DNA of 64,000 bases from Desulfitobacterium dehalogenans ATCC 51507. Its GTDB lineage: Bacteria > Bacillota > Desulfitobacteriia > Desulfitobacteriales > Desulfitobacteriaceae. The position numbers and the translations under genes are program-made. The stretch lies in the NCBI RefSeq assembly GCF_000243155.2, contig NC_018017.1, positions 620,001 to 684,000 on the forward strand. The letters run 5' to 3'. The stretch's first letter is position 1. The number at the start of each line of letters is the position of its first letter. The notes under the pieces were generated by a model that had not been told where the DNA came from, searched no databases, and worked only from the letters and a program-made list of their open reading frames with translations. Below, one piece after another: positions 1 to 64,000 of this stretch.

Positions 1-1
1 C

Positions 2-97
2 AGCAAGCTTTTGCCCCAGTTCATCACCTTTACCGATCAGGATGTTCTGTTTTTATACAGTACATTGGTCTTTAACCATAGCGCCATGCTGCGCTGA
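2..97 (+). CDS. 3' end of an unidentified gene (partial)
   Basis: An open frame enters from the left edge and ends at TGA 95-97, giving about 31 residues with hydrophobic and aromatic character near the end (…LFLYSTLVFNHSAMLR). It is too short to assign to a family. It could equally be a remnant or a chance frame. The hairpin that follows at 108-136 has no T run on this strand, so it is not an obvious terminator for this gene. Confidence 0.3.
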   Translation, partial: SKLLPQFITFTDQDVLFLYSTLVFNHSAMLR

Positions 98-100
98 GAT

Positions 101-136
101 CAAAAAAGCTTTGGAGCTAATCATTAGCTCCAAAGC
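101..136 (-). terminator. Rho-independent terminator, minus strand
   Basis: Arms 108-121 and 123-136 are a perfect 14-base inverted repeat (GCTTTGGAGCTAAT and its complement). Read on the minus strand the hairpin is followed by six T at 107-102. It is the first terminator downstream of cprT, about 190 nt past its stop codon. Confidence 0.75.
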
Positions 137-150
137 AAAAAATGCATTTG

Positions 151-194
151 TTAGTACGGATTAAGAATTAGGGAACTTGTTTAGTGTATACTAA
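151..194. promoter_or_regulatory. Tandem dehaloboxes (CprK-type sites) downstream of cprT
   Basis: Two 14-bp sites of the form TTAnT-N4-nnTAA lie 30 bp apart: TTAGTACGGATTAA at 151-164 and the perfect palindrome TTAGTGTATACTAA at 181-194. Read rightwards, the first box is followed after exactly 22 nt by TATACT (187-192), the same geometry as the cprB, cprT and cprZ promoters. That -10 lies inside the second box. Transcription from about 199 would run antisense into cprT. A weaker leftward option is GCTAAT at 128-123. The dehalobox is an established CprK target; the output of this pair is inference. Confidence 0.6.
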
Positions 195-324
195 ATGAGC
201 CGGGAGTATTTCCATTTTTTAATAAGGGGTATACCAGAGACAAACTGCTTTATCCATGATATAAAATAAGTAGCTTCCGGAGCCGGATACTGAAGTTAAA
301 CTATCGCTCTATTTGTTGCGGAAT

Positions 325-1260
325 TCACTTATTATTCCATTCCAAAAGCAGTTTTGCAACTTTTTCCTCGACGAGATTATTGCCAATGGATTCTTCGTCA
401 GGGAATTGTTTATAAAAAGCAGTTTGATCCGCCGCTAAATTTAATAAACGTTTTTTCTCTTCCTGAATCTCATCATCAGTGACGCCGATAGTTTCCAAGT
501 GTGCTATTTCATCTAAAATCAATTTGCGTAAAATGGTTTTTTCGGTAAGAATCTTACAATCTTCATAAAAATACTCATCATCTTCAGACAGAAGGGAGGG
601 CATCATGGATAGGTTTTCTGAGGATATTATACTTTGGCGGGTTTTAACCAAGATATCTTCATACACTTTTTTAAATTCTTCTTCATCAAATTCGTATTCG
701 GAGTAGGCTAGGATTTCTTCGAAAATCATCTCGAGCTTACTTTCGGCAATGACCTGGCTCCAGTTATCGGCGATGATGCCGCGCAGATTGTTCTTAAGCT
801 CTTCCATACTGGAGACCGCAGGATCAATCAGTCTGGCAATTTCGTCAGAAGATTCCAGTTGTTGGCTATGGTTGATTACCTCCAAAACATCGGCGTCGAA
901 GGTCACAGTTTTACCGCTTATCCGCTCCAAAGGGGCGCTTTCAGGAAAGAGGATGTCCATCTTAAAACTATCTCCAGCTTTGCAGTGGATGACATTTTTA
1001 AATTGTTCCAGCATAGAGGGATCTCCTACTGTATATTTAAAGTTTGATTTGGCCAGTTCGGGTACAAATATGCCGTCACAAACGGGATTAAGGTTTATGA
1101 TGACTTCATCCCCGATCTCGGCGAGCTTATTTTTTTTAGACCATTCATTCAGTAGTTTTAAGGTGGACTCAATAACAGCCCGATTCAAATCATCCTCAGT
1201 AAATTCAGGGAGTGGCTTTAATTTTAGTTCCTTATATGGACCAATGAGAAATTTGTGCAT
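325..1260 (-). CDS. cprT: CprT, trigger-factor-like chaperone of the cpr cluster
   Basis: The 311-residue product resembles the middle (FKBP-like) and C-terminal helical parts of trigger factor and lacks the N-terminal ribosome-docking domain. In Desulfitobacterium cpr clusters such a protein is thought to help fold the Tat-exported dehalogenase before cofactor insertion. I start at the ATG at 1260-1258 because the AAAGG ribosome site directly abuts an upstream ATG at 1272 but is well spaced from 1260. It is transcribed divergently from cprK, from a promoter with a dehalobox (1341-1354) and TATAAT (1318-1313), so CprK probably activates it when a chlorinated phenol is present. Family and gene order are recognised; the folding role is inferred from homologues. 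Confidence 0.85.
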   Translation of the reverse strand: MHKFLIGPYKELKLKPLPEFTEDDLNRAVIESTLKLLNEWSKKNKLAEIGDEVIINLNPVCDGIFVPELAKSNFKYTVGDPSMLEQFKNVIHCKAGDSFKMDILFPESAPLERISGKTVTFDADVLEVINHSQQLESSDEIARLIDPAVSSMEELKNNLRGIIADNWSQVIAESKLEMIFEEILAYSEYEFDEEEFKKVYEDILVKTRQSIISSENLSMMPSLLSEDDEYFYEDCKILTEKTILRKLILDEIAHLETIGVTDDEIQEEKKRLLNLAADQTAFYKQFPDEESIGNNLVEEKVAKLLLEWNNK

Positions 1261-1312
1261 GGTAAAGTTCATCCTTTCACAAAATAACTGTTTGTCAAGC
1301 GTTCCAAATGAG

Positions 1313-1354
1313 ATTATAGCATTCTTTATGATCCAAAATGTTAATGTGCAATAA
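1313..1354 (-). promoter_or_regulatory. cprT promoter with dehalobox; overlaps a likely cprK promoter
   Basis: The dehalobox TTAATGTGCAATAA is at 1341-1354. On the minus strand a perfect TATAAT occupies 1318-1313, 22 nt from the box, which puts the box centre at -41.5 from a start near 1306, the class II CRP/FNR activator position. On the plus strand the left half of the same box (TTAATG, 1341-1346) is 17 nt from TATAGT (1364-1369), a plausible cprK promoter, so bound CprK could block its own gene. Confidence 0.75.
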
Positions 1355-1408
1355 GTTTAACTGTATAGTCAATATTCAACTATAGAGATAAAAAAGGGGA
1401 TGGCTAAA

Positions 1409-2107
1409 ATGTCTGCTGAAGGTTTGGACAAGGATTTCTGTGGAGCAATTATTCCGGATAGTTTTTTCCCAATCGAAAAACTACGCAATTATACAGATAT
1501 GGGGATTATTAGGGAGTTTGCAAAAGGTAGTGCCATAATAATGCCTGGGGAAGATACCACCAGTATGATTTTTTTAATGGATGGAAAAATAAAATTAGAT
1601 ATAATTTTTGAAGATGGAAGTGAAAAACTTCTTTATTATGCCGGCAGCAATTCTCTTATCGGGAGATTATACCCCACGGGAAATAATATTTATGCCACAG
1701 CTATGGAACAGACAAGGACATGCTGGTTTTCCGAAGAATGTTTGAGAGTTATTTTTCGCACCGATGAAGATATGATATTTGAAATATTTAAAAACTACCT
1801 TACCAAAGTGGCTTACTATGCGAGACAGGTAGCCGAGATCAATACTTATAACCCAACGATCAGAATTTTAAGATTGTTTTATGAGCTTTGCTCTTCCCAG
1901 GGAAAACGGGTGGGGGATACCTATGAAATTACGATGCCCTTATCCCAGAAGAGTATTGGGGAAATTACCGGAGCCCATCATGTGACCGTATCCAAAGTCC
2001 TGGCTTGTCTTAAAAAGGAAAATATTTTAGACAAGAAAAAGAATAAATTCATTGTTTATAATCTTGAGGAGCTTAAGCATCTCTCCGAACAAACGTCCTA
2101 CTATTAG
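1409..2107 (+). CDS. cprK: CprK, CRP/FNR-type activator of organohalide respiration genes
   Basis: A 232-residue CRP/FNR regulator with an N-terminal cyclic-nucleotide-type effector domain that, in CprK, binds ortho-chlorinated phenols, and a C-terminal winged helix with recognition segment around 181-200 (KSIGEITGAHHVTVSKVLAC). Counted from ATG 1409, cysteines fall at 11, 105, 111, 161 and 200, the positions known from characterised CprK proteins and linked to redox control. The GGGG Shine-Dalgarno at 1396-1399 directly abuts an in-frame ATG at 1400 but is well placed for 1409, so I use 1409. It stands alone between the cprT and cprZ promoters. Its targets should be the dehaloboxes at 151-194, 1341-1354, 2141-2154 and 4186-4199. 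Confidence 0.95.
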   Translation: MSAEGLDKDFCGAIIPDSFFPIEKLRNYTDMGIIREFAKGSAIIMPGEDTTSMIFLMDGKIKLDIIFEDGSEKLLYYAGSNSLIGRLYPTGNNIYATAMEQTRTCWFSEECLRVIFRTDEDMIFEIFKNYLTKVAYYARQVAEINTYNPTIRILRLFYELCSSQGKRVGDTYEITMPLSQKSIGEITGAHHVTVSKVLACLKKENILDKKKNKFIVYNLEELKHLSEQTSYY

Positions 2108-2140
2108 GATCATGCTTCCGATAAAATATCTCATCTGAAG

Positions 2141-2182
2141 TTAGTGCACTCTAAAGATCATCTCTTTTTTATGTATTAAAAT
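2141..2182 (+). promoter_or_regulatory. cprZE promoter with degenerate dehalobox
   Basis: TTAGTGCACTCTAA (2141-2154) matches the dehalobox except for G in the left half and TC in the right. TAAAAT lies at 2177-2182, again 22 nt downstream, giving a start near 2189. The identical geometry to cprB supports a functional, probably weaker, CprK-dependent promoter. Confidence 0.65.
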
Positions 2183-2224
2183 TTAAGGGGATCATCTAAA
2201 TCAAAGGCAGAGGAGGAATTTAAA

Positions 2225-2638
2225 GTGTCGAACATTACCATTTTCCGAGAAATCATGCTAAAACAGATTATTACTGAAGAGGGCAAAGAAACCAGTCGGA
2301 AAGAATTAAGAGAGCAATTGGTGGCTTTAAACAATCAACAGATCGAGTTTGAAGATAAAAAGAAAAAAACACTGACGGAGTTTTCCCTGAAGGGAGCGGA
2401 TGGGGCTCAATTGGACAGAATCCGCCAAAAATTTGATGCTGAGGCTTCTGATTTTCATGTCCGACGGGATGAGCTCAGAATGAATATGGATGCCCTGGAG
2501 GAACTGGTCGTCGGGGAGGAAGTAGTCATTGGTTCGGTAGAAGGGCCCTATGACTTAAAGGTTGGAGACACTCTGGATGGGGCAGTTAATGCAGAAATCA
2601 TTTTAAAAGACGGCGTGGTAGTGGAGATAAGACAATGA
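2225..2638 (+). CDS. cprZ: CprZ, YlqD-like small coiled-coil protein
   Basis: A 137-residue soluble protein: an N-terminal segment (IMLKQIITEEGKE) resembling YlqD proteins, a charged helical, probably coiled-coil stretch at about 25-95, and a C-terminal beta-rich tail. It starts with GTG 2225 behind GAGGAGG. Its stop overlaps the cprE start (ATGA), so the two are translationally coupled. By position it corresponds to cprZ, whose function is not established. A tie to the chaperonin encoded next is inferred from coupling only. Confidence 0.7.
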   Translation: MSNITIFREIMLKQIITEEGKETSRKELREQLVALNNQQIEFEDKKKKTLTEFSLKGADGAQLDRIRQKFDAEASDFHVRRDELRMNMDALEELVVGEEVVIGSVEGPYDLKVGDTLDGAVNAEIILKDGVVVEIRQ

Positions 2639-4182
2639 GTGTACGTAAAGCATTAGTATCCGGCGTGGATCAGGTCGCGGATATGGTCAAATTGACCCTT
2701 GGACCTCGGGGCAAGAACATTGTCATTGAGCGAAGAGGCGCGTATCCTCTGATTACCAGGGATGGGGTAACCGTCGCTAAATATATAAGCTTATCCGACG
2801 CTCAGGAGAATCTGGGAGCGAAGCTCTGCAAGGAAGCCGCCGCCCAGACCAACGATTTGGTAGGGGATGGGACTACGACCTCTATTGTCCTGGCTCAAGC
2901 CATGGCCAAGGGGGGACTTTCCCTCGTGGAAGCCGGTTTGGACCCGATGCAGTTTAAAAAGGGGATTGAAAGAGCTGTCGACTATGCTGTAGCAGAAATC
3001 CAGAGGCTGAGTGTTCCCGTGACGGTCCCCGACGGGGTCTGTCAAGTGGCTTCCGTTTCTTCGAAAAGCACCCCTGTTGGGGAGTTGATCGCTCAGGCTA
3101 TGGCCAAAGTGGGACCGGATGGCACTATTTCCGTGGAAGAATCCATAGAGCGCCATACTTATGTCGAAGTGACCGAGGGCTTGGAACTGAACAGCGGGTA
3201 TATGTCCTCCTATTTCCTGAACGAGGGGGAGGAACTGATGGTCAGTCTGGAAAACCCCTATATTTTAATCACGGATTATACTCTGAAGGAGATCTCCGAG
3301 GTGAAACGGACTCTAAATTGGTGCGCCTGGGAGAAACGCCCCCTTTTAATCATCGCAGGGAACATGACGAAAGATGTCCTGGGGATGTTGATTGCTCATA
3401 ATAAGGCCAACCAGGAAAAGGTCGTCGTCGTTAAGACTCCAAGTCATGGCGATGATCGCCAGGGTATTATGGAAGATCTGGCCATAGTCACCGGAGGCTC
3501 GGTAATCACCAAAAAACTGGGCATGGTTCTTAAAAATATTGAAAAACCAATGCTGGGTAAGTCCCAGAAAGTTGTCGTTACACGCTATAAGACGACTATT
3601 TTAGGCGGGGCGGGAACGGCTGAAGGCATTCAGGAACAAGTAAGGAAATTGAAAGTCATTCTCGGGCAAACCTCCGATTCTGAGGAAGGGGCTCAATTAA
3701 AACAGCGTATCTCCGCTCTTGCCGGGGGAATTGCGGTGATCCGCGTCGGCGCCGATACACACATCGCTCTGAAGGAACTCAAAGACCGGGTTATCGATGC
3801 TGTGCATGCGGCAAAGGCAGCGGTTGAAAGCGGCGTTGTGCCCGGGGGAGGCACGGTCTTTATCAGGGCGGCCCAGGCTCTGGATAAGGTTCCGGTGTCC
3901 ACAGACTATGAAAAAGCGGGGATCAAGCTGGTCCAAAGGGCCTTGGAAGCTCCTTTGCAGCAAATAGTGAGCAATTCAGGGGGCAATGGCAAAAAGATTG
4001 TGGCCATGACGAAAACCCTGGGCTATGACATGGGTTATGACGCTCTGTCCGGAAAATTCGTGGACTGGGCAGCGGCGGGAATAGTCGACCCGGCCAAGGT
4101 CTCCGTTACGGCCCTTCGCAATGCTATGGGCATTGCTTCCATCCTTTTGACTACGGAAGGGAAGATTGAGAAATTCAGATAA
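2635..4182 (+). CDS. cprE: CprE, GroEL-like chaperonin of the cpr cluster
   Basis: A 515-residue group I chaperonin. GDGTTT around residue 80 (with the ATPase Asp), a GGG segment near 400 and the preceding conserved acidic helix are present, so ATP binding and hydrolysis look intact. The apical region (about 190-360) diverges from housekeeping GroEL and there is no Gly-Met-rich tail. The N-terminus is about ten residues shorter than usual. It follows cprZ with a 4-nt overlap and ends four bases before the cprB dehalobox. The likely role is folding of CprA or partner proteins; no GroES is encoded nearby. Confidence 0.88.
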   Translation: MSVRKALVSGVDQVADMVKLTLGPRGKNIVIERRGAYPLITRDGVTVAKYISLSDAQENLGAKLCKEAAAQTNDLVGDGTTTSIVLAQAMAKGGLSLVEAGLDPMQFKKGIERAVDYAVAEIQRLSVPVTVPDGVCQVASVSSKSTPVGELIAQAMAKVGPDGTISVEESIERHTYVEVTEGLELNSGYMSSYFLNEGEELMVSLENPYILITDYTLKEISEVKRTLNWCAWEKRPLLIIAGNMTKDVLGMLIAHNKANQEKVVVVKTPSHGDDRQGIMEDLAIVTGGSVITKKLGMVLKNIEKPMLGKSQKVVVTRYKTTILGGAGTAEGIQEQVRKLKVILGQTSDSEEGAQLKQRISALAGGIAVIRVGADTHIALKELKDRVIDAVHAAKAAVESGVVPGGGTVFIRAAQALDKVPVSTDYEKAGIKLVQRALEAPLQQIVSNSGGNGKKIVAMTKTLGYDMGYDALSGKFVDWAAAGIVDPAKVSVTALRNAMGIASILLTTEGKIEKFR

Positions 4183-4185
4183 AAG

Positions 4186-4227
4186 TTAATACGCACTAAT
4201 ACTTGTGTATGTATTCCTTATTACAAT
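4186..4227 (+). promoter_or_regulatory. cprBA promoter with dehalobox
   Basis: Dehalobox TTAATACGCACTAA (4186-4199) is followed after 22 nt by TACAAT (4222-4227). The box centre is at -41.5 from a predicted start near 4234. There is no -35 hexamer, as expected for an activator-dependent class II promoter. This matches the known CprK-controlled cprB promoter architecture. Confidence 0.9.
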
Positions 4228-4276
4228 GTACCCGTAACTACTTTTTAATTGCCTTACAAAGGGAGGTGGAAAAGTT

Positions 4277-4588
4277 ATGGGTACATTTTTAATTTTTATC
4301 GCGGGTGTATTATTCTTAGCTGCTATTCTCTTTATTAAACCAAGGGCAAAAAAGGCCGAAATGTGGAAAACCGTGCTTAATTGGGTTTTATTTGTCCTTT
4401 GGTACGGTGTGACCTGGATGGGGGTTTCCTATATCTACCTTAATGCTAAGGCCGGTCATGTTAAGGCCACAAGTACCGCAGTGTTTGTGTTTTTAGGGAT
4501 ATCAGTAGTACTAGGTTTTATCTTAGCCCGTTTATTAGGATTTATTAACATGAAGAAAACAAATAGTAGAAATGCAGTGGAAGCTTAA
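4277..4588 (+). CDS. cprB: CprB, putative membrane anchor of the dehalogenase
   Basis: A 103-residue protein with three predicted membrane helices (about 2-20, 31-55, 66-90) and the family-typical WYGVTWMGVSYIY segment. RdhB/CprB proteins are thought to tether the dehalogenase to the outer face of the membrane. A strong GGGAGGTGG ribosome site precedes ATG 4277. The gene lies 12 nt upstream of cprA and is co-transcribed from the dehalobox promoter. Confidence 0.93.
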   Translation: MGTFLIFIAGVLFLAAILFIKPRAKKAEMWKTVLNWVLFVLWYGVTWMGVSYIYLNAKAGHVKATSTAVFVFLGISVVLGFILARLLGFINMKKTNSRNAVEA

Positions 4589-4600
4589 GGGGAGAAAAGA

Positions 4601-5944
4601 ATGGAAAACAATGAACAAAGGCAGCAAACAGGCATGAACCGCAGAAGCTTTCTGAAAGTTGGGGCTGCAGCAACTACCATGGGAGTCATCGGAGCGATCA
4701 AGGCTCCGGCCAAGGTCGCCAATGCCGCTGAAACAATGAACTATGTCCCGGGACCCACCAATGCACGCTCTAAACTTCGCCCGGTACATGATTTTGCAGG
4801 AGCAAAAGTTCGCTTTGTTGAGAACAACGACGAGTGGCTGGGCACTACCAAAATCATTTCCAAGGTAAAAAAGACTTCCGAAGCCGATGCCGGCTTTATG
4901 CAAGCGGTCAGAGGTTTATACGGTCCTGATCCCCAAAGAGGTTTCTTCCAATTTATCGCTAAGCATCCTTTTGGAGGAACTATCAGCTGGGCGCGTAACC
5001 TCATAGCTGCGGAGGATGTGGTAGATGGTGATGCCGAACCGACGAAGACTCCCATCCCGGACCCGGAGCAAATGTCTCAGCATATCAGAGACTGCTGCTA
5101 TTTCTTACGGGCGGACGAAGTAGGGATCGGCAAGATGCCGGAGTATGGCTATTATACTCATCATGTTTCCGATACAGTCGGACTCATGAGCAAACCTGTT
5201 GAAGAATGTGTGACACCGGTTACCAAAATTTATCCTAACGTTATCGTGGTTATGATCGATCAGGGTATTGAGACCATGTGGGCATCCACAGGATACGACG
5301 GTATCAGTGGAGCGATGTCTATGCAAAGTTACTTTACCAGTGGCTGCATTGCCGTCATTATGGCCAAATATATCAGAACCCTTGGTTACAATGCGCGAGC
5401 TCATCACGCTAAAAACTACGAGGCCATCATGCCTGTCTGCATCATGGCGGCAGGTCTGGGAGAATTGTCACGTACGGGAGACTGCGCGATCCATCCCCGT
5501 TTGGGATACCGCCATAAAGTAGCCGCAGTAACGACCGATTTGCCCCTTGCTCCTGATAAACCCATTGATTTCGGTCTTCTGGACTTCTGCCGGGTATGCA
5601 AAAAATGCGCCGACAATTGTCCAAACGACGCGATTACCTTTGATGAAGATCCCATTGAATATAACGGATACCTGCGTTGGAACAGTGACTTTAAGAAATG
5701 CACAGAGTTCCGTACCACCAATGAAGAAGGGTCCTCTTGCGGTACCTGCCTGAAAGTCTGCCCCTGGAACTCCAAGGAAGATTCCTGGTTCCATAAAGCA
5801 GGGGTTTGGGTTGGCAGCAAGGGTGAAGCTGCTTCCACCTTCCTTAAATCCATTGATGATATCTTTGGCTATGGTACAGAGACCATTGAAAAATACAAAT
5901 GGTGGCTGGAGTGGCCTGAAAAGTATCCCTTGAAACCCATGTAA
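4601..5944 (+). CDS. cprA: CprA, corrinoid/FeS ortho-chlorophenol reductive dehalogenase
   Basis: A 447-residue catalytic subunit that reductively removes ortho chlorine from chlorophenols at the outer membrane face. The N-terminus has a Tat motif (NRRSFLK, residues 13-19), a hydrophobic stretch and a cleavage site after ANA, giving a mature protein from about residue 43. Two [4Fe-4S] motifs near the C-terminus are intact: C330, C333, C336, C340 and C367, C380, C383, C387. The middle forms the base-off corrinoid-binding nitroreductase-like domain; no DxHxxG motif is needed in this family. Length, signal and motifs fit characterised CprA, so I expect 3-chloro-4-hydroxyphenylacetate-type substrates; substrate range cannot be proven from sequence. 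Confidence 0.96.
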
Positions 5945-5959
5945 TAAAAATAAAAGTTT

Positions 5960-5986
5960 AAGCGGTGAGTTTTATACTTACCGCTT
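5960..5986 (+). terminator. Intercistronic hairpin between cprA and cprC
   Basis: AAGCGGTGAG (5960-5969) pairs with CTTACCGCTT (5977-5986) as a 10-bp stem with one G·U. There is no T run after it, so it probably acts as a weak terminator or mRNA stabiliser that sets cprBA above cprCD expression rather than ending transcription completely. Confidence 0.6.
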
Positions 5987-6040
5987 AGCCCCTTTATTAC
6001 CTAAGGCAGATAATCGTTTTCCGGAAAGGTTAGATGAGAC

Positions 6041-7228
6041 ATGAGAAACATGAGAAAATATATAACACTCATTGCAGTGGTCATCCTTGTTGTGACAGCG
6101 GTATTTGCGAAACATGCCGATAAAATGGATGCCAATCTGGTCGAGGGATACTACCGGGAACTGGTTTCAGATGCTGCCGGCTTTGAATCCATCAATGACC
6201 GGACGGCAAAAGCAATCGGGCAAGATGGCTCTGTTAGCGCATATCTGGGAATAGATAGCAATATTGGTTATGGCGGCCCTCTTCTCGTGGGTACAGTCCT
6301 TTCACCAGATGGAAAGTTTAAGGATATCGTAATTTTAGAACATAAGGAAACCCCTTCCTATATTAATAAAATTACCAAGGCCGGATTTTTCCGTCAGTTC
6401 GAAAAAAAGCAAGTCGGAGATTCATTGGCTTTCAATTATGATGTCGACGGAGTGTCCGGGGCAACCCTTTCCACCCGTGCCATAGCCTCAAGTGTCCAAA
6501 GTGTGGCTCATACCATTGCCTTGGAAGAGTTAAAGATTACGCCCAAGAAAGCTGAGGTAAAGTGGAACATCGGCCTACATGAAATTGTGATCGCATTACT
6601 CTTTGTCTTATCCTATTTTATGCCTAAATTTAAACAGTTAGCAAGATTTAGATTTCCGTTTTTGCTGCTTAGTGTTGTCATTTTAGGGTTCTGGCTTAAC
6701 AGATCATTGTCCATGGGACAGATCAGTGCTCTGTTTCTGGGGTACTTTCCGGTACCCGGCGAAAACCTTTTGTGGTATATCATTTTGATCGGTGCTTTCG
6801 CGCCGGCTTTAGTTACCGGCAAAAATCTATACTGCACTTATGTATGTCCTTTCTGCGGGTTACAGGAAACCACTCATAAAATAAGCCGAATCAATCTTTC
6901 GATGGGAAAATATATGAAGTGGATTCGTTTAGGTAAAGAAGTCATCTTATTCCTGGTTCTTTTCCTGGCTTTCCTGGCCCTTAATCCTTCTGTATCCAGT
7001 TTTGAACCCTTTGGAACGATTTTCGGGTTAAATGGTTCAAGCTATCAGTGGTATCTGCTTTTTGTCATCTTGCTCTCCAGTTTCTTCATTCGCCGGTTTT
7101 GGTGCCATGCCTTTTGCCCGGTCGGCACCATTCTTGACAAAGCGGCAGGACTTTCCCGTAAAGTTAAAAACAGTGTAACGGGTATCATCACTACGAAAAA
7201 AACGGTGGGTGTTAAGCATGGAAAATAA
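6041..7228 (+). CDS. cprC: CprC, NosR/NirI-like membrane flavo-FeS protein
   Basis: A 395-residue membrane protein. Residues 1-25 form a signal anchor. About 60-165 form an extracytoplasmic FMN-binding domain ending in SGATLST (139-145), where FMN is attached covalently to Thr. Further membrane helices lie around 180-195, 205-220, 243-260, 298-315 and 337-352. Cys motifs C265-x3-C269P with C272, and C355-x3-C359P, face the membrane border. RdhC proteins were first thought to be regulators and are now usually seen as redox or maturation partners of the dehalogenase. A hairpin separates it from cprA. Its 3' end overlaps a small gene at 7218. Confidence 0.92.
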   Translation: MRNMRKYITLIAVVILVVTAVFAKHADKMDANLVEGYYRELVSDAAGFESINDRTAKAIGQDGSVSAYLGIDSNIGYGGPLLVGTVLSPDGKFKDIVILEHKETPSYINKITKAGFFRQFEKKQVGDSLAFNYDVDGVSGATLSTRAIASSVQSVAHTIALEELKITPKKAEVKWNIGLHEIVIALLFVLSYFMPKFKQLARFRFPFLLLSVVILGFWLNRSLSMGQISALFLGYFPVPGENLLWYIILIGAFAPALVTGKNLYCTYVCPFCGLQETTHKISRINLSMGKYMKWIRLGKEVILFLVLFLAFLALNPSVSSFEPFGTIFGLNGSSYQWYLLFVILLSSFFIRRFWCHAFCPVGTILDKAAGLSRKVKNSVTGIITTKKTVGVKHGK

Positions 7229-7328
7229 AGCAACAAAATTAGACAAAACGGCTCTGTCGATTCTGGCTTCCTATGGTTTAATCGCGATCTTTGTTTTTCT
7301 GGTGATACTAGAGGCATGGAATTCCTAA
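7218..7328 (+). CDS. Small single-helix membrane protein between cprC and cprD
   Basis: ATG 7218 opens a 36-residue frame ending TAA 7326-7328. It overlaps the end of cprC by 11 nt and stops about 23 nt before cprD. Residues 1-12 are polar and charged; residues 13-32 (LSILASYGLIAIFVFLVILE) form one membrane helix, then AWNS ends the protein. Overlap with cprC suggests translational coupling and co-expression. The size and topology fit a small membrane-complex subunit, for example a partner of CprC or CprB, but no family is recognised. Such genes are easily missed by length cut-offs. Confidence 0.6.
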   Translation: MENKATKLDKTALSILASYGLIAIFVFLVILEAWNS

Positions 7329-7339
7329 TGCTGAGTTAA

Positions 7340-8962
<1,623 letters not shown>

Positions 8963-8964
8963 GA

Positions 8965-8992
8965 AACCGAGGCGCAGCCTTGGTTTTTTTCT
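8965..8992 (+). terminator. cpr operon terminator
   Basis: AACCGAGGC and GCCTTGGTT form a 9-bp stem with loop GCA, followed by a T run. It lies directly after the cprD stop codon. Confidence 0.85.
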
Positions 8993-9107
8993 TTTGCGAG
9001 TGTTCAATCCCGCCCCTGATCACTTTCTTCGAGACAAACCAGGACCTTTTTCACATACCGCCGGGACCAATGGATCAGGGTTTATACATGATATAACTTA
9101 GCGTAAA

Positions 9108-9136
9108 TTGAAGGGTCTTAGTGGGTGTAGTATAGT
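9108..9136 (+). promoter_or_regulatory. Sigma-A promoter of the chemoreceptor gene
   Basis: TTGAAG (9108-9113), 17-nt spacer, TATAGT (9131-9136). It lies 49 nt upstream of the GTG start at 9185. Confidence 0.65.
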
Positions 9137-9184
9137 TGAATAGTGTAAAAAAAGAATAAATATGGATTTGGGAGGGAAAAGGTA

Positions 9185-10867
9185 GTGAAACTATCCACAA
9201 AATTAATCTTGAGCTATACCGGTCTTATTTTCCTTATGTCCATTATTGTCGGGGCGGTTTATTATCAGATGGTTAATGTGAGCACCGTTTCCCAGAGTGT
9301 AGCGGAGTACCGGGTAAAGGTTCAAAATACTGCTCAGGATATTTCGTTGCAGTTTGTAAAGCAAACAGCGGCTCAGCGAGGTTATTTCACCTCGGGCAGT
9401 GAGAAATTTCGTAACGATCTCAATGAGGCCATCGATAAAGCCAACCATGATTTGGAGATTCTCCAAGGTATGATCACGGAAGAGGATCGGGATAAGCTTG
9501 ATGCTGTCGTTCAGGCCATGTCTGAATTCGCTCCTCACCAAGCTAAAATGATCCAGCTCTTCGAGACCCAAGGTTCAGAGGCCGCGAACCAATATGGCGT
9601 GAATACGGCAGCCCCAGTCAATGCTGCCACCACAAAGGCTCTCGAGACCTTCATTGCTTATCAGACCGATCAATTGGTGCTGGAAGAATTAAAAATCAAT
9701 ACATTGATAAATCAACTTCTCCGCACCATCCTGATGATTCTCATTGCCGCGATTCTGATTTCCATAACCGTCACCATCCTGATCATTCGCTCGGTCAAAA
9801 AATCCATCCATAAAGGTCAGGTTGTAGCTGAGGCACTTTCCGCGGGGGATTTCACCATCGAAGCTCAAGGAGGGCGGGATGAGATAGGGCAGCTCGTCGG
9901 TCACCTTGATGGGGCCATGAAGAATCTAAAGAATCTCATCGGTAAAACGGTGAATGTGACCCAGCAGGTCAATCTGGCTACCAGTGAGTGTGTGAATGCC
10001 ATATCAGGTATTTCAGCCAGTTCCGAAGAGATGGCTGCTTCCACTGAAGAAGTATCAGCCGGTTTTGAAGAAATCGCAGCGACAGCTGAAGAAATCTCCG
10101 CTTCCAATGAAGAGCTCAATCGCACTATAAAGGACTTAGGTCAAAGAGCCGCTGAAGGAAACCATCAATCCATGGAGATTAGAAAACGGGCCAACGAGCT
10201 TAAGGAACAAGCGATCCAAGCCCAAACCCGTTCAGCAGACATTTATGAAAAAGAAAGAATCAGTCTGGAGCAATCCATTGAGGACTCAAAGGTCGTTCTG
10301 AAGATTGCTGAGCTTACTCAAGGTATCTCGGCCATTGCCGATCAGACCAATCTGTTGGCGCTGAATGCAGCCATTGAAGCAGCCCGCGCCGGGGAAAATG
10401 GCCGGGGATTCGCCGTCGTAGCTGAAGAGGTACGCAAACTGGCGGAGCAATCCTCCCAAACCGTCAAGGAGATTGAAGACCTTGTGGGTAAAGTGATTGG
10501 AGCCCATGAGGACTTATCCCAGGGAGCGCTGGGTAATCTGCAGTTTATTAATGAGGTGGTCGTACCCGATTACAACCGATTGGTAGAGACAGGGAATCAG
10601 TATTTGCATGATGCCGAAACAGTGTATAATCTAACCAGTGATTTTGCCACAACCTTGGCAAGTTTATCCGAAATGGTCAGCTCCGTGACCGCAGCCATGG
10701 ATAATGTCACCGTGACCATTACCCAAGGTGCGGCAGGAGCTACTCAAGTAGCAAGTGCGGCTACTGGAATTTCCTCTGAGCTAATACGGCTTAGCAATAC
10801 CATGGATGCCCTCAATCATCATTCCGAGGATTTAACCAAGACAGTCAATGCTAATTTTACGCTCTAA
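9185..10867 (+). CDS. Methyl-accepting chemotaxis protein, 4HB type
   Basis: A 560-residue chemoreceptor. A membrane helix at about 7-28 and another at about 178-200 flank an extracytoplasmic helical domain of four-helix-bundle type. A HAMP domain (about 200-255) and the cytoplasmic signalling domain follow. The hairpin tip is recognisable around 375-430 ([20 protein letters not shown], then [18 protein letters not shown]). It starts at GTG 9185 behind GGAGGGAAAAGG. It is monocistronic between terminators at 8965 and 10915. Its position beside the cpr cluster hints at sensing an electron acceptor, but the ligand is unknown. Confidence 0.9.
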
Positions 10868-10914
10868 ATCTTTTCCTTACAGCCGATCATTAAGTCTCCA
10901 GCAAGAGAAAAGGA

Positions 10915-10938
10915 CGTGCCCGATAAGGGCACGTTTTT
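10915..10938 (+). terminator. Terminator after the chemoreceptor gene
   Basis: CGTGCCC and GGGCACG form a perfect 7-bp stem with loop GATAA, followed by TTTTT. The remaining bases up to 11146 are AT-rich and must hold the promoter of the hydrogenase operon; I see no clear -35/-10 pair. Confidence 0.85.
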
Positions 10939-11146
10939 CTCTTCTTTATTTGGAGGGAATAATGAGAAATTTTGAACTAAATCCAAAATTAGAACTTTTA
11001 CATTAAGTATGTTATTTTTATCACTAATGCATTACAATAAAGGCATAAATATTTTGTTTTATATGATGGAAAGTGGTTTTAGAATGTGAAACAACAGCTG
11101 ATGCAAAATTGCTGTAAAAAAAACCGTACTGGAGGAGAATTAGAAC

Positions 11147-11608
11147 ATGGAAAGAATCGACGGTATTCTGGAAAAGTATCGCTGCTCACAAGAAAATCTA
11201 ATTCAAATCATGCTTGAGCTTCAAGCCCTTTCGGGGAAAAACTACCTGCCTAAAGAATGGGTGGAGTATGTGGCCGATGCCCTTGAATTACCCCTGAATA
11301 AAGTCTTCGGAGTGATTACCTTCTATGCCATGTTTAGCACGGAACCTCGTGGAAAGTATCTCATAGAAGTTTGTAAAAGCGGCCCCTGTCATGTTACCGG
11401 CTCAGAAACTATTGAGCAGCTGCTGGAAGAGGAGCTTGGAATTAAGTGTAGTGAAACCACTCAGGACGGTTTATTTACCATAGAACGAGCCAGTTGCTTT
11501 GGGGCCTGCGATATCTCCCCTGCCATAAAAATCGGCGCAAAAACTTATGGCAATTTAACCCGGAATTCCCTCAAAGAGATCATTCGTTCTTACAGGGAGG
11601 AGGCTTAA
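11147..11608 (+). CDS. hydC: NuoE-like [2Fe-2S] subunit of NADH-linked [FeFe] hydrogenase
   Basis: A 153-residue thioredoxin-fold protein of the NuoE/HydC family. The [2Fe-2S] ligands C76, C81, C117 and C121 are in place. It is the first of three tightly packed genes, with the next starting 3 nt after its stop, encoding a HydC-HydB-HydA type soluble hydrogenase. Such complexes couple H2 with NAD(H), often together with ferredoxin by electron bifurcation. ATG 11147 follows GGAGGAG. The symbol follows Thermotoga usage; a bifurcating mechanism is inference. Confidence 0.88.
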   Translation: MERIDGILEKYRCSQENLIQIMLELQALSGKNYLPKEWVEYVADALELPLNKVFGVITFYAMFSTEPRGKYLIEVCKSGPCHVTGSETIEQLLEEELGIKCSETTQDGLFTIERASCFGACDISPAIKIGAKTYGNLTRNSLKEIIRSYREEA

Positions 11609-11611
11609 GCT

Positions 11612-12907
11612 ATGAAAACTATGCAAATTCTCAGCTCGCGCTTTGATAGAATACAAGCGGATTCGGTGGAGGAATATAGGGCTGCAGGCGGTTATGAAGG
11701 ACTGAAAAAAGCCATCACCATGAAGCCGGAAGATATCATTGAAGAAATTAAGACAGCTCAACTGTTTGGACGGGGGGGTGCTGCCTATCCGACGGGAATT
11801 AAATGGGAGCAGGCTTATGCCATTCCACTGGAAAAAGGCCTGAAATACATGGTCTGTAATGCCGACGAAGGTGAACCCGGTACCTTTAAGGATCGGTACA
11901 TTATGGACAAAGATCCACTGATGCTGATCGAAGGCATGACCATCGGTGCCTATATTTTTGGTGCTCAGGAAGGGTTTATTTACTGCCGGGGAGAATATTC
12001 CGCGATTCAGAAAATCTTGAGAAAGGCCATTGAGAATGCTAAAGAAGCCGGTTTCCTTGGGGAAAACATCTTAGGTACCGGATTGAATTTTGATATTCAA
12101 GTGATCTCGGGAGCAGGGGCTTATGTTTGCGGGGAAAATACCGCCTTGGTGGAGTCCATTGAAGGAAAAACCGGGCGCCCGCGGCGCAAACCACCCTATA
12201 TAAAAAATGCCGGCTTAAATATGAAGCCCACGGTGCTGAATAATGTGGAAACCTTCGCTTGCATACCCTGGATTGTTAAAGAGGGTGGGGAAAAGTTTTT
12301 GTCTATGGGCACAGAATTCAGCGGCGGGACCAAACTCATGTGTCTCTCCGGCAATGTGGTTCACCGGGGAGTTTATGAAGTTCCCTTTGGAACCACCTTC
12401 CGGGAACTGATTGAGGATCTGGGCGGCGGTATCGCCCAGGGCCGTAAACTGAAATTTGTCCATTTAGGCGGCTCCAGCGGTTCTTGCTTTCCCGGGAGTT
12501 TGCTGGATACGAAGATTTGCTATAAGGACTTAAGGGATCATGGCTTATCTCTTGGTTCAGGAGCAGTACTGGTTGTTGACGATACTCATTGTGTGGTGGA
12601 TTACCTCAAGGCCGTCATGGAGTTTTTTGAAGAGGAATCCTGCGGAAAATGCACTCCTTGCCGGGAAGGAAACCAAAGAATGGTGGAGATCCTGGAAAAG
12701 CTGGGGGAAGGCCGGGCAACGATGGAAGATCTCCAGCGTCTTAAGAGCTTAGCCCAAACCATGAAAAACACCAGCTTTTGCGGTTTAGGGCAGAGTGCTC
12801 CAGTCCCTGTTACCACATTACTCAAACATTTTACCGATGAATTCGAAGCTCATGTTCAAGGTCAATGTCCAAGCGGAAAATGCAGCATGCATGGAGCAAG
12901 GGGGTAA
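11612..12907 (+). CDS. hydB: NuoF-like NADH/FMN subunit of the hydrogenase
   Basis: A 431-residue NuoF-type flavoprotein. It shows the FMN/NADH region GRGGAAYPTG (53-62), the second nucleotide motif GAGAYVCGE (167-175), and the [4Fe-4S] ligands C344, C347, C350 and C390. Unlike Thermotoga HydB it lacks both the N-terminal [2Fe-2S] thioredoxin domain and the C-terminal two-cluster ferredoxin domain; only C419 and C424 remain near the end. It passes electrons between NADH and the FeS chain of HydA. The ribosome site of the next gene lies at its 3' end. Confidence 0.88.
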   Translation: MKTMQILSSRFDRIQADSVEEYRAAGGYEGLKKAITMKPEDIIEEIKTAQLFGRGGAAYPTGIKWEQAYAIPLEKGLKYMVCNADEGEPGTFKDRYIMDKDPLMLIEGMTIGAYIFGAQEGFIYCRGEYSAIQKILRKAIENAKEAGFLGENILGTGLNFDIQVISGAGAYVCGENTALVESIEGKTGRPRRKPPYIKNAGLNMKPTVLNNVETFACIPWIVKEGGEKFLSMGTEFSGGTKLMCLSGNVVHRGVYEVPFGTTFRELIEDLGGGIAQGRKLKFVHLGGSSGSCFPGSLLDTKICYKDLRDHGLSLGSGAVLVVDDTHCVVDYLKAVMEFFEEESCGKCTPCREGNQRMVEILEKLGEGRATMEDLQRLKSLAQTMKNTSFCGLGQSAPVPVTTLLKHFTDEFEAHVQGQCPSGKCSMHGARG

Positions 12908-12912
12908 ATAGG

Positions 12913-14640
12913 GTGGATAAGATTAACTTAAAGATTGACGGAATTCAGGTATCCGTTCCTAAAGGAACGACCATCTTACAAGCTGCCAAGGAATATAAAG
13001 TCAATATCCCGACCCTTTGCTTTATGCAAGGAGTCCATGAACCAGGCTCTTGCCGCATCTGTGTAGTAGAAGTTGAAGGATGGAGAGGCCTTCAGCCTGC
13101 CTGTGTCACGAAGGTCGAGGAAGGAATCGTGGTGAAGACCGCCGGCAAGCTCGTCAGGGAAACCCGCAAAGAGCTTCTGGAGCTTATTTTAGCTAACCAC
13201 AACCGGGAATGCTTATCCTGTGCGAGAAATCAGAAGTGTGAACTCCAGAAGCTTGCCGAGGACTTCGGCGTAAGCTCTGTTTCTTATGAGAAAAAAGCTG
13301 CCCGTGCGGAGATGGATGAGTGGGGACCGATCGTCAGAGACTCCAGCAAATGCATACTGTGCGGTCGCTGCGTCAGTATATGTTCCAATACCCAAAAGGT
13401 CAATGCCATAGAAATAGCCCAGAGGGGCGCCCATACTACAGTGACCACTCCCTACGAGGAAGCCCTTTCCGGCCGCAGCTGCATTAACTGTGGACAATGT
13501 ATTAAGATTTGCCCGGTAGGAGCTCTCCAGGAGAGGGACGATTCGGATAAAGTGTGGAGCGCCTTGGAAGATCCTGAACTCCATGTGGTGGTGCAGACAG
13601 CTCCAGCCGTGCGGGTAGCCTTGGGCGAAGAGTTCGGCCTGCCGGTGGGAATCAATGTCCGGGGAAAAATGGTGACCGCCCTGAGACGTTTGGGTTTTGA
13701 CAAAGTTTTTGATACCACCTTTAGTGCCGACCTGACCATTATGGAGGAAGGGACAGAACTTCTTCAGCGGATTCAGCAAGGAGGCAAACTCCCTCTGATT
13801 ACATCCTGCTCTCCAGGCTGGGTGAAATTCTGTGAGCATAACTTTACAGATTTTCTCGATAATCTATCCAGCTGCAAATCCCCTCAGCAGATGTTCGGGG
13901 CTGTGGCTAAGTCATACTATCCGCAGAAAGCTGGTCTTGATCCCAAGAAAATCTTTGTAGTCTCTGTTATGCCTTGTACTGCCAAGAAGTACGAAGCAGA
14001 TCGGGAAGAGATGATGGTTCAGGGCCGCAAAGATGTAGATGCGGTGATCACTACACGGGAACTGGCCAAAATGATTAAACAAGCGGGAATCAATTTTAAT
14101 GACTTAGAAGATAGCGAATATGATGAGCTTTTAGGTACATCCACCGGCGCTGGGGTCATCTTTGCCAATACGGGAGGAGTCATGGAGGCTGCCCTGCGGA
14201 CGGTGGCGGATATTCTGACAGGACAAGATTTAGAAGCCATTGAATATAGTGCGGTTCGAGGATTTGAAGGCATTAAAGAGGCAACAGTGCATATCGATGG
14301 CTTGGAGATTAAAGCCGCTGTTGTCCATGGTACAGGCAACGCTGCCCAGCTTTTGGATCGGATTCGCGAGGGTACTGCGAACTATCATTTTATTGAAGTG
14401 ATGGGGTGCCCGGGAGGATGCATCAATGGCGGCGGCCAACCGATTCTTATGGATAAGTCCAGGACCCAGGAAGTCAACCGGTTAAGAGCAGCCGGCATTT
14501 ATGCCCTGGACCGCCAGGCTGTCAAACGGAAATCCCATGAAAACCCTGAGATAAAAAAGATCTACGAAGAGTATCTGGAAAAACCAGGAAGTCATAGATC
14601 CCATGAGCTGCTGCATACTCATTATGTTGCACGGAGTTAG
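12913..14640 (+). CDS. hydA: [FeFe] hydrogenase catalytic subunit HydA
   Basis: A 575-residue catalytic subunit. In order: N-terminal [2Fe-2S] ferredoxin (C36, C47, C50, C64), His-ligated [4Fe-4S] (H96, C100, C103, C109), two [4Fe-4S] (C147/150/153/157; C190/193/196/200) and the H-cluster domain. The H-cluster motifs are TSCSPGW (C299), MPCTAKKYE (C355) and EVMGCPGGCINGGGQP (C499, C503), all intact. I start at GTG 12913, 5 nt after the hydB stop and behind AAGGGGGT, rather than at an upstream ATG inside hydB. No maturation genes (hydE, F, G) lie in the window. A role in H2 uptake as electron donor for dehalorespiration is plausible but inferred. Confidence 0.92.
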   Translation: MDKINLKIDGIQVSVPKGTTILQAAKEYKVNIPTLCFMQGVHEPGSCRICVVEVEGWRGLQPACVTKVEEGIVVKTAGKLVRETRKELLELILANHNRECLSCARNQKCELQKLAEDFGVSSVSYEKKAARAEMDEWGPIVRDSSKCILCGRCVSICSNTQKVNAIEIAQRGAHTTVTTPYEEALSGRSCINCGQCIKICPVGALQERDDSDKVWSALEDPELHVVVQTAPAVRVALGEEFGLPVGINVRGKMVTALRRLGFDKVFDTTFSADLTIMEEGTELLQRIQQGGKLPLITSCSPGWVKFCEHNFTDFLDNLSSCKSPQQMFGAVAKSYYPQKAGLDPKKIFVVSVMPCTAKKYEADREEMMVQGRKDVDAVITTRELAKMIKQAGINFNDLEDSEYDELLGTSTGAGVIFANTGGVMEAALRTVADILTGQDLEAIEYSAVRGFEGIKEATVHIDGLEIKAAVVHGTGNAAQLLDRIREGTANYHFIEVMGCPGGCINGGGQPILMDKSRTQEVNRLRAAGIYALDRQAVKRKSHENPEIKKIYEEYLEKPGSHRSHELLHTHYVARS

Positions 14641-14682
14641 TTCAATAAGGTAAGAAGTAGGTAGGAAGTCGATATAAAAAGA

Positions 14683-14727
14683 TACTCCGCACTATCGATG
14701 TAAGATAGTCGGAGTACCTTTTTTTAT
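14683..14727. terminator. Terminator between hydA and the YopX-like gene
   Basis: TACTCCG-c-ACTATC pairs with GATAGT-CGGAGTA (one bulge) and is followed on the plus strand by CC and a T run. It serves hydA and overlaps the last bases of the convergent gene. Confidence 0.8.
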
Positions 14728-15191
14728 TCCAGCAGCTCTGCGTGATCAAACCAATTTCCTATGACCCGGGGGCTTACAACTTGGCATAATTTCTCAAGAT
14801 AGTGTTCTTTCTTATCGACCACAATCCATTCCTTGGATCCCTGGCAAAATATAATCCGTCCGGTTTGTGAACTGGAGGGGAGGTCCGAATTTTCTTTGGA
14901 GATAAAAGAGATGATGTCGTTGCAGTAGATCTTTTTACGAGGTTCCTCATGGTCCCAAAACCCTGTAAACGCCATAATCTCTATGCCATAACAAGTCACC
15001 ACATCTTCTTCCCAATCATGTTCATAATGGTTGGACAGACAATTCAGCCGATAGTGTATGCCGTCTTCTGTAATATGAACGGGATAAACAGTATGTCCTA
15101 TGTTCTGCAAAGATCTGGGCAGCCATAAATCCTGATTATAGATCAGGTTCTTCTCTCTTTTGTCGTAGGCACGAAACTCCGGTATACTCAT
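14724..15191 (-). CDS. YopX-family phage-type protein
   Basis: A 155-residue protein beginning with FRAYDKREKNLIYN, the typical opening of YopX proteins, which are usually found in prophages. It is rich in aromatic residues, with a compact beta fold expected. No other phage gene is near it: hydA lies on one side and the sdh leader on the other. It looks like a domesticated or stranded phage gene. Function is unknown for the family. Confidence 0.65.
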   Translation of the reverse strand: MSIPEFRAYDKREKNLIYNQDLWLPRSLQNIGHTVYPVHITEDGIHYRLNCLSNHYEHDWEEDVVTCYGIEIMAFTGFWDHEEPRKKIYCNDIISFISKENSDLPSSSQTGRIIFCQGSKEWIVVDKKEHYLEKLCQVVSPRVIGNWFDHAELLE

Positions 15192-15370
15192 AAAAATTCC
15201 CTCCCTACTACTAAAACCTTTTTCTAAATTCAGTATAATCCCAAATGACTAATTCGTCTATATATTCCTTCAATTCTTGAAATAAGCACTCTGAACTAAA
15301 GGAGTGCAGGGAAGGAGGTTATGATTGCATGCCAACTAGTTCGAAAATTTGGAATATTATAATAATTAGG

Positions 15371-15399
15371 TTGACGTACCCCTTTTCCCGTATTAATAT
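15371..15399 (+). promoter_or_regulatory. Likely sdh operon promoter with long leader
   Basis: TTGACG (15371-15376), 17-nt spacer, TAATAT (15394-15399). The 5' leader to sdhC would be about 320 nt. The stretch 15192-15725 otherwise holds a GCACTC…GAGTGC hairpin (15281-15306) and a palindrome at 15492. A 32-codon GTG frame at 15624-15722, with a poorly spaced ribosome site, is not called as a gene. Confidence 0.55.
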
Positions 15400-15491
15400 A
15401 AATTTAACATATTAAAACTATTACCAGATATTTAAATAAATTGTCCATAAGAGTTTCATTATTTAAGTCTGCTGGCTATAAAGTGCACGAA

Positions 15492-15507
15492 TTGACTCAA
15501 TAGTCAA
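15492..15507. promoter_or_regulatory. Palindrome TTGAC-N6-GTCAA in the sdh leader
   Basis: TTGACTCAATAGTCAA is a 16-bp inverted repeat about 220 nt upstream of sdhC. It has CRP/FNR-like half sites but an N6 spacer, so it is not a dehalobox (N4). It may be an operator; the binding factor is unknown. Confidence 0.35.
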
Positions 15508-15725
15508 AATGCCCTAGCATTCAAAGCACTTGAGATGAGGAGTCCGGAGTCCAAAATTTCAAGGTGAAGTACGCCTCGAAATTGTGACCAGATATTAGTT
15601 TCGATCATAAAACTTTGGAGGAGGTGAAGAACTATCGGGCTAATTTACAGATAGTCTTGTCCTCTTGGGAAGAGTTATTAGACAGAATTGCGGAGGGAAA
15701 TATTGAGGAGAAAAGAGGTTAGAGC

Positions 15726-16349
15726 ATGAGCAATGAGGTAAGTTTAAGAAGAACAGAATCGGGTTCTTACCATTTTCTGATTCGTCGTGTCCATTCTCTT
15801 TTGGGGCTGTTGCCCATCGGTATCTTTCTAATATTCCATATGTTTTTAAACCTTTCTGCACGTTTCGGTCCGGAGCAATACGATAAGGTGATCCAGACCA
15901 TGCAGAGTGTTCCAGGAATTTTCCTGATTGAGATAATCGTGATCTTTGTTCCGATTATTTTTCATGCTGTTTATGGCAGCTGGGTGGTTTACACCGGTCA
16001 AAGCAATGTCCTGCGCTATCAATACGCACGGAACTGGTTCTATATTATCCAGCGGATTTCCGGTATTTATACCTTGATTTTCGTGATCATTCATGTTTTG
16101 GCTCTTCGCTTTGGGGAAGCCAACTTTGCAGGAATGCAAAATGCCATCGCCAATCCCTGGGGGCTTATTTTTTATGTGCTTGGAATTGTCCTGGCCATCT
16201 TCCACTTTACCAACGGCCTATGGGCTTTCGCCATCACCTGGGGTATTACTGTGGGTCCCAGGGCACAGCAGATCTGGACCTATGCATGTTTTGCTGTCTT
16301 TGTTCTCATGACTGTTATTGGGCTTCTTGATCTGACCTCCTTTATGTAA
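15726..16349 (+). CDS. sdhC: Succinate dehydrogenase/fumarate reductase cytochrome b subunit
   Basis: A 207-residue membrane protein with five predicted helices, of the B. subtilis SdhC type that binds two b hemes and menaquinone. Histidines in helices (RRVHSL near 24, IFHMFL near 44, IIFHAVYG near 81, IIHVLA near 120, IFHFTNG near 159) are candidate heme ligands. ATG 15726 follows AGAGG. It is first in sdhCAB. In a dehalorespiring anaerobe the complex most likely works as menaquinol:fumarate reductase, although direction cannot be read from sequence. Confidence 0.9.
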   Translation: MSNEVSLRRTESGSYHFLIRRVHSLLGLLPIGIFLIFHMFLNLSARFGPEQYDKVIQTMQSVPGIFLIEIIVIFVPIIFHAVYGSWVVYTGQSNVLRYQYARNWFYIIQRISGIYTLIFVIIHVLALRFGEANFAGMQNAIANPWGLIFYVLGIVLAIFHFTNGLWAFAITWGITVGPRAQQIWTYACFAVFVLMTVIGLLDLTSFM

Positions 16350-16405
16350 AAAGAAAGTTTCCTCGATAGATTTTCATAGTGGAACAAAAGTGAGAGGTGA
16401 AGAAG

Positions 16406-18142
16406 ATGAGCAGAGTCATCGTGGTAGGCGGAGGACTGGCGGGTCTGATGGCTGCCATTAAGATAGCTGAAGAAGGAACACCGGTGGATTTATTCTCTTT
16501 GGTACCGGTGAAGCGCTCCCATTCCGTATGCGCTCAAGGAGGAATCAACGGAGCGGTCAACACAAAAGGTGAGGGAGACTCACCTTGGGAGCATTTCGAT
16601 GATTCGGTCTATGGAGGGGATTTTCTGGCCAATCAGCCCCCAGTCAAAGCTATGTGTGATGCGGCACCGGGCATTATTCATCTCATGGACCGCATGGGGG
16701 TTATGTTTAACCGGACACCGGAAGGGCTTTTGGATTTCCGGCGTTTCGGCGGGACCAAGCACCACCGTACCGCCTTTGCCGGAGCCACCACAGGGCAGCA
16801 GCTTCTCTATGCCCTGGATGAGCAAGTCCGTCGTTTTGAAGTGGCCGGATTAGTAACAAAATATGAAGGTTGGGAGATGCTCTCTGCTGTTATTGATGAG
16901 GGCGTTTGCAAGGGAATAGTCGCCCAGAACCTTTACGATATGGGCATTAACAGCTTTCCCGCCGATGCCGTCATCGTGGCTGCCGGAGGGTGCGGCATGA
17001 TCTTCGGCAAGAGCACCAACTCCACCATTAATACAGGCTCGGTGGCCTCAGCCCTCTACCAGCAAGGGGTCAAATATGCCAACGGTGAGTTTATCCAGAT
17101 TCACCCTACGGCTATCCCGGGAGAAGATAAGCTGCGGCTCATGTCCGAGTCGGCCCGTGGTGAGGGTGGGCGGGTCTGGACCTATAAGGAGGGCAAGCCT
17201 TGGTATTTCTTAGAAGAGATGTACCCGGCCTATGGAAACCTGGTCCCTCGGGATATTGCCACCCGGGCCATCTATCATGTGGTCTTTGATTTGGGGCTGG
17301 GGGTTAACGGTGAAAACATGGTCTATTTGGATCTCTCCCATAAGGATCCCCATGAACTCCAGGTCAAGCTGGGGGGAATTCTTGAGATCTATGAGAAATT
17401 TGTCGGGGATGACCCCAAAAAGGTTCCCATGCGGATTTTCCCGGCGGTTCACTATTCCATGGGCGGAATGTGGGTGGATTATGAGCAAATGACCAATATC
17501 CCAGGATTGTTTGCCGCCGGGGAGTGTGAATATCAATACCATGGGGCCAACCGCTTAGGGGCCAATTCCTTGCTCTCGGCCATTTATGGCGGGATGATCG
17601 CCGGTCCCAGGTCCCTGGAGTACATTAAGAAAAACAACTTGAAGACCCCCGGTGGGGAAGAGGAAGCCTTTGCCCGTGAACGAAAAGTCCAGGAGGAGCT
17701 CTGGAGCAGGATTCTCAATATGAAGGGTGAGGAAAATCCCTACCACATTTATAAAGAACTGGGTGATATTATGACTCAAAATGTCACCGTTATCCGCTAT
17801 AATAACAAACTGACTGAGACGGATCAAAAGATCCAGGAGCTTATAGAGCGTTGGCAGAGGATCAAACTCATTGATGATGTCCATTGGAGCAATCAGACAG
17901 CCCTCTTTATCCGGCAGCTTTGGAATATGCTGGAGCTGGCCCGTGTCATTACCCTGGGGGCCCTTAATCGCAATGAAAGCCGAGGAGCCCATTATAAGCC
18001 CGACTATCCGGAGCGGGATGATGCGAATTGGCTGAAGACCACCATTGCCACCTACACACCTGAGGGTCCGCGGTTCAGTTATGAACCTGTGGATGTATCA
18101 CTCATCACGCCCAGACAGCGGCGTTATGATGTAGAGAAATAG
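16406..18142 (+). CDS. sdhA: Succinate dehydrogenase/fumarate reductase flavoprotein subunit
   Basis: A 578-residue flavoprotein. The N-terminal FAD fold GGGLAGLMAAIKIAEE and the covalent FAD site RSHSVCAQGG (His) are present. The catalytic HPT region (IQIHPTAIPG), SARGEGGRVW and the C-terminal ARGAH-like NESRGAHYKPDYP segment are intact. I use ATG 16406 because the AGGTG site suits it better than GTG 16397. It sits between sdhC and sdhB, 11 nt before sdhB. It oxidises succinate or reduces fumarate on the cytoplasmic side. Confidence 0.93.
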   Translation: MSRVIVVGGGLAGLMAAIKIAEEGTPVDLFSLVPVKRSHSVCAQGGINGAVNTKGEGDSPWEHFDDSVYGGDFLANQPPVKAMCDAAPGIIHLMDRMGVMFNRTPEGLLDFRRFGGTKHHRTAFAGATTGQQLLYALDEQVRRFEVAGLVTKYEGWEMLSAVIDEGVCKGIVAQNLYDMGINSFPADAVIVAAGGCGMIFGKSTNSTINTGSVASALYQQGVKYANGEFIQIHPTAIPGEDKLRLMSESARGEGGRVWTYKEGKPWYFLEEMYPAYGNLVPRDIATRAIYHVVFDLGLGVNGENMVYLDLSHKDPHELQVKLGGILEIYEKFVGDDPKKVPMRIFPAVHYSMGGMWVDYEQMTNIPGLFAAGECEYQYHGANRLGANSLLSAIYGGMIAGPRSLEYIKKNNLKTPGGEEEAFARERKVQEELWSRILNMKGEENPYHIYKELGDIMTQNVTVIRYNNKLTETDQKIQELIERWQRIKLIDDVHWSNQTALFIRQLWNMLELARVITLGALNRNESRGAHYKPDYPERDDANWLKTTIATYTPEGPRFSYEPVDVSLITPRQRRYDVEK

Positions 18143-18153
18143 GAGGGATATTC

Positions 18154-18906
18154 ATGTCAGGGCAAAAGATTGTTCGTTTAAAAGTCCGTCGCCAAAATGC
18201 TCCGGATCAACCTGCCTTCTGGGAAGAGTTTGCAGTAGTTTATAGTCCCAAAATGAATATCATTTCCTGCTTGATGGAAATTCAAAAGAACCCCGTCAAT
18301 GCCCAGGGAAAAGCGACCAATCCCGTGGTTTGGGAATGCAACTGTCTTGAAGAAGTCTGCGGTGCCTGTACCATGAATATTAACGGCCAAGCCAGGCAGG
18401 CCTGCTCAGCCTTGGTGGATCATTTGGAGCAGCCCATTGTCCTGGAGCCACTCCGGAAATTCCCCATCCTCCGGGATCTTATGGTGGATAGAACCATGAT
18501 GTTTGAGAATTTAAAGAGGGTCCATGCCTGGATTGATATCGACGGGACCTATGATCTGGGTCCCGGACCCCGTATGGCTGAAGTAGATAGACTATGGGCG
18601 TACGAGCTTTCCAAATGCATGACCTGTGGATGCTGCATGGAATCCTGCCCTCAGGTTAATTCCCGTTCCCGATTTATTGGTCCGGCCGCCGTTTCCCAGG
18701 CTCGCCTTTTCAATACTCATCCCTCAGGAGCTATGCATAAGCATATTCGTCTATCCGCTCTCATGGGTGATGGAGGGATCACCGACTGCGGCAACGCCCA
18801 AAACTGTGTACGGGCCTGTCCCAAGGAGGTTCCCTTGACCACCAGTCTTGCCGATATAAATAGAGAGGTCAATAAATTCGCTTTGAAGAGATGGCTGAAT
18901 AGCTGA
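18154..18906 (+). CDS. sdhB: Succinate dehydrogenase/fumarate reductase iron-sulfur subunit
   Basis: A 250-residue FeS protein. The N-terminal [2Fe-2S] ferredoxin domain has WECNCLEEVCGAC and a later Cys (QAC near 85). The C-terminal domain holds CMTCGCCMESCP and CVRACPKEVP for the [4Fe-4S] and [3Fe-4S] clusters. It links the flavin of SdhA to the hemes of SdhC. No strong terminator follows; the next 50 nt are AT-rich and lead to the promoter at 18957. Confidence 0.93.
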   Translation: MSGQKIVRLKVRRQNAPDQPAFWEEFAVVYSPKMNIISCLMEIQKNPVNAQGKATNPVVWECNCLEEVCGACTMNINGQARQACSALVDHLEQPIVLEPLRKFPILRDLMVDRTMMFENLKRVHAWIDIDGTYDLGPGPRMAEVDRLWAYELSKCMTCGCCMESCPQVNSRSRFIGPAAVSQARLFNTHPSGAMHKHIRLSALMGDGGITDCGNAQNCVRACPKEVPLTTSLADINREVNKFALKRWLNS

Positions 18907-18956
18907 AGAAAATGGAAAACAAGCAAATTTTTTATTGCAATCTGCCAATTCAGGTG

Positions 18957-18984
18957 TTAACATTGAGTTGTAACAACTTATAAT
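18957..18984 (+). promoter_or_regulatory. Promoter of the c-di-AMP riboswitch/ehu operon
   Basis: TTAACA (18957-18962), 16-nt spacer, TATAAT (18979-18984). Start near 18991, just upstream of the riboswitch. A GTTGTAACAAC palindrome lies within the spacer. Confidence 0.65.
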
Positions 18985-19024
18985 AAAATAAAAAGTTGTC
19001 AGATTGCGAACTGAATGTTTGTAG

Positions 19025-19160
19025 TCAAGGCTGAATTTCCCAAAAAGGAAAACGGGGGAACCATAATGGGGGTGAATCACTTTTTAGGAGTTAAACTTCT
19101 TGAAGTGACGGAAAGGTATCATTCCGAACCCGGCAGCTAACCTCGTAAGCGTGTGAACCG
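19025..19160 (+). ncRNA. ydaO/yuaA-type cyclic di-AMP riboswitch
   Basis: The conserved ydaO blocks are present in order: GCTGAAT (19030-19036), CGGGGGAACC (19053-19062), GGGGTGAATC (19069-19078), GGAGTTAAAC (19087-19096) and CCGAACCCGGCAGCTAACCTCG (spanning about 19124-19145) followed by TAAGCG. This class binds two c-di-AMP molecules and usually turns expression off by termination. A strong terminator follows at 19215. It precedes an osmolyte-type transporter, which fits c-di-AMP's role in osmotic balance. End points are approximate. Confidence 0.88.
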
Positions 19161-19214
19161 TTTTAGTGTTTTTTATGCTAAATCAATAGCCAATGTTATG
19201 CGCTGCTTCTTCTT

Positions 19215-19235
19215 GGGCCTGTTCAGGCCCTTTTT
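19215..19235 (+). terminator. Riboswitch-controlled terminator
   Basis: GGGCCTG-TT-CAGGCCC followed by TTTTT, 46 nt before the ehuB start. It is the expected expression platform of the c-di-AMP riboswitch. Confidence 0.85.
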
Positions 19236-19281
19236 CTATGCCTTTTTGCGGATTTCAGCCGGTAAAAAAGGAGGAAGTTGA

Positions 19282-20166
19282 ATGAAAAAGTTACCACTGC
19301 TCAAGACTCTGCTGGTGGGGATGCTGGCCTTTAGTGTCTTTGCCTTGGGAGGGTGTGGCTCGACCAAGACAAACGATGGCGGGATGAGTACCCTGGAGAA
19401 GGCTAAGGAGAAAGGGGCCGTCACCGTTGGCTTTGCTAATGAAAAACCTTACGCCTACAAAACTGCCGACGGAAAACTCACCGGTGAAGCGGTTGAAATC
19501 GCCCGGGCCATCTTAAAAGAGCTGGGGATTAATGAAATGCAGGGGGAGCTTACGGAATTTGCTTCTTTGATTCCCGGTCTCCAGGCCAAACGTTTCGACA
19601 TGGTTACCGCCGGAATGTTTATTACGCCTGAACGGGCTGAACAGGTGTCCTTTGCCAATCCCGAATACAGCATTGGGGAAGCCATCGCCGTCAAAAAGGG
19701 AAATCCTCTCGACTTACATAGCTATGAAGATATCGCCAAGCATGGAACAGCTAAAGTCGCTTTACCTGGAGGGGCCATTGAGTATGATTACCTGGTAGCC
19801 AGTGGTGTCCCCAAGGATAGAATTGTGACTGTTCCGGATATGCCGGCAGCTTTGGCGGCATTGCAAGCCGGGCGGGCAGATGTGATTACCGCCACCGGCC
19901 CCTCGGTTCAGGCTACCTTGGATACAGCCGCTGATCCCAATCTGGAGCGGGTCATGGACTTCACTCAGCCGGTTATCAATGGTAAAAATGTCAAGGGTTA
20001 TGGAGCAACCGCATTCCGTCATGAAGACAGTGATTTTCGGGAGGCTTTCAATGCCGAATTGCAAAAGCTGAAAGAATCCGGTGAACTGCAGAAGATCCTT
20101 GAATCCTTTGGCTTTACAGAGCAAGAGCTTCCAGGGGACGCGACTGTAGAAGACATTATTAAGTAG
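19282..20166 (+). CDS. ehuB: Ectoine-type ABC transporter substrate-binding lipoprotein
   Basis: A 294-residue solute-binding protein of family 3. Its signal peptide ends in the lipobox LGGC (C25). The mature start (TVGFANEKPYAYK, EFASLIPGL, DMVTAGMFITPERAEQV) resembles EhuB of ectoine/hydroxyectoine uptake systems more than glutamine or histidine binders. It is first in a four-gene operon under a c-di-AMP riboswitch. An amino acid substrate cannot be excluded. Confidence 0.75.
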   Translation: MKKLPLLKTLLVGMLAFSVFALGGCGSTKTNDGGMSTLEKAKEKGAVTVGFANEKPYAYKTADGKLTGEAVEIARAILKELGINEMQGELTEFASLIPGLQAKRFDMVTAGMFITPERAEQVSFANPEYSIGEAIAVKKGNPLDLHSYEDIAKHGTAKVALPGGAIEYDYLVASGVPKDRIVTVPDMPAALAALQAGRADVITATGPSVQATLDTAADPNLERVMDFTQPVINGKNVKGYGATAFRHEDSDFREAFNAELQKLKESGELQKILESFGFTEQELPGDATVEDIIK

Positions 20167-20172
20167 GAAGTG

Positions 20173-20823
20173 ATGACCTTGGCCATCTTAGACCTCTTAC
20201 CGGCACTGTTAAAAGGGCTGGAAATAACCCTCACCATCACTCTTTTGGCAACACTCCTTGCTTTTGTACTGGCTTTCCTGGCAGGGTTCGGCCGATTGTC
20301 CAACTATCCGCTGATCCGCTTTCTGACGGCGGTCTATGTAGAAGCCTTCCGGGGCACTTCTCTCCTTGTTCAGCTTTTCTGGATCTATTTTGCTTTACCT
20401 ATTTTAGGTATCAGCTTGCCTCCCTTGGCGGCCGGTGTCCTGACCTTAGGGTTAAACTGTGGGGCCTATGGTTCCGAAGTGGTGCGCAGTGCTATTTTGG
20501 CGGTTCCCAAAGGGCAGACGGAGGCAGGAATCGCCTTAAACTTTAGTCCCTGGCAACGCCTGCGGTGCGTTATCCTGCCTCAGGCTTTTGTCATGATGCT
20601 GCCGGGGTTTGGCAATCTGCAGATTGAGCTGCTGAAAAGTACTTCCCTGGTCTCCTTAATTACCTTAGCCGACTTGACCTATCAGGCATCCGTGCTCAAT
20701 GCTTCCACCATGGAGACGACTTTAATTTACAGCTTGCTGCTTGTAATCTACTTCCTGATTGCCTGGCCTTTGACACGGGGGATTCGCTGGATAGAAACCA
20801 GGCTGACCATAGGGAGGTATTAA
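20173..20823 (+). CDS. ehuC: Ectoine-type ABC transporter permease
   Basis: A permease of about 216 residues of the polar amino acid (HisMQ) type with five predicted helices. The EAA loop (AGIALNFSPWQRLRCVILPQA) that contacts the ATPase is present. The start is uncertain among GTG 20170, ATG 20173 and TTG 20179; AGGAAG at 20165 would favour the last. It ends 1 nt before the next permease gene. Confidence 0.78.
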   Translation: MTLAILDLLPALLKGLEITLTITLLATLLAFVLAFLAGFGRLSNYPLIRFLTAVYVEAFRGTSLLVQLFWIYFALPILGISLPPLAAGVLTLGLNCGAYGSEVVRSAILAVPKGQTEAGIALNFSPWQRLRCVILPQAFVMMLPGFGNLQIELLKSTSLVSLITLADLTYQASVLNASTMETTLIYSLLLVIYFLIAWPLTRGIRWIETRLTIGRY

Positions 20824-20824
20824 A

Positions 20825-21481
20825 ATGTGGAATTGGGATTTTGCCCTCAAAATTTTCCCGGAGATATTTGCGGCACTCAAGATTACCGTGATCGCCACCT
20901 TTGCCGGATTTTTTCTAGCCTTGTTTTTAGGGATGTTTCTCACCATTGGCGGGCGATCTTCCTTGAAACCCGTTGCTTACGGCTCAAAAGGTTTTGTCGA
21001 GTTTATCCGCAGCACCCCTTTGTTGGTGCAACTCTATTTTATTTTCTATGTGCTGCCCCAAGCCGGGCTGTCCCTGAGTCCCCTGACTGCCGGGATCATT
21101 GGCTTAGGGATTCACTACAGCACCTATCTTTCCGAAGTCTACCGCTCGGGAATTGAAGCGGTACCTCAGGGGCAATGGGAGGCGGCCAAAGCTCTCAACT
21201 TCAGCCCCTGGCAAGTATGGTCCAAGATTATCATTCCTCAGGCGGTGCCGCCGGTCATCCCGGTGATGGGAAATTATTTGATCACCATGTTTAAAGAGAC
21301 ACCCCTTCTTTCGGCCATTACCTTGGTGGAAATTTTGCAGACAGCCAAAATTATCGGTTCCCATTCCTTTCGGTATCTGGAGGGATTTACAATTGTAGGA
21401 TTTTTGTTCTTATTGCTAAGTTATCCCTGTTCACTAATGATTCATCGTTTGGAGATGAGAATGACTAAAAGCGTTCGCTAA
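20825..21481 (+). CDS. ehuD: Ectoine-type ABC transporter permease
   Basis: A 218-residue second permease of the same family, with FIRSTPLLVQL near residue 60 and the EAA loop EAAKALNFSPWQVWSKIIIPQA near 120. It pairs with the preceding permease to form a heterodimeric channel. ATG 20825 follows GGGAGG and is 1 nt from the upstream stop. Confidence 0.8.
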   Translation: MWNWDFALKIFPEIFAALKITVIATFAGFFLALFLGMFLTIGGRSSLKPVAYGSKGFVEFIRSTPLLVQLYFIFYVLPQAGLSLSPLTAGIIGLGIHYSTYLSEVYRSGIEAVPQGQWEAAKALNFSPWQVWSKIIIPQAVPPVIPVMGNYLITMFKETPLLSAITLVEILQTAKIIGSHSFRYLEGFTIVGFLFLLLSYPCSLMIHRLEMRMTKSVR

Positions 21482-21492
21482 GGGGGAATAGG

Positions 21493-22341
21493 ATGAGTGC
21501 CCAATTAAAATTGTTAGAGAATACACCGGAGGAATCTATAAATCATCGGTCCAAGGCCGGGAAAAAAGTTAAACAACCTGTAGTGCACTACGAAAAAATC
21601 TCCAAAACTTATGGAGACTTGCAGGTTCTAAAAGAAATTGATTTGGATATTGCGCCAGGGGAGAAAGTAGCCTTGATCGGACCCAGCGGCTCGGGAAAAA
21701 CCACCCTGGCCAGATTGCTAATGACTTTGGAAGAGCCCACTTCCGGAACCATCCAAGTAGATGGGGAGTTGTTATGGCATCAAATGGTCAATGGAAAATT
21801 GGTTAAAGCCAATGAAAAACACCTGCATAAAATTCGCAATAAGATCGGTATGGTCTTTCAGCATTTTAATCTTTTTCCTCATATGACCATTTTGAGGAAT
21901 GTGACAGCCGCTCCTATCCATGTACTGGGGATGACCCGGGATGATGCTGAGAAGCAGGCCGTTACGATGCTTGAGAAAGTGGGCCTGGGTGATAAGCTCG
22001 ATGCCTATCCCGCCCAACTGTCCGGCGGGCAGAAACAACGGGTGGCCATCGCCAGGGCCTTAGTCATGCGTCCCAAAATTATGTTGTTTGATGAGCCGAC
22101 CTCCGCTTTGGATCCGGAGCTGGTGGGTGAAGTGCTGGAAGTAATCAAAGAGATTGCCCATGAAGGGGAGATGGCTATGCTCCTTATCACCCACGAGATG
22201 GATTTTGCCAGGGATGTGGCGGACCGGGTGGTCTTCTTTGATGAAGGGCACATAATTGAACAAGGACCGCCCCGGGAAATCTTCCATAATCCTCAGAGCG
22301 CCCGCTTGCAGAACTTTTTAAGCCGCTTCCGGGGAAGGTGA
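21493..22341 (+). CDS. ehuA: Ectoine-type ABC transporter ATP-binding protein
   Basis: A 282-residue ATPase. Walker A GPSGSGKT (about 60-67), Q-loop MVFQHFNLFPH, signature LSGGQKQR, Walker B IMLFDEPTSALDP and H-loop LITHEM are all intact. An N-terminal extension of about 35 residues precedes the nucleotide-binding fold. It is last in the ehu operon and is followed by a bidirectional terminator. Confidence 0.85.
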   Translation: MSAQLKLLENTPEESINHRSKAGKKVKQPVVHYEKISKTYGDLQVLKEIDLDIAPGEKVALIGPSGSGKTTLARLLMTLEEPTSGTIQVDGELLWHQMVNGKLVKANEKHLHKIRNKIGMVFQHFNLFPHMTILRNVTAAPIHVLGMTRDDAEKQAVTMLEKVGLGDKLDAYPAQLSGGQKQRVAIARALVMRPKIMLFDEPTSALDPELVGEVLEVIKEIAHEGEMAMLLITHEMDFARDVADRVVFFDEGHIIEQGPPREIFHNPQSARLQNFLSRFRGR

Positions 22342-22343
22342 AT

Positions 22344-22395
22344 AACCTATACAAAAAACAGGCCCCACTTTGTGAGGCCTGTTTTTTGTATAGGT
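22344..22395. terminator. Bidirectional terminator between ehuA and rplY/ctc
   Basis: Two 21-base arms from AACCTATAC to its complement, with CAGGCC at the top of the stem and runs of A and T inside the arms, form a hairpin with U tracts in both directions. It separates convergent operons. Confidence 0.9.
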
Positions 22396-22420
22396 TCTTT
22401 AACAGGTCGGATTCGGAAGA

Positions 22421-23002
22421 TTAACTTTCAGCGGCATCGGAAGTATCCTCTGCAGGCAGATGAACTCTTGAGCCGATAATGGCAGCAATGATTTTTTCCG
22501 GATCATCAAATAGTGTTATTGAAGGCTTAACCATAAGATCTCCCACAGTGAATTTCTCTCCCAAGGGCTTGTCGGCAACATCTATAGCAATATACTCAGG
22601 CATATCGACACTAGGGCCGGAAAGCTCGATTTCAGAAACATAGGGCTGTAGGATGAGTCTTTTTTCATTGAGGCTTTCAGTCCCGTTGAATATAATCGGA
22701 ACCTTCATCTTCACAACCTGATCATCTTCCACTACTTGCATAGCAATATGAATGGTTTTGCCTATAGTAATGTCTTTTTGAATCTCTTGGACGAAACACT
22801 GCTTGGTCTCATCTCCGACTTGCACAGAGATTTTGGCTTTTTGGGAACGTCCCTGCAGTGCCTTATTAAGCTTCTTCTCATCAAATTTCACACTGATGGA
22901 GTCCATACTTTTACCGTAGATTACCCCCGGTACAAAACCTTTACTTCGGACTTCCTTGGGCTTTTCTTTCCTTTCGATAGCCTGAATTGCAGTTTCGCTC
23001 AT
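22421..23002 (-). CDS. ctc: 50S ribosomal protein L25 / general stress protein Ctc
   Basis: A 193-residue protein of the long bL25/Ctc form: an N-terminal 5S rRNA-binding domain ([20 protein letters not shown]) and a C-terminal TL5-type beta domain ([21 protein letters not shown]…[10 protein letters not shown]). It binds 5S rRNA in the large subunit and in Bacillus is stress induced. It is monocistronic. The acidic tail is usual in Firmicutes. Confidence 0.92.
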
Positions 23003-23110
23003 CTGTTTGACCCTCCATTCTTGTACTCTACGCCTCTACGCCGCCGGCTTCGATGTCCTGGATTTTTACTTAGAAGGAGCGGATAGAGTTGTTTCTCATT
23101 TCACAATCAT

Positions 23111-23340
23111 AGGACTCAACAGGTTTTGGTATACTATTCCTCTTTTGCGTTATACCTCATGAAATCCTCTTCCAGCTGCAGAAGTCTTTTGAGTCCTAAT
23201 AATATTTACTTTATAACTTTACTATTGGAAAGTCAAAGCCCAGGAGTTCCCGCAATCTAAGGGAAAAGCAACTTACAACTCGAAAGGTAAGGGAAAGTTG
23301 TCTTTTCGCCAAAATGCTCCTGAGACCTACTGTTTAGGCA
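23111..23340. other. Intergenic region with two inverted-repeat blocks, possible structured RNA
   Basis: The 478-nt gap 23003-23480 has no gene. Block one: AGGACTCAA (23111-23119) and TTGAGTCCT (23189-23197) enclose GGTATA…TATACC. Block two: CAGGAG (about 23241-23246) and CTCCTG (about 23317-23322) enclose an AAAAGCAAC…GTTGTCTTTT hairpin with an internal GGAAA. These nested stems could be an RNA on either strand. I recognise no riboswitch class. Confidence 0.3.
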
Positions 23341-23480
23341 TAGTCAGGGCCCAATGTAAAGACTATCCCGAAAATTCCTTAGGAATACCACTATTAAGGA
23401 ATAATGCCAAGCACCTTCTCCATAAGTTTTTTTAAGGGTGGGATGACATCCGGCCCAAGGTATGGGAAGGGAGAAGAGCC

Positions 23481-24236
23481 ATGAGGAGAATGAGAAGGTT
23501 TAAACATCATAGACGGTGGAATAAGGGTTGGATGGCTGTATCGGTGCTCTTGCTGGCGCTTATTGTGACAGGCGGCTTAGTATGGAAGTATAACCAAAAG
23601 GATGAAACGATCTGGAGTTGGACTATTGGCAACCAGGTTGTCCTCATCGACGCCGGACATGGCGGTGTTGACCCGGGGGCCGTAGGGAAAGTCAGCTTGG
23701 AAAAGGATATCACCTTAAATATTGCCAAGCACCTGCAGATCTTTATTCAACAGGCTGGAGGAAAGCCTGTCATGGTTCGGAAGACCGATGTGGATCTGGG
23801 AACTTCTGAGGGCCTGGCCAAAAGAAAAAGGGAAGACCTGGCCCAAAGAATCCAACTGGCTAAGGATTACGAGGCCGATGTTTACTTAAGCATTCATGTG
23901 AACAGCTCCCCCAACCACTCCTTAACCGGACCCCAAGTCTTTTACCATGAGGGTTCACCAGAAGGAAAGCTGCTCGCTGAGACCATACAAGCGGAGTTAA
24001 ATAAGCTGGCCGGTACCAAACGAGTGGCCAAAGCCGACCAGGATTTGTTTATTCTAAAGAGGGCTGAACAAGCCGCAGTGACTGTGGAAGTGGGCTTTCT
24101 GTCCAATCTTCTGGAAGAACAAAAATTAAACGAAACAGACTATCAGCATCAACTGAGTGTAGCCATTTACCAAGGGCTTTCCGAGTATTGCCGTAGATTG
24201 CAAAAGGACGGAATCCCTACAGTGGATATGAATTAA
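23481..24236 (+). CDS. cwlD: N-acetylmuramoyl-L-alanine amidase, CwlD-like
   Basis: A 251-residue Amidase_3 protein with a membrane anchor at about 17-35. Zinc and catalytic motifs are present: DAGHGGVDPG (His), KDITLNIAK, LSIHVNSS (His) and VEVGFLSN (Glu). CwlD-type enzymes make muramic-delta-lactam in spore cortex by removing peptide side chains; other anchored amidases act in cell separation. Length and organisation fit CwlD. ATG 23481 follows GGGAAGGGAG. Confidence 0.82.
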   Translation: MRRMRRFKHHRRWNKGWMAVSVLLLALIVTGGLVWKYNQKDETIWSWTIGNQVVLIDAGHGGVDPGAVGKVSLEKDITLNIAKHLQIFIQQAGGKPVMVRKTDVDLGTSEGLAKRKREDLAQRIQLAKDYEADVYLSIHVNSSPNHSLTGPQVFYHEGSPEGKLLAETIQAELNKLAGTKRVAKADQDLFILKRAEQAAVTVEVGFLSNLLEEQKLNETDYQHQLSVAIYQGLSEYCRRLQKDGIPTVDMN

Positions 24237-24251
24237 TGCTAATGAATAAAA

Positions 24252-24280
24252 AAATCCTCGGGTTCGCCCCGAGGATTTTT
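24252..24280. terminator. Bidirectional terminator between cwlD and the repeat/LRR gene
   Basis: AAATCCTCGGG pairs with CCCGAGGATTT, with T tracts on both strands. It sits 3 nt from the stop of the convergent gene. Confidence 0.9.
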
Positions 24281-24282
24281 CT

Positions 24283-26085
24283 TTAATGGATAATGTAGCA
24301 ATTGGGTAAAGCTTTCTGTATTGAAGAGAAATCATATTGACTGATTGCGGCAGAGCTGATCTCAAGAAGTTTCAAATTTGTCAGTTGTGACAGAGTGTTT
24401 AAATCACTGAGCGTGCCTTGATAGTTTAGGTTTCTTAGTTTTGACAACTCCGTTAAAGGTGACAGATCATCAATATGATCAGAATGAATTGCTAGTGAGA
24501 CCAGACCGGTTAAGTTTTCGATTCCGGATAAATCTTTACAGCCCTTGTCGATGAATAGATCGGAAATGTTTTTGACGTCATTTTTATAAATCTCTGCTGT
24601 TGGCTTATAGATAAGCTCCCGGACTGCTTGCTCTAAAACGGGGTCCTTAAAAGTTATGGCTGTGTTATCTACTATATTCTCTTCTGACCCAGGCTCTGGG
24701 GGCATATTGCCGATATTGATTGATGTCTTGACACCGGTGGCTTTGTCTTCCAAAGAAACAAGAATCGTTTTATCTGAGTCATGAAAATTATAGGTTATCC
24801 TAAACTCTCTGTCCGATGGCTTTAAGGTGATCATTGAATTGACAGATGAGCTTGCGCTTAACTCAGAAGCGGGAATTTTTGGCGTTATATCTTTACCTTC
24901 TTTATTAAGTATTCGGTAATGCAAGTAAGTAGTGATATTAGGGGATAATTTACCAGTGGGTAAAAAAGATATTTGAGCGATTTCAAGATCCTCATCAGTG
25001 TTGTTTTCAGTATTGTTTGCTTCATACCCTGATGGCGAATGAAGATTTAACAGCGCTGAGATTTCCATTCCTTTTTGGTGAGCCAAAGTAACCAGGACTT
25101 GCTCATCATTATCAGAGAAATCATAAGTTATGGTGCCGGTACCGGTTTCCGGCTCCAGGCTTACGTCAGCATGGGTAGAATTAATGATAGCTGTTGCCTT
25201 CAGATCTTCCGAGGGAATGGTCTTGGTGATATTTGTATAATAATGATCCAACAGTTTATACTGGAAAGTTGCTGTACCTGTCTCGGTTTTTACCAGATCA
25301 CTTGAAACGAAATCAACTCTGGATATTGCCGAAGGGGTTGTCACTTGCGAAGCTGGAACCGGATCTAGTCCAAGAGTGTTTAAAACGGCGGTAACTCCTG
25401 TGAGTTTATCTCTTAGAGTAGTTTTGATAAACTGGTCTGTATCTAAGGTATCAAAAGCAATGGTGCCGGTACCTGTGGCAGGGTCGAGGGTGATCTCGGA
25501 ACCCGGGGCCGAAAAGGCTTCGATCTGAGAAGCAGGAATTTTAGCTGTAATATCGTCGATGAAATTGATGACATTGTAGCGAAATGTGGCGGAATTTGCT
25601 CCGGAACTCGTTAAGCTATCGGTAAGAATATGAAGTTCATCAACTCTTTTCAGGTATTCTTCATCGGAATTGCCGACAATTAATCTTTCATAAGCTCCTC
25701 TGCTGTATCTGGGCGAGATATGAACAAAAATAAATTTGTCCGCTTCGGAAAAGTTATAGGTCAATGTACAGGTTCCTGTTTGAGGGTCCAAGTTTGCTTC
25801 TGCGATTCCCAAAGTGTCCCAGCCGTTTGAAGGTTTGGCTTCCACAAATAAATCAGAAACCGGAAATTCACTGGTGATGTCCTCGCCATTTGTATCAAAG
25901 AGTTTGTAGTGGAAAATGCCGGTGGTTGGGCCGGTCATTTCTAACCGGTCTTCAATGATTTGAGTAGAGTGAACCAAGGGCTCTGGCAACCAGGGGAGTA
26001 ACGGCACGGCCGAAACATAAGGTGAGCACATTAATAGAAATATTAAAGTAAGGGTAAAGGACGTTCGAATAGATTTACGGAACAT
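24283..26085 (-). CDS. Secreted protein with four beta-type repeats and an internalin-like LRR end
   Basis: A 600-residue secreted protein. The signal peptide covers about residues 1-27 (ends VSA). Four repeats of about 90-100 residues follow, each with the pattern xFxYxLxDxxGxDIT…IPASxL…LxPxTGTGTITYxF…D…VxL, probably Ig-like modules. The last 90 residues are leucine-rich repeats (DLSGIENLTGLVSLAI, DDLSPLTELSKLRNLN) as in internalins. No LPXTG or membrane anchor is seen. I start at 26085, 9 nt after AAGGAGAG, not at the ATG 36 nt upstream. Likely an extracellular adhesion or interaction protein; partner unknown. Confidence 0.7.
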   Translation of the reverse strand: MFRKSIRTSFTLTLIFLLMCSPYVSAVPLLPWLPEPLVHSTQIIEDRLEMTGPTTGIFHYKLFDTNGEDITSEFPVSDLFVEAKPSNGWDTLGIAEANLDPQTGTCTLTYNFSEADKFIFVHISPRYSRGAYERLIVGNSDEEYLKRVDELHILTDSLTSSGANSATFRYNVINFIDDITAKIPASQIEAFSAPGSEITLDPATGTGTIAFDTLDTDQFIKTTLRDKLTGVTAVLNTLGLDPVPASQVTTPSAISRVDFVSSDLVKTETGTATFQYKLLDHYYTNITKTIPSEDLKATAIINSTHADVSLEPETGTGTITYDFSDNDEQVLVTLAHQKGMEISALLNLHSPSGYEANNTENNTDEDLEIAQISFLPTGKLSPNITTYLHYRILNKEGKDITPKIPASELSASSSVNSMITLKPSDREFRITYNFHDSDKTILVSLEDKATGVKTSINIGNMPPEPGSEENIVDNTAITFKDPVLEQAVRELIYKPTAEIYKNDVKNISDLFIDKGCKDLSGIENLTGLVSLAIHSDHIDDLSPLTELSKLRNLNYQGTLSDLNTLSQLTNLKLLEISSAAISQYDFSSIQKALPNCYIIH

Positions 26086-26287
26086 ATCTCCAACTCTCCT
26101 TAATTTTAATATCACTAACATTATATTACATATTTGTATAACATTCTATAGCCAATTGACTTTGACAAATGCTACTCCCAATGAAGGATTAAGAACCGGA
26201 TTTGCCGAAAAAGAAGGAAATGTTAGGTATTGTCCCGAATAATATTTACTCTATGCTTGTCTGCGAAAAATTAGGAGGGAATACCGC

Positions 26288-26944
26288 ATGACTCTTTTAC
26301 CCGTCCTTTTGTTTATATCAGGAGTGCTTTGTCTTATTTGGGCTGTGAGAATGGGGAATTCCTCCGGCAAAACCAGCCCGGAAATACTCACCATCCTTCA
26401 AGGTTTAGCCGGAGTAAAAAAGGAGATCAGTAAAGTTCAAAAAGGTCTTCGGGAAGTTGAAACTCAATTAGGAGATCATGAATTGAGGCTGTTTCGCAAC
26501 GAAAATGTTCAAGAAGATCTCCGCACGGAGGTTAATACCCAGAAGGTTAGTATTAATCGGTTAACCACTTTAGCTAAGGACGCTTTTGCTCAGGCTGAAC
26601 CTCAACCCCAGATGAACCCCCAGCCTTACTTCTCAGCCAATCCTTTGAACTCAGCTCAAGGGGTCAACCCCTATCATCGTCTTTATGACAACAGCAATGC
26701 CCCGACCGATTCTCCTTTGGAGACTCTGGCTCAGACTACGAAGTTTCCCCAATATAGTCCTTCCTTCCTGTCCGTTGAAGAGGAGTCTCCATCTCCCATG
26801 CTCCCGGAAAAGTATCAATGGGTTTTGGAGCTTGATCAGCAAGGCTGGTCCGTAGCGGAAATTGCCGGCCATTTGGCCATCAGCCGGGATGCGGTCACTA
26901 TGGTTCTGCGTACAGCCCCTCAAGGAAAGGGGCTGAGATCATGA
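26288..26944 (+). CDS. Membrane-anchored coiled-coil protein with C-terminal HTH
   Basis: A 218-residue protein. One N-terminal membrane helix (2-20) is followed by a coiled coil (about 35-85), a Pro/Gln-rich linker (about 95-150) and a C-terminal sigma-like helix-turn-helix (VLELDQQGWSVAEIAGHLAI, then SRDAVTMVL). The layout suggests a membrane-tethered DNA-binding protein. Its stop overlaps the start of the next gene (ATGA), so the two are coupled. I do not recognise a named family. Confidence 0.6.
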   Translation: MTLLPVLLFISGVLCLIWAVRMGNSSGKTSPEILTILQGLAGVKKEISKVQKGLREVETQLGDHELRLFRNENVQEDLRTEVNTQKVSINRLTTLAKDAFAQAEPQPQMNPQPYFSANPLNSAQGVNPYHRLYDNSNAPTDSPLETLAQTTKFPQYSPSFLSVEEESPSPMLPEKYQWVLELDQQGWSVAEIAGHLAISRDAVTMVLRTAPQGKGLRS

Positions 26945-27471
26945 AACTATCCCGCTCCTATCTATTGGGACTGGGTTCAGGGCTGATACTCAGCGCTCTT
27001 CTGGCCATGGTGGTCCCTCCTGTAAGCATTAACTTTGCCGGGAGTTCACCGCCGGAGCAAACCGGCCCCGGCCGTAACACACCGGGCAATGAGAATCAGG
27101 GTGAGGTTCCGAGTCAGGATGAAGATGAGAACAAGGAGGGGAGTAACAATCCAGAGCTCCCTGAAAATCCAGTAAAGCCTGATGAGACGGGAGAAAACCC
27201 TGTACAGAATCCGGATACGAATTCAAGAAACCCTTCAAGTGCCGATGCTGAGAACGGCAAGCCCACCCAAACCTTTGTCATTCCTTCAGGGTCTACTGCA
27301 GATAAAATTGCTGACCTTCTGCTTGCCGAAGGATGGATATCCTCGAAAGAAGAATTTTTGAATTTAGTTAAGCAGAAAAATCTCGCCGGTCGTTTTCGAA
27401 CAGGAAGTTTTGAGCTCTCTGAAGGTATGGATACAGAAGAGATTTTGAAAAAATTAATCCCTAAGCAGTAA
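26941..27471 (+). CDS. Membrane-anchored protein with MltG/YceG-like domain
   Basis: A 176-residue protein: membrane helix at 7-27, a low-complexity Pro/Asn/Glu-rich linker (about 35-100), and a C-terminal domain (FVIPSGSTADKIADLLLAEG…RFRTGSFELSEGMDTEEIL) that resembles the N-terminal LysM-like part of endolytic transglycosylase MltG. The catalytic MltG domain is absent, so it is probably a wall-associated binding or regulatory protein rather than an enzyme. It is coupled to the upstream HTH gene. Confidence 0.6.
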   Translation: MKLSRSYLLGLGSGLILSALLAMVVPPVSINFAGSSPPEQTGPGRNTPGNENQGEVPSQDEDENKEGSNNPELPENPVKPDETGENPVQNPDTNSRNPSSADAENGKPTQTFVIPSGSTADKIADLLLAEGWISSKEEFLNLVKQKNLAGRFRTGSFELSEGMDTEEILKKLIPKQ

Positions 27472-27497
27472 GAGAAGGAATTGCTCTTGCTGCTTTT
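27463..27497 (+). terminator. Terminator overlapping the end of the MltG-like gene
   Basis: AAGCAGTAAGAG (27463-27474, including the stop codon) pairs with CTCTTGCTGCTT (one mismatch), followed by T. The stem starts inside the coding end. Confidence 0.7.
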
Positions 27498-27562
27498 CTG
27501 TATATAAAACCTTCTTCTTTGAAAAGTTAATAGAAGAATTAAAATGAAAGAAGGGGTTGTCG

Positions 27563-28468
27563 ATGGAAAGAAGAAAGGTACGCATCATTGGAGTACCTAT
27601 CGACTTAGGAGCGGATCGGAGAGGAGTGGATATGGGACCCAGTGCCATTCGCTATGCAGGGCTCCATGAACGTTTAAAAAAGTTGGGCTGGGAAGTGGAG
27701 GATGTGGGCAATATTGATGTCCCTATCGCCGAGACCCGGGAAATTAAAGATCCTCTGCTCAAATATCTCCCGGAGATTTCAGAAGTCAACGAAAAGCTCT
27801 ATCCCCTGGTGGCTCAAGCCATTAAGGAGGGAGTGATTCCCTTAGTCATCGGGGGAGATCACAGCTTAGGAATAGGTTCTTTAGCGGGGTGTGCTGCCAG
27901 CGGTAAGCAGTTTGGAGTTATTTGGTTCGACACCCATGGCGATTATAACTCCGTGGATACCACTTCCAGCGGCAATATTCATGGAATGCCTTTAGCTGTA
28001 GCCAATGGTATTGGGGTTGAGGAGTTAGTCCGCATTGGTGGGGCTGACCGGAAGATCAAGGAAGAGAACACTGTGATCATCGGGGCCAGGGACTTTGATG
28101 ATGAAGAGCGGGATATGATCCGCCAATCTAAAATTACGGTGTTTTCCATGAGCGATATTGACCGTTTGGGGATGGAAGTAGTGGTTCGTCAAGGGCTGGA
28201 GATTGCCAATCAAGGCACTGACGGAGTCCATATCAGCTTTGATCTGGATGTGCTGGATCCCAGTGAAGCTCCTGGTGTTGGAACCCCAGTGCAGGGGGGC
28301 ATAACCTATCGGGAAGCTCATTTGGCCATGGAGATGGTTGCCGATTGCCAATGCCTGCTGAGTATGGATGTAGTGGAGGTCAACCCCATTCTGGATGTAC
28401 AAAATAAGACCGCAGAATTAGCCGTAGGCCTCATCGGCTCAGCTTTTGGACAGAAGATTTATCCATGA
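27563..28468 (+). CDS. rocF: Arginase
   Basis: A 301-residue ureohydrolase that splits arginine to ornithine and urea. Mn-binding motifs are intact: GGDHSLG (about 100-106), WFDTHGDYN and SFDLDVLDPSEAPG. The N-terminal GVPIDLGADRRGVDMGPSAIRYAGL is typical of arginase rather than agmatinase. ATG 27563 is 6 nt after AAGGGG; an upstream TTG at 27557 abuts it. It is monocistronic. Arginine synthesis genes lie at 42-46 kb, so the strain can both make and degrade arginine. Confidence 0.9.
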   Translation: MERRKVRIIGVPIDLGADRRGVDMGPSAIRYAGLHERLKKLGWEVEDVGNIDVPIAETREIKDPLLKYLPEISEVNEKLYPLVAQAIKEGVIPLVIGGDHSLGIGSLAGCAASGKQFGVIWFDTHGDYNSVDTTSSGNIHGMPLAVANGIGVEELVRIGGADRKIKEENTVIIGARDFDDEERDMIRQSKITVFSMSDIDRLGMEVVVRQGLEIANQGTDGVHISFDLDVLDPSEAPGVGTPVQGGITYREAHLAMEMVADCQCLLSMDVVEVNPILDVQNKTAELAVGLIGSAFGQKIYP

Positions 28469-28536
28469 CTCACCAAAATCCCATCTAAAGAAAGTTCAAT
28501 TGCACAATCCGTGAATACGGCTTAAAATGATAATAA

Positions 28537-28563
28537 TGAAACTTTTTTATGTATGGAAACGTA
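28537..28563 (+). promoter_or_regulatory. ECF-type promoter upstream of the sigma gene
   Basis: TGAAAC (28537-28542), 17-nt spacer, CGTA (28560-28563). This is the consensus form for SigW/SigX-class ECF factors and lies 46 nt before the sigma gene start, so the factor probably drives its own operon. Confidence 0.7.
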
Positions 28564-28609
28564 AAACATAATGAGAGGTAGAAAGAAGAGACAGGAGCTG
28601 CTCGTCATT

Positions 28610-29158
28610 ATGGAAGATGCTGAATTAATTCAGCAGGTTCTCAAGGGAAGGCATGAGCAATACGGATTGCTGGTTCAGCGTTATCAAGAACCCTTAATTC
28701 ATTTTTTGCGTGGGATACTGGGCACTGAGGATGAAGTTTTTGACTGTGCCCAAGAAGCTTTTTTAGCGGCTTATCGGAATCTTTGGCGTTATTCATCCTC
28801 CTACACTTTTCGGGCATGGCTCTATGCTATTGCCAGAAATAAGGCCATCGATCTCATGCGCAAGAAAAAGCGGGAAATCCCTTTAAGTATCGATGAAAAC
28901 CTGGTGGATCATCACGTGGGACCGGAGGAAGCCTATTTGGCCAAAGAGCAGGCCTTGGATGTTCAAGCCATCCTGGAAGAATTGCCCGAGCATTACCGGC
29001 AAGCTCTCTATCTGCGCTATCAACAAGAGCTAAGTTATGAAGAGATAAGCACAGTGTTAAATATTCCGATCAGCTCAGTAAAGACTCACCTCCATCGCGG
29101 CAAAGAGAAACTTCGCCAAATCATGGAAAGGAGGAATGGCTATGAAGGAAATGGATGA
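28610..29158 (+). CDS. ECF sigma factor (SigW-like)
   Basis: A 182-residue sigma-70 family factor with region 2 (AQEAFLAAYRNLWRY…FRAWLYAIARNKAIDLMRKKKR) and region 4 (LPEHYRQALYLRYQQELSYEEISTVLNIPISSVKTHLHRGKEKLRQ). I start at ATG 28610 after GGAGC; the ATG at 28571 has no ribosome site. It overlaps the next gene, a probable anti-sigma factor. SigW-class factors answer envelope stress. Confidence 0.88.
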   Translation: MEDAELIQQVLKGRHEQYGLLVQRYQEPLIHFLRGILGTEDEVFDCAQEAFLAAYRNLWRYSSSYTFRAWLYAIARNKAIDLMRKKKREIPLSIDENLVDHHVGPEEAYLAKEQALDVQAILEELPEHYRQALYLRYQQELSYEEISTVLNIPISSVKTHLHRGKEKLRQIMERRNGYEGNG

Positions 29159-29618
29159 TATACTCAAGTCGGTATTTCATGATAAGCCGATAGCTCAAGA
29201 GCCCTTACAAGGAATGCGGATGAGGATTATGGACCAGATTCTTGCTGCTCCGGTGGATTTTCAGGAAAAGCGCTTAGCTATGCAACGTAGAAAATGGGGG
29301 ATCATTTTCTTAAGCACGTTTTTTGTCCTTTCCTTAAGCCTCTTCCTCATCAATTGGTTTTTGGGATCTTGGCTGGGTGGTGGGCTAAATGCCCTTGTTC
29401 TGTGGCTTACCGCCAATATTCCCATTCTGGCCTGGTTCCAGGATAGGTGGGTTTGGCTTTTCGATACCCTCGCCATTCTCTCGAATCTAAAACTAGGATA
29501 TCAGTTCCTATGGCAGCAATACGGTTTAGCTGTGATGGGTATCTTGTTTTCATGGGTCCTCTTTGAAGGAATACGAGATAATAAACTTAAGAGAAAAGCA
29601 TTTAATGGGAATTCCTAA
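29142..29618 (+). CDS. Putative membrane anti-sigma factor
   Basis: A 158-residue protein: a soluble N-terminal helical segment of about 45 residues, then three hydrophobic stretches (about 52-75, 85-105, 125-145). It overlaps the ECF sigma gene by 17 nt, the usual arrangement for an anti-sigma factor. There is no clear zinc HxxxCxxC motif. ATG 29142 is 7 nt from GGAGG. The role rests on context only. Confidence 0.6.
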   Translation: MKEMDDILKSVFHDKPIAQEPLQGMRMRIMDQILAAPVDFQEKRLAMQRRKWGIIFLSTFFVLSLSLFLINWFLGSWLGGGLNALVLWLTANIPILAWFQDRWVWLFDTLAILSNLKLGYQFLWQQYGLAVMGILFSWVLFEGIRDNKLKRKAFNGNS

Positions 29619-29636
29619 AGAGATGGAGTTGTTTCA

Positions 29637-30812
29637 ATGGACGCCCTTAAGATGTTCTTTAGAGATCAAGCTCGTATCGTCTGGAAAGAAGCTTGGGAAG
29701 CCGCATGCCTAATTGGCGAGAATCCGGAGCTTGGGTATCAAGAATATTTTGCGGTGGAGACCTTAACCCAGCTGCTTAAAAGCCATGGATTTGAGGTTGA
29801 ACAGCCGGCAGCCGGTTTAGAGACGGCATTTATCGCCCGCTTCTCGGGCTATAAACCTGGTCCGCGGCTTGCTTTTCTTGCCGAGTACGATGCTTTGCCG
29901 GGAATCGGTCATGGCTGCGGGCATAATTTGATCGGGGCGGCCAGCGTGGGTGCAGCCATCACTTTAAGCAAAAGCCTTGAATTGCCCGGTGAGATCTGGG
30001 TGGTGGGAAGTCCTGCCGAGGAAACCAGCGGCGGAAAGGTCATATTAGTGAATAAAGGGGCCTTTCAAGGGGTGGATGCTGCTCTTATGTTTCATCCTGG
30101 CAGCCAGAATGTTACAAGCATCTCCTCTTTAGCCTTGGATGCTCTGGAATTTGTTTTTATAGGAAGACCTGCCCACGCCGTAGCCGCTGCTTATTATGGT
30201 GTGAATGCCTTAGACGCCCTGATTGATTTTTATAATAAGATAAACCAGTTAAAAGATAATCTCCCCCACGATGCTTATATTAATGGAATTATCACAGAAG
30301 GCGGTACCTCACCTAATGTGATACCGGAACGGGCGGTAGCAAGGTTTTATCTGCGGGCACGCCAGAGGAAGGTATTGAATACCATTCGAAAACAGGTCAT
30401 ACGCTGTGCCCAGGATGCGGCAGCCCAGGTCTCGGCCAAAGTCACCTGGAGCATGTTTGAGAACTCCTACGATGAAATGCAGACCAATCGCACCTTAGCC
30501 GGAATTTTTGAAGATAACCTGCGGGAATTGGGAGTTCGCAATATCTCTCCTCCCCAATACGCTATGGGTTCTGTGGATATGGGAAATGTCAGCCGGCTTA
30601 TCCCGGCTATCCATCCTTACTTAACTCTTGGGGGAGGCATGAACATACCTCATACCCGTGATTTTGCCCAGACCTGTCTTTCCGCTTCGGGAGAGCGTCT
30701 GCTTTTACTGGCTATTCAAGCCTTAGCCCTTACCGGCTGGGATATCTTAAGTGTCCCCAAGCTGTTAAGTCGCGCCAAACGGGAATTGAAATCCCGGGTC
30801 CCTGCGAAATAG
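29637..30812 (+). CDS. M20-family amidohydrolase
   Basis: A 391-residue metallopeptidase-type amidohydrolase. Metal-site segments are present: EYDALPGIGHGCGHN (about 84-98), PAEETSGGK and a C-terminal HTRDF. It is close to AbgB/peptidase M20 domain-containing proteins that cleave N-acyl or aminobenzoyl amino acids. It lies 18 nt after the anti-sigma gene and may be part of that operon. The substrate is unknown. Confidence 0.8.
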   Translation: MDALKMFFRDQARIVWKEAWEAACLIGENPELGYQEYFAVETLTQLLKSHGFEVEQPAAGLETAFIARFSGYKPGPRLAFLAEYDALPGIGHGCGHNLIGAASVGAAITLSKSLELPGEIWVVGSPAEETSGGKVILVNKGAFQGVDAALMFHPGSQNVTSISSLALDALEFVFIGRPAHAVAAAYYGVNALDALIDFYNKINQLKDNLPHDAYINGIITEGGTSPNVIPERAVARFYLRARQRKVLNTIRKQVIRCAQDAAAQVSAKVTWSMFENSYDEMQTNRTLAGIFEDNLRELGVRNISPPQYAMGSVDMGNVSRLIPAIHPYLTLGGGMNIPHTRDFAQTCLSASGERLLLLAIQALALTGWDILSVPKLLSRAKRELKSRVPAK

Positions 30813-30830
30813 TAACATTCCGTGAAAAAA

Positions 30831-30863
30831 GTCGTTGCTTTTGGGTTGAAGCAGCGGCTTTTT
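30831..30863 (+). terminator. Terminator after the amidohydrolase gene
   Basis: GTCGTTGCTT pairs with AAGCAGCGGC (10 bp with two G·U) followed by TTTTT. Confidence 0.8.
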
Positions 30864-30958
30864 CTTTAGTGATGATTTTAGTCAGTATTTTGTCCGGCCT
30901 ATACGTTATAATGGATTAAAGAGTAGGATGTTTCAGCAAAGAGAAAGGATGGGGAAGC

Positions 30959-32188
30959 GTGAGAATTCTACATACTTCCGATTGGCATTTAGGCAAGAAT
31001 TTAGAGGGCTTGAGCCGGATGGAGGAGCAGGAGCTTTTCCTGAAGGATTTCATAGATATTGTTGAGGAAAAACAGGTGGATTTAGTCATCATCGCCGGAG
31101 ATGTTTATGATAGTCCCAACCCCCCGGCCAAAGCGGAGAAAATGTTTTATGACACATTAAAAAAATTATCGGCTCATGGTGAGCGGCTTACTTTAGTTAT
31201 AGCCGGTAATCATGACAACCCGGAACGCTTGGTGGCAGCAGGGCCTTTGGCCAGGGATCATGGGATTATTATGGTGGGAACACCCAAGACCATTGTTGCC
31301 CAAGGTGACTATGGCAGACATCGGGTGATCGATTCGGGAGAAGGCTTTGTAGAGGTTGATATCAACGGGGAAAAAGCCGTAATCCTCACTGTACCTTATC
31401 CCAGTGAAAAAAGGCTCAACGAAGTCCTCTATGATGCCATGGATGAAGAAGAGGAACGATTAAAAATCTATGGCGATAAAATTAAATTGCTCTTCGATAA
31501 TCTTAGTGAAAAATTTCGAGAAGACACGATTAATATTGTGGTGTCCCATCTCTTTGCTACGGGAAGCGAAGAGTCAGGCTCAGAACGAAGCATCCAATTG
31601 GGGGGAAGCTTTATTGTTGACGGCAGATGCTTTCCCAAGGCAGCCCAATATATTGCCCTGGGTCATATACATAAGCCTCAAATCGTCCAGGGAACGGACA
31701 AAAGAGCACGCTATGCCGGTTCTCCCATTCATTACAATAAAAAAGAGATCCATTTTGCTAAGAAATGCTTCATTGTGGATTTGAAGCCTCAACAGGAGTA
31801 CACTCTCGAAGAGGTCGACTTTAAAGTGTACAAGCCGATTGAAATCTGGAAGTGTGAAAGCATTGAGTGGGCTCTGGAGGAATGTGAAAAGAATAAAGAC
31901 AGGGAGTGCTGGGTGTACCTGGAAGTTAATACGGACCGCTATATACGGGAAGATGAGATCAAGCTCATGAGAAGCACCAAGAAAGATATCCTGGAGATTT
32001 TGCCGATTCTTTCCGAAAGGGAAAATGAGGAATTTGTTCTGGATAGCTTTGCTGATAAGAAAATTGAGGATATCTTCAAGGAATTTTATCTTAAAGAGAG
32101 GGCTGTAGAACCTCAACAGGAGATTGTGGATTTGCTGTTATCCATTATCCAGGAACAGGAGGGAGAAGAAACCCATGAGACCCATTAA
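30959..32188 (+). CDS. sbcD: SbcD exonuclease subunit
   Basis: A 409-residue Mre11-like calcineurin-fold nuclease. Metal motifs are HTSDWHLG (5-12), IIAGDVYDSPNPP, IAGNHDNPERL and GHIHKPQ. With SbcC it forms the ATP-dependent complex that cuts hairpins and processes DNA ends. It starts at GTG 30959 behind a GGGGAAGC site and overlaps sbcC by 14 nt. Confidence 0.93.
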   Translation: MRILHTSDWHLGKNLEGLSRMEEQELFLKDFIDIVEEKQVDLVIIAGDVYDSPNPPAKAEKMFYDTLKKLSAHGERLTLVIAGNHDNPERLVAAGPLARDHGIIMVGTPKTIVAQGDYGRHRVIDSGEGFVEVDINGEKAVILTVPYPSEKRLNEVLYDAMDEEEERLKIYGDKIKLLFDNLSEKFREDTINIVVSHLFATGSEESGSERSIQLGGSFIVDGRCFPKAAQYIALGHIHKPQIVQGTDKRARYAGSPIHYNKKEIHFAKKCFIVDLKPQQEYTLEEVDFKVYKPIEIWKCESIEWALEECEKNKDRECWVYLEVNTDRYIREDEIKLMRSTKKDILEILPILSERENEEFVLDSFADKKIEDIFKEFYLKERAVEPQQEIVDLLLSIIQEQEGEETHETH

Positions 32189-35100
32189 GCTGAAGATCAA
32201 AGGGCTGAATAGCTTTATCGATACCCAGGAAATTGATTTCTCAAGGCTCACCAGCAAAGGCTTATTTGGTATCTTCGGACCCACCGGCAGCGGCAAATCC
32301 ACCATCCTGGACGGGATCACCCTGGCACTTTATGGCGCAGTAGCCCGGGGAAGTACCAATTATATGAACACCAACTGCGAATCCTTGCAGGTCAGCTATG
32401 AGTTTCAGATTGCGGAGAAGGATACCCAAAAGTACCGAGTGGATCGGGAGTTCCGCAGAGATAAAAAGACAGGCAATGTGCGTACCCATTCAGCGAAAGT
32501 CCTTCATTTAACCGATGAAGGGGAGATAGTTTTAGAGGAACAGGTCAGGGAAGTTACCAAAAGAAGCGAAGAAATCATCGGCTTGACCCTGGAGGATTTC
32601 ACCCGGACCGTGGTTCTGCCTCAGGGAAAGTTCAGCGAATTTCTAAGGCTGGAGGGAAGAGACCGGAGAGAGATGCTGGAGAGGCTGTTTAATCTGCAAA
32701 AATACGGCGATGAACTGTCCTCCCGCTTAGCTACAAGAATCCGGCAAGAGCTAGACAAAGCCAATATCCTGGAAGGTCAGCTCAAATCCTATGAAGAGTG
32801 CAGTGAAGAGCTTCTTGAAGAGAAGAACAAGGAATTAGCCTCCCTTAAGGAACAGCTGGCCCAATCCCGGGAAGAATTAAAAAAGGCGGAAGAGGACTTT
32901 AACCATGGGAAAGAAGTGTGGGAGCTGCAAGGGGAATTGAACCGACAGGAAGCTCAAAAGGCTGACCTTAAAAAAGCGGAAGCCGAGATGAAGGAAAGCG
33001 AAGTCAAAGCAACACTTGGTGAACGGTCCCTGCGGGTTAAGCCTTATCTGGATCAATATGAAGATACTTTGGGGAAAATCGCAACAACCCAGGAACAAGT
33101 GGCCCAATTGGAAAAGGACACTGCAGCTTTAGCCTTGAAGAAAAAAGAAGCTGAGACCCAGTTGGAACAAGCGGGAACTCAAAAAGACAAAGAGCTCCCT
33201 GCTTTAAGGCTGCGTGAACAGAATGCAGCCGACGCCATCGAGGAAAAAAAGAAACTGGAGAACCTCATCCAGGAAAAGGGCTCTCTTCAAGAGAATATTG
33301 GCCGGCTTGAAAAAGAGCGGGAAGAAAAACAGGGCCGGATCAATAAAGGTGAAGAGTTTATTGCCAAGGTCAATGCCGATATTCAGGATCAAGAGCAAAG
33401 GGCGGAAACATTAACGATCGGCCAGGAGTTTAAGCGGAAGATCAATGAAGCCCTTCTCACCCTCAGCCGCTGGGAAGAGGCCGGACAACAGGTCATTAGC
33501 TTAGGGGAAGAGGTCAAAACCATCAAAGAACAGCTTCAGGAGGCTCAGGACAAGGGACTGGAATATTCGCAAGAGCTGGATGCCAAGACAGAGATACTCC
33601 AAGGAGTTACTTTAACCCTTCAGAATTTAATAGAAGCTTGCCCAGGAGACTCGGAGACCCTGGTTGCCCTGCAGGAAAAGCTCAATCAGGTTAAGGACCA
33701 ATGGGCTAAACATCATGAGTATTCTGCCGCGATCAGTCAGGGTGAAAAGGATATCCAGGGCCTCTTGCCCAAGCTAAGTACCGCCCAAGAGAAAAAAGCT
33801 CAGTTGGTACAGGAAATCACCGAGCTGGAGAACGCTCTTAAGAAAGTGGAAAGGGAAAACCTGGCCTATACATTGCGTTCTGCCTTGATTGAGGGAGAAG
33901 CTTGCCCGGTGTGCGGGTCAACCCACCATCAGCTTGAGGCGGTGAATACTTTTGATACTTTAAATACCGAGGAGATCCAAGCTGCCTTAAGGGAAAGCAA
34001 AGATCAGGATCAAACCTTGTATCAGGAGATCATCAAGACCCAGGAGCAGATCAAGACCCTAGAGAACACCCTGAAAGAGGTGAGAGAAAAGGCTGCAGCC
34101 ATGGGAGAAGAGTACAAGGCCTATGATCCTGATGCTATGCAGAAGGAATTTGAGGCATTAAGGGAAGGAATATCCGGATATACGGCTCAAAAAGGCCATC
34201 TGGAAGCAGAAATCAACCGGCTGACCCAAGAGAAAAACCAGTTGGCTATAAAACTAAATGAACAAAACACCCTTAAAACAGAAAAGACAGCCCAATTGGA
34301 GAGCCGGGAGAAGAACCTTGAGCTGGCAAAATCTAAAGTTGAAGCTTATGAGCAGGAACTGGCTGCCCTTAAGGCTGAGCTGGGTATCCAGGACATTAAG
34401 CATGAGCATCAGGAGATCACCGTAAAGGAAAAGGAGAAGGCCGGACTGGAGAGTGAGCTTAAAGTATTAAGAGAAACTTTAAAAAAAGCTCAAGCCAGGA
34501 AAGAATGTCTCAGCACAGAACTGTCCGCCCTCAAAGAATCCTTGAAGGAAAGCCTGGGGACCCTCAAAGAGAAAGAGAGCTTTATCCAGGACAAGCAGAC
34601 TGCCATAAAAGCCAAAGTGGGTGAGATCGAGAATTTAGAAGCCTATCAAAAGGAGATCACAGAAAAAATAACCCGGATTGAACAAGCCTACACCCAGGCG
34701 GAAACAAGGAAAAACGAGACAGAAAAGCAGTACAACGAGTGTTATATCCGCCTGCAATCGGCTCACAACAGCCGGCAAGGCCTGATGGAAAGGAGCCAAA
34801 AAGATAAGGAATCCCTGGATAAGGTTTTTCAGGAGGAGCAGATCAAGGATAGTGAGGAAGCGAAGAGCCATCTGTTGGATAAAACTGAGATCGAGAAACT
34901 CAAAAGGAAGGTCAAGGACTACCAGGATTCCTTAATACAGCTCCTTGGGGCTATCGGGAACCTGCAGACAAAGCTTGGGGCCAGAAGCTTGAGCGCCGAA
35001 CAATGGGAGCAGATTCAAAGGGCCAGGGAAGAAAAAGATACCCTCTTCAAAACACTGGAGGAAAGTAAGATTACGATCGAAACCCATGTAAAAACCATGA

Positions 35101-35669
35101 AGGAGAATTTGATCAAGAAAAAAGACCTTCTTAAGACTCAAGCTGAGCTGGAACGTCAACTGGGCCTTTTGCGGGATCTGGAGAAATTATTCAGAGGGAA
35201 GCGATTCGTTGAATTTGTAGCGGCCCACCAACTGAAATACGTCTCCATTGAAGCCGGTAAGCGACTCAAAGAGATTACCGGAGGAAACTATGGCCTGGAA
35301 GTGGATCCAAACGGAAAATTCCTGATCCGGGATTATAAGAACGGCGGAGCTCAACGGGATGCCAGTACCTTATCCGGAGGGGAGACCTTTCTGGCCTCCT
35401 TATCCCTGGCCCTGGCCCTATCCGCACAAATTCAGCTCAAGGGAACGGCACCCCTGGAGTTATTCTTTCTGGATGAGGGCTTCGGAACCCTGGATGACAA
35501 CCTCCTGGAGGTGGTGATGGATTCTTTGGAAAGGCTCCATCATGACCGGTTATCCGTGGGCATCATCAGCCATGTGGAATCGATTAAGAACAGAGTGCCG
35601 GTTAAGCTCATGGTTACCCCGGCCCAAGCTGGGATGGGAGGGAGCAAGGTTGCCATCGAAGTCAGTTGA
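32175..35669 (+). CDS. sbcC: SbcC SMC-like ATPase subunit
   Basis: A 1164-residue Rad50-type protein. Walker A GPTGSGKST is near residue 35. Two long coiled coils flank the zinc hook CPVCG (near residue 577). The C-terminal signature LSGGETFLASLSLALALS and Walker B LELFFLDEGFGTLDD are intact. I start at ATG 32175 inside the end of sbcD; the frame is open further upstream but overlaps sbcD without a ribosome site. Confidence 0.93.
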   Translation: MRPIKLKIKGLNSFIDTQEIDFSRLTSKGLFGIFGPTGSGKSTILDGITLALYGAVARGSTNYMNTNCESLQVSYEFQIAEKDTQKYRVDREFRRDKKTGNVRTHSAKVLHLTDEGEIVLEEQVREVTKRSEEIIGLTLEDFTRTVVLPQGKFSEFLRLEGRDRREMLERLFNLQKYGDELSSRLATRIRQELDKANILEGQLKSYEECSEELLEEKNKELASLKEQLAQSREELKKAEEDFNHGKEVWELQGELNRQEAQKADLKKAEAEMKESEVKATLGERSLRVKPYLDQYEDTLGKIATTQEQVAQLEKDTAALALKKKEAETQLEQAGTQKDKELPALRLREQNAADAIEEKKKLENLIQEKGSLQENIGRLEKEREEKQGRINKGEEFIAKVNADIQDQEQRAETLTIGQEFKRKINEALLTLSRWEEAGQQVISLGEEVKTIKEQLQEAQDKGLEYSQELDAKTEILQGVTLTLQNLIEACPGDSETLVALQEKLNQVKDQWAKHHEYSAAISQGEKDIQGLLPKLSTAQEKKAQLVQEITELENALKKVERENLAYTLRSALIEGEACPVCGSTHHQLEAVNTFDTLNTEEIQAALRESKDQDQTLYQEIIKTQEQIKTLENTLKEVREKAAAMGEEYKAYDPDAMQKEFEALREGISGYTAQKGHLEAEINRLTQEKNQLAIKLNEQNTLKTEKTAQLESREKNLELAKSKVEAYEQELAALKAELGIQDIKHEHQEITVKEKEKAGLESELKVLRETLKKAQARKECLSTELSALKESLKESLGTLKEKESFIQDKQTAIKAKVGEIENLEAYQKEITEKITRIEQAYTQAETRKNETEKQYNECYIRLQSAHNSRQGLMERSQKDKESLDKVFQEEQIKDSEEAKSHLLDKTEIEKLKRKVKDYQDSLIQLLGAIGNLQTKLGARSLSAEQWEQIQRAREEKDTLFKTLEESKITIETHVKTMKENLIKKKDLLKTQAELERQLGLLRDLEKLFRGKRFVEFVAAHQLKYVSIEAGKRLKEITGGNYGLEVDPNGKFLIRDYKNGGAQRDASTLSGGETFLASLSLALALSAQIQLKGTAPLELFFLDEGFGTLDDNLLEVVMDSLERLHHDRLSVGIISHVESIKNRVPVKLMVTPAQAGMGGSKVAIEVS

Positions 35670-35834
35670 ATAGAATAATATCATGCGGCCATAGGCCCCC
35701 AATGAGAGGTAAACAGTAAAAAACATGGACGTGAAAAGGCGGAACAACAAGAAAAAGCCTGAGTAGCGAAAGGAATGCTTACTTTGACACGTCTAAAGGG
35801 GGGTACTCTTGTATCTCATGAAATGGAGGATAGC

Positions 35835-37472
35835 ATGAAAAATAAGCTGAGTATTTTTGCTCTCTGCGCAGCCCTTTTAATGAGCGGATGCGGCATCAGC
35901 ACGACGGCTTCCGGCGGCAATGCCCAACCCGACCATAAGGTTAATCCTACGCAAACAGTAGTCAATCTGGAAAGGGTTCATATGAATAGCCTTGCGACAT
36001 CGCAATACCCCTATACTGTACAGGAGTTTGATGTTGGCACAGGCACCTATGTATCCCCTGCAGGCAAAAAGATGCCTTATCACCTCAATGGTATAATCGG
36101 TGTTCCTGAGGGCTCGGGACCCTTCCCTCTGGTGCTCATTACCCACGGCTCTCATTCAAATGATAACGAAAACCTTCGCTTTGACACAGGTTATCGCTAT
36201 TTGGTTGAGGCCCTGGCCGAACAGGGTTTTGTAGCGGTATCCATGGATATGAGCAAAGCTTATACCTGGAAATATGGTGATAATGATGATCGCGAAAAAT
36301 CCCAGTATCTGGCGGCGGAGCATTTAAAGAGTTTGATGCAGGCAGAAAAGGGTGAGCCAAAGGGCTATCCTGTGGAGCTTGCTGGAAAAATTGACTTTGG
36401 CAAGATTGGCTTAATCGGACACTCCCGAGGTGGTGAAACTATTTTTGACATTGCCGAGGATATGCAAAATGAAGGAACGCCGGCCCGCGCACTGCTCTGC
36501 ATTGCACCGACCTTCCTGTTTGCCGACCGTACCTGGCCGGACGCCCAAGTCGCTCTGATTATTCCCGAGTACGATGGTGATGTGATTGGACTGGACGGTT
36601 TTGCTCTGTACGACGTACTGGGTGAGAAGACACAAGGAGAACACCTGGCGGTCTATCTCAAAGGAGCCAATCATAATTATTTTAACAGTAACATTCAGCG
36701 CAATGATGGGGGGATGCTGGCTTCAACCATGGATCTCTCGGATCAGCTGGCTCGAGAGGAGCAGGAAGCGTTCTTACAAGCATTTGCGGCGGATTTCTTT
36801 TACCTCACCCTGCAAAAGGAGGCATCACTTTTACCTCCTGATAAAGCTCAGCCCGAGACAATGTTCGGCAGGAAGGCCTCGGTGCTCTACAGAAACGCTC
36901 AGAGCAGGGTGTTGTTGGCGGCTGGGGATACAGCCGGCTATACCACAGAAAACCTGCAGGCAGAAACAAAGAAAGATGCCTGGTATTTTAAGCAAGACGA
37001 GCTATTGGTGGACACCATCACCTTCGGAGAGGGAGCGCAGCAATCCCGACAGCTTTTGAAGCTGGGTTGGGCGGACGCTCCCGGGGTTTTTCAACTAGCC
37101 CCATCAGTGACGGACTGGAAGGAATATGCCGCATTGGCTCTCGATCTTGTGGTTGATGCCGCGGATGAAAAGAATAGACATCAGGAATATCAGCGCTTTG
37201 CAGTACGCATCACCGACGCTCAGGGCAATACGGCCAGAGTAAATCTACCCGATCAATTACAGACACTTATGAGAGCACAAGGGGAGCTTGATTTCACACC
37301 GGTTTTTGAAGAGAAAATTTACTTTTGGTCGGTTAAGACACCGCTGGCAAGCCTGATACTCCCCCTATCTTCTTTTGAGGGTGTAAATCTCGCCGAAGTT
37401 AAATCCTTAGATCTATTGTTTGAAGATACCCCCGCAGGCTCCCTCCTGATCGAGTCGGTACGGCTACAGTAG
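35835..37472 (+). CDS. Lipoprotein alpha/beta hydrolase
   Basis: A 545-residue exported protein. The signal peptide ends in lipobox LMSGC (C18). The alpha/beta hydrolase part has LITHGSHSND (oxyanion region), the nucleophile elbow GLIGHSRGGET (Ser) and a later GANHNYF that may carry the catalytic His. About 200 C-terminal residues form a separate beta-rich domain. I start at ATG 35835 after GGAGG; an upstream in-frame ATG at 35775 lacks a site. The substrate is unknown. Confidence 0.75.
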   Translation: MKNKLSIFALCAALLMSGCGISTTASGGNAQPDHKVNPTQTVVNLERVHMNSLATSQYPYTVQEFDVGTGTYVSPAGKKMPYHLNGIIGVPEGSGPFPLVLITHGSHSNDNENLRFDTGYRYLVEALAEQGFVAVSMDMSKAYTWKYGDNDDREKSQYLAAEHLKSLMQAEKGEPKGYPVELAGKIDFGKIGLIGHSRGGETIFDIAEDMQNEGTPARALLCIAPTFLFADRTWPDAQVALIIPEYDGDVIGLDGFALYDVLGEKTQGEHLAVYLKGANHNYFNSNIQRNDGGMLASTMDLSDQLAREEQEAFLQAFAADFFYLTLQKEASLLPPDKAQPETMFGRKASVLYRNAQSRVLLAAGDTAGYTTENLQAETKKDAWYFKQDELLVDTITFGEGAQQSRQLLKLGWADAPGVFQLAPSVTDWKEYAALALDLVVDAADEKNRHQEYQRFAVRITDAQGNTARVNLPDQLQTLMRAQGELDFTPVFEEKIYFWSVKTPLASLILPLSSFEGVNLAEVKSLDLLFEDTPAGSLLIESVRLQ

Positions 37473-37679
37473 TATCTCGTTTTAACTGAGCAGGCGATGC
37501 CTTTTTGGCGTGGGGCCGGGCTGCTTTAACGAGCGGCAGCAGATGGATTATCGATACATCTGTGGGACAGTAGTTGTTCCGCAGGTGTTTTTTATACCCT
37601 GATGGAACAACCAACTTTTGAAGATGGAGTGCCATAAGAGAAATCTTACACGTCGAAAGGCGAAATGGAGGATTCTTTT

Positions 37680-40243
37680 ATGACAAACAGGCTCATAAGT
37701 ATGGCGGGACTCACCGCCGACGAAGCCAAGGAGCTTCAGGAGCAATTCGGTAAAAACGAGTTGACCCCACCAAGGAAGGAGAGCTTTCTCAGAAAGACGC
37801 TTCATATTATCTGTGAACCGATGTTTTTACTGCTGCTGGTGGCGGCAGCCATCTACTTTGTGCTGGGCGAGCCAAGGGACGGCATGATCATGCTTACCTT
37901 CGTGGTGGGCATGATCAGCATCAACGTGATTCAGGAATGGAAAACTGACAAAACACTGAACGCCATGAAAGAACTATCCGCACCGCATGTTACGGTCATC
38001 CGGGACGGAAAGGAACAGACCATTGTCAGCGCCGACCTCGTTCCCGGGGATCTCATGATGATTTGCGAAGGGGTGAAGATTCCTGCAGACGGCGTGGTGG
38101 TCAAATGTGCCGACCTGTGCGTAGATGAATCTTCCCTCACCGGCGAGGCCGAGGGTGTGTGGAAAGTGACGGGGGAAAATGCGGAACCTTCAGTCGATTA
38201 CTGGAGGAAAGACTACTGCTACGCCGGCACTCTGGTCATCCAGGGCACGGCCATTGTGCGGGTGGAAAAGATTGGCGCATCCACGGAATACGGTAAAATT
38301 GGCAAAAACGTAGCCGCCGCACCACAGGAGGAAACTCCCCTCCAGAAGCAGACCGGCAAGCTGGTCAGGACCTGTGCGGTCATCGCAGGTATCCTGTTCG
38401 TATTGGTCGGCGTATTCACTTGGTTTAATATCCCGGACCATGACTTTATGGACCGGCTGGTGGAAAGCATTCTGTCCGGCGTGACGCTGGCCATGGCTAT
38501 GATTCCGGAGGAATTTCCCGTCATCCTCACCGTATTCCTCTCCATGGGTGCGTGGCGGCTGGCAAAAAAGCATTCCCTTGTGCGCAAGCTCCCCAGCGTG
38601 AAGACGCTGGGCGCGGTGTCGGTACTATGTGTGGATAAGACCGGTACCATTACTATGAACCAGATGACCGTTCAGGATATTTGGGTCGCTTTCGGAGACG
38701 AACAGAATCTGGTGGAGATCATGGGGCTGGGCTGCGAGACCGATACCTATGATCCCTTGGAGAAGGCGATGCTTGCCTATTGCGAGGCTCACGGTATATC
38801 CCGGGAGCACCTCTTTGAAGAAAGCGGCTTTCTTACAGAGTATGCCTTTACCAACGAACTGAAAATGATGGGTCATGTCTGGCGACATGACGGCGAAATC
38901 CTGATTGCCGCCAAGGGCAGTCCTGAGCGCATCTTTACTGTTTGCGATCTGACCGATGAACAGCGTGGGGAGGCGGAACGCAGAAATCTGGAGCTTTCCG
39001 GCCAGGGCCTAAGAGTTATCGCCATCGCTACGGCCAAGCTGGCTGGCGAAGCAGCGATTCCGGCTTCCATTACCGACTGCCGCCTGACCCTGCTGGGGCT
39101 GGTGGGCCTTGCTGATCCGCCGCGTGAGGGAGTGAAGGAGGACATCGCCGTCTGTAACCGGGCAGGCATCCGTGTAGTAATGATTACTGGGGACAACGGT
39201 ATCACCGCCTCGGCTATCGCTAAAAAATCGGTTGGCCTCACGGCGACGACATCATCACCGGCGATAGGCTTAACGCCATGAGCGACGAGGAGCTGCGGGA
39301 GGCCGTCAAGACTTCTTCCATCTTCTCCCGCGTTGTGCCAGAACACAAAATGCGTATCGTCAAGGCATTCAAGGAAAACGGTGAAATCGTGGCCATGACC
39401 GGCGACGGCGTCAACGATGCGCCCGCCCTCAAGCACGCCGATATTGGTATCGCCATGGGCAAGCGGGGCAGCCAAGTGAGCCGCGAGGCCGCCGACCTTA
39501 TCCTGCTTGACGATAACTTCACCACTATTGTAGAGACCGTGAAGGACGGGCGCCGCATCTATGACAATATCCGCAAAGCGGTGGGTTACGGCTTTACCAT
39601 CCATATTCCGATTGCCCTCGCATCCCTACTGGCCCCATTCCTCGGTATCGCCCCTGCTGCGCTATTACTCCTGCCGTTCCATGTGGTACTGCTGGAAGTT
39701 CTCATTGATCCCACCTGCTCCATCGTACTGGAGCGCCAGCCTGCCGAAACCGATATCATGGAACGCCGCCCCCGCGACCCGAAAGCCAAGCTGCTCACCG
39801 GCGGTTTGCTGGGCAAAAGCGTACTGCAAGGCTTGGCCGTGTTCGCAGCCTCATTTGGTGCATATCTCACGGTGCTGGCGGGCAACCCCGACAATGCTCC
39901 CGCGGCCCGCTCCATGGGGCTTGCCATTGTCATGCTGGCGAATTTGTTCTTGGTACAGGTTAACAGCTCTGACCACGACTTCGCATTCCAGTCTCTCCGC
40001 CGCCTTGCCAAAGACGGAGTGATGTGGGCGGTCAACATCGGCACACTGGTGTTGCTGGGCCTTATCCTTTACACGCCGCTCTCCGGTATTTTAAAGCTTG
40101 TTGCGTTACCCATGCCCTCGCTGCTGACTGCTTTGGGTCTGGCCGCTGTGTCGGTCTTGTGGTACGAGCTGGTAAAGCTGGTGAATAAACTAACCAAACG
40201 GGGGAATATTCCCCATAATACAGAAGGAGCTCAGCCGACTTAA
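37680..40243 (+). pseudogene. Cation-transporting P-type ATPase, interrupted by a frameshift in an A6 run
   Basis: Two frames together encode about 854 residues of a P2-type (Ca2+-like) ATPase. Frame one (37680-39281) has an actuator segment SSLTGEAEGV, the phosphorylation site CVDKTGTITMN and MITGDNGITA. Frame two, from about 39227, has IGWPHGDDIITGDRL, then TGDGVNDAPALKHADIG and the C-terminal helices. The frames join in AAAAAA (39222-39227): one more A, or a -1 slip, restores AKKIGWPHG. It could be a real mutation, a sequencing error or slippage-based decoding. Codon use is more GC-rich than its neighbours, which suggests acquisition. Confidence 0.85.
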
Positions 40244-40277
40244 GTCAGGTTATACCAAAGGATTCGAAATCACACAC

Positions 40278-40305
40278 GCAGGTTTGAATCCTGCCCTCTC
40301 CGGCA
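40278..40305 (+). other. 3' end of a tRNA (Ser-like) fragment, possible att site
   Basis: GCAGG-TTTGAAT-CCTGC (40278-40294) is a perfect T arm with a 7-nt loop. It is followed by CCTCTCC, which would be the 3' acceptor strand of a GGAGAGG tRNA-Ser, then discriminator G and GCA instead of CCA. No matching 5' half is present upstream, where the ATPase gene ends. This is typical of an attachment-site duplicate left by an element that integrates in a tRNA gene. Confidence 0.55.
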
Positions 40306-40310
40306 ACAAG

Positions 40311-40354
40311 AAAAGGCATAATTTCCCCTAAAGGGGAATTATGCCTTTTTTTTA
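40311..40354. terminator. Strong terminator after the tRNA-like fragment
   Basis: AAAAGGCATAATTTCCCC and its complement form an 18-bp stem with loop TAAA and an eight-T run on the plus strand. It also suits the convergent gene at 40375. Confidence 0.9.
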
Positions 40355-40374
40355 TTATAGGCTGATGCTCCTGG

Positions 40375-40833
40375 TCACCGGCCAGGCAGATTCGGCTTAG
40401 GATATACCCTTTTTCGACTGAAGGTTTCCGTAATAACACCGGAGAAAATCAACCCAAAGGCAATGGAGCCGGCGATGAGAAGGGTGATGGTGCCTAAACG
40501 GACTCCTTCCGTATAATTGTTTTCAATAAATTGCCGGATAGTATCATAGGCCATCCCTCCGGGAACCAGAGGAATGATGCCGGAGATGCTAAAGACCGTA
40601 ACCGGCATTTTGTACCGTCGCGCAAGGATTTGACTGACGGTAGCGACACTGAAGGCGGCAAACAAAGTGGCGGTGATGATATTTATTTTCATATTCACCG
40701 TAAGGGTTACAAAGATAGCCCAGCCCAGCATCCCCACGAGGCCGCCGGTGAGGAGACTTTTACGAGGAACATTAAACAATACTCCAAAAGCCATGGTGGC
40801 AAAAAAACTTGCATAAAGTGCGGTCCAATTCAT
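40375..40833 (-). CDS. ThrE-type exporter, small membrane subunit
   Basis: A 152-residue protein with four predicted membrane helices, matching the C-terminal half (DUF3815/YjjB) of threonine/serine exporter ThrE. SGIIPLVPGGMAYDTIR is the family-typical segment. It lies 58 nt downstream of the gene for the other half, so the two likely form one split exporter for threonine/serine or small acids such as succinate. Confidence 0.82.
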   Translation of the reverse strand: MNWTALYASFFATMAFGVLFNVPRKSLLTGGLVGMLGWAIFVTLTVNMKINIITATLFAAFSVATVSQILARRYKMPVTVFSISGIIPLVPGGMAYDTIRQFIENNYTEGVRLGTITLLIAGSIAFGLIFSGVITETFSRKRVYPKPNLPGR

Positions 40834-40891
40834 AAATGCGACTCCTTCCTATAACAAGGTAAAAGGGACAGGTTTATTGTCCCCCATTTTC

Positions 40892-41653
40892 CTACATTAG
40901 CACAGCTAAAACCACCGCTACTCCAGTACCGATGGCAAAGGCTGTTAAGAAAGCTTCAGTTCCACGGGCAAGTCCTGCGACAAGATCCCCGGCCATCAGA
41001 TCACGGACAGCATTCGTGATGATCACACCGGGCACTAAAGGCATGACCGATCCAATAATGACTTTGTCGATCTGAATATCAATACCGAGATAATAGAAAA
41101 AATAAGCAATAAAGCCGATGGTAAAGGCAGCAAAGATTTCGGAGAAGAACTTTACGGCAATGCGGCGATTGGATTTGGCATAGAGTAAAAACCCCAATCC
41201 ACCAGCCGCCACTGAGGGCAAGAAGTCAATTATGGTTCCTCCGAAGGCCAGACTGAAAAAGCCGCTGGCCAGAGCTGCCGCGATGAGCTGCAGCCAGAAG
41301 GGGTAAAGAAAGCCGGATTTTTCGATAGTTAAAAGAGCGTCATAGGCCTGCTGAATGGTAAGCTCCTTCTCGCTTAATTTGCGGGAGATTTCATTGACAC
41401 TGACGATTTTATTCAAATCAATTTGACGCTCATAGATTCTCAGAAACTTAGTCTGCTCCTGATCCCTCTCCTGGCCCTGAAGGGATAAGAAAATTCCTGT
41501 GGGTGTAACATAGCTATGAGCTTCAGGAACCGCACAAGTACGGGCAATACGGTTCATGGTATCTTCGATCCGATAGATCTCCGCCCCGCTTTGCAGCATG
41601 ATTTTACCGGCCAGAAGGCAGACCTCCATGATTTCCCCAATGGTTGAGTTCAC
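40892..41653 (-). CDS. ThrE-type exporter, large subunit
   Basis: A 253-residue protein matching the N-terminal half (DUF1212/YjjP) of ThrE. The cytoplasmic N-terminal part has MLQSGAEIYRIEDTMNRIA and is followed by five helices, including VMPLVPGVIITNAVRDLMAGD. ATG 41653 follows AGGAGG. It is first in the two-gene operon. Confidence 0.82.
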   Translation of the reverse strand: MNSTIGEIMEVCLLAGKIMLQSGAEIYRIEDTMNRIARTCAVPEAHSYVTPTGIFLSLQGQERDQEQTKFLRIYERQIDLNKIVSVNEISRKLSEKELTIQQAYDALLTIEKSGFLYPFWLQLIAAALASGFFSLAFGGTIIDFLPSVAAGGLGFLLYAKSNRRIAVKFFSEIFAAFTIGFIAYFFYYLGIDIQIDKVIIGSVMPLVPGVIITNAVRDLMAGDLVAGLARGTEAFLTAFAIGTGVAVVLAVLM

Positions 41654-41887
41654 TTGATTTCCTCCTATGTAGAAGCGGCGAATTCATGTTGAACCATGGA
41701 TTAGCTGCTCTATGAATTCCATACACTTTGGATTAAGGAATTTATTCCATACAATGATAGCACAAATTCAAGAGAACCTACAAAATAGAATAGTGATTAA
41801 TCAGTAAGTATAAAAATGAACAACTTAGTGAAGGTGAGCGTAAGTGGTAAAGAGTGACTAAAAAAAATAAAATACTTAAAAAAGCAA

Positions 41888-41916
41888 TTGAATTATTATG
41901 CATATAAATGTATAAT
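41888..41916 (+). promoter_or_regulatory. argC promoter with ARG box
   Basis: TTGAAT (41888-41893), 17-nt spacer, TATAAT (41911-41916). TGCATATAAATGTA (41899-41912) matches the ArgR/AhrC half-site pattern TGNATWWWWATNCA at all but one base and lies between the hexamers, so arginine-bound repressor would block polymerase. Confidence 0.75.
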
Positions 41917-41945
41917 TATTAAAACGATAATGAGGAGGTATCGGT

Positions 41946-43001
41946 GTGAAAGTAGGAATTATCGGAGCCACAGGGTATACAGGTCAAGAGCTGGCGCGTT
42001 TACTCCAAAATCACCCTGAAATAGAATTAGCATACTTAGGCTCCTCCAGTAATAGCGGAGCAGTCTATGAGGAGATGTTCCCACAGTTTTCAGGGTTAAG
42101 GTCTAGTCAAGGTATGGGGTCAGGGTTAGGAACAGGGAAGCTGGATAATGAGCAGGTGCCGGACTTGGATGTTTTGTTCTGCGCCCTTCCTCATGGACTT
42201 ACAGCAGACCGAACTGCCCAATGGCTGAACCGAGGCATTAAAGTCATCGATTTGGGAGCAGATTTTCGCCTCAAGGATGCAACAGTTTATGAAAATTGGT
42301 ATAAAGTAAAGCATCCTGCTAAAGAGCTGATTCCTGGAGCAGTCTATGGTCTTCCGGAATTGTATCGGGATAAAATTGTGGGAAAAGCCCTCATAGCCAA
42401 CCCCGGCTGCTATCCCACAGCCACCCTCTTAGCTTTGGCTCCACTACTCCAAAAAGGGCTGCTGCAGAAAGATGGACTGATTATCGATGCCAAATCCGGA
42501 GTTTCCGGAGCGGGACGTGGTGTTACTTTGGGAAACCATTTCAGTGAAGTCAATGAGAATTTTAAAGCCTACGGAGTAGCCAGCCATCGCCACACACCGG
42601 AGATTGAGCAGCAATTAACGGAGGCAGCAGGGTCAGAACTCCTGGTTAATTTTACCCCCCATCTAGTGCCTATGACTCGGGGAATCCTTGCCACCATCTA
42701 TGCCCAGGTTACACCCGGCGTCACAGAGGCTGACCTTAAAGTCTGCTGGCAGGAGCAGTATGAGGGAGAGGAGTTTGTGCATATTCTTCCGGAGGGAATC
42801 TGGCCACAAACAAAATTCGCTTCAGGAAGCAATCATAGTTTTCTCCAGCTTAAAGTGGATTCACGGACCGGGCGGGCTATCCTGATCTCCTCACTGGATA
42901 ATTTGGTCAAAGGGGCCTCTGGGCAGGCCATTCAAAATATGAATCTGATCTGCGGACTGCCGGAGAATATGGGGCTTAAAATGAGAGGACTTTGGCCATA
43001 A
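41946..43001 (+). CDS. argC: N-acetyl-gamma-glutamyl-phosphate reductase
   Basis: A 351-residue enzyme of arginine synthesis, reducing N-acetylglutamyl phosphate with NADPH. The N-terminal dinucleotide fold GATGYTGQEL and the active site NPGCYPT (Cys) are present. GTG 41946 follows GAGGAGGT. First gene of argCJBD. Confidence 0.93.
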   Translation: MKVGIIGATGYTGQELARLLQNHPEIELAYLGSSSNSGAVYEEMFPQFSGLRSSQGMGSGLGTGKLDNEQVPDLDVLFCALPHGLTADRTAQWLNRGIKVIDLGADFRLKDATVYENWYKVKHPAKELIPGAVYGLPELYRDKIVGKALIANPGCYPTATLLALAPLLQKGLLQKDGLIIDAKSGVSGAGRGVTLGNHFSEVNENFKAYGVASHRHTPEIEQQLTEAAGSELLVNFTPHLVPMTRGILATIYAQVTPGVTEADLKVCWQEQYEGEEFVHILPEGIWPQTKFASGSNHSFLQLKVDSRTGRAILISSLDNLVKGASGQAIQNMNLICGLPENMGLKMRGLWP

Positions 43002-43054
43002 ATAAGTTCATTCATTCAGTTTGGACCTATTAAATAATAAAGGTAGTGAGTTAA

Positions 43055-44323
43055 ATGGATAAAACAACTCAAAGTACAGAAAGCATATGCGAATCCCAAC
43101 CCAAGTGGTCCTGGATTCAGGGAGGGATTGCCGCTCCTCAGGGATTCCGGGCAGCGGGAGTCAAGGCGGGGGTTAAATATCCGAATAAATACGATGTGGC
43201 CTTGGTTTATTCCGAGGCACCGGCTCAAGCTGCGGGAGTGTTTACCCGCAATAAGGTGAAAGCTCATCCCTTGCTTCTGACCAAAAAACATTTGGAGAAT
43301 GGCGTGGCTCAGGCTATGGTGGCTAACAGCGGTAACGCCAATGCCTGTGTGGGAAAACCGGGAGATGAGGCCGCCTGGGCTATGGCTGTGAAGACTGCAG
43401 AAGTACTGGGAATTGCCGCCGAAGATGTGCTTGTGGCTTCCACCGGGGTCATCGGTGCGGAATTGCCTGTAGAGCGTGTTACCAAAGGGATCGGGGCGGC
43501 CTCTCTGGAGATCTCAAAGAAAATATCCCCAGAGGAAGCGCTGCAGAATTCCCATCAGGCAGCGTTGGCCATTATGACCACCGACACCGTAGTTAAAGAG
43601 GCAGCTTGTGAATTGCTCACAGAGAATGGAAAAGTCCGCCTGGGAGCTATGGCTAAAGGCTCCGGAATGATCCATCCCAATATGGGTACTATGCTGGGCT
43701 TTATCACCACGGATGCTACAATTCCTGCCCCCGATCTGCAGGAACTCTTAAGTGAAGCGGTAGAAGAAAGTTTTAATATGGTGACAGTGGATGGGGATAC
43801 CAGCACTAACGATATGGTATTGGTTCTTGCCAACGGAAAGTCGGGGATCACCTTAAATTCCGGAGAGTGGGCGGAGTTTCGCCGGATGTTTTTGGCCGTA
43901 TGCAAGAAGCTGGCTCAGGACATCGCCCGGGATGGGGAAGGAGCGACCAAATTTCTGGAAGTCCAGGCTTTTGGGGCAGCTACAGTGGAGGATGCCCGTA
44001 AGATCGCTAAAAGCATTTGCGGATCCAGTTTGGTAAAGACAGCTCTCTATGGCGAGGATGCCAACTGGGGAAGAATCCTTGCCGCCGCAGGGTATTCCGG
44101 AGCGGAGTTCGATCCCGATCAAGTAGAGATCTATCTGGGTCATGTCTTAGTAGCCAAGGAAGGTCAGGGAGTTAATTTCTCCGAAGAGGAAGCCAAGGAG
44201 GTCCTCATCAAGAAGGATGTGACCATCAAGCTTCTGCTTCAAGAAGGGCAAGCCCAGGCCACGGCCTGGGGGTGTGACCTGACCCATGATTATGTCACCA
44301 TTAATGGAGATTATCGGACTTGA
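43055..44323 (+). CDS. argJ: Bifunctional ornithine acetyltransferase/N-acetylglutamate synthase
   Basis: A 422-residue ArgJ. The self-cleavage region [20 protein letters not shown] contains the Thr nucleophile, so alpha and beta chains should form. It recycles the acetyl group from acetylornithine to glutamate, so the pathway is the cyclic form. The N-terminus carries about 20 extra residues before [10 protein letters not shown]. Confidence 0.93.
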
Positions 44324-44406
44324 ATGAAGGCCGGGGCCGGGGTTTCAAAGAGGGGGTTTTTGCTCTCCGGCCTCTACCTTCCGACCTCAAGAAAGGGGAT
44401 ATGGAG

Positions 44407-45303
44407 ATGACTCCTCTAGATAAAGGCCTGGATAAAGCCAGAGTGCTCATTGAGGCACTGCCTTATATTCAGAAATTTGCCGGCAAAACAATGGTCATTA
44501 AATATGGCGGTCATGCTATGCTTGAGCAGGACCTCAAGGAAAAAGTCATGCTGGATATTCTTCTTCTGCACTCCGTCGGGATTCGTCCGGTAGTGGTCCA
44601 TGGGGGAGGTCCTGAGATCAATTCAATGTTGACCAGAGTCGGAAAAGAAAGCCATTTTGTGCGAGGGCTGAGGGTCACCGATAAAGAAACTATGGAAATC
44701 GCCTCCATGGTCTTGGTGGGAAAGCTCAACACAGAAATCATTTCCTTGCTCAACCGTTTCGGCGGCAAAGCTGTAGGATTATCAGGAAAAGATGCTCAGT
44801 TACTCCAAGCAGTTAAGAAGCCCATGAAGTTTCAGAATTTCCAAGGGGAATTGGAGGATGTGGATTTGGGCTTTGTAGGAGAGATCGAGCAGGTTCGTCC
44901 GGAAATAGTTACCTCTCTCGTGGAACAAGGCTATATTCCTGTTATCTCACCGGTGGCCGGCGGTGAGGATGGGGAATCCTATAATATCAACGCCGATACA
45001 GCCGCCGGGGAAATTGCCAAAGCCTTGAAAGCCGATAGATTTCTTCTACTCACCGATGTGCCAGGGGTTCTTAGGGATATGGAGAATAAAGATTCCCTGC
45101 TTTCCGTGATCAAGAAAGATGAGATCTCGGGGCTGATTGATTTGGGTGTGATTAGCGGAGGAATGATTCCCAAAGTAGAATGTGCCCGGGCAGCCCTGCA
45201 AGGGGGGGTGGGAAGTGTTCATATCCTCGATGGACGAATCCCTCACGCTATTCTTTTAGAACTCTTTACGGATGGCGGAATTGGAACGATGTTTAATTCT
45301 TGA
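44407..45303 (+). CDS. argB: Acetylglutamate kinase
   Basis: A 298-residue kinase. VIKYGGHAM near residue 28, [10 protein letters not shown] and [12 protein letters not shown] are family motifs. The N-terminal helix [16 protein letters not shown] is typical of arginine-inhibited hexameric enzymes, so feedback inhibition is likely. I start at ATG 44407, 8 nt after AAAGGGG; ATG 44401 is too close. The frame extends upstream into argJ without support. Confidence 0.92.
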
Positions 45304-45337
45304 GATCAAAGGACTTTTTAGAAGGGGGAGGTAAAAT

Positions 45338-46537
45338 ATGTTCGAAAAGACCCATGCCATGATTCAACGGGGTCAAGAGGTAGTGATGAATACCTATGGC
45401 CGTCTGCCCATGGCCATTGTCAAGGGGAAGGGCTCTATCGTTTGGGATATTGAAGGTAAGCAGTATTTGGACTTTGTCACAGGCTTAGCGGTCAGCTCGC
45501 TGGGTCATAGCCATCCGGCGGTGGTGGAGGCCATTCAAAAGCAGGCTGAGGAGATAGTGCATACCTCCAACCTCTATTGGATTCCTAATCAAATCGCCCT
45601 GGCGGAAAAATTAGTGGAACACTCCTTTGCCGACAAGATTTTTTTCTGCAACAGCGGCGCCGAAGCCAATGAAGCAGCCATAAAATTAGCTCGAAAATAC
45701 GCCAAAGAGCATTATAGCGAGGATAAATATGAAATCCTGACTCTGGTCAACTCCTTCCATGGTCGGACTTTAGCCACATTGACGGCTACCGGGCAGACCA
45801 AATACCAAGAAGGGTATGCACCTTTGCCGGAAGGATTCACTTATGTGCCCATCAATGACCTGGCGCAGCTGGAAGAGAAAATGAGCCCTAAGGTGGCAGC
45901 CGTAATGCTGGAGCCTATTCAGGGGGAAGGCGGGGTATTTCCCTTAGAGGTGGAATTCTTAGCAAAAGCCCGCAAGCTTTGCGATGATTACGGGGCACTT
46001 CTTATCTTTGATGAAGTTCAAGTGGGCTTAGGGAGAACCGGCAAGCTTTTTGCCTATGAATGGAGCAATGTGGCCCCGGATATTATGACCTTAGCTAAAG
46101 CCTTGGGGGGCGGGGTGCCCATCGGGGCCATGCTGACTAAGGAAGAAGTTGCCTCCACCTTTAAGCCCGGAGATCATGCCTCAACCTTCGGGGGGAACCC
46201 CCTGGCTACAGCCGTAGGCTGTGCTGTAATGGATGTGATCACCGAGGAAGGATTCCTGGAAGATGTTCTAAAACGGGCACAGTATTTTAAGCTGAAGCTG
46301 CAAAAGCTGGCAGACAAATACCAAACCGGCACAGAGATCCGAGGACAGGGCTTTATCCTTGGCTGGCCTCTTGACCGCTCAGGAGCGGAGATTGTGGAAG
46401 GAGCCAGAGAAAAAGGCCTGCTGATTAATTTTGTGGGAGGAAAAGCCCTAAGATTTTTACCCCCTCTCAATGTTTCTTATCAAGAAATAGATGGGGCCAT
46501 CACCATTCTCGATCAGGTTTTTGCTGAGTGTTGGTAA
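45338..46537 (+). CDS. argD: Acetylornithine aminotransferase
   Basis: A 399-residue class III PLP aminotransferase. FCNSGAEANEAAIKLAR, LIFDEVQVGLGRTG and TLAKALGGGVPIGAM (PLP Lys) are intact. It is last in argCJBD and is followed by a long perfect terminator. argF, argG and argH are not in the window. Confidence 0.92.
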   Translation: MFEKTHAMIQRGQEVVMNTYGRLPMAIVKGKGSIVWDIEGKQYLDFVTGLAVSSLGHSHPAVVEAIQKQAEEIVHTSNLYWIPNQIALAEKLVEHSFADKIFFCNSGAEANEAAIKLARKYAKEHYSEDKYEILTLVNSFHGRTLATLTATGQTKYQEGYAPLPEGFTYVPINDLAQLEEKMSPKVAAVMLEPIQGEGGVFPLEVEFLAKARKLCDDYGALLIFDEVQVGLGRTGKLFAYEWSNVAPDIMTLAKALGGGVPIGAMLTKEEVASTFKPGDHASTFGGNPLATAVGCAVMDVITEEGFLEDVLKRAQYFKLKLQKLADKYQTGTEIRGQGFILGWPLDRSGAEIVEGAREKGLLINFVGGKALRFLPPLNVSYQEIDGAITILDQVFAECW

Positions 46538-46606
46538 AGTGAGGCAAGGGGATGGTTCTTTTACTTCCTTCTAAATCCAAAAGATTAACTCGAATAAGAT
46601 TATAGT

Positions 46607-46664
46607 AAAAGGAGAGTCCTCTCTTACTACCCCTGTAGGGTAGTAAGAGAGGACTCTCCTTTTG
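46607..46664. terminator. Long perfect inverted repeat, bidirectional terminator after argD
   Basis: A 26-bp perfect stem with loop CTGTA runs from AAAAGGAGAG to its complement CTCTCCTTTT. It ends argCJBD. The stem is unusually long for a terminator. Confidence 0.85.
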
Positions 46665-46695
46665 GGTTTCATCTCCTTTTGCCATTCCTTCAATA

Positions 46696-46739
46696 TTTAG
46701 CGAATCTTTAAACTTCTGTCTTGTAATTAGATGTACAAT
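46696..46739 (+). promoter_or_regulatory. Bipartite promoter element A, upstream of the chemoreceptor
   Basis: TTTAGCGAATCTTTAAAC (46696-46713), 18 nt, TGTACAAT (46732-46739). Both parts and the spacing are identical to the element at 48825-48868. TACAAT would serve as -10; no -35 TTGACA lies at the right distance, so an activator or alternative factor probably uses the 18-mer. Confidence 0.7.
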
Positions 46740-46808
46740 TGGTATAAATATGGAATTTTATATTCCATACCTCGTCTGATAATAAATCATATTATAGGGG
46801 GAAATATC

Positions 46809-48809
46809 TTGAAGAGTATCAAAACGAGACTTTCTTTATTCTTTGGTGTTATTATTCTATTTATTTGTGCCGGTATCGGAATGATATCCTATTCGGCAGC
46901 CTCTCATTCAGTGTCGGATAACATTGATCAATCCTTGCTGCAACTAGCAGATGAAGGAGCAAAAACGATCAAAGCTCGGGTAGACGTACAACTCAATGCT
47001 ATGGCGGCAGTGGCCGAAAGTGATCTTGTTATTAATGATCAATTAACAGTAGAACAAAAGTTAAATCAGTTAAGTCGAGAAATTAAGCGAAGCGGCTATC
47101 AGAAAATAGGGATTGGCAACTTGAAAGGCCAAGTAACTCTAAGCGACGGATCAGTGATAGAAGTGGCAGACCGCAATTATTTTAAAAAGGCTTTGGCAGG
47201 GGAGGGCGCTGTTTCCGACCCAGTAGTAGGGAAAGCGAGTAAAGCCTTAATTGTTACATATGCGGTGCCGATAAAGGATGAGGCTGGAAAAGTAAAGGGT
47301 GTCGTAATTGCGACTCGCGACGGAAATGAATTAAGTGCTATGACCGATGATATCAAGTTTGGGGAAAGCGGACAAGCTTATATGATTAATAATAGCGGAA
47401 TCGTTGTCGCCCATAAGGACAAGGATTTGGTAATGAATATGACCAATTTCTCCGATCTGGCTAAAGCCGATGAGTCTCTGAGAGGTTTGGCCGCCCTCCA
47501 CGAAAAGATGATCCAGGGAGAAAAGGGAGTCGGCGAATATACTTATCAGAATATTACCCGATATATGGGATTTATGCCGATAGAGGGGACGGACTGGGCT
47601 CTTGCCATTACAGCTCCAAAATCAGAAGTAATGGCAAAAGTCGATGAACTGGCAAAGAACATATTGCTTATCTCCGTTGTATTTCTTGTCCTGGGTATAG
47701 TTTTAACCTATTGGATTGCTTCTAAAATTTCCAGTCCATTGAAAGCGGTTTCGGAATATTTGAATACTGTAGCCACTGGCGATTTTACCCAAGAGGTTTC
47801 GGAAAAGCTACTTAAGATGAAAGATGAAACAGGACTCCTTGGCAATGCTATGAAAACGATGCGTGAATCGATCATAACTATTGTGGGAGAAGTTAAGGAA
47901 AAGTCTGTTCATATGAATGAAGTGCTTTCATCGATCAATGCCAGTATGGAGCGTCTAAATCATTCCATAGAAAATGTCTCGGCCACTACGGAGGAATTAT
48001 CAGCGGGGTCAGAGGAAACGGCAGCGGCAACAGAAGAGATGAATGCGACATCGACGCAAATGGAAGGGGCTGCGGAAACAGTGGCTTCCAAATCTCAGGA
48101 AACCTTGATAACGGTGGGAACCGTAAAAGCTATGGCAGAGGAAATGAAAAAGAAAGCCATGTCTTCAAGCAGCAGTGCAATGGAAATTTACACGAAAACA
48201 AAAGGTGACCTGCAAGAGGCTATCGAAAAATCCGGGATAGTATCCCAAATCAATGAACTGTCCGAATCAATCCTGGCCATAACGTCCCAGACAAATTTAT
48301 TAGCCCTTAATGCTGCCATAGAAGCCGCCAGAGCCGGTGAAGCGGGAAAAGGGTTCTCAGTGGTAGCAGAGGAAATCCGTAAACTGGCTGAGAGCTCCAA
48401 TAATGCAGTCGCGAGAATTCAGGATGTCACGAAAGTCATTGTAGAGGCTGTAAAAGACTTAACCGTCAGCTCGGGGGAAATCTTAGAATTCGTAGATAAG
48501 AAAGTGCTGGCTGATTATAGCTATCTTGTTGAATCCAGCGAGCAGTATAGCCAGAGTTCTTCCAGTATTGATGCTATGATGAATGAGATTAGTGTAACCT
48601 CAGAAGAACTTTTGGCATCAGTACAGAATATGGTTCAGGCCATTCAGGGGATTTCCCAGGCTTCAAATGATGCGGCACATGGGGCGTCTAATATTGCCGG
48701 TGAAGCAATGGATATTACTCAAATGACCAATGAAGTCATCCAACTGGCCCAGTCTGCAAAAGATAACTCTAAGTCCCTTAACGAGAGTATTTCCCGCTTT
48801 GAAATATGA
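46809..48809 (+). CDS. Methyl-accepting chemotaxis protein, dCache type
   Basis: A 666-residue chemoreceptor. A membrane helix at about 8-30, a large extracytoplasmic Cache-type ligand domain (about 35-275, with [19 protein letters not shown]), a second helix at about 285-308, HAMP, and a signalling domain with [20 protein letters not shown] at the tip. I start at TTG 46809, behind AGGGGGAAA. It shares an 18-mer/N18/octamer promoter with the reductase gene that follows, so it may sense that enzyme's substrate. Confidence 0.85.
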
Positions 48810-48824
48810 TGAGAGCCATAAACC

Positions 48825-48868
48825 TTTAGCGAATCTTTAAACACTTACTTTGATAAATAATGTACAAT
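48825..48868 (+). promoter_or_regulatory. Bipartite promoter element B, upstream of the flavoprotein reductase
   Basis: TTTAGCGAATCTTTAAAC (48825-48842), 18 nt, TGTACAAT (48861-48868). It is an exact copy of element A in both blocks and spacing, while the spacers differ, which argues for selection. Start predicted near 48875, 78 nt before the ATG. Confidence 0.7.
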
Positions 48869-48952
48869 GTGATTAAAGCACAGTGATCAAGTGCTTATAT
48901 TAATTTTCGATTAGAGCTCAATCGAAAACCAAATTAGGTTGGGGGAAACTGT

Positions 48953-50728
48953 ATGAACAAGAGATTTAAGAAAATAATTTCTTTGTTAATCTGCTTAGCG
49001 ATGCTATTTACACTGACAGCATGCTCGAGCTCAACGAATACACCAAAGGAAACTCCAAAAAAAACAAGCGATGGGTTAAGCTTTACTCCAGGAACCTATG
49101 CGGCTGAAGCTCCTGGACGTAATGGAATCTTAAAATTAGAAGTAACGGTAGATGAAAGTAGAATTCTTTCTGTGAAGGTTTTAGAACATAGTGAAACGGC
49201 AATGTTAAGTGATGCTCCGATTCAACAGATTCCACAAAAGATTGTGGAAGGGCAAACCTTAAAGGTTGATACAATTGCCGGAGCTTCCTTGACCAGTGGT
49301 GCGATTTTGGCAGCTGCTAAAGAAGCGCTGACCAAAGCGGGTGGAGATATTAACAAGTTGATGCAAGGAGTCGAAAAGGAAAAGATCCAAGTACAGGATG
49401 CTGAGACAGATATCGTGGTTGTCGGTGCCGGTGCAGCGGGGATGATTGCCGCCATTAAAGCATCCGCTTTAGGTAAAGATGTTATCCTCGTGGAAAAGAT
49501 GGGTATGCTGGGTGGTGGCGATACTATGATGGCTTCTACTTTGCTTAATGCAGCAGGTTCAAGCGTTCAAAAGGAATTAAGCATCCCCAACAGCTCAGCC
49601 GAAGATTTCTACAAACAATTGGATGGTATTGCCACCCAAAAGAACATGCCTGCGGATCGGACCACCCTGAAGACCTATGCCGATCGCAGCGGAGCGATGG
49701 TTGATTGGCTCGTCGATTTGGGTGTACCCTTCGGTAGAATCACCAATACCTTCCAACACAAAATTAAAGATGGCAGTGCACCGGGTACCCATATTGTCGC
49801 CGCCTTATCTAAGGAATTGAACGCAAAGAAAGTCGATTATCGCTTAAACACTAAGGCTACCTCAATCATTATGGAAGATGGTAAGGCAACGGGAATCGAA
49901 ATAGAGACTCCCGATGGCAATTATAAGATTAAGGCGAAGGCTGTCATCGTAACGACCGGTGGTTTCTCCAATAATCCGGAACTCCTCGCCAAGTATAATC
50001 CCACCTGGCTTAATCGACCCACCACGGGCTCTGCTTCTTTGACCGGTGATGGAATCATCATGGCCGAAAAGGTCGGTGCAGCCCTTTATAATATGGATCA
50101 AGTCAAAGCCAATTATCTTGCTCATGTTTTAGAGGATGGGTCAGCGGTATCTCTCACGGCAATTAACAACCATACCGTGCTGGTTAATCATGATGGCAAA
50201 CGCTTTGTCAATGAAGACCATGGCTCCATTAACTACAAGTCTGAGCAAATGATGATGCAGAAGGGTCATGAAGCCTACGCTATCTTCGACCAAACTGTCA
50301 TTGAAGATCTCAAGCTAATGAAGGGATACAACGATTCCGGTTATTTCATCTCTGCTGATACTCTTGAAGGATTAGCTGATAAGATCGATGTCAATAAAGA
50401 AAACTTCCTTAAGACGATGAAGGATTACCAATCTTATACAATTAATGGTGAGGATAAGGAATTTGGCCGGAAAATTTCTGATCCCATTGATAAGCCCAAA
50501 TACTATGCTGCTTTAGTCACACCTTCTATGCAAAGCACTTACGGTGGGATTAAAGTGGATGAGACTGGACATGTCATCAGTACAGAAGGTAAAGTCATTC
50601 CGGGCCTCTATGCCGCAGGAGCAACTTCCGGTCATGGTGCCGCTGCTGGAGAAGTTGGATACGCACTCATTGTTGCTGTTGTATTCGGTGATGTAGTAGG
50701 GGAACAGGCTGCAACAGATATTAAGTAA
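48953..50728 (+). CDS. Lipoprotein flavocytochrome-type reductase (fumarate/urocanate reductase-like)
   Basis: A 591-residue exported enzyme. Lipobox LTACS near residue 25. An N-terminal FMN-binding domain (about 45-125) ends in AGASLTSGAI, the pattern for covalent FMN on Ser/Thr. The FAD domain starts at VVVGAGAAGMIAAIKA, followed by the fumarate reductase-type catalytic fold, ending with GGIKVDETGHVI and GLYAAGATSGHGAAAGEVGYA. The FMN+FAD, heme-free form resembles urocanate reductase UrdA and related reductases of alpha,beta-unsaturated acids. The substrate is unknown. It should accept electrons at the outer membrane face. Confidence 0.85.
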   Translation: MNKRFKKIISLLICLAMLFTLTACSSSTNTPKETPKKTSDGLSFTPGTYAAEAPGRNGILKLEVTVDESRILSVKVLEHSETAMLSDAPIQQIPQKIVEGQTLKVDTIAGASLTSGAILAAAKEALTKAGGDINKLMQGVEKEKIQVQDAETDIVVVGAGAAGMIAAIKASALGKDVILVEKMGMLGGGDTMMASTLLNAAGSSVQKELSIPNSSAEDFYKQLDGIATQKNMPADRTTLKTYADRSGAMVDWLVDLGVPFGRITNTFQHKIKDGSAPGTHIVAALSKELNAKKVDYRLNTKATSIIMEDGKATGIEIETPDGNYKIKAKAVIVTTGGFSNNPELLAKYNPTWLNRPTTGSASLTGDGIIMAEKVGAALYNMDQVKANYLAHVLEDGSAVSLTAINNHTVLVNHDGKRFVNEDHGSINYKSEQMMMQKGHEAYAIFDQTVIEDLKLMKGYNDSGYFISADTLEGLADKIDVNKENFLKTMKDYQSYTINGEDKEFGRKISDPIDKPKYYAALVTPSMQSTYGGIKVDETGHVISTEGKVIPGLYAAGATSGHGAAAGEVGYALIVAVVFGDVVGEQAATDIK

Positions 50729-50802
50729 TCTTTGCAAGGGAAAATAGGAATCACTTTAACTAACTAAGATAAAATGCACATAAACAATCTCTATAGACGA
50801 TG

Positions 50803-50840
50803 AAACCTCTAAAACTATCGTAAATAGTTTTAGAGGTTTT
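50803..50840. terminator. Terminator between the reductase and the histidine kinase gene
   Basis: AAACCTCTAAAACTAT pairs with its complement as a 16-bp stem (loop CGTAA), followed by T on the plus strand. It lies between convergent genes. Confidence 0.85.
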
Positions 50841-50846
50841 GTTTCA

Positions 50847-52703
50847 CTAATGTCCTTCGACTTGTTCCAGGGGTAGTATCACGATGAAAGTCGAGCCTTT
50901 GTCCGCCTCACTCTCCACACGGATCTCACCCTGGTGGGCTTTCACGATTTCGAAAGCGATGGAAAGGCCCAGACCTGAGGATTCAATGTTGCTCCCTTGT
51001 TTGCTGTAATAATAGCGACCAAAGATTTTGGGCAAATCCTCTGAATCGATGCCAAGGCCTGTGTCGCAGATTTCAATGACGGCATTTGGCCCTTCACTAC
51101 GAAGGATAAGGGTTATTGATCCGTTTTCGGAAGTAAATTTTAAAGCATTTGACATAAGGTTTTCCAGCACTTGCTTGAGACGAAAGGCATCTCCTGTAAC
51201 GCAGACATCCTTTTCGATTTGGCTGGATAATGCAATGCCTTTCCGCTGAGCCATAGTCTGGGAACCTTCGAGGACGGTAGCGCAAAGAGAATCCAATCGC
51301 ACACGAAATTGATTAAAGGTAATGCCTCCTTCCTCCAACTTGGAAATGAGGAGTAAGTCTTCTGTTAGGCGACCGAGATAATCCAGTTGATTTTTGAGAA
51401 CAGTGAGTGTGGCTGCATTTCTTTCGTCAGAGAGCTCTATCATTTCTGCTGAACCTTGGGCATTAAAGATGGGAGTGCGCAGATCATGAAAAATGTTAGC
51501 AGTCATACTGTGCTTTTTTCTTTGCTCTTCCAGTATTTTTTGGTTAGCCTTTTCGAGTTCTTGAGTACGAAGCAAGACTTTGGCGTCCAAGTGGGCATTT
51601 GCTTCTTCGAGTTTAACCACCAGTTTATCTACCTCGTCAAATTTTCGAGCGAATCGGCTATTAATCACAAACATACATGAAAAGGCAAAGATCATGCCGC
51701 TGAATTGGGGGATATAGTAATAAAACATGGATATGGCAGGAAGAAAGTAACCAAGCTCCACAAAGCGGAAAAAGACACGTAAGCCTTCGCGTATGGCAGT
51801 CCCGATGAGTAGGATGTAGGCATCCGGTCTCTTCTTCGCACAGCCGGCTATAACCGCATAAGCGGAGGGCAGAGCGAGGGAATAGGCTATATGCTCAAAC
51901 AAATTGTTTAGCCCCAAGGAATTGAGGAGAATCAGCATAAAAGTAAGGGCAGTGATTCCCGGCCCTCGTACCAGCAGATTCCACTTCCCAGGAAGGTGAA
52001 TATCCATTAGCACAAAGCAGAGTGCAACAGAAAAGACGATGCGAAATATTCGTACCAAATCCGTCAGAGAACGAAATTCTAAAAGAATAAAATTCGAATT
52101 GGATAAAGCGGAGATTAGAGCAGTCAATGCCAGTGCCATAAGCAGGAGCAGATATTTTTCGCTGGGCTTTTTGATATAGAGGGATAGACTGTAGATAACG
52201 ATGAGTAGATAGATACCTAAGGTGAGCATGCTCAACCCATAAGCCAATAACATATCTTTCTCGGCGTTTTCATGCGTGGCCAGCATAATCTTGGTTGCAA
52301 AGGAATGGCGAGGGAGTTGAAGATCAAGGTCTATGTTTAAAGTTTTATCTTCATCCACGTTGTCCCTGGGTAGAGGGATTTGGTGCACTCTTTGGTAGAA
52401 AGTATGGCTATCATAAGAATAGGTAAGGGCACCATCCATATGTACTTGCACGGATTTAAAATCGGAGAACACCAGAACGAGTTCAGGTACTTCTTTGGGT
52501 ATGTGAAGATGAAGGGAAAGTTGGCTTTCCTCGATCGATTGATTCTTCGGGCTAGAAACGATGTAACTGCGTTCTGCTATATCCTCAGGAATAACTGAAC
52601 CCGAGTAGAATATTGGAGTTTGGCTGGTTAGATAGCCTGGGACCAGAAAGGATAGCATAAAAATCATGACGAACATGACCAAAGGAAGGGTGAACTTGCG
52701 CAT
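50847..52703 (-). CDS. Sensor histidine kinase with 7TM-DISM-type input
   Basis: A 618-residue kinase. Signal/TM at 1-25, an extracytoplasmic beta domain to about 175, seven predicted helices (about 180-365), a coiled coil, then HisKA with phospho-His in NIFHDLRTP and HATPase boxes NLMSNALKF, DTGLGI and SSGLGLSIAFEIV. I start at 52703 because GGAGG is correctly spaced there. It is divergent from its response regulator at 52805. The input type often senses small ligands or carbohydrates. Confidence 0.85.
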   Translation of the reverse strand: MRKFTLPLVMFVMIFMLSFLVPGYLTSQTPIFYSGSVIPEDIAERSYIVSSPKNQSIEESQLSLHLHIPKEVPELVLVFSDFKSVQVHMDGALTYSYDSHTFYQRVHQIPLPRDNVDEDKTLNIDLDLQLPRHSFATKIMLATHENAEKDMLLAYGLSMLTLGIYLLIVIYSLSLYIKKPSEKYLLLLMALALTALISALSNSNFILLEFRSLTDLVRIFRIVFSVALCFVLMDIHLPGKWNLLVRGPGITALTFMLILLNSLGLNNLFEHIAYSLALPSAYAVIAGCAKKRPDAYILLIGTAIREGLRVFFRFVELGYFLPAISMFYYYIPQFSGMIFAFSCMFVINSRFARKFDEVDKLVVKLEEANAHLDAKVLLRTQELEKANQKILEEQRKKHSMTANIFHDLRTPIFNAQGSAEMIELSDERNAATLTVLKNQLDYLGRLTEDLLLISKLEEGGITFNQFRVRLDSLCATVLEGSQTMAQRKGIALSSQIEKDVCVTGDAFRLKQVLENLMSNALKFTSENGSITLILRSEGPNAVIEICDTGLGIDSEDLPKIFGRYYYSKQGSNIESSGLGLSIAFEIVKAHQGEIRVESEADKGSTFIVILPLEQVEGH

Positions 52704-52804
52704 AGGAGAAACCTCCATTAAAATAAGGCTGAAGTACAAATATAAAGTTTCACAATCGTCTTGGAAAGACTATCAGGACGGAATACTATAAGAAGGTGAT
52801 ATCC

Positions 52805-53485
52805 ATGCATCGCATTTTGCTAGTTGAAGATGATCCTACGATTGCCGAGATCATTCAGTTTTATCTTGCGAAAAACCAAGAATATCACGTTCAATGGGTG
52901 AAAAATGCCCAGGAGGCGTTGAGCGCAGCCAATGAGCAGGTCGGTGCAATTTTGCTTGATATTCGTTTACCGGGAATGGATGGCATGGAAATCTGTGCTC
53001 AACTCCGGCGAAGACTCTATTGTCCAATCATATTCATTAGCTGTCTTGATGATGAGGAAACCATTGTTAAGGCCTTGCGTCTGGGTGGCGATGATTATTT
53101 GGTTAAGCCATTTAAGTGCCCGGTTTTGCTGGCTCGTATTGAAGCGAATTTAAGGCGTATGCAACGGAGTAATCCTCGCGTTGAGGACATGCTCTATAGT
53201 GGGGAGCTGGCTCTTAATACCAATACCCATACCGTTCAAAAGGGAAACGATAGGGTGTATCTATCCCCAACGGAATTTCAAATTCTTTACTTCTTGATGA
53301 GAAACAAAGGGATTGTCTTAGAGCTGGAAGAAATCTATTACTTCATATGGCAGCGTCCCAGTTACGGGGATGTGCGAACAGTATGTGTCCATGTTAGTAA
53401 CCTACGAAAAAAGATTGAAGAGGATCCCTTAAAGCCCAAATACATTAAGACTGTGCGTAAAATTGGCTATATGTTTAATGACTAA
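52805..53485 (+). CDS. OmpR/PhoB-type response regulator
   Basis: A 226-residue regulator. The receiver has VEDD (acidic pocket), LLDIRLPGMDG (phospho-Asp) and the KPF Lys; a winged-helix DNA-binding domain follows (SPTEFQILYFLMRN…VSNLRKKIEEDP). ATG 52805 is preferred over GTG 52796, which overlaps AAGGTG. Divergent pairing with the kinase suggests a two-component system; likely targets are the flanking flavoprotein genes. Confidence 0.88.
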   Translation: MHRILLVEDDPTIAEIIQFYLAKNQEYHVQWVKNAQEALSAANEQVGAILLDIRLPGMDGMEICAQLRRRLYCPIIFISCLDDEETIVKALRLGGDDYLVKPFKCPVLLARIEANLRRMQRSNPRVEDMLYSGELALNTNTHTVQKGNDRVYLSPTEFQILYFLMRNKGIVLELEEIYYFIWQRPSYGDVRTVCVHVSNLRKKIEEDPLKPKYIKTVRKIGYMFND

Positions 53486-53539
53486 TCTTATTAGTACATT
53501 TTTTTGCTTCATAGTCAATATGTATCGGAAGATGAAAAT

Positions 53540-53575
53540 TGGGACTGAACCTATGCAAAATAGGAATCAGTCCCA
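53540..53575. terminator. Hairpin after the response regulator gene
   Basis: TGGGACTGA-a-CCTAT-gcaaa-ATAGG-aa-TCAGTCCCA, a 14-bp stem with small internal bulges. No long T run, so possibly a weak terminator between convergent genes. Confidence 0.6.
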
Positions 53576-53659
53576 TTAATCATTTAGTGTCTAGTGTTTG
53601 ATAGTATAGTACCAGTTGACCTGTCCCCGTGGCCCCATGAATGGACTCTCCTTTTGAGT

Positions 53660-55282
53660 TTAAACAGCAGCTTCAGCCGCAGCATTTTGCCCGATAATCC
53701 TGCCAAAGACAAAGCAAGTGGCCACACTGGTGCCGCTTCCGCCGTATTGCTGAGCGATAACATTGGCGGCATTCCGCCCGGCTGAGTAGAGTCCGGCTAT
53801 AGGTGCTCCGGTCTCAGCGGAGAGAACTTGGGCCTTGGTGTTGATCCGTAATCCGCCTACGGTGAACATGCTCGTGGGGACGATTTCCAGAGCATAGAAG
53901 GGAGCGGTGGCAATCGGCTTGATGAATTTGCTCTGTTTATTAAGTAAAGGATCCTTTCCCTCAGCTGCTTTAGAATTGTAGAATTGCACGGTATTTTCCA
54001 ACACGCCTTCAGAAGTACCCAGGGCTTTGGCCAGCTCTTCGATACTATTGGCTTTAGTGACCTTGGCCTTTTCCAGGCTTTCTTTGGATTTCTCCGACAA
54101 GATATCGTGCATTTTGGCATCGAAGATGAGATAGCTGGGAAGATGCTTCTGCGGTCTGTGATTTTGGAGCATATATTCTGCTACCCAAGAATGGTAATGA
54201 TCTTCGGCGACGAAACGTGAGCCGAATTGATTGACAATGATGCCCTGAGAGAGGGGGCCGCCTGCACAGCCTTCCTGGGTGGTGTAGGCATAGGCCGTAC
54301 TGGTGGAAAAGGCCATGTGCATGTTTTGTAAAGCTGCCCCCAAGGCCTGCCCCATTTTGATACCTACACCGTTATCCCCGGCGGTTCCCAGAGCATACAC
54401 CCCATTGAATGCTGGGCAGTGGGTTCTCACCATATCTTCGTTCTTGGCAAAGCCGCCGGCGGTAAGAACGACTGCTTTGCGAGCTTTGATGGAGAGGGTC
54501 TTATCCCCTTGCTTAGCCTTGATACCAAGAACCCGTTTTTTATCATGATCATAGACCAATTGCTCTCCCGCTGTTTCGTACATAATCTTAACCTTGGGAA
54601 GAGCTTCCACAGCACGTAGTAAAGGCTGGAAGAAACCGGATCCGTCTCTTCCCCCCGGCCGGGTTTCGCTGTCTACCCAGCCTGTACGGTGTACGGCTTT
54701 GCTCACGGCAGCATAATCCATATGGTACTCGTCCCCCGTACAGGTTAAACCGGCTGTAGGATTAGGAGTTTCGGGCCAGAGGGGGTTGACACCGGGATTG
54801 AATTTTACGCCAATCTTTTCCGTAAGCCAGGTGTACATATCCGGGCTTTGTTCAGCAAAGATACGGCACTGGTCCTCATCGGCCCCCGTACCCAATGCCG
54901 CTATTAAATAGTTGTAGAAGTTCTCTGGGCTGTCTTCAAAGCCGGCTGCTTTCTGCAGAGCATTACCTCCACCGATGGTGACGAGGCCGCCGCAGATATT
55001 AGTACTTCCGCCGGCCGCTTTAGCCAATTCGAGAACGATGACTTCGGATCCTGCTGTACCTGCTTCCCAAGCTGCCGCTCCTCCCGCACCACCAAAGCCC
55101 ACCACCACTACATCCGTCTCGTGGTCCCAAGCTATACCCTCTGCCGGTGCCGGTGGGTTACTCTTGGAAGTGTCGGTGGAACAACCGGCTAAGCCAATGG
55201 TTGCTATACCAGCAATACTAAAAGCCGCGCCCTTGATAAAATCTTTACGAGAGATCCCCTTCGAACTATTTGAAGTCGTCAT
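53660..55282 (-). CDS. Exported FAD-dependent fumarate reductase-like flavoprotein
   Basis: A 540-residue flavoprotein. The signal has SRKDFIKG (one Arg only, so Tat use is uncertain) and lipobox LAGC. The FAD fold VVVGFGGAGGAAAWEAG, the catalytic-domain segment and the end GLYSAGRNAANVIAQQYGGSGTSVA are present. It has no FMN domain and no CxxCH, so it needs a separate electron donor. ATG 55282 suits AAGGAG better than the abutting GTG. It is flanked by a two-component system and divergent to a TetR gene. Substrate unknown. Confidence 0.82.
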   Translation of the reverse strand: MTTSNSSKGISRKDFIKGAAFSIAGIATIGLAGCSTDTSKSNPPAPAEGIAWDHETDVVVVGFGGAGGAAAWEAGTAGSEVIVLELAKAAGGSTNICGGLVTIGGGNALQKAAGFEDSPENFYNYLIAALGTGADEDQCRIFAEQSPDMYTWLTEKIGVKFNPGVNPLWPETPNPTAGLTCTGDEYHMDYAAVSKAVHRTGWVDSETRPGGRDGSGFFQPLLRAVEALPKVKIMYETAGEQLVYDHDKKRVLGIKAKQGDKTLSIKARKAVVLTAGGFAKNEDMVRTHCPAFNGVYALGTAGDNGVGIKMGQALGAALQNMHMAFSTSTAYAYTTQEGCAGGPLSQGIIVNQFGSRFVAEDHYHSWVAEYMLQNHRPQKHLPSYLIFDAKMHDILSEKSKESLEKAKVTKANSIEELAKALGTSEGVLENTVQFYNSKAAEGKDPLLNKQSKFIKPIATAPFYALEIVPTSMFTVGGLRINTKAQVLSAETGAPIAGLYSAGRNAANVIAQQYGGSGTSVATCFVFGRIIGQNAAAEAAV

Positions 55283-55497
55283 GAAATTATCCACTCCTTA
55301 TTTATCTTCTTGTAATTTCCTTCACTAATACAAGCGGAAAAAGACTAATCAACTGACCCTTCCTCTTAGCGATCCTCTAGTTGTAAAAGTATAGTGCTGA
55401 TAGATCAGAGTATATACAATTGTTGAATAATCCCCCTTTCCATAAATAGAGTAATTTGTTATTATTATCACAGGTTTCTGATATTACCTTAACATTC

Positions 55498-55509
55498 TGA
55501 CTCTAGTCA
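55498..55509. promoter_or_regulatory. Palindrome upstream of the TetR gene, possible operator
   Basis: TGACTCTAGTCA is a perfect 12-bp palindrome 47 nt before the TetR start, in the 270-nt divergent region that also serves the flavoprotein gene. A candidate TetR site; no direct evidence. Confidence 0.4.
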
Positions 55510-55556
55510 TTCAATATGTTATCAGTTAAATGAGACATAAAGGGGGAAAATGTCCC

Positions 55557-56072
55557 GTGCTGAGAAAGAGCTTTGCCCAAGATTGTCTATATACTGCTGT
55601 AATGCGACTGATGAAAGAGAAAGATTTAGAGGACATCACTGTAAAAGAATTAGTGCTAAAAGCTGGAGTGTCCCGTTCAACCTTTTACCGGTATTATACA
55701 CAGCCTATGGATGTCCTTCGGGATTACCTCCAACCTTTTAATGATGACAATGCCCACTTGGATGACGAAGATGATAAAAAGGTTTATTTGCGTAGATTTT
55801 ATCAGTATTATACAAGCCATAGTGAGCTTATCTATGCTTTGATTCAGTCTAGTAAGACGGAGTTTCTCAGAGAAACCATATCCAGTCACATTCTCGAAGT
55901 CTTTACAGCCATGATGACGAATAAAGGAATATCTTCTTTCCTGCAAAAGGCTAGTGTGGGATTGTGTGTAGAAATATTGATCGTATGGATTATTAACGAT
56001 AGGGAAGAAAAGATCGAAGAAATGACCGACACTGTACATAACATGGTTTCTGTGATTGAAAGGGTATCCTAG
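55557..56072 (+). CDS. TetR-family transcriptional regulator
   Basis: A 171-residue TetR-type protein. The N-terminal HTH is SFAQDCLYTAVMRLMKEKDLEDITVKELVLKAGVSRSTFYRYY (split across about residues 4-46), close to DhaS/AcrR-like regulators. The C-terminal part is helical. I use GTG 55557 after AGGGGG; an ATG at 55530 lacks a site. Divergent position suggests it controls the flavoprotein at 53660. Confidence 0.8.
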   Translation: MLRKSFAQDCLYTAVMRLMKEKDLEDITVKELVLKAGVSRSTFYRYYTQPMDVLRDYLQPFNDDNAHLDDEDDKKVYLRRFYQYYTSHSELIYALIQSSKTEFLRETISSHILEVFTAMMTNKGISSFLQKASVGLCVEILIVWIINDREEKIEEMTDTVHNMVSVIERVS

Positions 56073-56120
56073 GATCGTCCCCGTGCCTCCCTGGAATAGG
56101 GCAATATAAGGAGGAAGATT

Positions 56121-57977
56121 ATGAAAGAGTTCACGAATGCTAGCAGGATCTATTTGGGGTCACAAGGATTGAATCAGGAGTGGCTGGAGAAGGCTCAATA
56201 TGCCTTGAACTCAAGTAATTTAAAGAGTTGGACAGCAGGGATACGCTTTTCTCAAGTCCCGGACATGATCACCTCCTACCTTAAGTCCGCTCTCTTAAAT
56301 TCTTATTTGAACAGCATAACCCAACGCCTGGGAGAAATGGATAGGGATTTGCTCCATAAGGCCCATGTTATTTATTGTACTGATGATCGCGGGAATATTC
56401 GCGACCTGAGCCTCAGCCCGGATGTCAGTGAACGGGTGGATAATCATGTATGCAGATTTGTCATGGATCTTCTTGATCAAGGGAATGTGTGGGAAGATGC
56501 GGTGAGATGGTATTGGAATCACTCTGTAATCTGGACACTGGAGGCCATGTCTCAAGAATTTGAGTTGAGAACGCTGTCCTGTATGTCGGAGCGAACCTGG
56601 TCAAAGGTCTATTCCAAAACCCTTTGCTATGCAAATGCCGAGCGGTTTAACAGTCTCTTTAATATTTATGCCAAAAATTTTGTGGATATCTACATGCAAT
56701 CCCTGCAAAAAGAGTATCTCGAGCCTTCCCGGTATAGTTTGGTTTTTTATGAAGAATTTTTAGGGTTAAATGCACCGGTTATGGGGGTGCAGAGTATCCT
56801 CCGACCGAGAATGATACAAGAAAAAGCCTCGTATCTTACCACGTTTAGTATGGCCATGTACCATCAACTGCGCAAAGTGGTAGCAGCACAGGAATTTGCC
56901 ATACAAGACAATAGGATCTGGTTTAGTGCAAATCTGGAAACTCCCAGCGGCAGCTCCAGCGGGAGGGTGATTCTCAAAAGGGAGAATGATTCACTCATTA
57001 AACCTTGTCAAGACTTGATAAAAGGAATGAATGACGAGACAGCTGATGTCATGGATTCAATCTGCCACCTCTGGCTCAAGAAATCCACATCCCTTCAAGA
57101 AAAAATCGTGATTCATGCAGATGATATTCTCGATCTCCGAGGGTTGCGCAGGCAGAAAAATGGTCATGGACAAAGAGGAGGATATAAAGCTAAGTGGCGG
57201 GAACGTATTGCCGCCCACATGGATTTATTAGATCAACTCTGGATTAATCCCACTGGGATCAGCTCCTTTACCTTAGAAGAAAAAGCCTTTATTATTTCTA
57301 AAAGCAAGGATTTACAGGACACAGGAAGCAAAGGGGATTTTAAATGGGAGGTGCGGCCAGGTAATCCTTTAGTTCGCGATTTGCGGAAAGGGAAGAGGCA
57401 AACCTCCATCCTTTCCAAAAGAGTTTTTGAACTGGACCCTTACCGCCAGGCTTACGAGAAACGGGCAGCCCGCTATTTCTCCTGGTTATGGAGAAGCCGG
57501 CAATCCCGGGGACATTATTTGGAACCGATTCGCATCCCTACCTTGCTTAATGCCATACGTCTGGAATATCAAAGGTCACGCTCAGCCAAAATAATCGAGC
57601 GATTTGAAAAGATGATGGATACTCTCAAAGATAAGGAGATTATCGCCGGTTGGCAATATGATCGGATCTATAAGAATGGGCAGGACTGGCTGGAGTTAAA
57701 ATTGGTGGTGGAACCTCCTCAGACTATAATCGATCAATACGCTAAGATTAAATCAGCGACAAAACCCACTAAACCGCCTAAATTAGCAGGATCCTTAAAT
57801 AACCTTGGTGAGCAATTAAGGAAGGAACGCCTAAGAAGAAGGCTGACCCAGATGCAGGCAGCGGAAGCCATTGGTATCGATCAAACCACGGTCTCGAAGC
57901 TGGAGTTGGGTCGAAGAAATCCTGACTTCCAAACAGCTCGAAAAATTCAGCAATGGTTCGCGACGGCATCTTTTTGA
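56121..57977 (+). CDS. Large HTH protein of unknown function (possible initiator-like regulator)
   Basis: A 618-residue soluble protein. Residues 1-330 match nothing I recognise. Residues about 430-530 look like a winged-helix segment (FELDPYRQAYEKRAARYFSWLW…FEKMMDTLKDKEIIAGWQY), reminiscent of plasmid Rep-like initiators. Residues about 565-615 form a clear XRE-type HTH (LRKERLRRRLTQMQAAEAIG…TTVSKLELGRRNPDF). ATG 56121 follows GGAGGAAG. Five nt after its stop begin three direct repeats of 22-bp period. It may be a regulator of the cytochrome/flavoprotein operon or a replication-type protein; the first fits its position better. Confidence 0.55.
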   Translation: MKEFTNASRIYLGSQGLNQEWLEKAQYALNSSNLKSWTAGIRFSQVPDMITSYLKSALLNSYLNSITQRLGEMDRDLLHKAHVIYCTDDRGNIRDLSLSPDVSERVDNHVCRFVMDLLDQGNVWEDAVRWYWNHSVIWTLEAMSQEFELRTLSCMSERTWSKVYSKTLCYANAERFNSLFNIYAKNFVDIYMQSLQKEYLEPSRYSLVFYEEFLGLNAPVMGVQSILRPRMIQEKASYLTTFSMAMYHQLRKVVAAQEFAIQDNRIWFSANLETPSGSSSGRVILKRENDSLIKPCQDLIKGMNDETADVMDSICHLWLKKSTSLQEKIVIHADDILDLRGLRRQKNGHGQRGGYKAKWRERIAAHMDLLDQLWINPTGISSFTLEEKAFIISKSKDLQDTGSKGDFKWEVRPGNPLVRDLRKGKRQTSILSKRVFELDPYRQAYEKRAARYFSWLWRSRQSRGHYLEPIRIPTLLNAIRLEYQRSRSAKIIERFEKMMDTLKDKEIIAGWQYDRIYKNGQDWLELKLVVEPPQTIIDQYAKIKSATKPTKPPKLAGSLNNLGEQLRKERLRRRLTQMQAAEAIGIDQTTVSKLELGRRNPDFQTARKIQQWFATASF

Positions 57978-57981
57978 GCAA

Positions 57982-58047
57982 ACTCTACCTTATGTTAATT
58001 TTTACTCTACCCTATCCTTATCAAGACTCTACCCTATCCATACTCAG
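57982..58047 (+). repeat. Three direct repeats with 22-bp period (iteron-like)
   Basis: ACTCTACC occurs at 57982, 58004 and 58026, each start exactly 22 bp apart. Copies two and three share ACTCTACCCTATCC. The period of two helical turns puts all copies on one DNA face, as in Rep iterons or multi-site activator arrays. They lie between the HTH gene and the cytochrome/flavoprotein operon. Confidence 0.75.
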
Positions 58048-58106
58048 AATACCTTCGATTCCTCACATATCAAAGGCTATGCTCCCTTAAACATAATAAG
58101 GAGAAT

Positions 58107-58146
58107 GATATGAAGCCTGTCTGCGCATCTGCGGACAGGCTTCATA
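58107..58146. other. Long hairpin upstream of the cytochrome gene
   Basis: ATATGAAGCCTGTC pairs with GACAGGCTTCATAT around CTGCGCATCTGCG-type loop sequence. No T run follows. TATAAT (58147-58152) directly adjoins it, and CACTTT…AAAGTG (58186-58204) lies further down. It could be a terminator for the HTH gene or an operator of the next operon. Confidence 0.5.
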
Positions 58147-58227
58147 TATAATGGTCATGGTCATAGAACAAAGGAGGAATGGGGCCACTTTTGATGTGAA
58201 AGTGCACTCAAGGAGGAGGTGAGAAGA

Positions 58228-58608
58228 TTGGAAAAAGGTATGAAGTGGGCTAAACGGGTATTTTTGCTGCTTGCATTTGCTGTTGTCGTGATAGTGAGCA
58301 CAACGACAGAAACCAATGCCTTTGTCTCCATGAGTGAGGATCAGGTTACCTGCACGCCCTGCCATGAAGACGGACGTAAAGGAGATGGTAAAGGCGGTGA
58401 GATCCATCCCGATGGCACAAGTGATAATGAGGGAATAGAGGGAGAAGGTAAAACAGAAGAAAATCCTATTCTTACTCAATATCAGAGTACACTGACGGGT
58501 AATCTGACCATCGCTCCGGCAGCAGCTTGGGATGATCTTTGGACTTGGGTTCAAGCTCAACCCCTGGTAAAAATTGAAAGCAAATATGATGAGGCATTTC
58601 AAAAATAA
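58228..58608 (+). CDS. Exported monoheme c-type cytochrome
   Basis: A 126-residue protein: a signal/anchor helix (about 8-28), one heme site CTPCH, then an acidic, Gly-rich segment and a C-terminal helix. It should sit outside the membrane and pass electrons from the quinone pool to the flavoprotein encoded 30 nt downstream, as separate subunits of a flavocytochrome c-type reductase. I use TTG 58228, 9-10 nt from AAGGAGG; GTG 58219 is too close. No named family recognised beyond the heme motif. Confidence 0.68.
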   Translation: MEKGMKWAKRVFLLLAFAVVVIVSTTTETNAFVSMSEDQVTCTPCHEDGRKGDGKGGEIHPDGTSDNEGIEGEGKTEENPILTQYQSTLTGNLTIAPAAAWDDLWTWVQAQPLVKIESKYDEAFQK

Positions 58609-58638
58609 TCGCAATAGTAATGAGGGAGTGACTCTTTG

Positions 58639-60339
58639 ATGAGCGATAGTTTAAATGTAAGCCGTCGTAAATTTATGATCGGCGGGTTAGCTACTGCAGT
58701 GGCAGCAGGAGCAGGCCTTTTGACAGGGTGCAGTACTCAGTCCGCAGCACCCCAAGCACCGGCCGCTACGGAAAACTGGGATGCTGAAGCGGATGTTGTC
58801 GTAATAGGATTTGGTTGTGCCGGCGGTGGAGCTGCCGTTTCCGCAGCAGAGGCCGGAGCCTCGGTATTGGTTTTGGAATCTTTGCCTATTCCAGGAGGAA
58901 CGACCCGGGTATCTGGCGGAGCCTTATGGGTGCCTGCCAATCCTATGCAGAAAAAAGAGGGAATCCCGGATTCCATCGAGGAAGGCCGCCAGTATATTAT
59001 GAAAGGCAATGATGGTCAGGTTGATGAAGAACTCATCGATGCTTACCTCGAAAATGGCCCCCAAATCGTTGAGTTTCTTATGAACAAATTGCAAATCGAA
59101 TTCAAGTTCGGCTATCCAGATTATCATCCGGAATGGCCGGGAGGAAAGAGACTGGGTCGCAGTATCAGTCCGTCCTACGATGGCAAAGGGTCCGGAGAAG
59201 CTTTAATGGCTGCCCTTTACGATTACTCTCTTGCTAAAGGGGTAAAATTTGCCCTAAATACTCATGCCAAAAAGCTCATTAAGGATGATTCCGGCAAAAT
59301 CATCGGCGTTACTGCTTACCAAGATGGCAAAGAAATTCGTGTCAAAGCCAACAAAGGGGTCGTTCTGGCTACAGGCGGTTTTGAATGGGATAAAGATCTG
59401 CTCAAAACCTACCAAAGAGGCCCGGTGGATGCATCCGTGGTCTTTAATCCCGGCAGTGGCGGAGGGGTCTATGGCTGCGGCGACGGCTTAAGAATGGCTA
59501 TGGAGGCCGGTGCCGATCTGCGCAATATGAACGAATCCTGGGGGTTAATGGTTTATTTGCTCCCCGGCTGGGAAGACGAAGTGGCTAACTATCGTCAAAA
59601 CGCCAAAGATTACAAAAAAAGCACCTGGAAAACGATTATTGGCGATTGGTTCCTCTGGAGAGGAAAGCCCGGCACGATCGTTGTTAATAAAGAGGGCAAG
59701 CGTTTTATGAACGAAGCCTGTGATTATGATACTTCCGCTTATCCTTTCTATGAGAGAGACACTTTTGGGGAGAATCGTTGGCGCAATTTACCGGCCTTTG
59801 TCATCGCCGACTCAGTTCAATGGAGCAAGTACGGTATCGCCGGTGCTAAAGGGGATAATGTTCCTGATTATATCACCAAGGGAGATACTTTGGCGGAACT
59901 GGCTCAAAAACTAGGCATCGATGCCAAAGGTTTAGAAGCTACTGTAGCTGAATTTAATAAATATGCTTCCCAGACTCCTCCCACAGATCCCCATTTCCAC
60001 CGCGGAGAAAGTTATTTCGATCGGTTTGCCTCCGGTGACTATGCTATGGCACAGGCAGATCCTGAGAACCCTGCCTGCACCTTGGCTCCCCTGGCCAAAG
60101 GTCCCTACTATGGCATTCAGATTCACTCGGGCAATTGCGGAACCTGTGGCGGAGCACGGATTAATGCTAAAGCACAAGTTATCGATGTCCATGGCAATGT
60201 TATCCCCGGTCTCTATGCCGCCGGCAATGCTGCAGGATTAGGCGGCCCTGGAATTACCTATCATGGCCCTGGCAACCCTGTAGCCGGCGGAGTTATCTTC
60301 GGATACCTGGCCGGACTGGATGCAGCGACAAAAGCCTAA
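58639..60339 (+). CDS. Tat-exported fumarate reductase-like flavoprotein
   Basis: A 566-residue flavoprotein. The Tat signal SRRKFMIGG (8-16) is followed by lipobox LLTGC. The FAD fold VVIGFGCAGGGAAVSAAEAG, a catalytic domain and the end GLYAAGNAAGLGGPGITYHGPGNPVAGG are present. It is paired with the cytochrome gene upstream. The catalytic domain resembles 3-ketosteroid dehydrogenase/fumarate reductase FAD-binding-2 proteins, so the substrate could be an unsaturated or aromatic acid. ATG 58639 is chosen over the abutting TTG. Confidence 0.83.
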   Translation: MSDSLNVSRRKFMIGGLATAVAAGAGLLTGCSTQSAAPQAPAATENWDAEADVVVIGFGCAGGGAAVSAAEAGASVLVLESLPIPGGTTRVSGGALWVPANPMQKKEGIPDSIEEGRQYIMKGNDGQVDEELIDAYLENGPQIVEFLMNKLQIEFKFGYPDYHPEWPGGKRLGRSISPSYDGKGSGEALMAALYDYSLAKGVKFALNTHAKKLIKDDSGKIIGVTAYQDGKEIRVKANKGVVLATGGFEWDKDLLKTYQRGPVDASVVFNPGSGGGVYGCGDGLRMAMEAGADLRNMNESWGLMVYLLPGWEDEVANYRQNAKDYKKSTWKTIIGDWFLWRGKPGTIVVNKEGKRFMNEACDYDTSAYPFYERDTFGENRWRNLPAFVIADSVQWSKYGIAGAKGDNVPDYITKGDTLAELAQKLGIDAKGLEATVAEFNKYASQTPPTDPHFHRGESYFDRFASGDYAMAQADPENPACTLAPLAKGPYYGIQIHSGNCGTCGGARINAKAQVIDVHGNVIPGLYAAGNAAGLGGPGITYHGPGNPVAGGVIFGYLAGLDAATKA

Positions 60340-60373
60340 GCCAAGCCAGTGATGTAAGAGAAAGATGCAATAA

Positions 60374-60424
60374 AAAGAGAGTTGCGACACTACCTGAAAA
60401 GGATAGGGCAACTCTCCTTTGTAT
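60374..60424 (+). terminator. Terminator after the flavoprotein gene
   Basis: AAAGAGAGTTGC pairs with GCAACTCTCCTTT (one bulge), with an inner CTA…TAG stem, then a T-rich tail. Confidence 0.7.
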
Positions 60425-60481
60425 TTTTTATAGATCCTATTGTATAATTTTAATAGCAAGAGTTGTATGAGGTAAAGCTTA

Positions 60482-61420
60482 ATGGAAACACCAAAAAACG
60501 GCATCAGTCGGCGGAAGTTTATCGCCTTGGGAGCTGTAGCAGCAGGAGGGTTAGCCTTGGCCTCTCATATGGGATATATAAATGATACTACGGAAAAAAT
60601 AGCAAAGCCAACCCTGACTCCTACGCCGGCAAAGTGGAAGAACGAGGAGCTAACGGTGGCCTGGCTTGGTCATGCGGGTTTTTTAATCAACTTTTATGGT
60701 ACAAAAATCCTCATCGATCCGACTTTTTACGAAAGAATCGGATTAACTCCTCTAGGCAATTATACTATCGGTATGAAGCGCTATGTAGCCAGCCCTTTAA
60801 CGGCTGAACAGGTAGGCAAGGTGGATCTGGTCATTTGTTCCCATGCCCACACGGATCATTTTGACTACCCCAGCCTTAGGACTATGCAATCACCGGATAC
60901 CGCAGTCGTCACAGCCAAGGGAACCCGCTCCCTTTGGGAGGGGTTGAACTATAGAACTATTGATGAGATGCATTGGGGTGACGAAAAAAAATATCCGGGG
61001 GGACTTAAGGTCAAAGCCATTGAAGGGGAGCATTGGGGAGCACGCCTTCCTTGGAACAAGGAGATGGAGGCTAACTCCATCCTTCTTTCCAAAAATGGTG
61101 TCAATATCTTCATAGGTGCTGACACGGGTTATACGGAAAAGTTCCAGCAACAATTGCGGGAAGTAGAGATTGAGCTGGCGATTATGGGTATTGCCGCTTA
61201 TTCTCCCAAATCCTTTGAAGCCCGTCATGCCACTCCGGAGCAAGCCATTCAGATGGCCGAGGAAATGGGAGCGAAAAAGATTCTCCCCATGCATTGGGGA
61301 ACCTTTAAACTCTCCCAAGAGCCCATGGAGGAACCTATTCAGCGTTTTAACCAGGCCATGGCAGGGAAAATGGATAAGATCGCCCTTCAAGAGATTGGGG
61401 CCACTTGGGTGAAAAGTTAG
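60482..61420 (+). CDS. Tat-exported metallo-beta-lactamase-fold hydrolase (NAPE-PLD/UlaG-like)
   Basis: A 312-residue protein. Tat signal SRRKFIALG (9-17), hydrophobic to about 32. The MBL fold shows WLGHAGFLI, the zinc motif SHAHTDHFD, later EGEHWG, GADTGY and MHWGTF. This set fits the N-acyl-phosphatidylethanolamine phospholipase D / UlaG-like group. Extracellular location is unusual for that group. It follows its own short AT-rich promoter region after the terminator at 60374. Confidence 0.8.
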   Translation: METPKNGISRRKFIALGAVAAGGLALASHMGYINDTTEKIAKPTLTPTPAKWKNEELTVAWLGHAGFLINFYGTKILIDPTFYERIGLTPLGNYTIGMKRYVASPLTAEQVGKVDLVICSHAHTDHFDYPSLRTMQSPDTAVVTAKGTRSLWEGLNYRTIDEMHWGDEKKYPGGLKVKAIEGEHWGARLPWNKEMEANSILLSKNGVNIFIGADTGYTEKFQQQLREVEIELAIMGIAAYSPKSFEARHATPEQAIQMAEEMGAKKILPMHWGTFKLSQEPMEEPIQRFNQAMAGKMDKIALQEIGATWVKS

Positions 61421-61433
61421 TTGTCTAATAAGT

Positions 61434-61475
61434 CAGGGGGACGTTTCATATGCGGTGAACGTCCCCCTGTTTTTT
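61434..61475 (+). terminator. Terminator after the metallo-hydrolase gene
   Basis: CAGGGGGACGTT and AACGTCCCCCTG form a 12-bp perfect stem followed by six T. Confidence 0.9.
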
Positions 61476-61513
61476 AAAGGCTGGAAAGAGTTTGCTTTCT
61501 TTGGGCTCCCATC

Positions 61514-62149
61514 TTAGTAGAAGGCGGGATTGGAGTAGGTAGCCTGCACGGCTTTTTTCACGGCATTAGCCAATATATCATCTTTGGTGACTTCTTTAGC
61601 ACGTTTTTTGGCTTCTTTTCGATCCCCTTTATCCACCAGGTAGGGGAGGATACCGCCGGCATAGAGCAAGCCGATGAGTTTGGCCGTTTGGCGGTCTGGG
61701 TCTTCCCTCCGCAAAAGCACGCGATGGATCCGATCCAAGATATCCTTTCTTGCCCGTTCATCCCGGACAGGATAACGAGTGGAGGAAAAGAAGATAAAGG
61801 TTTGCTGTTCTTCCTCACGCAATAGAGCCTTATCCGCCATCTCCTCCAGAATGCCTTTCCTTAAGCCCTTGAGGGTACTGCGAAGCCTGGATATCCAATA
61901 GTCAGGGGGGCGATGACGTTTGCTGGAATCCATCTGGTGAAGGGCAAGTTCCAGTCGCCGATTATTAAGGGGCCTGGCATCGGAGACTTCCACAGTCTTT
62001 TTATCCACCCGAATCCGCTTAAGATGCTCTAACTCCATAAGGATGGCACCTGTAAGACAGTAATCTATGCAGGTGCTGGCAGTGAAAGAGAAGTTACCCT
62101 TTTCTTCATTCAGAGAAATAAGAAGAACTTCTTCCATGAGGGTTAACAT
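61514..62149 (-). CDS. GPP34-family protein
   Basis: A 211-residue protein of the Golgi phosphoprotein 3 (GPP34) fold: LMEEVLLISLNEEKG, then CLTGAILMELEHLKRIRV and a helical C-terminal half. In eukaryotes GPP34 binds phosphoinositides and bends membranes; bacterial roles are unknown. It is third in an operon with an RHH regulator and an SPFH membrane protein, 3 nt after the RHH gene, so a membrane-associated role is likely. ATG 62149 follows AAGGAGGAG. Confidence 0.78.
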   Translation of the reverse strand: MLTLMEEVLLISLNEEKGNFSFTASTCIDYCLTGAILMELEHLKRIRVDKKTVEVSDARPLNNRRLELALHQMDSSKRHRPPDYWISRLRSTLKGLRKGILEEMADKALLREEEQQTFIFFSSTRYPVRDERARKDILDRIHRVLLRREDPDRQTAKLIGLLYAGGILPYLVDKGDRKEAKKRAKEVTKDDILANAVKKAVQATYSNPAFY

Positions 62150-62152
62150 CTA

Positions 62153-62332
62153 TTAATCTCCTCCTTCATCAGGTGTTTTCCCATCCTTATTAAGGCGTCC
62201 CGACTTGCGGGTAGCTTCTCGAAGCAGAAACTCAATATGAGAGTTGACGCTTCTAAACTCATCGGCTGCCCATTTTTCCAGGGCAGTGTATAGCTTGGGA
62301 TCTAACCTTAAAGCGAATTGTTTCTTGGGCAT
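62153..62332 (-). CDS. Ribbon-helix-helix (Arc-type) DNA-binding protein
   Basis: A 59-residue RHH protein: strand KKQFALRLDP, helix KLYTALEKWAADEF and helix NSHIEFLLREATRK. Such Arc-like genes are often seen next to SPFH genes. I start at ATG 62332, spaced from AGGTG; the upstream in-frame GTG and ATG codons add four residues. A candidate autoregulator for the palindrome in the operon promoter. Confidence 0.78.
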   Translation of the reverse strand: MPKKQFALRLDPKLYTALEKWAADEFRSVNSHIEFLLREATRKSGRLNKDGKTPDEGGD

Positions 62333-62363
62333 ACACATCAACACCTGTCAGGATTATTCTAAA

Positions 62364-63206
62364 TTAGTAGAGGGTACCTGTATTGATGACAGGCTGAGCG
62401 GAGCGGTCAGAGACGATGGTCACCAGCAGATTGTTAATCATCGCGGCTTTACGCTCTTCATCAAGCTGAACCACATTTTCTTTTTCCAGGCGTTCCACGG
62501 CCATCCGGACCATACCCATGGCGCCCTCAACAATGATCTGACGGGCATCCAGAATAGCATTGGCTTGTTGACGCTGGAGCATTGCACCGGCAATCTCAGT
62601 AGCATAAGCTAAATGGGTCAAGCGGGCTTCCATAACTTCTACACCAGCCACTTTGAGGCGTTCCTGAAGTTCCAGACTGAGCTCTCCGGCTACTTCTTCA
62701 GAATGACCCCGCAGGGAATAGCCTTCTTTTTGGAAGTTGTCATAAGGGTAACGGCTGGTGACATGACGGAGAGCGGTCTCGCTTTGAATCTCGACGAATT
62801 GCTCATACTTATCCACGTCGAAAATGGCTTTGGCTGTATCGATGACCCGAAAAACAATGACCGCGGCAATCTCAATAGGATTTCCTTCCACATCATTGAC
62901 CTTTAAAGTCTTGCTGTTGAAGTTACGAACTCGCAAGGAAGCGGATTTGCGCATAGAAAAAGGGATGGTGAGCCAAAGTCCGGGTTCGCGTATCGTTCCA
63001 ATGTAGCTGCCGAAAAAGGTAATGACATAGGATTTATTGGGCTGTATCACAACGATGCCGCTGGACAGAACCAACCCAATACAGATAAGAACGATCCCCA
63101 GGATAAATCGTGTTTGAATGAGAAGGGCTGTGCCACCGATGAGCAAAGCTAAAACGATAACCATAGCGAGATAACCATTGAGTACCCAGGCCTTTTTTTC
63201 GTTCAT
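62364..63206 (-). CDS. SPFH/Band-7 (stomatin-like) membrane protein
   Basis: A 280-residue protein. Two N-terminal hydrophobic stretches (about 12-32 and 35-53) precede an SPFH domain (YVITFFGSYIGTIREPGLW…LRVRNFNSKTLKVNDVEGNPIEIAAVIVF) and a helical tail. SPFH proteins build membrane cages or microdomains. It is first in the SPFH-RHH-GPP34 operon, with ATG after AAGGAGG. Confidence 0.85.
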   Translation of the reverse strand: MNEKKAWVLNGYLAMVIVLALLIGGTALLIQTRFILGIVLICIGLVLSSGIVVIQPNKSYVITFFGSYIGTIREPGLWLTIPFSMRKSASLRVRNFNSKTLKVNDVEGNPIEIAAVIVFRVIDTAKAIFDVDKYEQFVEIQSETALRHVTSRYPYDNFQKEGYSLRGHSEEVAGELSLELQERLKVAGVEVMEARLTHLAYATEIAGAMLQRQQANAILDARQIIVEGAMGMVRMAVERLEKENVVQLDEERKAAMINNLLVTIVSDRSAQPVINTGTLY

Positions 63207-63260
63207 AACGGATAGCCTCCTTTTAAGGAAAAAATGATTTAAGATTACTTCGATACCATT

Positions 63261-63289
63261 ATGATATCACTGTTATAGTGAAATGTAAA
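63261..63289 (-). promoter_or_regulatory. SPFH operon promoter with operator in the spacer
   Basis: On the minus strand TTTACA (63289-63284), 17 nt, TATCAT (63266-63261). The palindrome TCACT-GTTAT-AGTGA (63267-63281) fills 15 of the 17 spacer bases, so a bound repressor would exclude polymerase. Start predicted near 63254, 48 nt before the ATG. Confidence 0.75.
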
Positions 63290-63339
63290 CAGATTTGGAG
63301 TAAAAATATAAAAACACATTAAAATCATCCCAATAAGTA

Positions 63340-63388
63340 GTACAGATTGTCAGATGATATAGTACAGTTTATCCAATATAGGGTACAG
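63340..63388 (+). repeat. Three GTACAG direct repeats, 22 and 21 bp apart
   Basis: GTACAG at 63340, 63362 and 63383; the first two are extended as TAGTACAG. They lie in the 370-nt gap between the SPFH operon and the wall-binding gene and are phased on one DNA face. A possible regulator array. The rest of this gap (63390-63577) shows no clear element. Confidence 0.45.
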
Positions 63389-63577
63389 ATATTCGAAAAG
63401 GCAGCTAAAGACCGACCGCTCTCCCGGCTAGGAGATAAATCTCTGTGAAAGAGGTTCATTAGCGAATTTAAGACAGAATGCCAAAAAATAAGTCTGAGCA
63501 CGGAATACTCCCTTCGACAGGCTTCACTTCTCCATTATGAGATAATATTCGGGATGCATGCTGAAGGAGTGGAGTCC

Positions 63578-64000
63578 ATGAAGAAGAGAAAAAAACTTGC
63601 TGCCATTGTTTTCTTTTTCTATTGTATCTCAGTGAATAGCCCCGTTTTAGCCTCGACAGACACGATGCCGGGGAATTTTTCCGAATTGGCGACAAATCGT
63701 CAGATAAGCCAATACAGGCTCTACGGGGAGACCAGATATGAGACCGCTAAGATCATCTCTGAGTATTATCGTCGTAAAATAAACCTTGAAAACAACCGCC
63801 ATCCTTCGGAAGATTCTCAGGAGAAAGTGAAAAATGTAGTGATTGCCACCGGGAATGGTTATGCCGATGCTCTATCGGCAAGTGTGATGGCTCATGAAAT
63901 GAAGGCCCCCATAATTTTAGTGGATACTAAAATTGAAACCTCTGAGGATGCCTTCGACTATGTCGGTCAAAACTTAGACCCTCAAGGAACTCTATATATC
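63578..64000 (+). CDS. Secreted cell-wall-binding-repeat protein, N-terminal part
   Basis: The frame opens at ATG 63578 after AAGGAGTGGAG and runs off the window (141 residues seen). The signal peptide covers about residues 1-25 (ends VLA). YRLYGETRYETAKIISEYY and VVIATGNGYADALSASVMAH are hallmarks of cell-wall-binding repeat 2 (PF04122) domains, as in SpoIID-like proteins and Clostridium S-layer proteins. Likely wall-anchored through wall polymers. Confidence 0.82.
   Translation, partial: MKKRKKLAAIVFFFYCISVNSPVLASTDTMPGNFSELATNRQISQYRLYGETRYETAKIISEYYRRKINLENNRHPSEDSQEKVKNVVIATGNGYADALSASVMAHEMKAPIILVDTKIETSEDAFDYVGQNLDPQGTLYI

Follow-up and report, generated by a model that had tools for sequence, protein, structure and literature searches.

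A candidate detached seventh transmembrane helix of CprC encoded between cprC and cprD in Desulfitobacterium dehalogenans

At the end of cprC in the cpr cluster of Desulfitobacterium dehalogenans lies a short open reading frame (ORF) that probably encodes a membrane protein of 36 residues, corresponding to a seventh transmembrane helix detached from CprC. RdhC proteins such as PceC and CprC are membrane flavoproteins whose function is described as still unknown in the available part of PMC10624902. In the accessible text of PMC5928378 the RdhC family (CprC, PceC, TmrC and VcrC) consists of one polypeptide with six helices; here, a small ORF accompanies it, some relatives have the helix as their own C-terminus, and the seventh helix is proposed to be a second polypeptide. 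We hold it slightly better than even that the RdhC of many organohalide-respiring Bacillota is made of two polypeptides, and that an overlooked one-helix gene supplies a seventh helix needed for folding or function.

The reading frame at the end of cprC

The window, i.e. the whole stretch of 64,000 nucleotides that was analysed, is part of a genome of 4,321,753 bases and holds a cpr cluster with the gene order T K Z E B A C D. The gene names follow common usage and the gene order cited in PMC3306737. The features needed here are as follows:

4277 to 4588, + strand: cprB, small membrane anchor of CprA, 103 residues (role taken from papers)
4601 to 5944, + strand: cprA, catalytic subunit of the reductive dehalogenase, with Tat signal and Fe-S motifs (Pfam TAT_signal and Fer4 families)
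6041 to 7228, + strand: cprC (RdhC), FMN-binding domain and membrane core with two CX3CP motifs (Pfam FMN_bind, Fer4_5)
7204 to 7209, + strand: G-rich GGTGGG within cprC, possible ribosome-binding site for the ATG at 7218
7218 to 7228, + strand: 11 nt shared by cprC and the small ORF, which lies in the +1 frame of cprC
7218 to 7328, + strand: single-helix ORF of 36 amino acids, proposed detached seventh transmembrane helix or small subunit of CprC
7346 to 8962, + strand: cprD, GroEL-like chaperonin, the next gene (Pfam Cpn60_TCP1)

CprC has the FMN_bind and Fer4_5 domains, and the cysteines and the proline of both CX3CP motifs are invariant in the alignment, in agreement with the family definition in the available sections of PMC5928378. 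The product of cprB matched no Pfam family above the cut-off and, as an anchor of 103 residues, is another kind of protein than the small-ORF product. Elsewhere in the window, a YopX-family (Pfam) protein, presumably phage-associated, is encoded at 14724-15191 on the - strand, alone between two long + strand operons.

The small ORF runs from the ATG at 7218 to the TAA stop codon at 7326-7328 and encodes MENKATKLDKTALSILASYGLIAIFVFLVILEAWNS; an alternative in-frame GTG at 7209 would give a product of 39 residues. It takes up 100 of the 117 nt between cprC and cprD and ends 17 nt before the cprD start (ATG at 7346, with 7352 as the other possible start). An earlier sequence-only reading had placed a 36-residue single-helix frame here, with an 11-nt overlap with cprC and filling most of the cprC-cprD gap, and its position is confirmed. 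The product has a single hydrophobic stretch (Kyte-Doolittle mean 2.84, 17-residue window) and matched no family in Pfam or NCBIfam. The Shine-Dalgarno consensus is matched over only 4 nt, and relatives carry a similar G-rich element at the position equivalent to GGTGGG. Because cprC is transcribed together with cprD (PMC5928378, accessible part), the small ORF should lie on the cprC-cprD transcript. Overall, the 36-codon frame is very probably a real gene.

Conservation as split and fused forms

A search of 73 genomes of the order for CprC-like genes (E 1e-45 or better) returned 68 genes in 22 genomes. The CprC clade groups the window gene with seven relatives at 61-71% identity, and at all eight loci a one-helix ORF of 34-65 codons, read in the +1 frame, shares its first 8-20 nt with the end of rdhC and is followed by a GroEL-like gene. 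The sequence-only reading had proposed a small membrane protein linked to cprC, to be refuted if the frame were not conserved in related cpr clusters; the frame is kept at 8/8 loci, and this part of the proposal holds. A profile of the seven relatives ranks the window ORF first (29.6 bits, E 2e-8), the best of 749 decoys reaching 13.3 bits. The nearest relative (L022, on the same contig as G049:C85 and counted once) ends in FLVVLEAWNS, compared with FLVILEAWNS in the window; between these two ORFs dN/dS is 0.40 over 32 codons, with synonymous sites in the clade nearly saturated. A direct search with the 36 residues did not reach the relatives: among 45 genomes of the family the ORF's own copy was the only significant match, and matches in 12 other genomes had E values of 0.1 or above and were taken as chance. 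Even the G003 ORF was missed, being too diverged for this method.

A wider survey of RdhC/NosR-like genes distinguished split forms (the helix in an ORF of its own where rdhC ends), fused forms (the extra helix attached to RdhC) and genes with neither. The 78 assessable genes comprise 51 split, 19 fused and 8 neither, by criteria that were fixed after the first cases had been seen and with a heavy weighting towards Dehalobacter-like paralogues, many of them near-copies. As a control, a comparable ORF follows 8 of 269 non-RdhC genes of at least 150 aa from the window and the fetched loci, a set that replaced a first one still holding some RdhC genes. Mechanical criteria assigned the 68 genes in the order to 42 split, 19 fused and 7 neither. 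Outside the order there were seven matches, one of which was cut by a contig end and left out, and the six assessable genes gave five split and one neither; four further genes (at a looser threshold, or found only there) were all split. Two assignments were changed by eye and cancel in the totals: G052:C10:35576 went from split to neither because its close copy in G053 has no such ORF, and G017 went from neither to split on account of a 41-aa ORF at +73. Correspondingly, one of the 51 split ORFs begins 73 nt downstream of rdhC. Five genes close to the CprC clade, at 50-54% identity, are fused (two in G066 and one each in G063, G065 and G067), and searches around G154, G108 and G103 yielded no new split or fused cases.

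The survey also brought up variations on either form. Several linkers before the fused helix (L005, L006, L039, L044 and L079) hold cysteine clusters, e.g. CPGQCAGC, CNHCDNASC and CSEHQPCESC, and in the 68-aa split ORFs at L053, L036 and L037 the helix is followed by a long acidic tail, well conserved among the three genomes. A plasmid search gave two Persicobacter records only (L114, 4001-7162, and L115, 4001-7171, the ORFs beginning upstream). There, the RdhC/NosR-like part is the N-terminus of a single ORF of 1211 or 1223 residues whose C-terminal part reads by eye like a TonB-dependent receptor, with a signal-peptide-like stretch where the two parts meet.

Small ORFs also accompany pceC. 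One protein (L111, genome G051) contains all four PceC reference peptides given in PMC8905343, as compared by eye. This gene, its near-identical counterpart in G004 (L107) and the paralogues L112 and L113 each have a one-helix ORF of 47-67 codons in the -1 frame; it begins 63-72 nt within rdhC and ends ahead of a gene reading like the trigger-factor-like pceT. For pceC of the pceABCT operon, the small ORF has 47 codons and starts 72 nt within pceC.

Codon comparisons, in which the sequence pairs are not independent, gave a pooled pN of 0.10 and pS of 0.55 for the four PceC-type ORFs outside the overlap, a pooled pN of 0.14 versus a pS of 0.39 for the non-overlapping codons of MKSKLS-type peptides, and no clear purifying signal in the MRNLGS group (pS 0.08, pN 0.06). 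To judge from these values, purifying selection acts on the small-ORF product in several of the groups.

The split peptides resemble the fused tails. Three fused-tail profiles place 23 of the 51 split peptides (profile G2), 25 (G3) and 5 (G1) above all 749 decoys, and four of the five found with G1 belong to the CprC clade. The window ORF itself scores 0.7, -0.8 and 0.7 bits and is not among the above-decoy peptides; its link to the fused tails would be an indirect one, through its clade relatives. The two states also meet in a pair of relatives: the helix of G055 is a separate ORF starting directly after the RdhC stop codon, and that of its relative G050 is fused, the junctions reading TTGAATG and TTG-ATG, respectively, i.e. 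a difference of about one base that removes the stop. A sequencing error in either genome may be responsible, and the likeness of the helices holds regardless. On a tree of the RdhC core with 77 rows (fragment row G064 left out), the split, fused and neither states require at least eight changes, and four changes of the fused label are forced by starred branches; the tree is a quick one, with no bootstrap and several long branches.

Partner of the helix and alternative readings

According to the available part of PMC5928378, RdhC is predicted to be a six-helix protein whose FMN domain, placed between helices 1 and 2, lies outside, so the RdhC C-terminus, where a seventh helix would begin, should lie inside. 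Positive residues are commoner before the helix in 46 of the 51 split peptides, equal in five and commoner after it in none, a bias matching a cytoplasmic RdhC C-terminus. The mechanism that we propose begins with coupled translation of the peptide from its own start within the end of cprC. Once inserted, the peptide would have its Lys-containing N-terminus on the cytoplasmic side and its Trp-containing C-terminus (EAWNS) on the outside, and would pack on the six-helix CprC core as a small subunit, at the site taken by the fused C-terminal helix of relatives. We infer both the production of the peptide and its binding to CprC. The helix may complete the membrane redox module or, on the outer face, support the FMN domain.

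The choice of CprC as partner has to be weighed against a coding frame whose product belongs to the CprAB reductase or another respiratory complex. The ORF does sit in a cpr cluster, and small one-helix subunits of respiratory complexes exist. However, the helix follows or is fused to RdhC-like proteins, and for 14 of 68 rows, 11 fused and two split among them, the fetched stretch showed no cprA relative, many of these stretches extending only 1500 bases upstream. Moreover, the solved PceA2B2 structure is a menaquinol-oxidising unit of PceA and PceB without PceC (PMC10624902, available part). On the strength of these fused forms and of this structure, a subunit of RdhC is the better reading, and a subunit of RdhAB is unlikely. 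The sequence-only reading had suggested that the peptide could be a subunit overlooked in the dehalogenase electron chain, and this is upheld in one part: it is probably a subunit, with RdhC (CprC) as the partner indicated, and membership of the electron chain was not borne out.

Frameshifting, a leader function and chance were likewise weighed and ranked below a detached helix of CprC. The small frame could act as a leader or translational coupler and so set how strongly cprD is translated, the peptide itself having no function, and its place in the cprC-cprD gap and its overlap with cprC would suit such a device. We consider this quite improbable: in 40 cases, the genes that come after split ORFs sort into 13 groups (a few of these 'genes' may be chance ORFs), are often unrelated and sometimes lie on the opposite strand, which argues that the small ORF goes with rdhC and not with the next gene. 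Purifying selection on the small protein, seen in several groups, and the occurrence of the helix fused to RdhC also speak against a mere coupler. Programmed frameshifting, which would join RdhC and the small frame into a seven-helix protein, seems a shade less probable still. Its attraction lies in the constant +1 frame of the CprC clade (8/8) and in the -1 frame of the PceC and L003 types, where the overlaps are longer, but common descent also yields a fixed frame. Further points against it are Shine-Dalgarno matches of at least 5 nt before 27 of 41 small ORFs, compared with 17% of shuffled stretches, and the strong site GGAGGT before the 47-codon pceC-type ORFs. Least probable of all is a chance ORF without a product; short frames are common (186 ORFs of at least 30 aa overlap the first 20 kb), yet conservation of place, frame and sequence across the whole CprC clade stands well apart from the background of the control genes.

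For the preferred reading, a detached helix of CprC, structural modelling was carried out on a fused relative (L089) whose aligned part shares 54% identity with CprC. The AlphaFold2 model has a mean pLDDT of 90.9 and a pTM of 0.85, and the C-terminal helix at residues 410-430 reaches a pLDDT of about 95, the linker ahead of it having values of 54-67. For a hydrophobic helix, such a high pLDDT hints only weakly at packing in the predicted structure.

Known systems and significance

Small subunits of the CydX and KdpF type have about 30-40 residues and one helix and are encoded beside a large membrane partner. By description, the ORF product is like them in size, helix and placement; it differs in that its kind of helix is fused in some genes and split in others. 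The resemblance to RdhB/PceB is that of a small membrane protein of rdh clusters. Unlike the 36-aa product with its one hydrophobic stretch, which lacks the features of these anchors, RdhB/PceB has three helices and about 100 aa and anchors RdhA (accessible part of PMC10624902). In D. hafniense DCB-2 a short predicted locus between rdhC5 and rdhD5, ACL18782, was set aside without coding evidence (PMC9888536, Fig. 7, source available in part); it is like the window ORF in its place in an rdhC-rdhD gap. In the literature searched, of which parts were accessible and most subscription papers lay outside, no description of a seventh RdhC helix or of a small ORF between pceC and pceT was found.

If the proposal is true, models of RdhC topology and attempts at RdhC production need to include the small subunit, RdhC studies with expression from rdhC alone would have missed a subunit, and the genes of pceABCT would number five. 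The natural occurrence of fused and split forms makes the claim easy to test.

RnfG and NqrC have an FMN domain like that of RdhC, a likeness that is silent on the seventh helix. When the RdhC model was compared with the PDB by sequence and fold, clear matches were obtained for the FMN domain only (residues 1-165), with none as clear for the membrane half by either route. At two loci, L024 and L073, the gene after the split ORF resembles by eye an ApbE-type FMN transferase, a neighbour that would fit covalent FMN in the RdhC-like protein.

Follow-up and report, generated by a model that had tools for sequence, protein, structure and literature searches.

The locus raises the question of why a gene and a repeat array laid out like a plasmid replication origin stand directly before a respiratory operon in the chromosome of Desulfitobacterium dehalogenans. 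The window, meaning the whole 64-kb stretch of DNA analysed here, contains a rep-like gene, a cytochrome gene and a flavoprotein gene with the elements between them (Table 1). An earlier note, made from the sequence, had described a 618-residue protein with an XRE HTH followed by three repeats at exact 22-bp steps. Both descriptions hold: the ORF at 56121-57977 has 618 codons and encodes a C-terminal XRE HTH (Pfam HTH_3, E 7e-10, residues 566-609), and the window contains exactly three copies of ACTCTACC, which start at 57982, 58004 and 58026 with spacings of 22 and 22. The first iteron begins 4 bases past the rep-like stop codon, and the unit common to all three is 12 nt, ACTCTACC(C/T)TAT.

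Table 1. Features of the rep-like gene, the iteron array and the adjoining operon (window coordinates; G002 and G003, other genomes of the genus; G056, Peptococcaceae MAG).
Feature	Position	Strand	Remarks
TetR-family regulator gene	55530..56072	+	Pfam TetR_N; neighbour, outside the conserved core
rep-like gene	56121..57977	+	ORF, 618 codons/618 aa; C-terminal XRE HTH at residues about 562-612
Protein body, residues about 295-530	57003..57710	+	Best conserved against plasmid homologues (alignments); candidate winged-helix region
Iteron 1, ACTCTACCTTAT	57982..57993	+	Conserved in G002, G003, G056
Iteron 2, ACTCTACCCTAT	58004..58015	+	22 bp from iteron 1; conserved in G002, G003, G056
Iteron 3, ACTCTACCCTAT	58026..58037	+	22 bp from iteron 2; conserved in G002, G003, G056
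AT-rich element TTAAACATAATAA	58087..58099	+	One mismatch to TTAA-N5-TTAA; candidate remnant of a DNA unwinding element
Inverted repeat (hairpin), 17-bp arms, 6-nt loop	58108..58147	.	RNA fold z -4.4
TATAAT, possible -10 element	58147..58152	+	Conserved in three genus members (alignment)
TGTGAAAGTG, leader motif shortly before the RBS	58195..58204	+	GAAAGTG kept in 4/4 loci, flanks differ
Small exported protein, one CxxCH haem motif	58228..58608	+	TTG start 58228 proposed from RBS 58212-58219
Tat-type FAD_binding_2 flavoprotein	58636..60339	+	Pfam FAD_binding_2 E 2e-65

The array is singular within its genome. Equal-spaced triples of an identical 8-mer (15-45 bp) occur once in the window, this same triple is the single one in the surrounding 400 kb of chromosome, and none arises in 60 second-order Markov simulations of the window. 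The paired iteron pattern likewise has its sole site in the whole genome (4,321,753 bp) at this locus. Tandem Repeats Finder, run at a low threshold, leaves the array unreported because only about 12 of the 22 bases repeat.

The protein itself offers little to name it by. Outside the HTH it has no family match in Pfam, NCBIfam or PHROG, a PDB sequence search recognises the HTH alone, and no homologue was found among phages and viral contigs. When 9-11 family members are scanned against Pfam, NCBIfam and PHROGs, the consistent matches are of HTH type and initiator family models (e.g. Rep_3, RepA_N, RPA, TrfA) are absent among the families listed. As no known initiator model matches the protein body in any member, the initiator role of the rep-like family rests on context. 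AlphaFold models, built for two sequences only, are poor (mean pLDDT 49 and 42). For the model with pLDDT 49 the best Foldseek match is the Rep WH1 structure 6h24, at a sub-threshold E of 0.45, and VIA-align places RctB at the top (Z 7.4, rmsd 3.7, 111 residues) and RepE54 at about 5. The initiator-like winged helix previously read in this protein is recognised by none of the sequence models, although the best matches of a low-confidence model, below threshold as they are, are initiator winged-helix proteins, which hints at a fold shared with Rep proteins.

Context is provided by relatives on replicons. Distant relatives were recovered by tblastn from a Klebsiella record, a Paludibaculum plasmid and several large plasmids of Bacillaceae. 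When one of these relatives served as the next query, 28 plasmid records were returned with a single copy on each, and a whole-genome search adds further sporadic carriers of the family. Most of the 28 plasmid records hold repeat arrays or replication/partition genes beside the rep relative, and genes for primase C-terminal proteins, ParM/StbA or ParA are found near the Bacillaceae and other plasmid relatives. Of 13 Bacillaceae-type loci, 11 have a cluster of repeated 11-mers no more than 1.8 kb upstream of the gene; no such cluster appears in either of two 50-kb control stretches taken from two plasmids.

The closest counterparts in gene order are three replicon relatives. One genome (G232) encodes a 717-aa homologue that matches over its full length (27% over 591 aa, E 9e-59); downstream of it come 3.1 perfect copies of a 22-bp repeat and then genes for a DnaB-type helicase and a CHC2/Toprim primase. 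Another (G239) has a 425-aa homologue, then three 21-bp repeats and DnaB, and the 55-kb Paludibaculum plasmid pPfer1 carries rep, wecB, 2.7 copies of a 22-bp repeat, DnaB, toprim and ParA. Ten hypothetical proteins of the Paludibaculum plasmid, considered as other known Rep genes, have no Pfam match. Iterons lie downstream of the family gene in these three and in G203, and a direct-repeat array of about 17-22 bp adjoins the gene at the present locus, in its orthologues and beside the replicon relatives. In the nearest replicon relatives rep comes first, then about three iterons of 21-22 bp, then an AT-rich TTAA element and finally dnaB. The chromosomal loci keep this order, with the respiratory operon where dnaB stands.

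The link to Rep proteins that the earlier note drew from the iterons stands in one part, the family being found otherwise in plasmid or plasmid-like replication modules, but not in the other, as a named initiator family model is lacking. A large XRE-type regulator of the ordinary kind, whose repeats are operators and which has no ancestry in replication, would agree with the curated models, which recognise the HTH only. It sits poorly with a full-length homologue beside DnaB and primase, with single-copy occurrence on 28/28 plasmid records and with iteron-like arrays at most family members, and we regard it as highly unlikely. The element is built like plasmid replication modules and probably descends from them. 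As the initiator-family sequence models are unmatched, this claim concerns a build like that of plasmid modules and not membership of Rep_3, RepA_N or TrfA.

Two other genomes of the genus have a rep orthologue (90% and 65% identity), as does a Peptococcaceae MAG (45%; L033/L036). Each has the stop codon followed by three repeats at 21-22-bp spacing, a one-haem CxxCH protein and a Tat flavoprotein. The MAG repeats are degenerate (TCTACCCTAT, TCTACCTAAT and TCTAGCTTAT), and with a matrix derived from the nine genus repeats the MAG array scores 37.2; the rest of the contig reaches 6.8 at most, and 100 simulations reach 16.3 at most. The search for homologous gene-repeat pairs suggested at the outset thus finds the pair in all three orthologues, and the outcome that was to speak against the proposal, a gene kept with its periodic repeats lost, did not occur in these relatives. 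Across the order (74 genomes), the four genomes with rep are also the four with the orthologous cytochrome, the two genes always being adjacent, and the exact iteron pair is present at the three genus rep loci only. No triples at 20-23 bp are present where these genomes carry paralogues of the cytochrome. A binding-site-like array and its adjacency before the operon are conserved at 4/4 orthologous loci. Because three of the four genomes share a genus, the unit counts as two independent lineages, the genus and one 9.3-kb MAG contig. In a tree of the family the four chromosomal proteins group together (support 100/99) and the G232 and Paludibaculum proteins are nearest by path length; the order of the deep branches is without support in the same tree.

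The surroundings of the locus differ between the genus and the MAG, so the conserved unit consists of the gene, the repeats, the cytochrome and the flavoprotein. Such differing surroundings, together with the plasmid location of family members, are also what would be expected of an integrated-plasmid relic that brought the respiratory operon as cargo and whose gene and repeats persist by linkage with no present role. Yet purifying selection acts on the gene (dN/dS 0.12 in comparison with the nearest species), its reading frame is intact at 45% identity, and iteron sequence and phase are kept while the spacers have diverged. The TetR gene upstream, absent from that position in the MAG contig, has decayed to a 70-codon remnant in G003 (L035 7578-7790), where rep remains intact. 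A relic is, on these grounds, quite unlikely.

The region between iterons and operon also resembles an origin. Exact TTAA-N5-TTAA is present at the equivalent place in the chromosomal loci of G002 and G056 and in the replicons G232 and G239, at +45, +46, +47 and +62/+71 past the iteron end respectively, and one-mismatch forms lie at +45 in the window and +48 in G003. In the MAG contig and in the G232 contig this is the single occurrence of the motif. The chance of at least four exact copies in eight loci is about 3e-7, a figure that serves as a guide only because the motif was picked after the sequences had been inspected. No DnaA box lies beside the iterons in the eight loci.

These elements could belong to a still competent, dormant or conditional origin at which the protein opens the AT-rich element and loads the host helicase, for local operon amplification or rescue replication. 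Its best argument is the retention of the AT-rich element, within a rep/three iterons/TTAA order that is kept in two lineages and that precedes dnaB in G232, G239 and Paludibaculum. The GC skew, however, stays positive through each of the twenty 20-kb bins between 480 and 880 kb of the chromosome, with no inflection at the locus, and such an unbroken 400 kb speaks against a routinely used bidirectional origin. The ORF lists contain no helicase, primase or partition gene adjoining the locus, no DnaA box falls within 600 bp, and in both the window and G003 the AT-rich element departs from the motif by one mismatch. We therefore consider a competent origin unlikely.

Downstream of the AT-rich element, the hairpin is kept with paired changes in G002 and G003 and is absent in G056. 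A GC-rich hairpin clearly exceeds shuffles in the window, G002, G003 and G239 only, and was for that reason dropped as an origin-wide feature. An intrinsic terminator at the hairpin was also rejected, the scan being negative and the T run missing. No riboswitch or other RNA family was found in the leader. For the operon no good -35 was found, and a consensus promoter scan also left the TATAAT unreported.

Our results are best explained by the capture of a plasmid-type initiator and its origin in the chromosome, where they would now serve as a local control element of the cytochrome/flavoprotein operon, a reading to which we assign a probability of about 0.56. We infer the initiator role of the replicon relatives, the binding of the iterons and the transcriptional effect, with its sign and its signal. 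The earlier note had offered a choice between a recruited initiator and an origin fixed in the chromosome. Each half receives part of its due: the layout is that of a plasmid-type origin fixed in a chromosome, and its unvarying position ahead of a single operon suggests that it was recruited as a regulator. The captured components would be the initiator gene, the three 22-bp iterons and the AT-rich TTAA element. The three sites lie about two helical turns apart on the same face of the DNA, which suits cooperative binding, and the protein is expected to bind the in-phase iterons in this manner. Once bound it would bend or open the DNA beside the operon promoter and so turn the operon on or off, and a TATAAT with no -35 box would fit an activated promoter. 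The initiator may also limit its own expression; cases are known of initiators acting on the promoter of their own gene. Among the replicon relatives this element stands before a dnaB-primase operon, for which respiratory genes substitute here. A bolder form of the proposal, which we advance tentatively, is that a complete origin of initiator, iterons and unwinding element is maintained by selection as a regulatory switch, one in which the initiator melts or loops DNA to activate the respiratory promoter or else brings about local amplification of the operon, with the protein in a new, uncatalogued initiator family. The AT-rich element has been retained although a plain repressor would not need it, and this fits an origin as well.

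In known iteron plasmids the iterons cause incompatibility. The iterons and protein might accordingly act against incoming related plasmids by titration or handcuffing, with the operon a bystander. There is a precedent in SGI1, whose replication when integrated is reported to promote incompatibility and loss of its helper plasmid (PMC7433901). SGI1 is likewise a replicon seated in the chromosome, but it is mobile and depends on a helper plasmid for its replication as an island, whereas the ORF lists show no integrase or transfer gene next to the present locus. Defence of this kind does not account for why, in two lineages, the pair always adjoins the same operon, and no plasmid with these iterons was found, matches outside the genus being confined to one genome, with no listed family match, and four viral contigs. 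We hold it to be the least probable of the explanations considered.

Capture as an operon control element has partial parallels in known systems. In iteron plasmids whose initiators are winged-helix proteins (RepE of F, pi of R6K, RepA of pPS10 and TrfA of RK2), a Rep gene likewise lies by a short array of 17-22 bp direct repeats, and an AT-rich element, for which the present locus has a candidate, stands beside the array; 22-bp iterons are described for R6K and pPS10 (PMC4980987). The present locus differs in being chromosomal, in having three iterons only and in having respiratory genes instead of replication or partition genes. Its protein differs from those initiators in an extra C-terminal XRE HTH, a long N-terminal part and the absence of an initiator model match. 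Domesticated initiators of secondary chromosomes are a second parallel, for example RctB with its iterons on Vibrio chromosome 2, a plasmid-derived chromid (PMC6090056). RctB, also the top structural alignment of the weak model, runs a replicon, whereas the present locus bears no sign of a second one. The 'HTH domain-containing' proteins of large Bacillaceae plasmids and of Paludibaculum pPfer1 are homologues with the same terminal HTH, but they are plasmid-borne, and the Bacillaceae repeats lie upstream, between the gene and a divergent primase-like gene. Within the part of the literature that was covered, no initiator-iteron pair or whole origin element fixed before a metabolic operon was found. 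If the proposal is true, it shows how replication machinery can turn into gene regulation, and it provides a testable case of whether origin melting can drive transcription.

For many large Bacillaceae plasmids, membership of this family also points to the probable initiator, a protein now annotated as no more than HTH or hypothetical. Several of the family-bearing plasmids among the 28 records (e.g. L041, L043 and L070-L075) have no replicon type in PLSDB, and the rep relatives look like an uncatalogued initiator family of such plasmids. In L041 and L043 about 15 copies of a 39-bp repeat lie upstream of the rep relative. L043 (CP079755.1, Klebsiella grimontii pNY3A) is a 361-kb record whose member is about 62% identical to the Bacillaceae plasmid proteins, and its Klebsiella label possibly reflects mislabelling or a mixed assembly. 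The four viral contigs (L109-L112) contain an exact iteron-core pair at similar spacing, which could be due to chance or to plasmid-like elements. A further locus (L060, G203:C155:1-5259) has, on the reverse strand, a 449-aa family member at 1464-2813 and 3.8 copies of a 22-bp repeat (ACACCTATCCAGTGAGTAAACC) at 2874-2957, with a Xaa-Pro-peptidase-like gene after the repeats and a PfkB-like kinase upstream, and is possibly a second, independent chromosomal capture.
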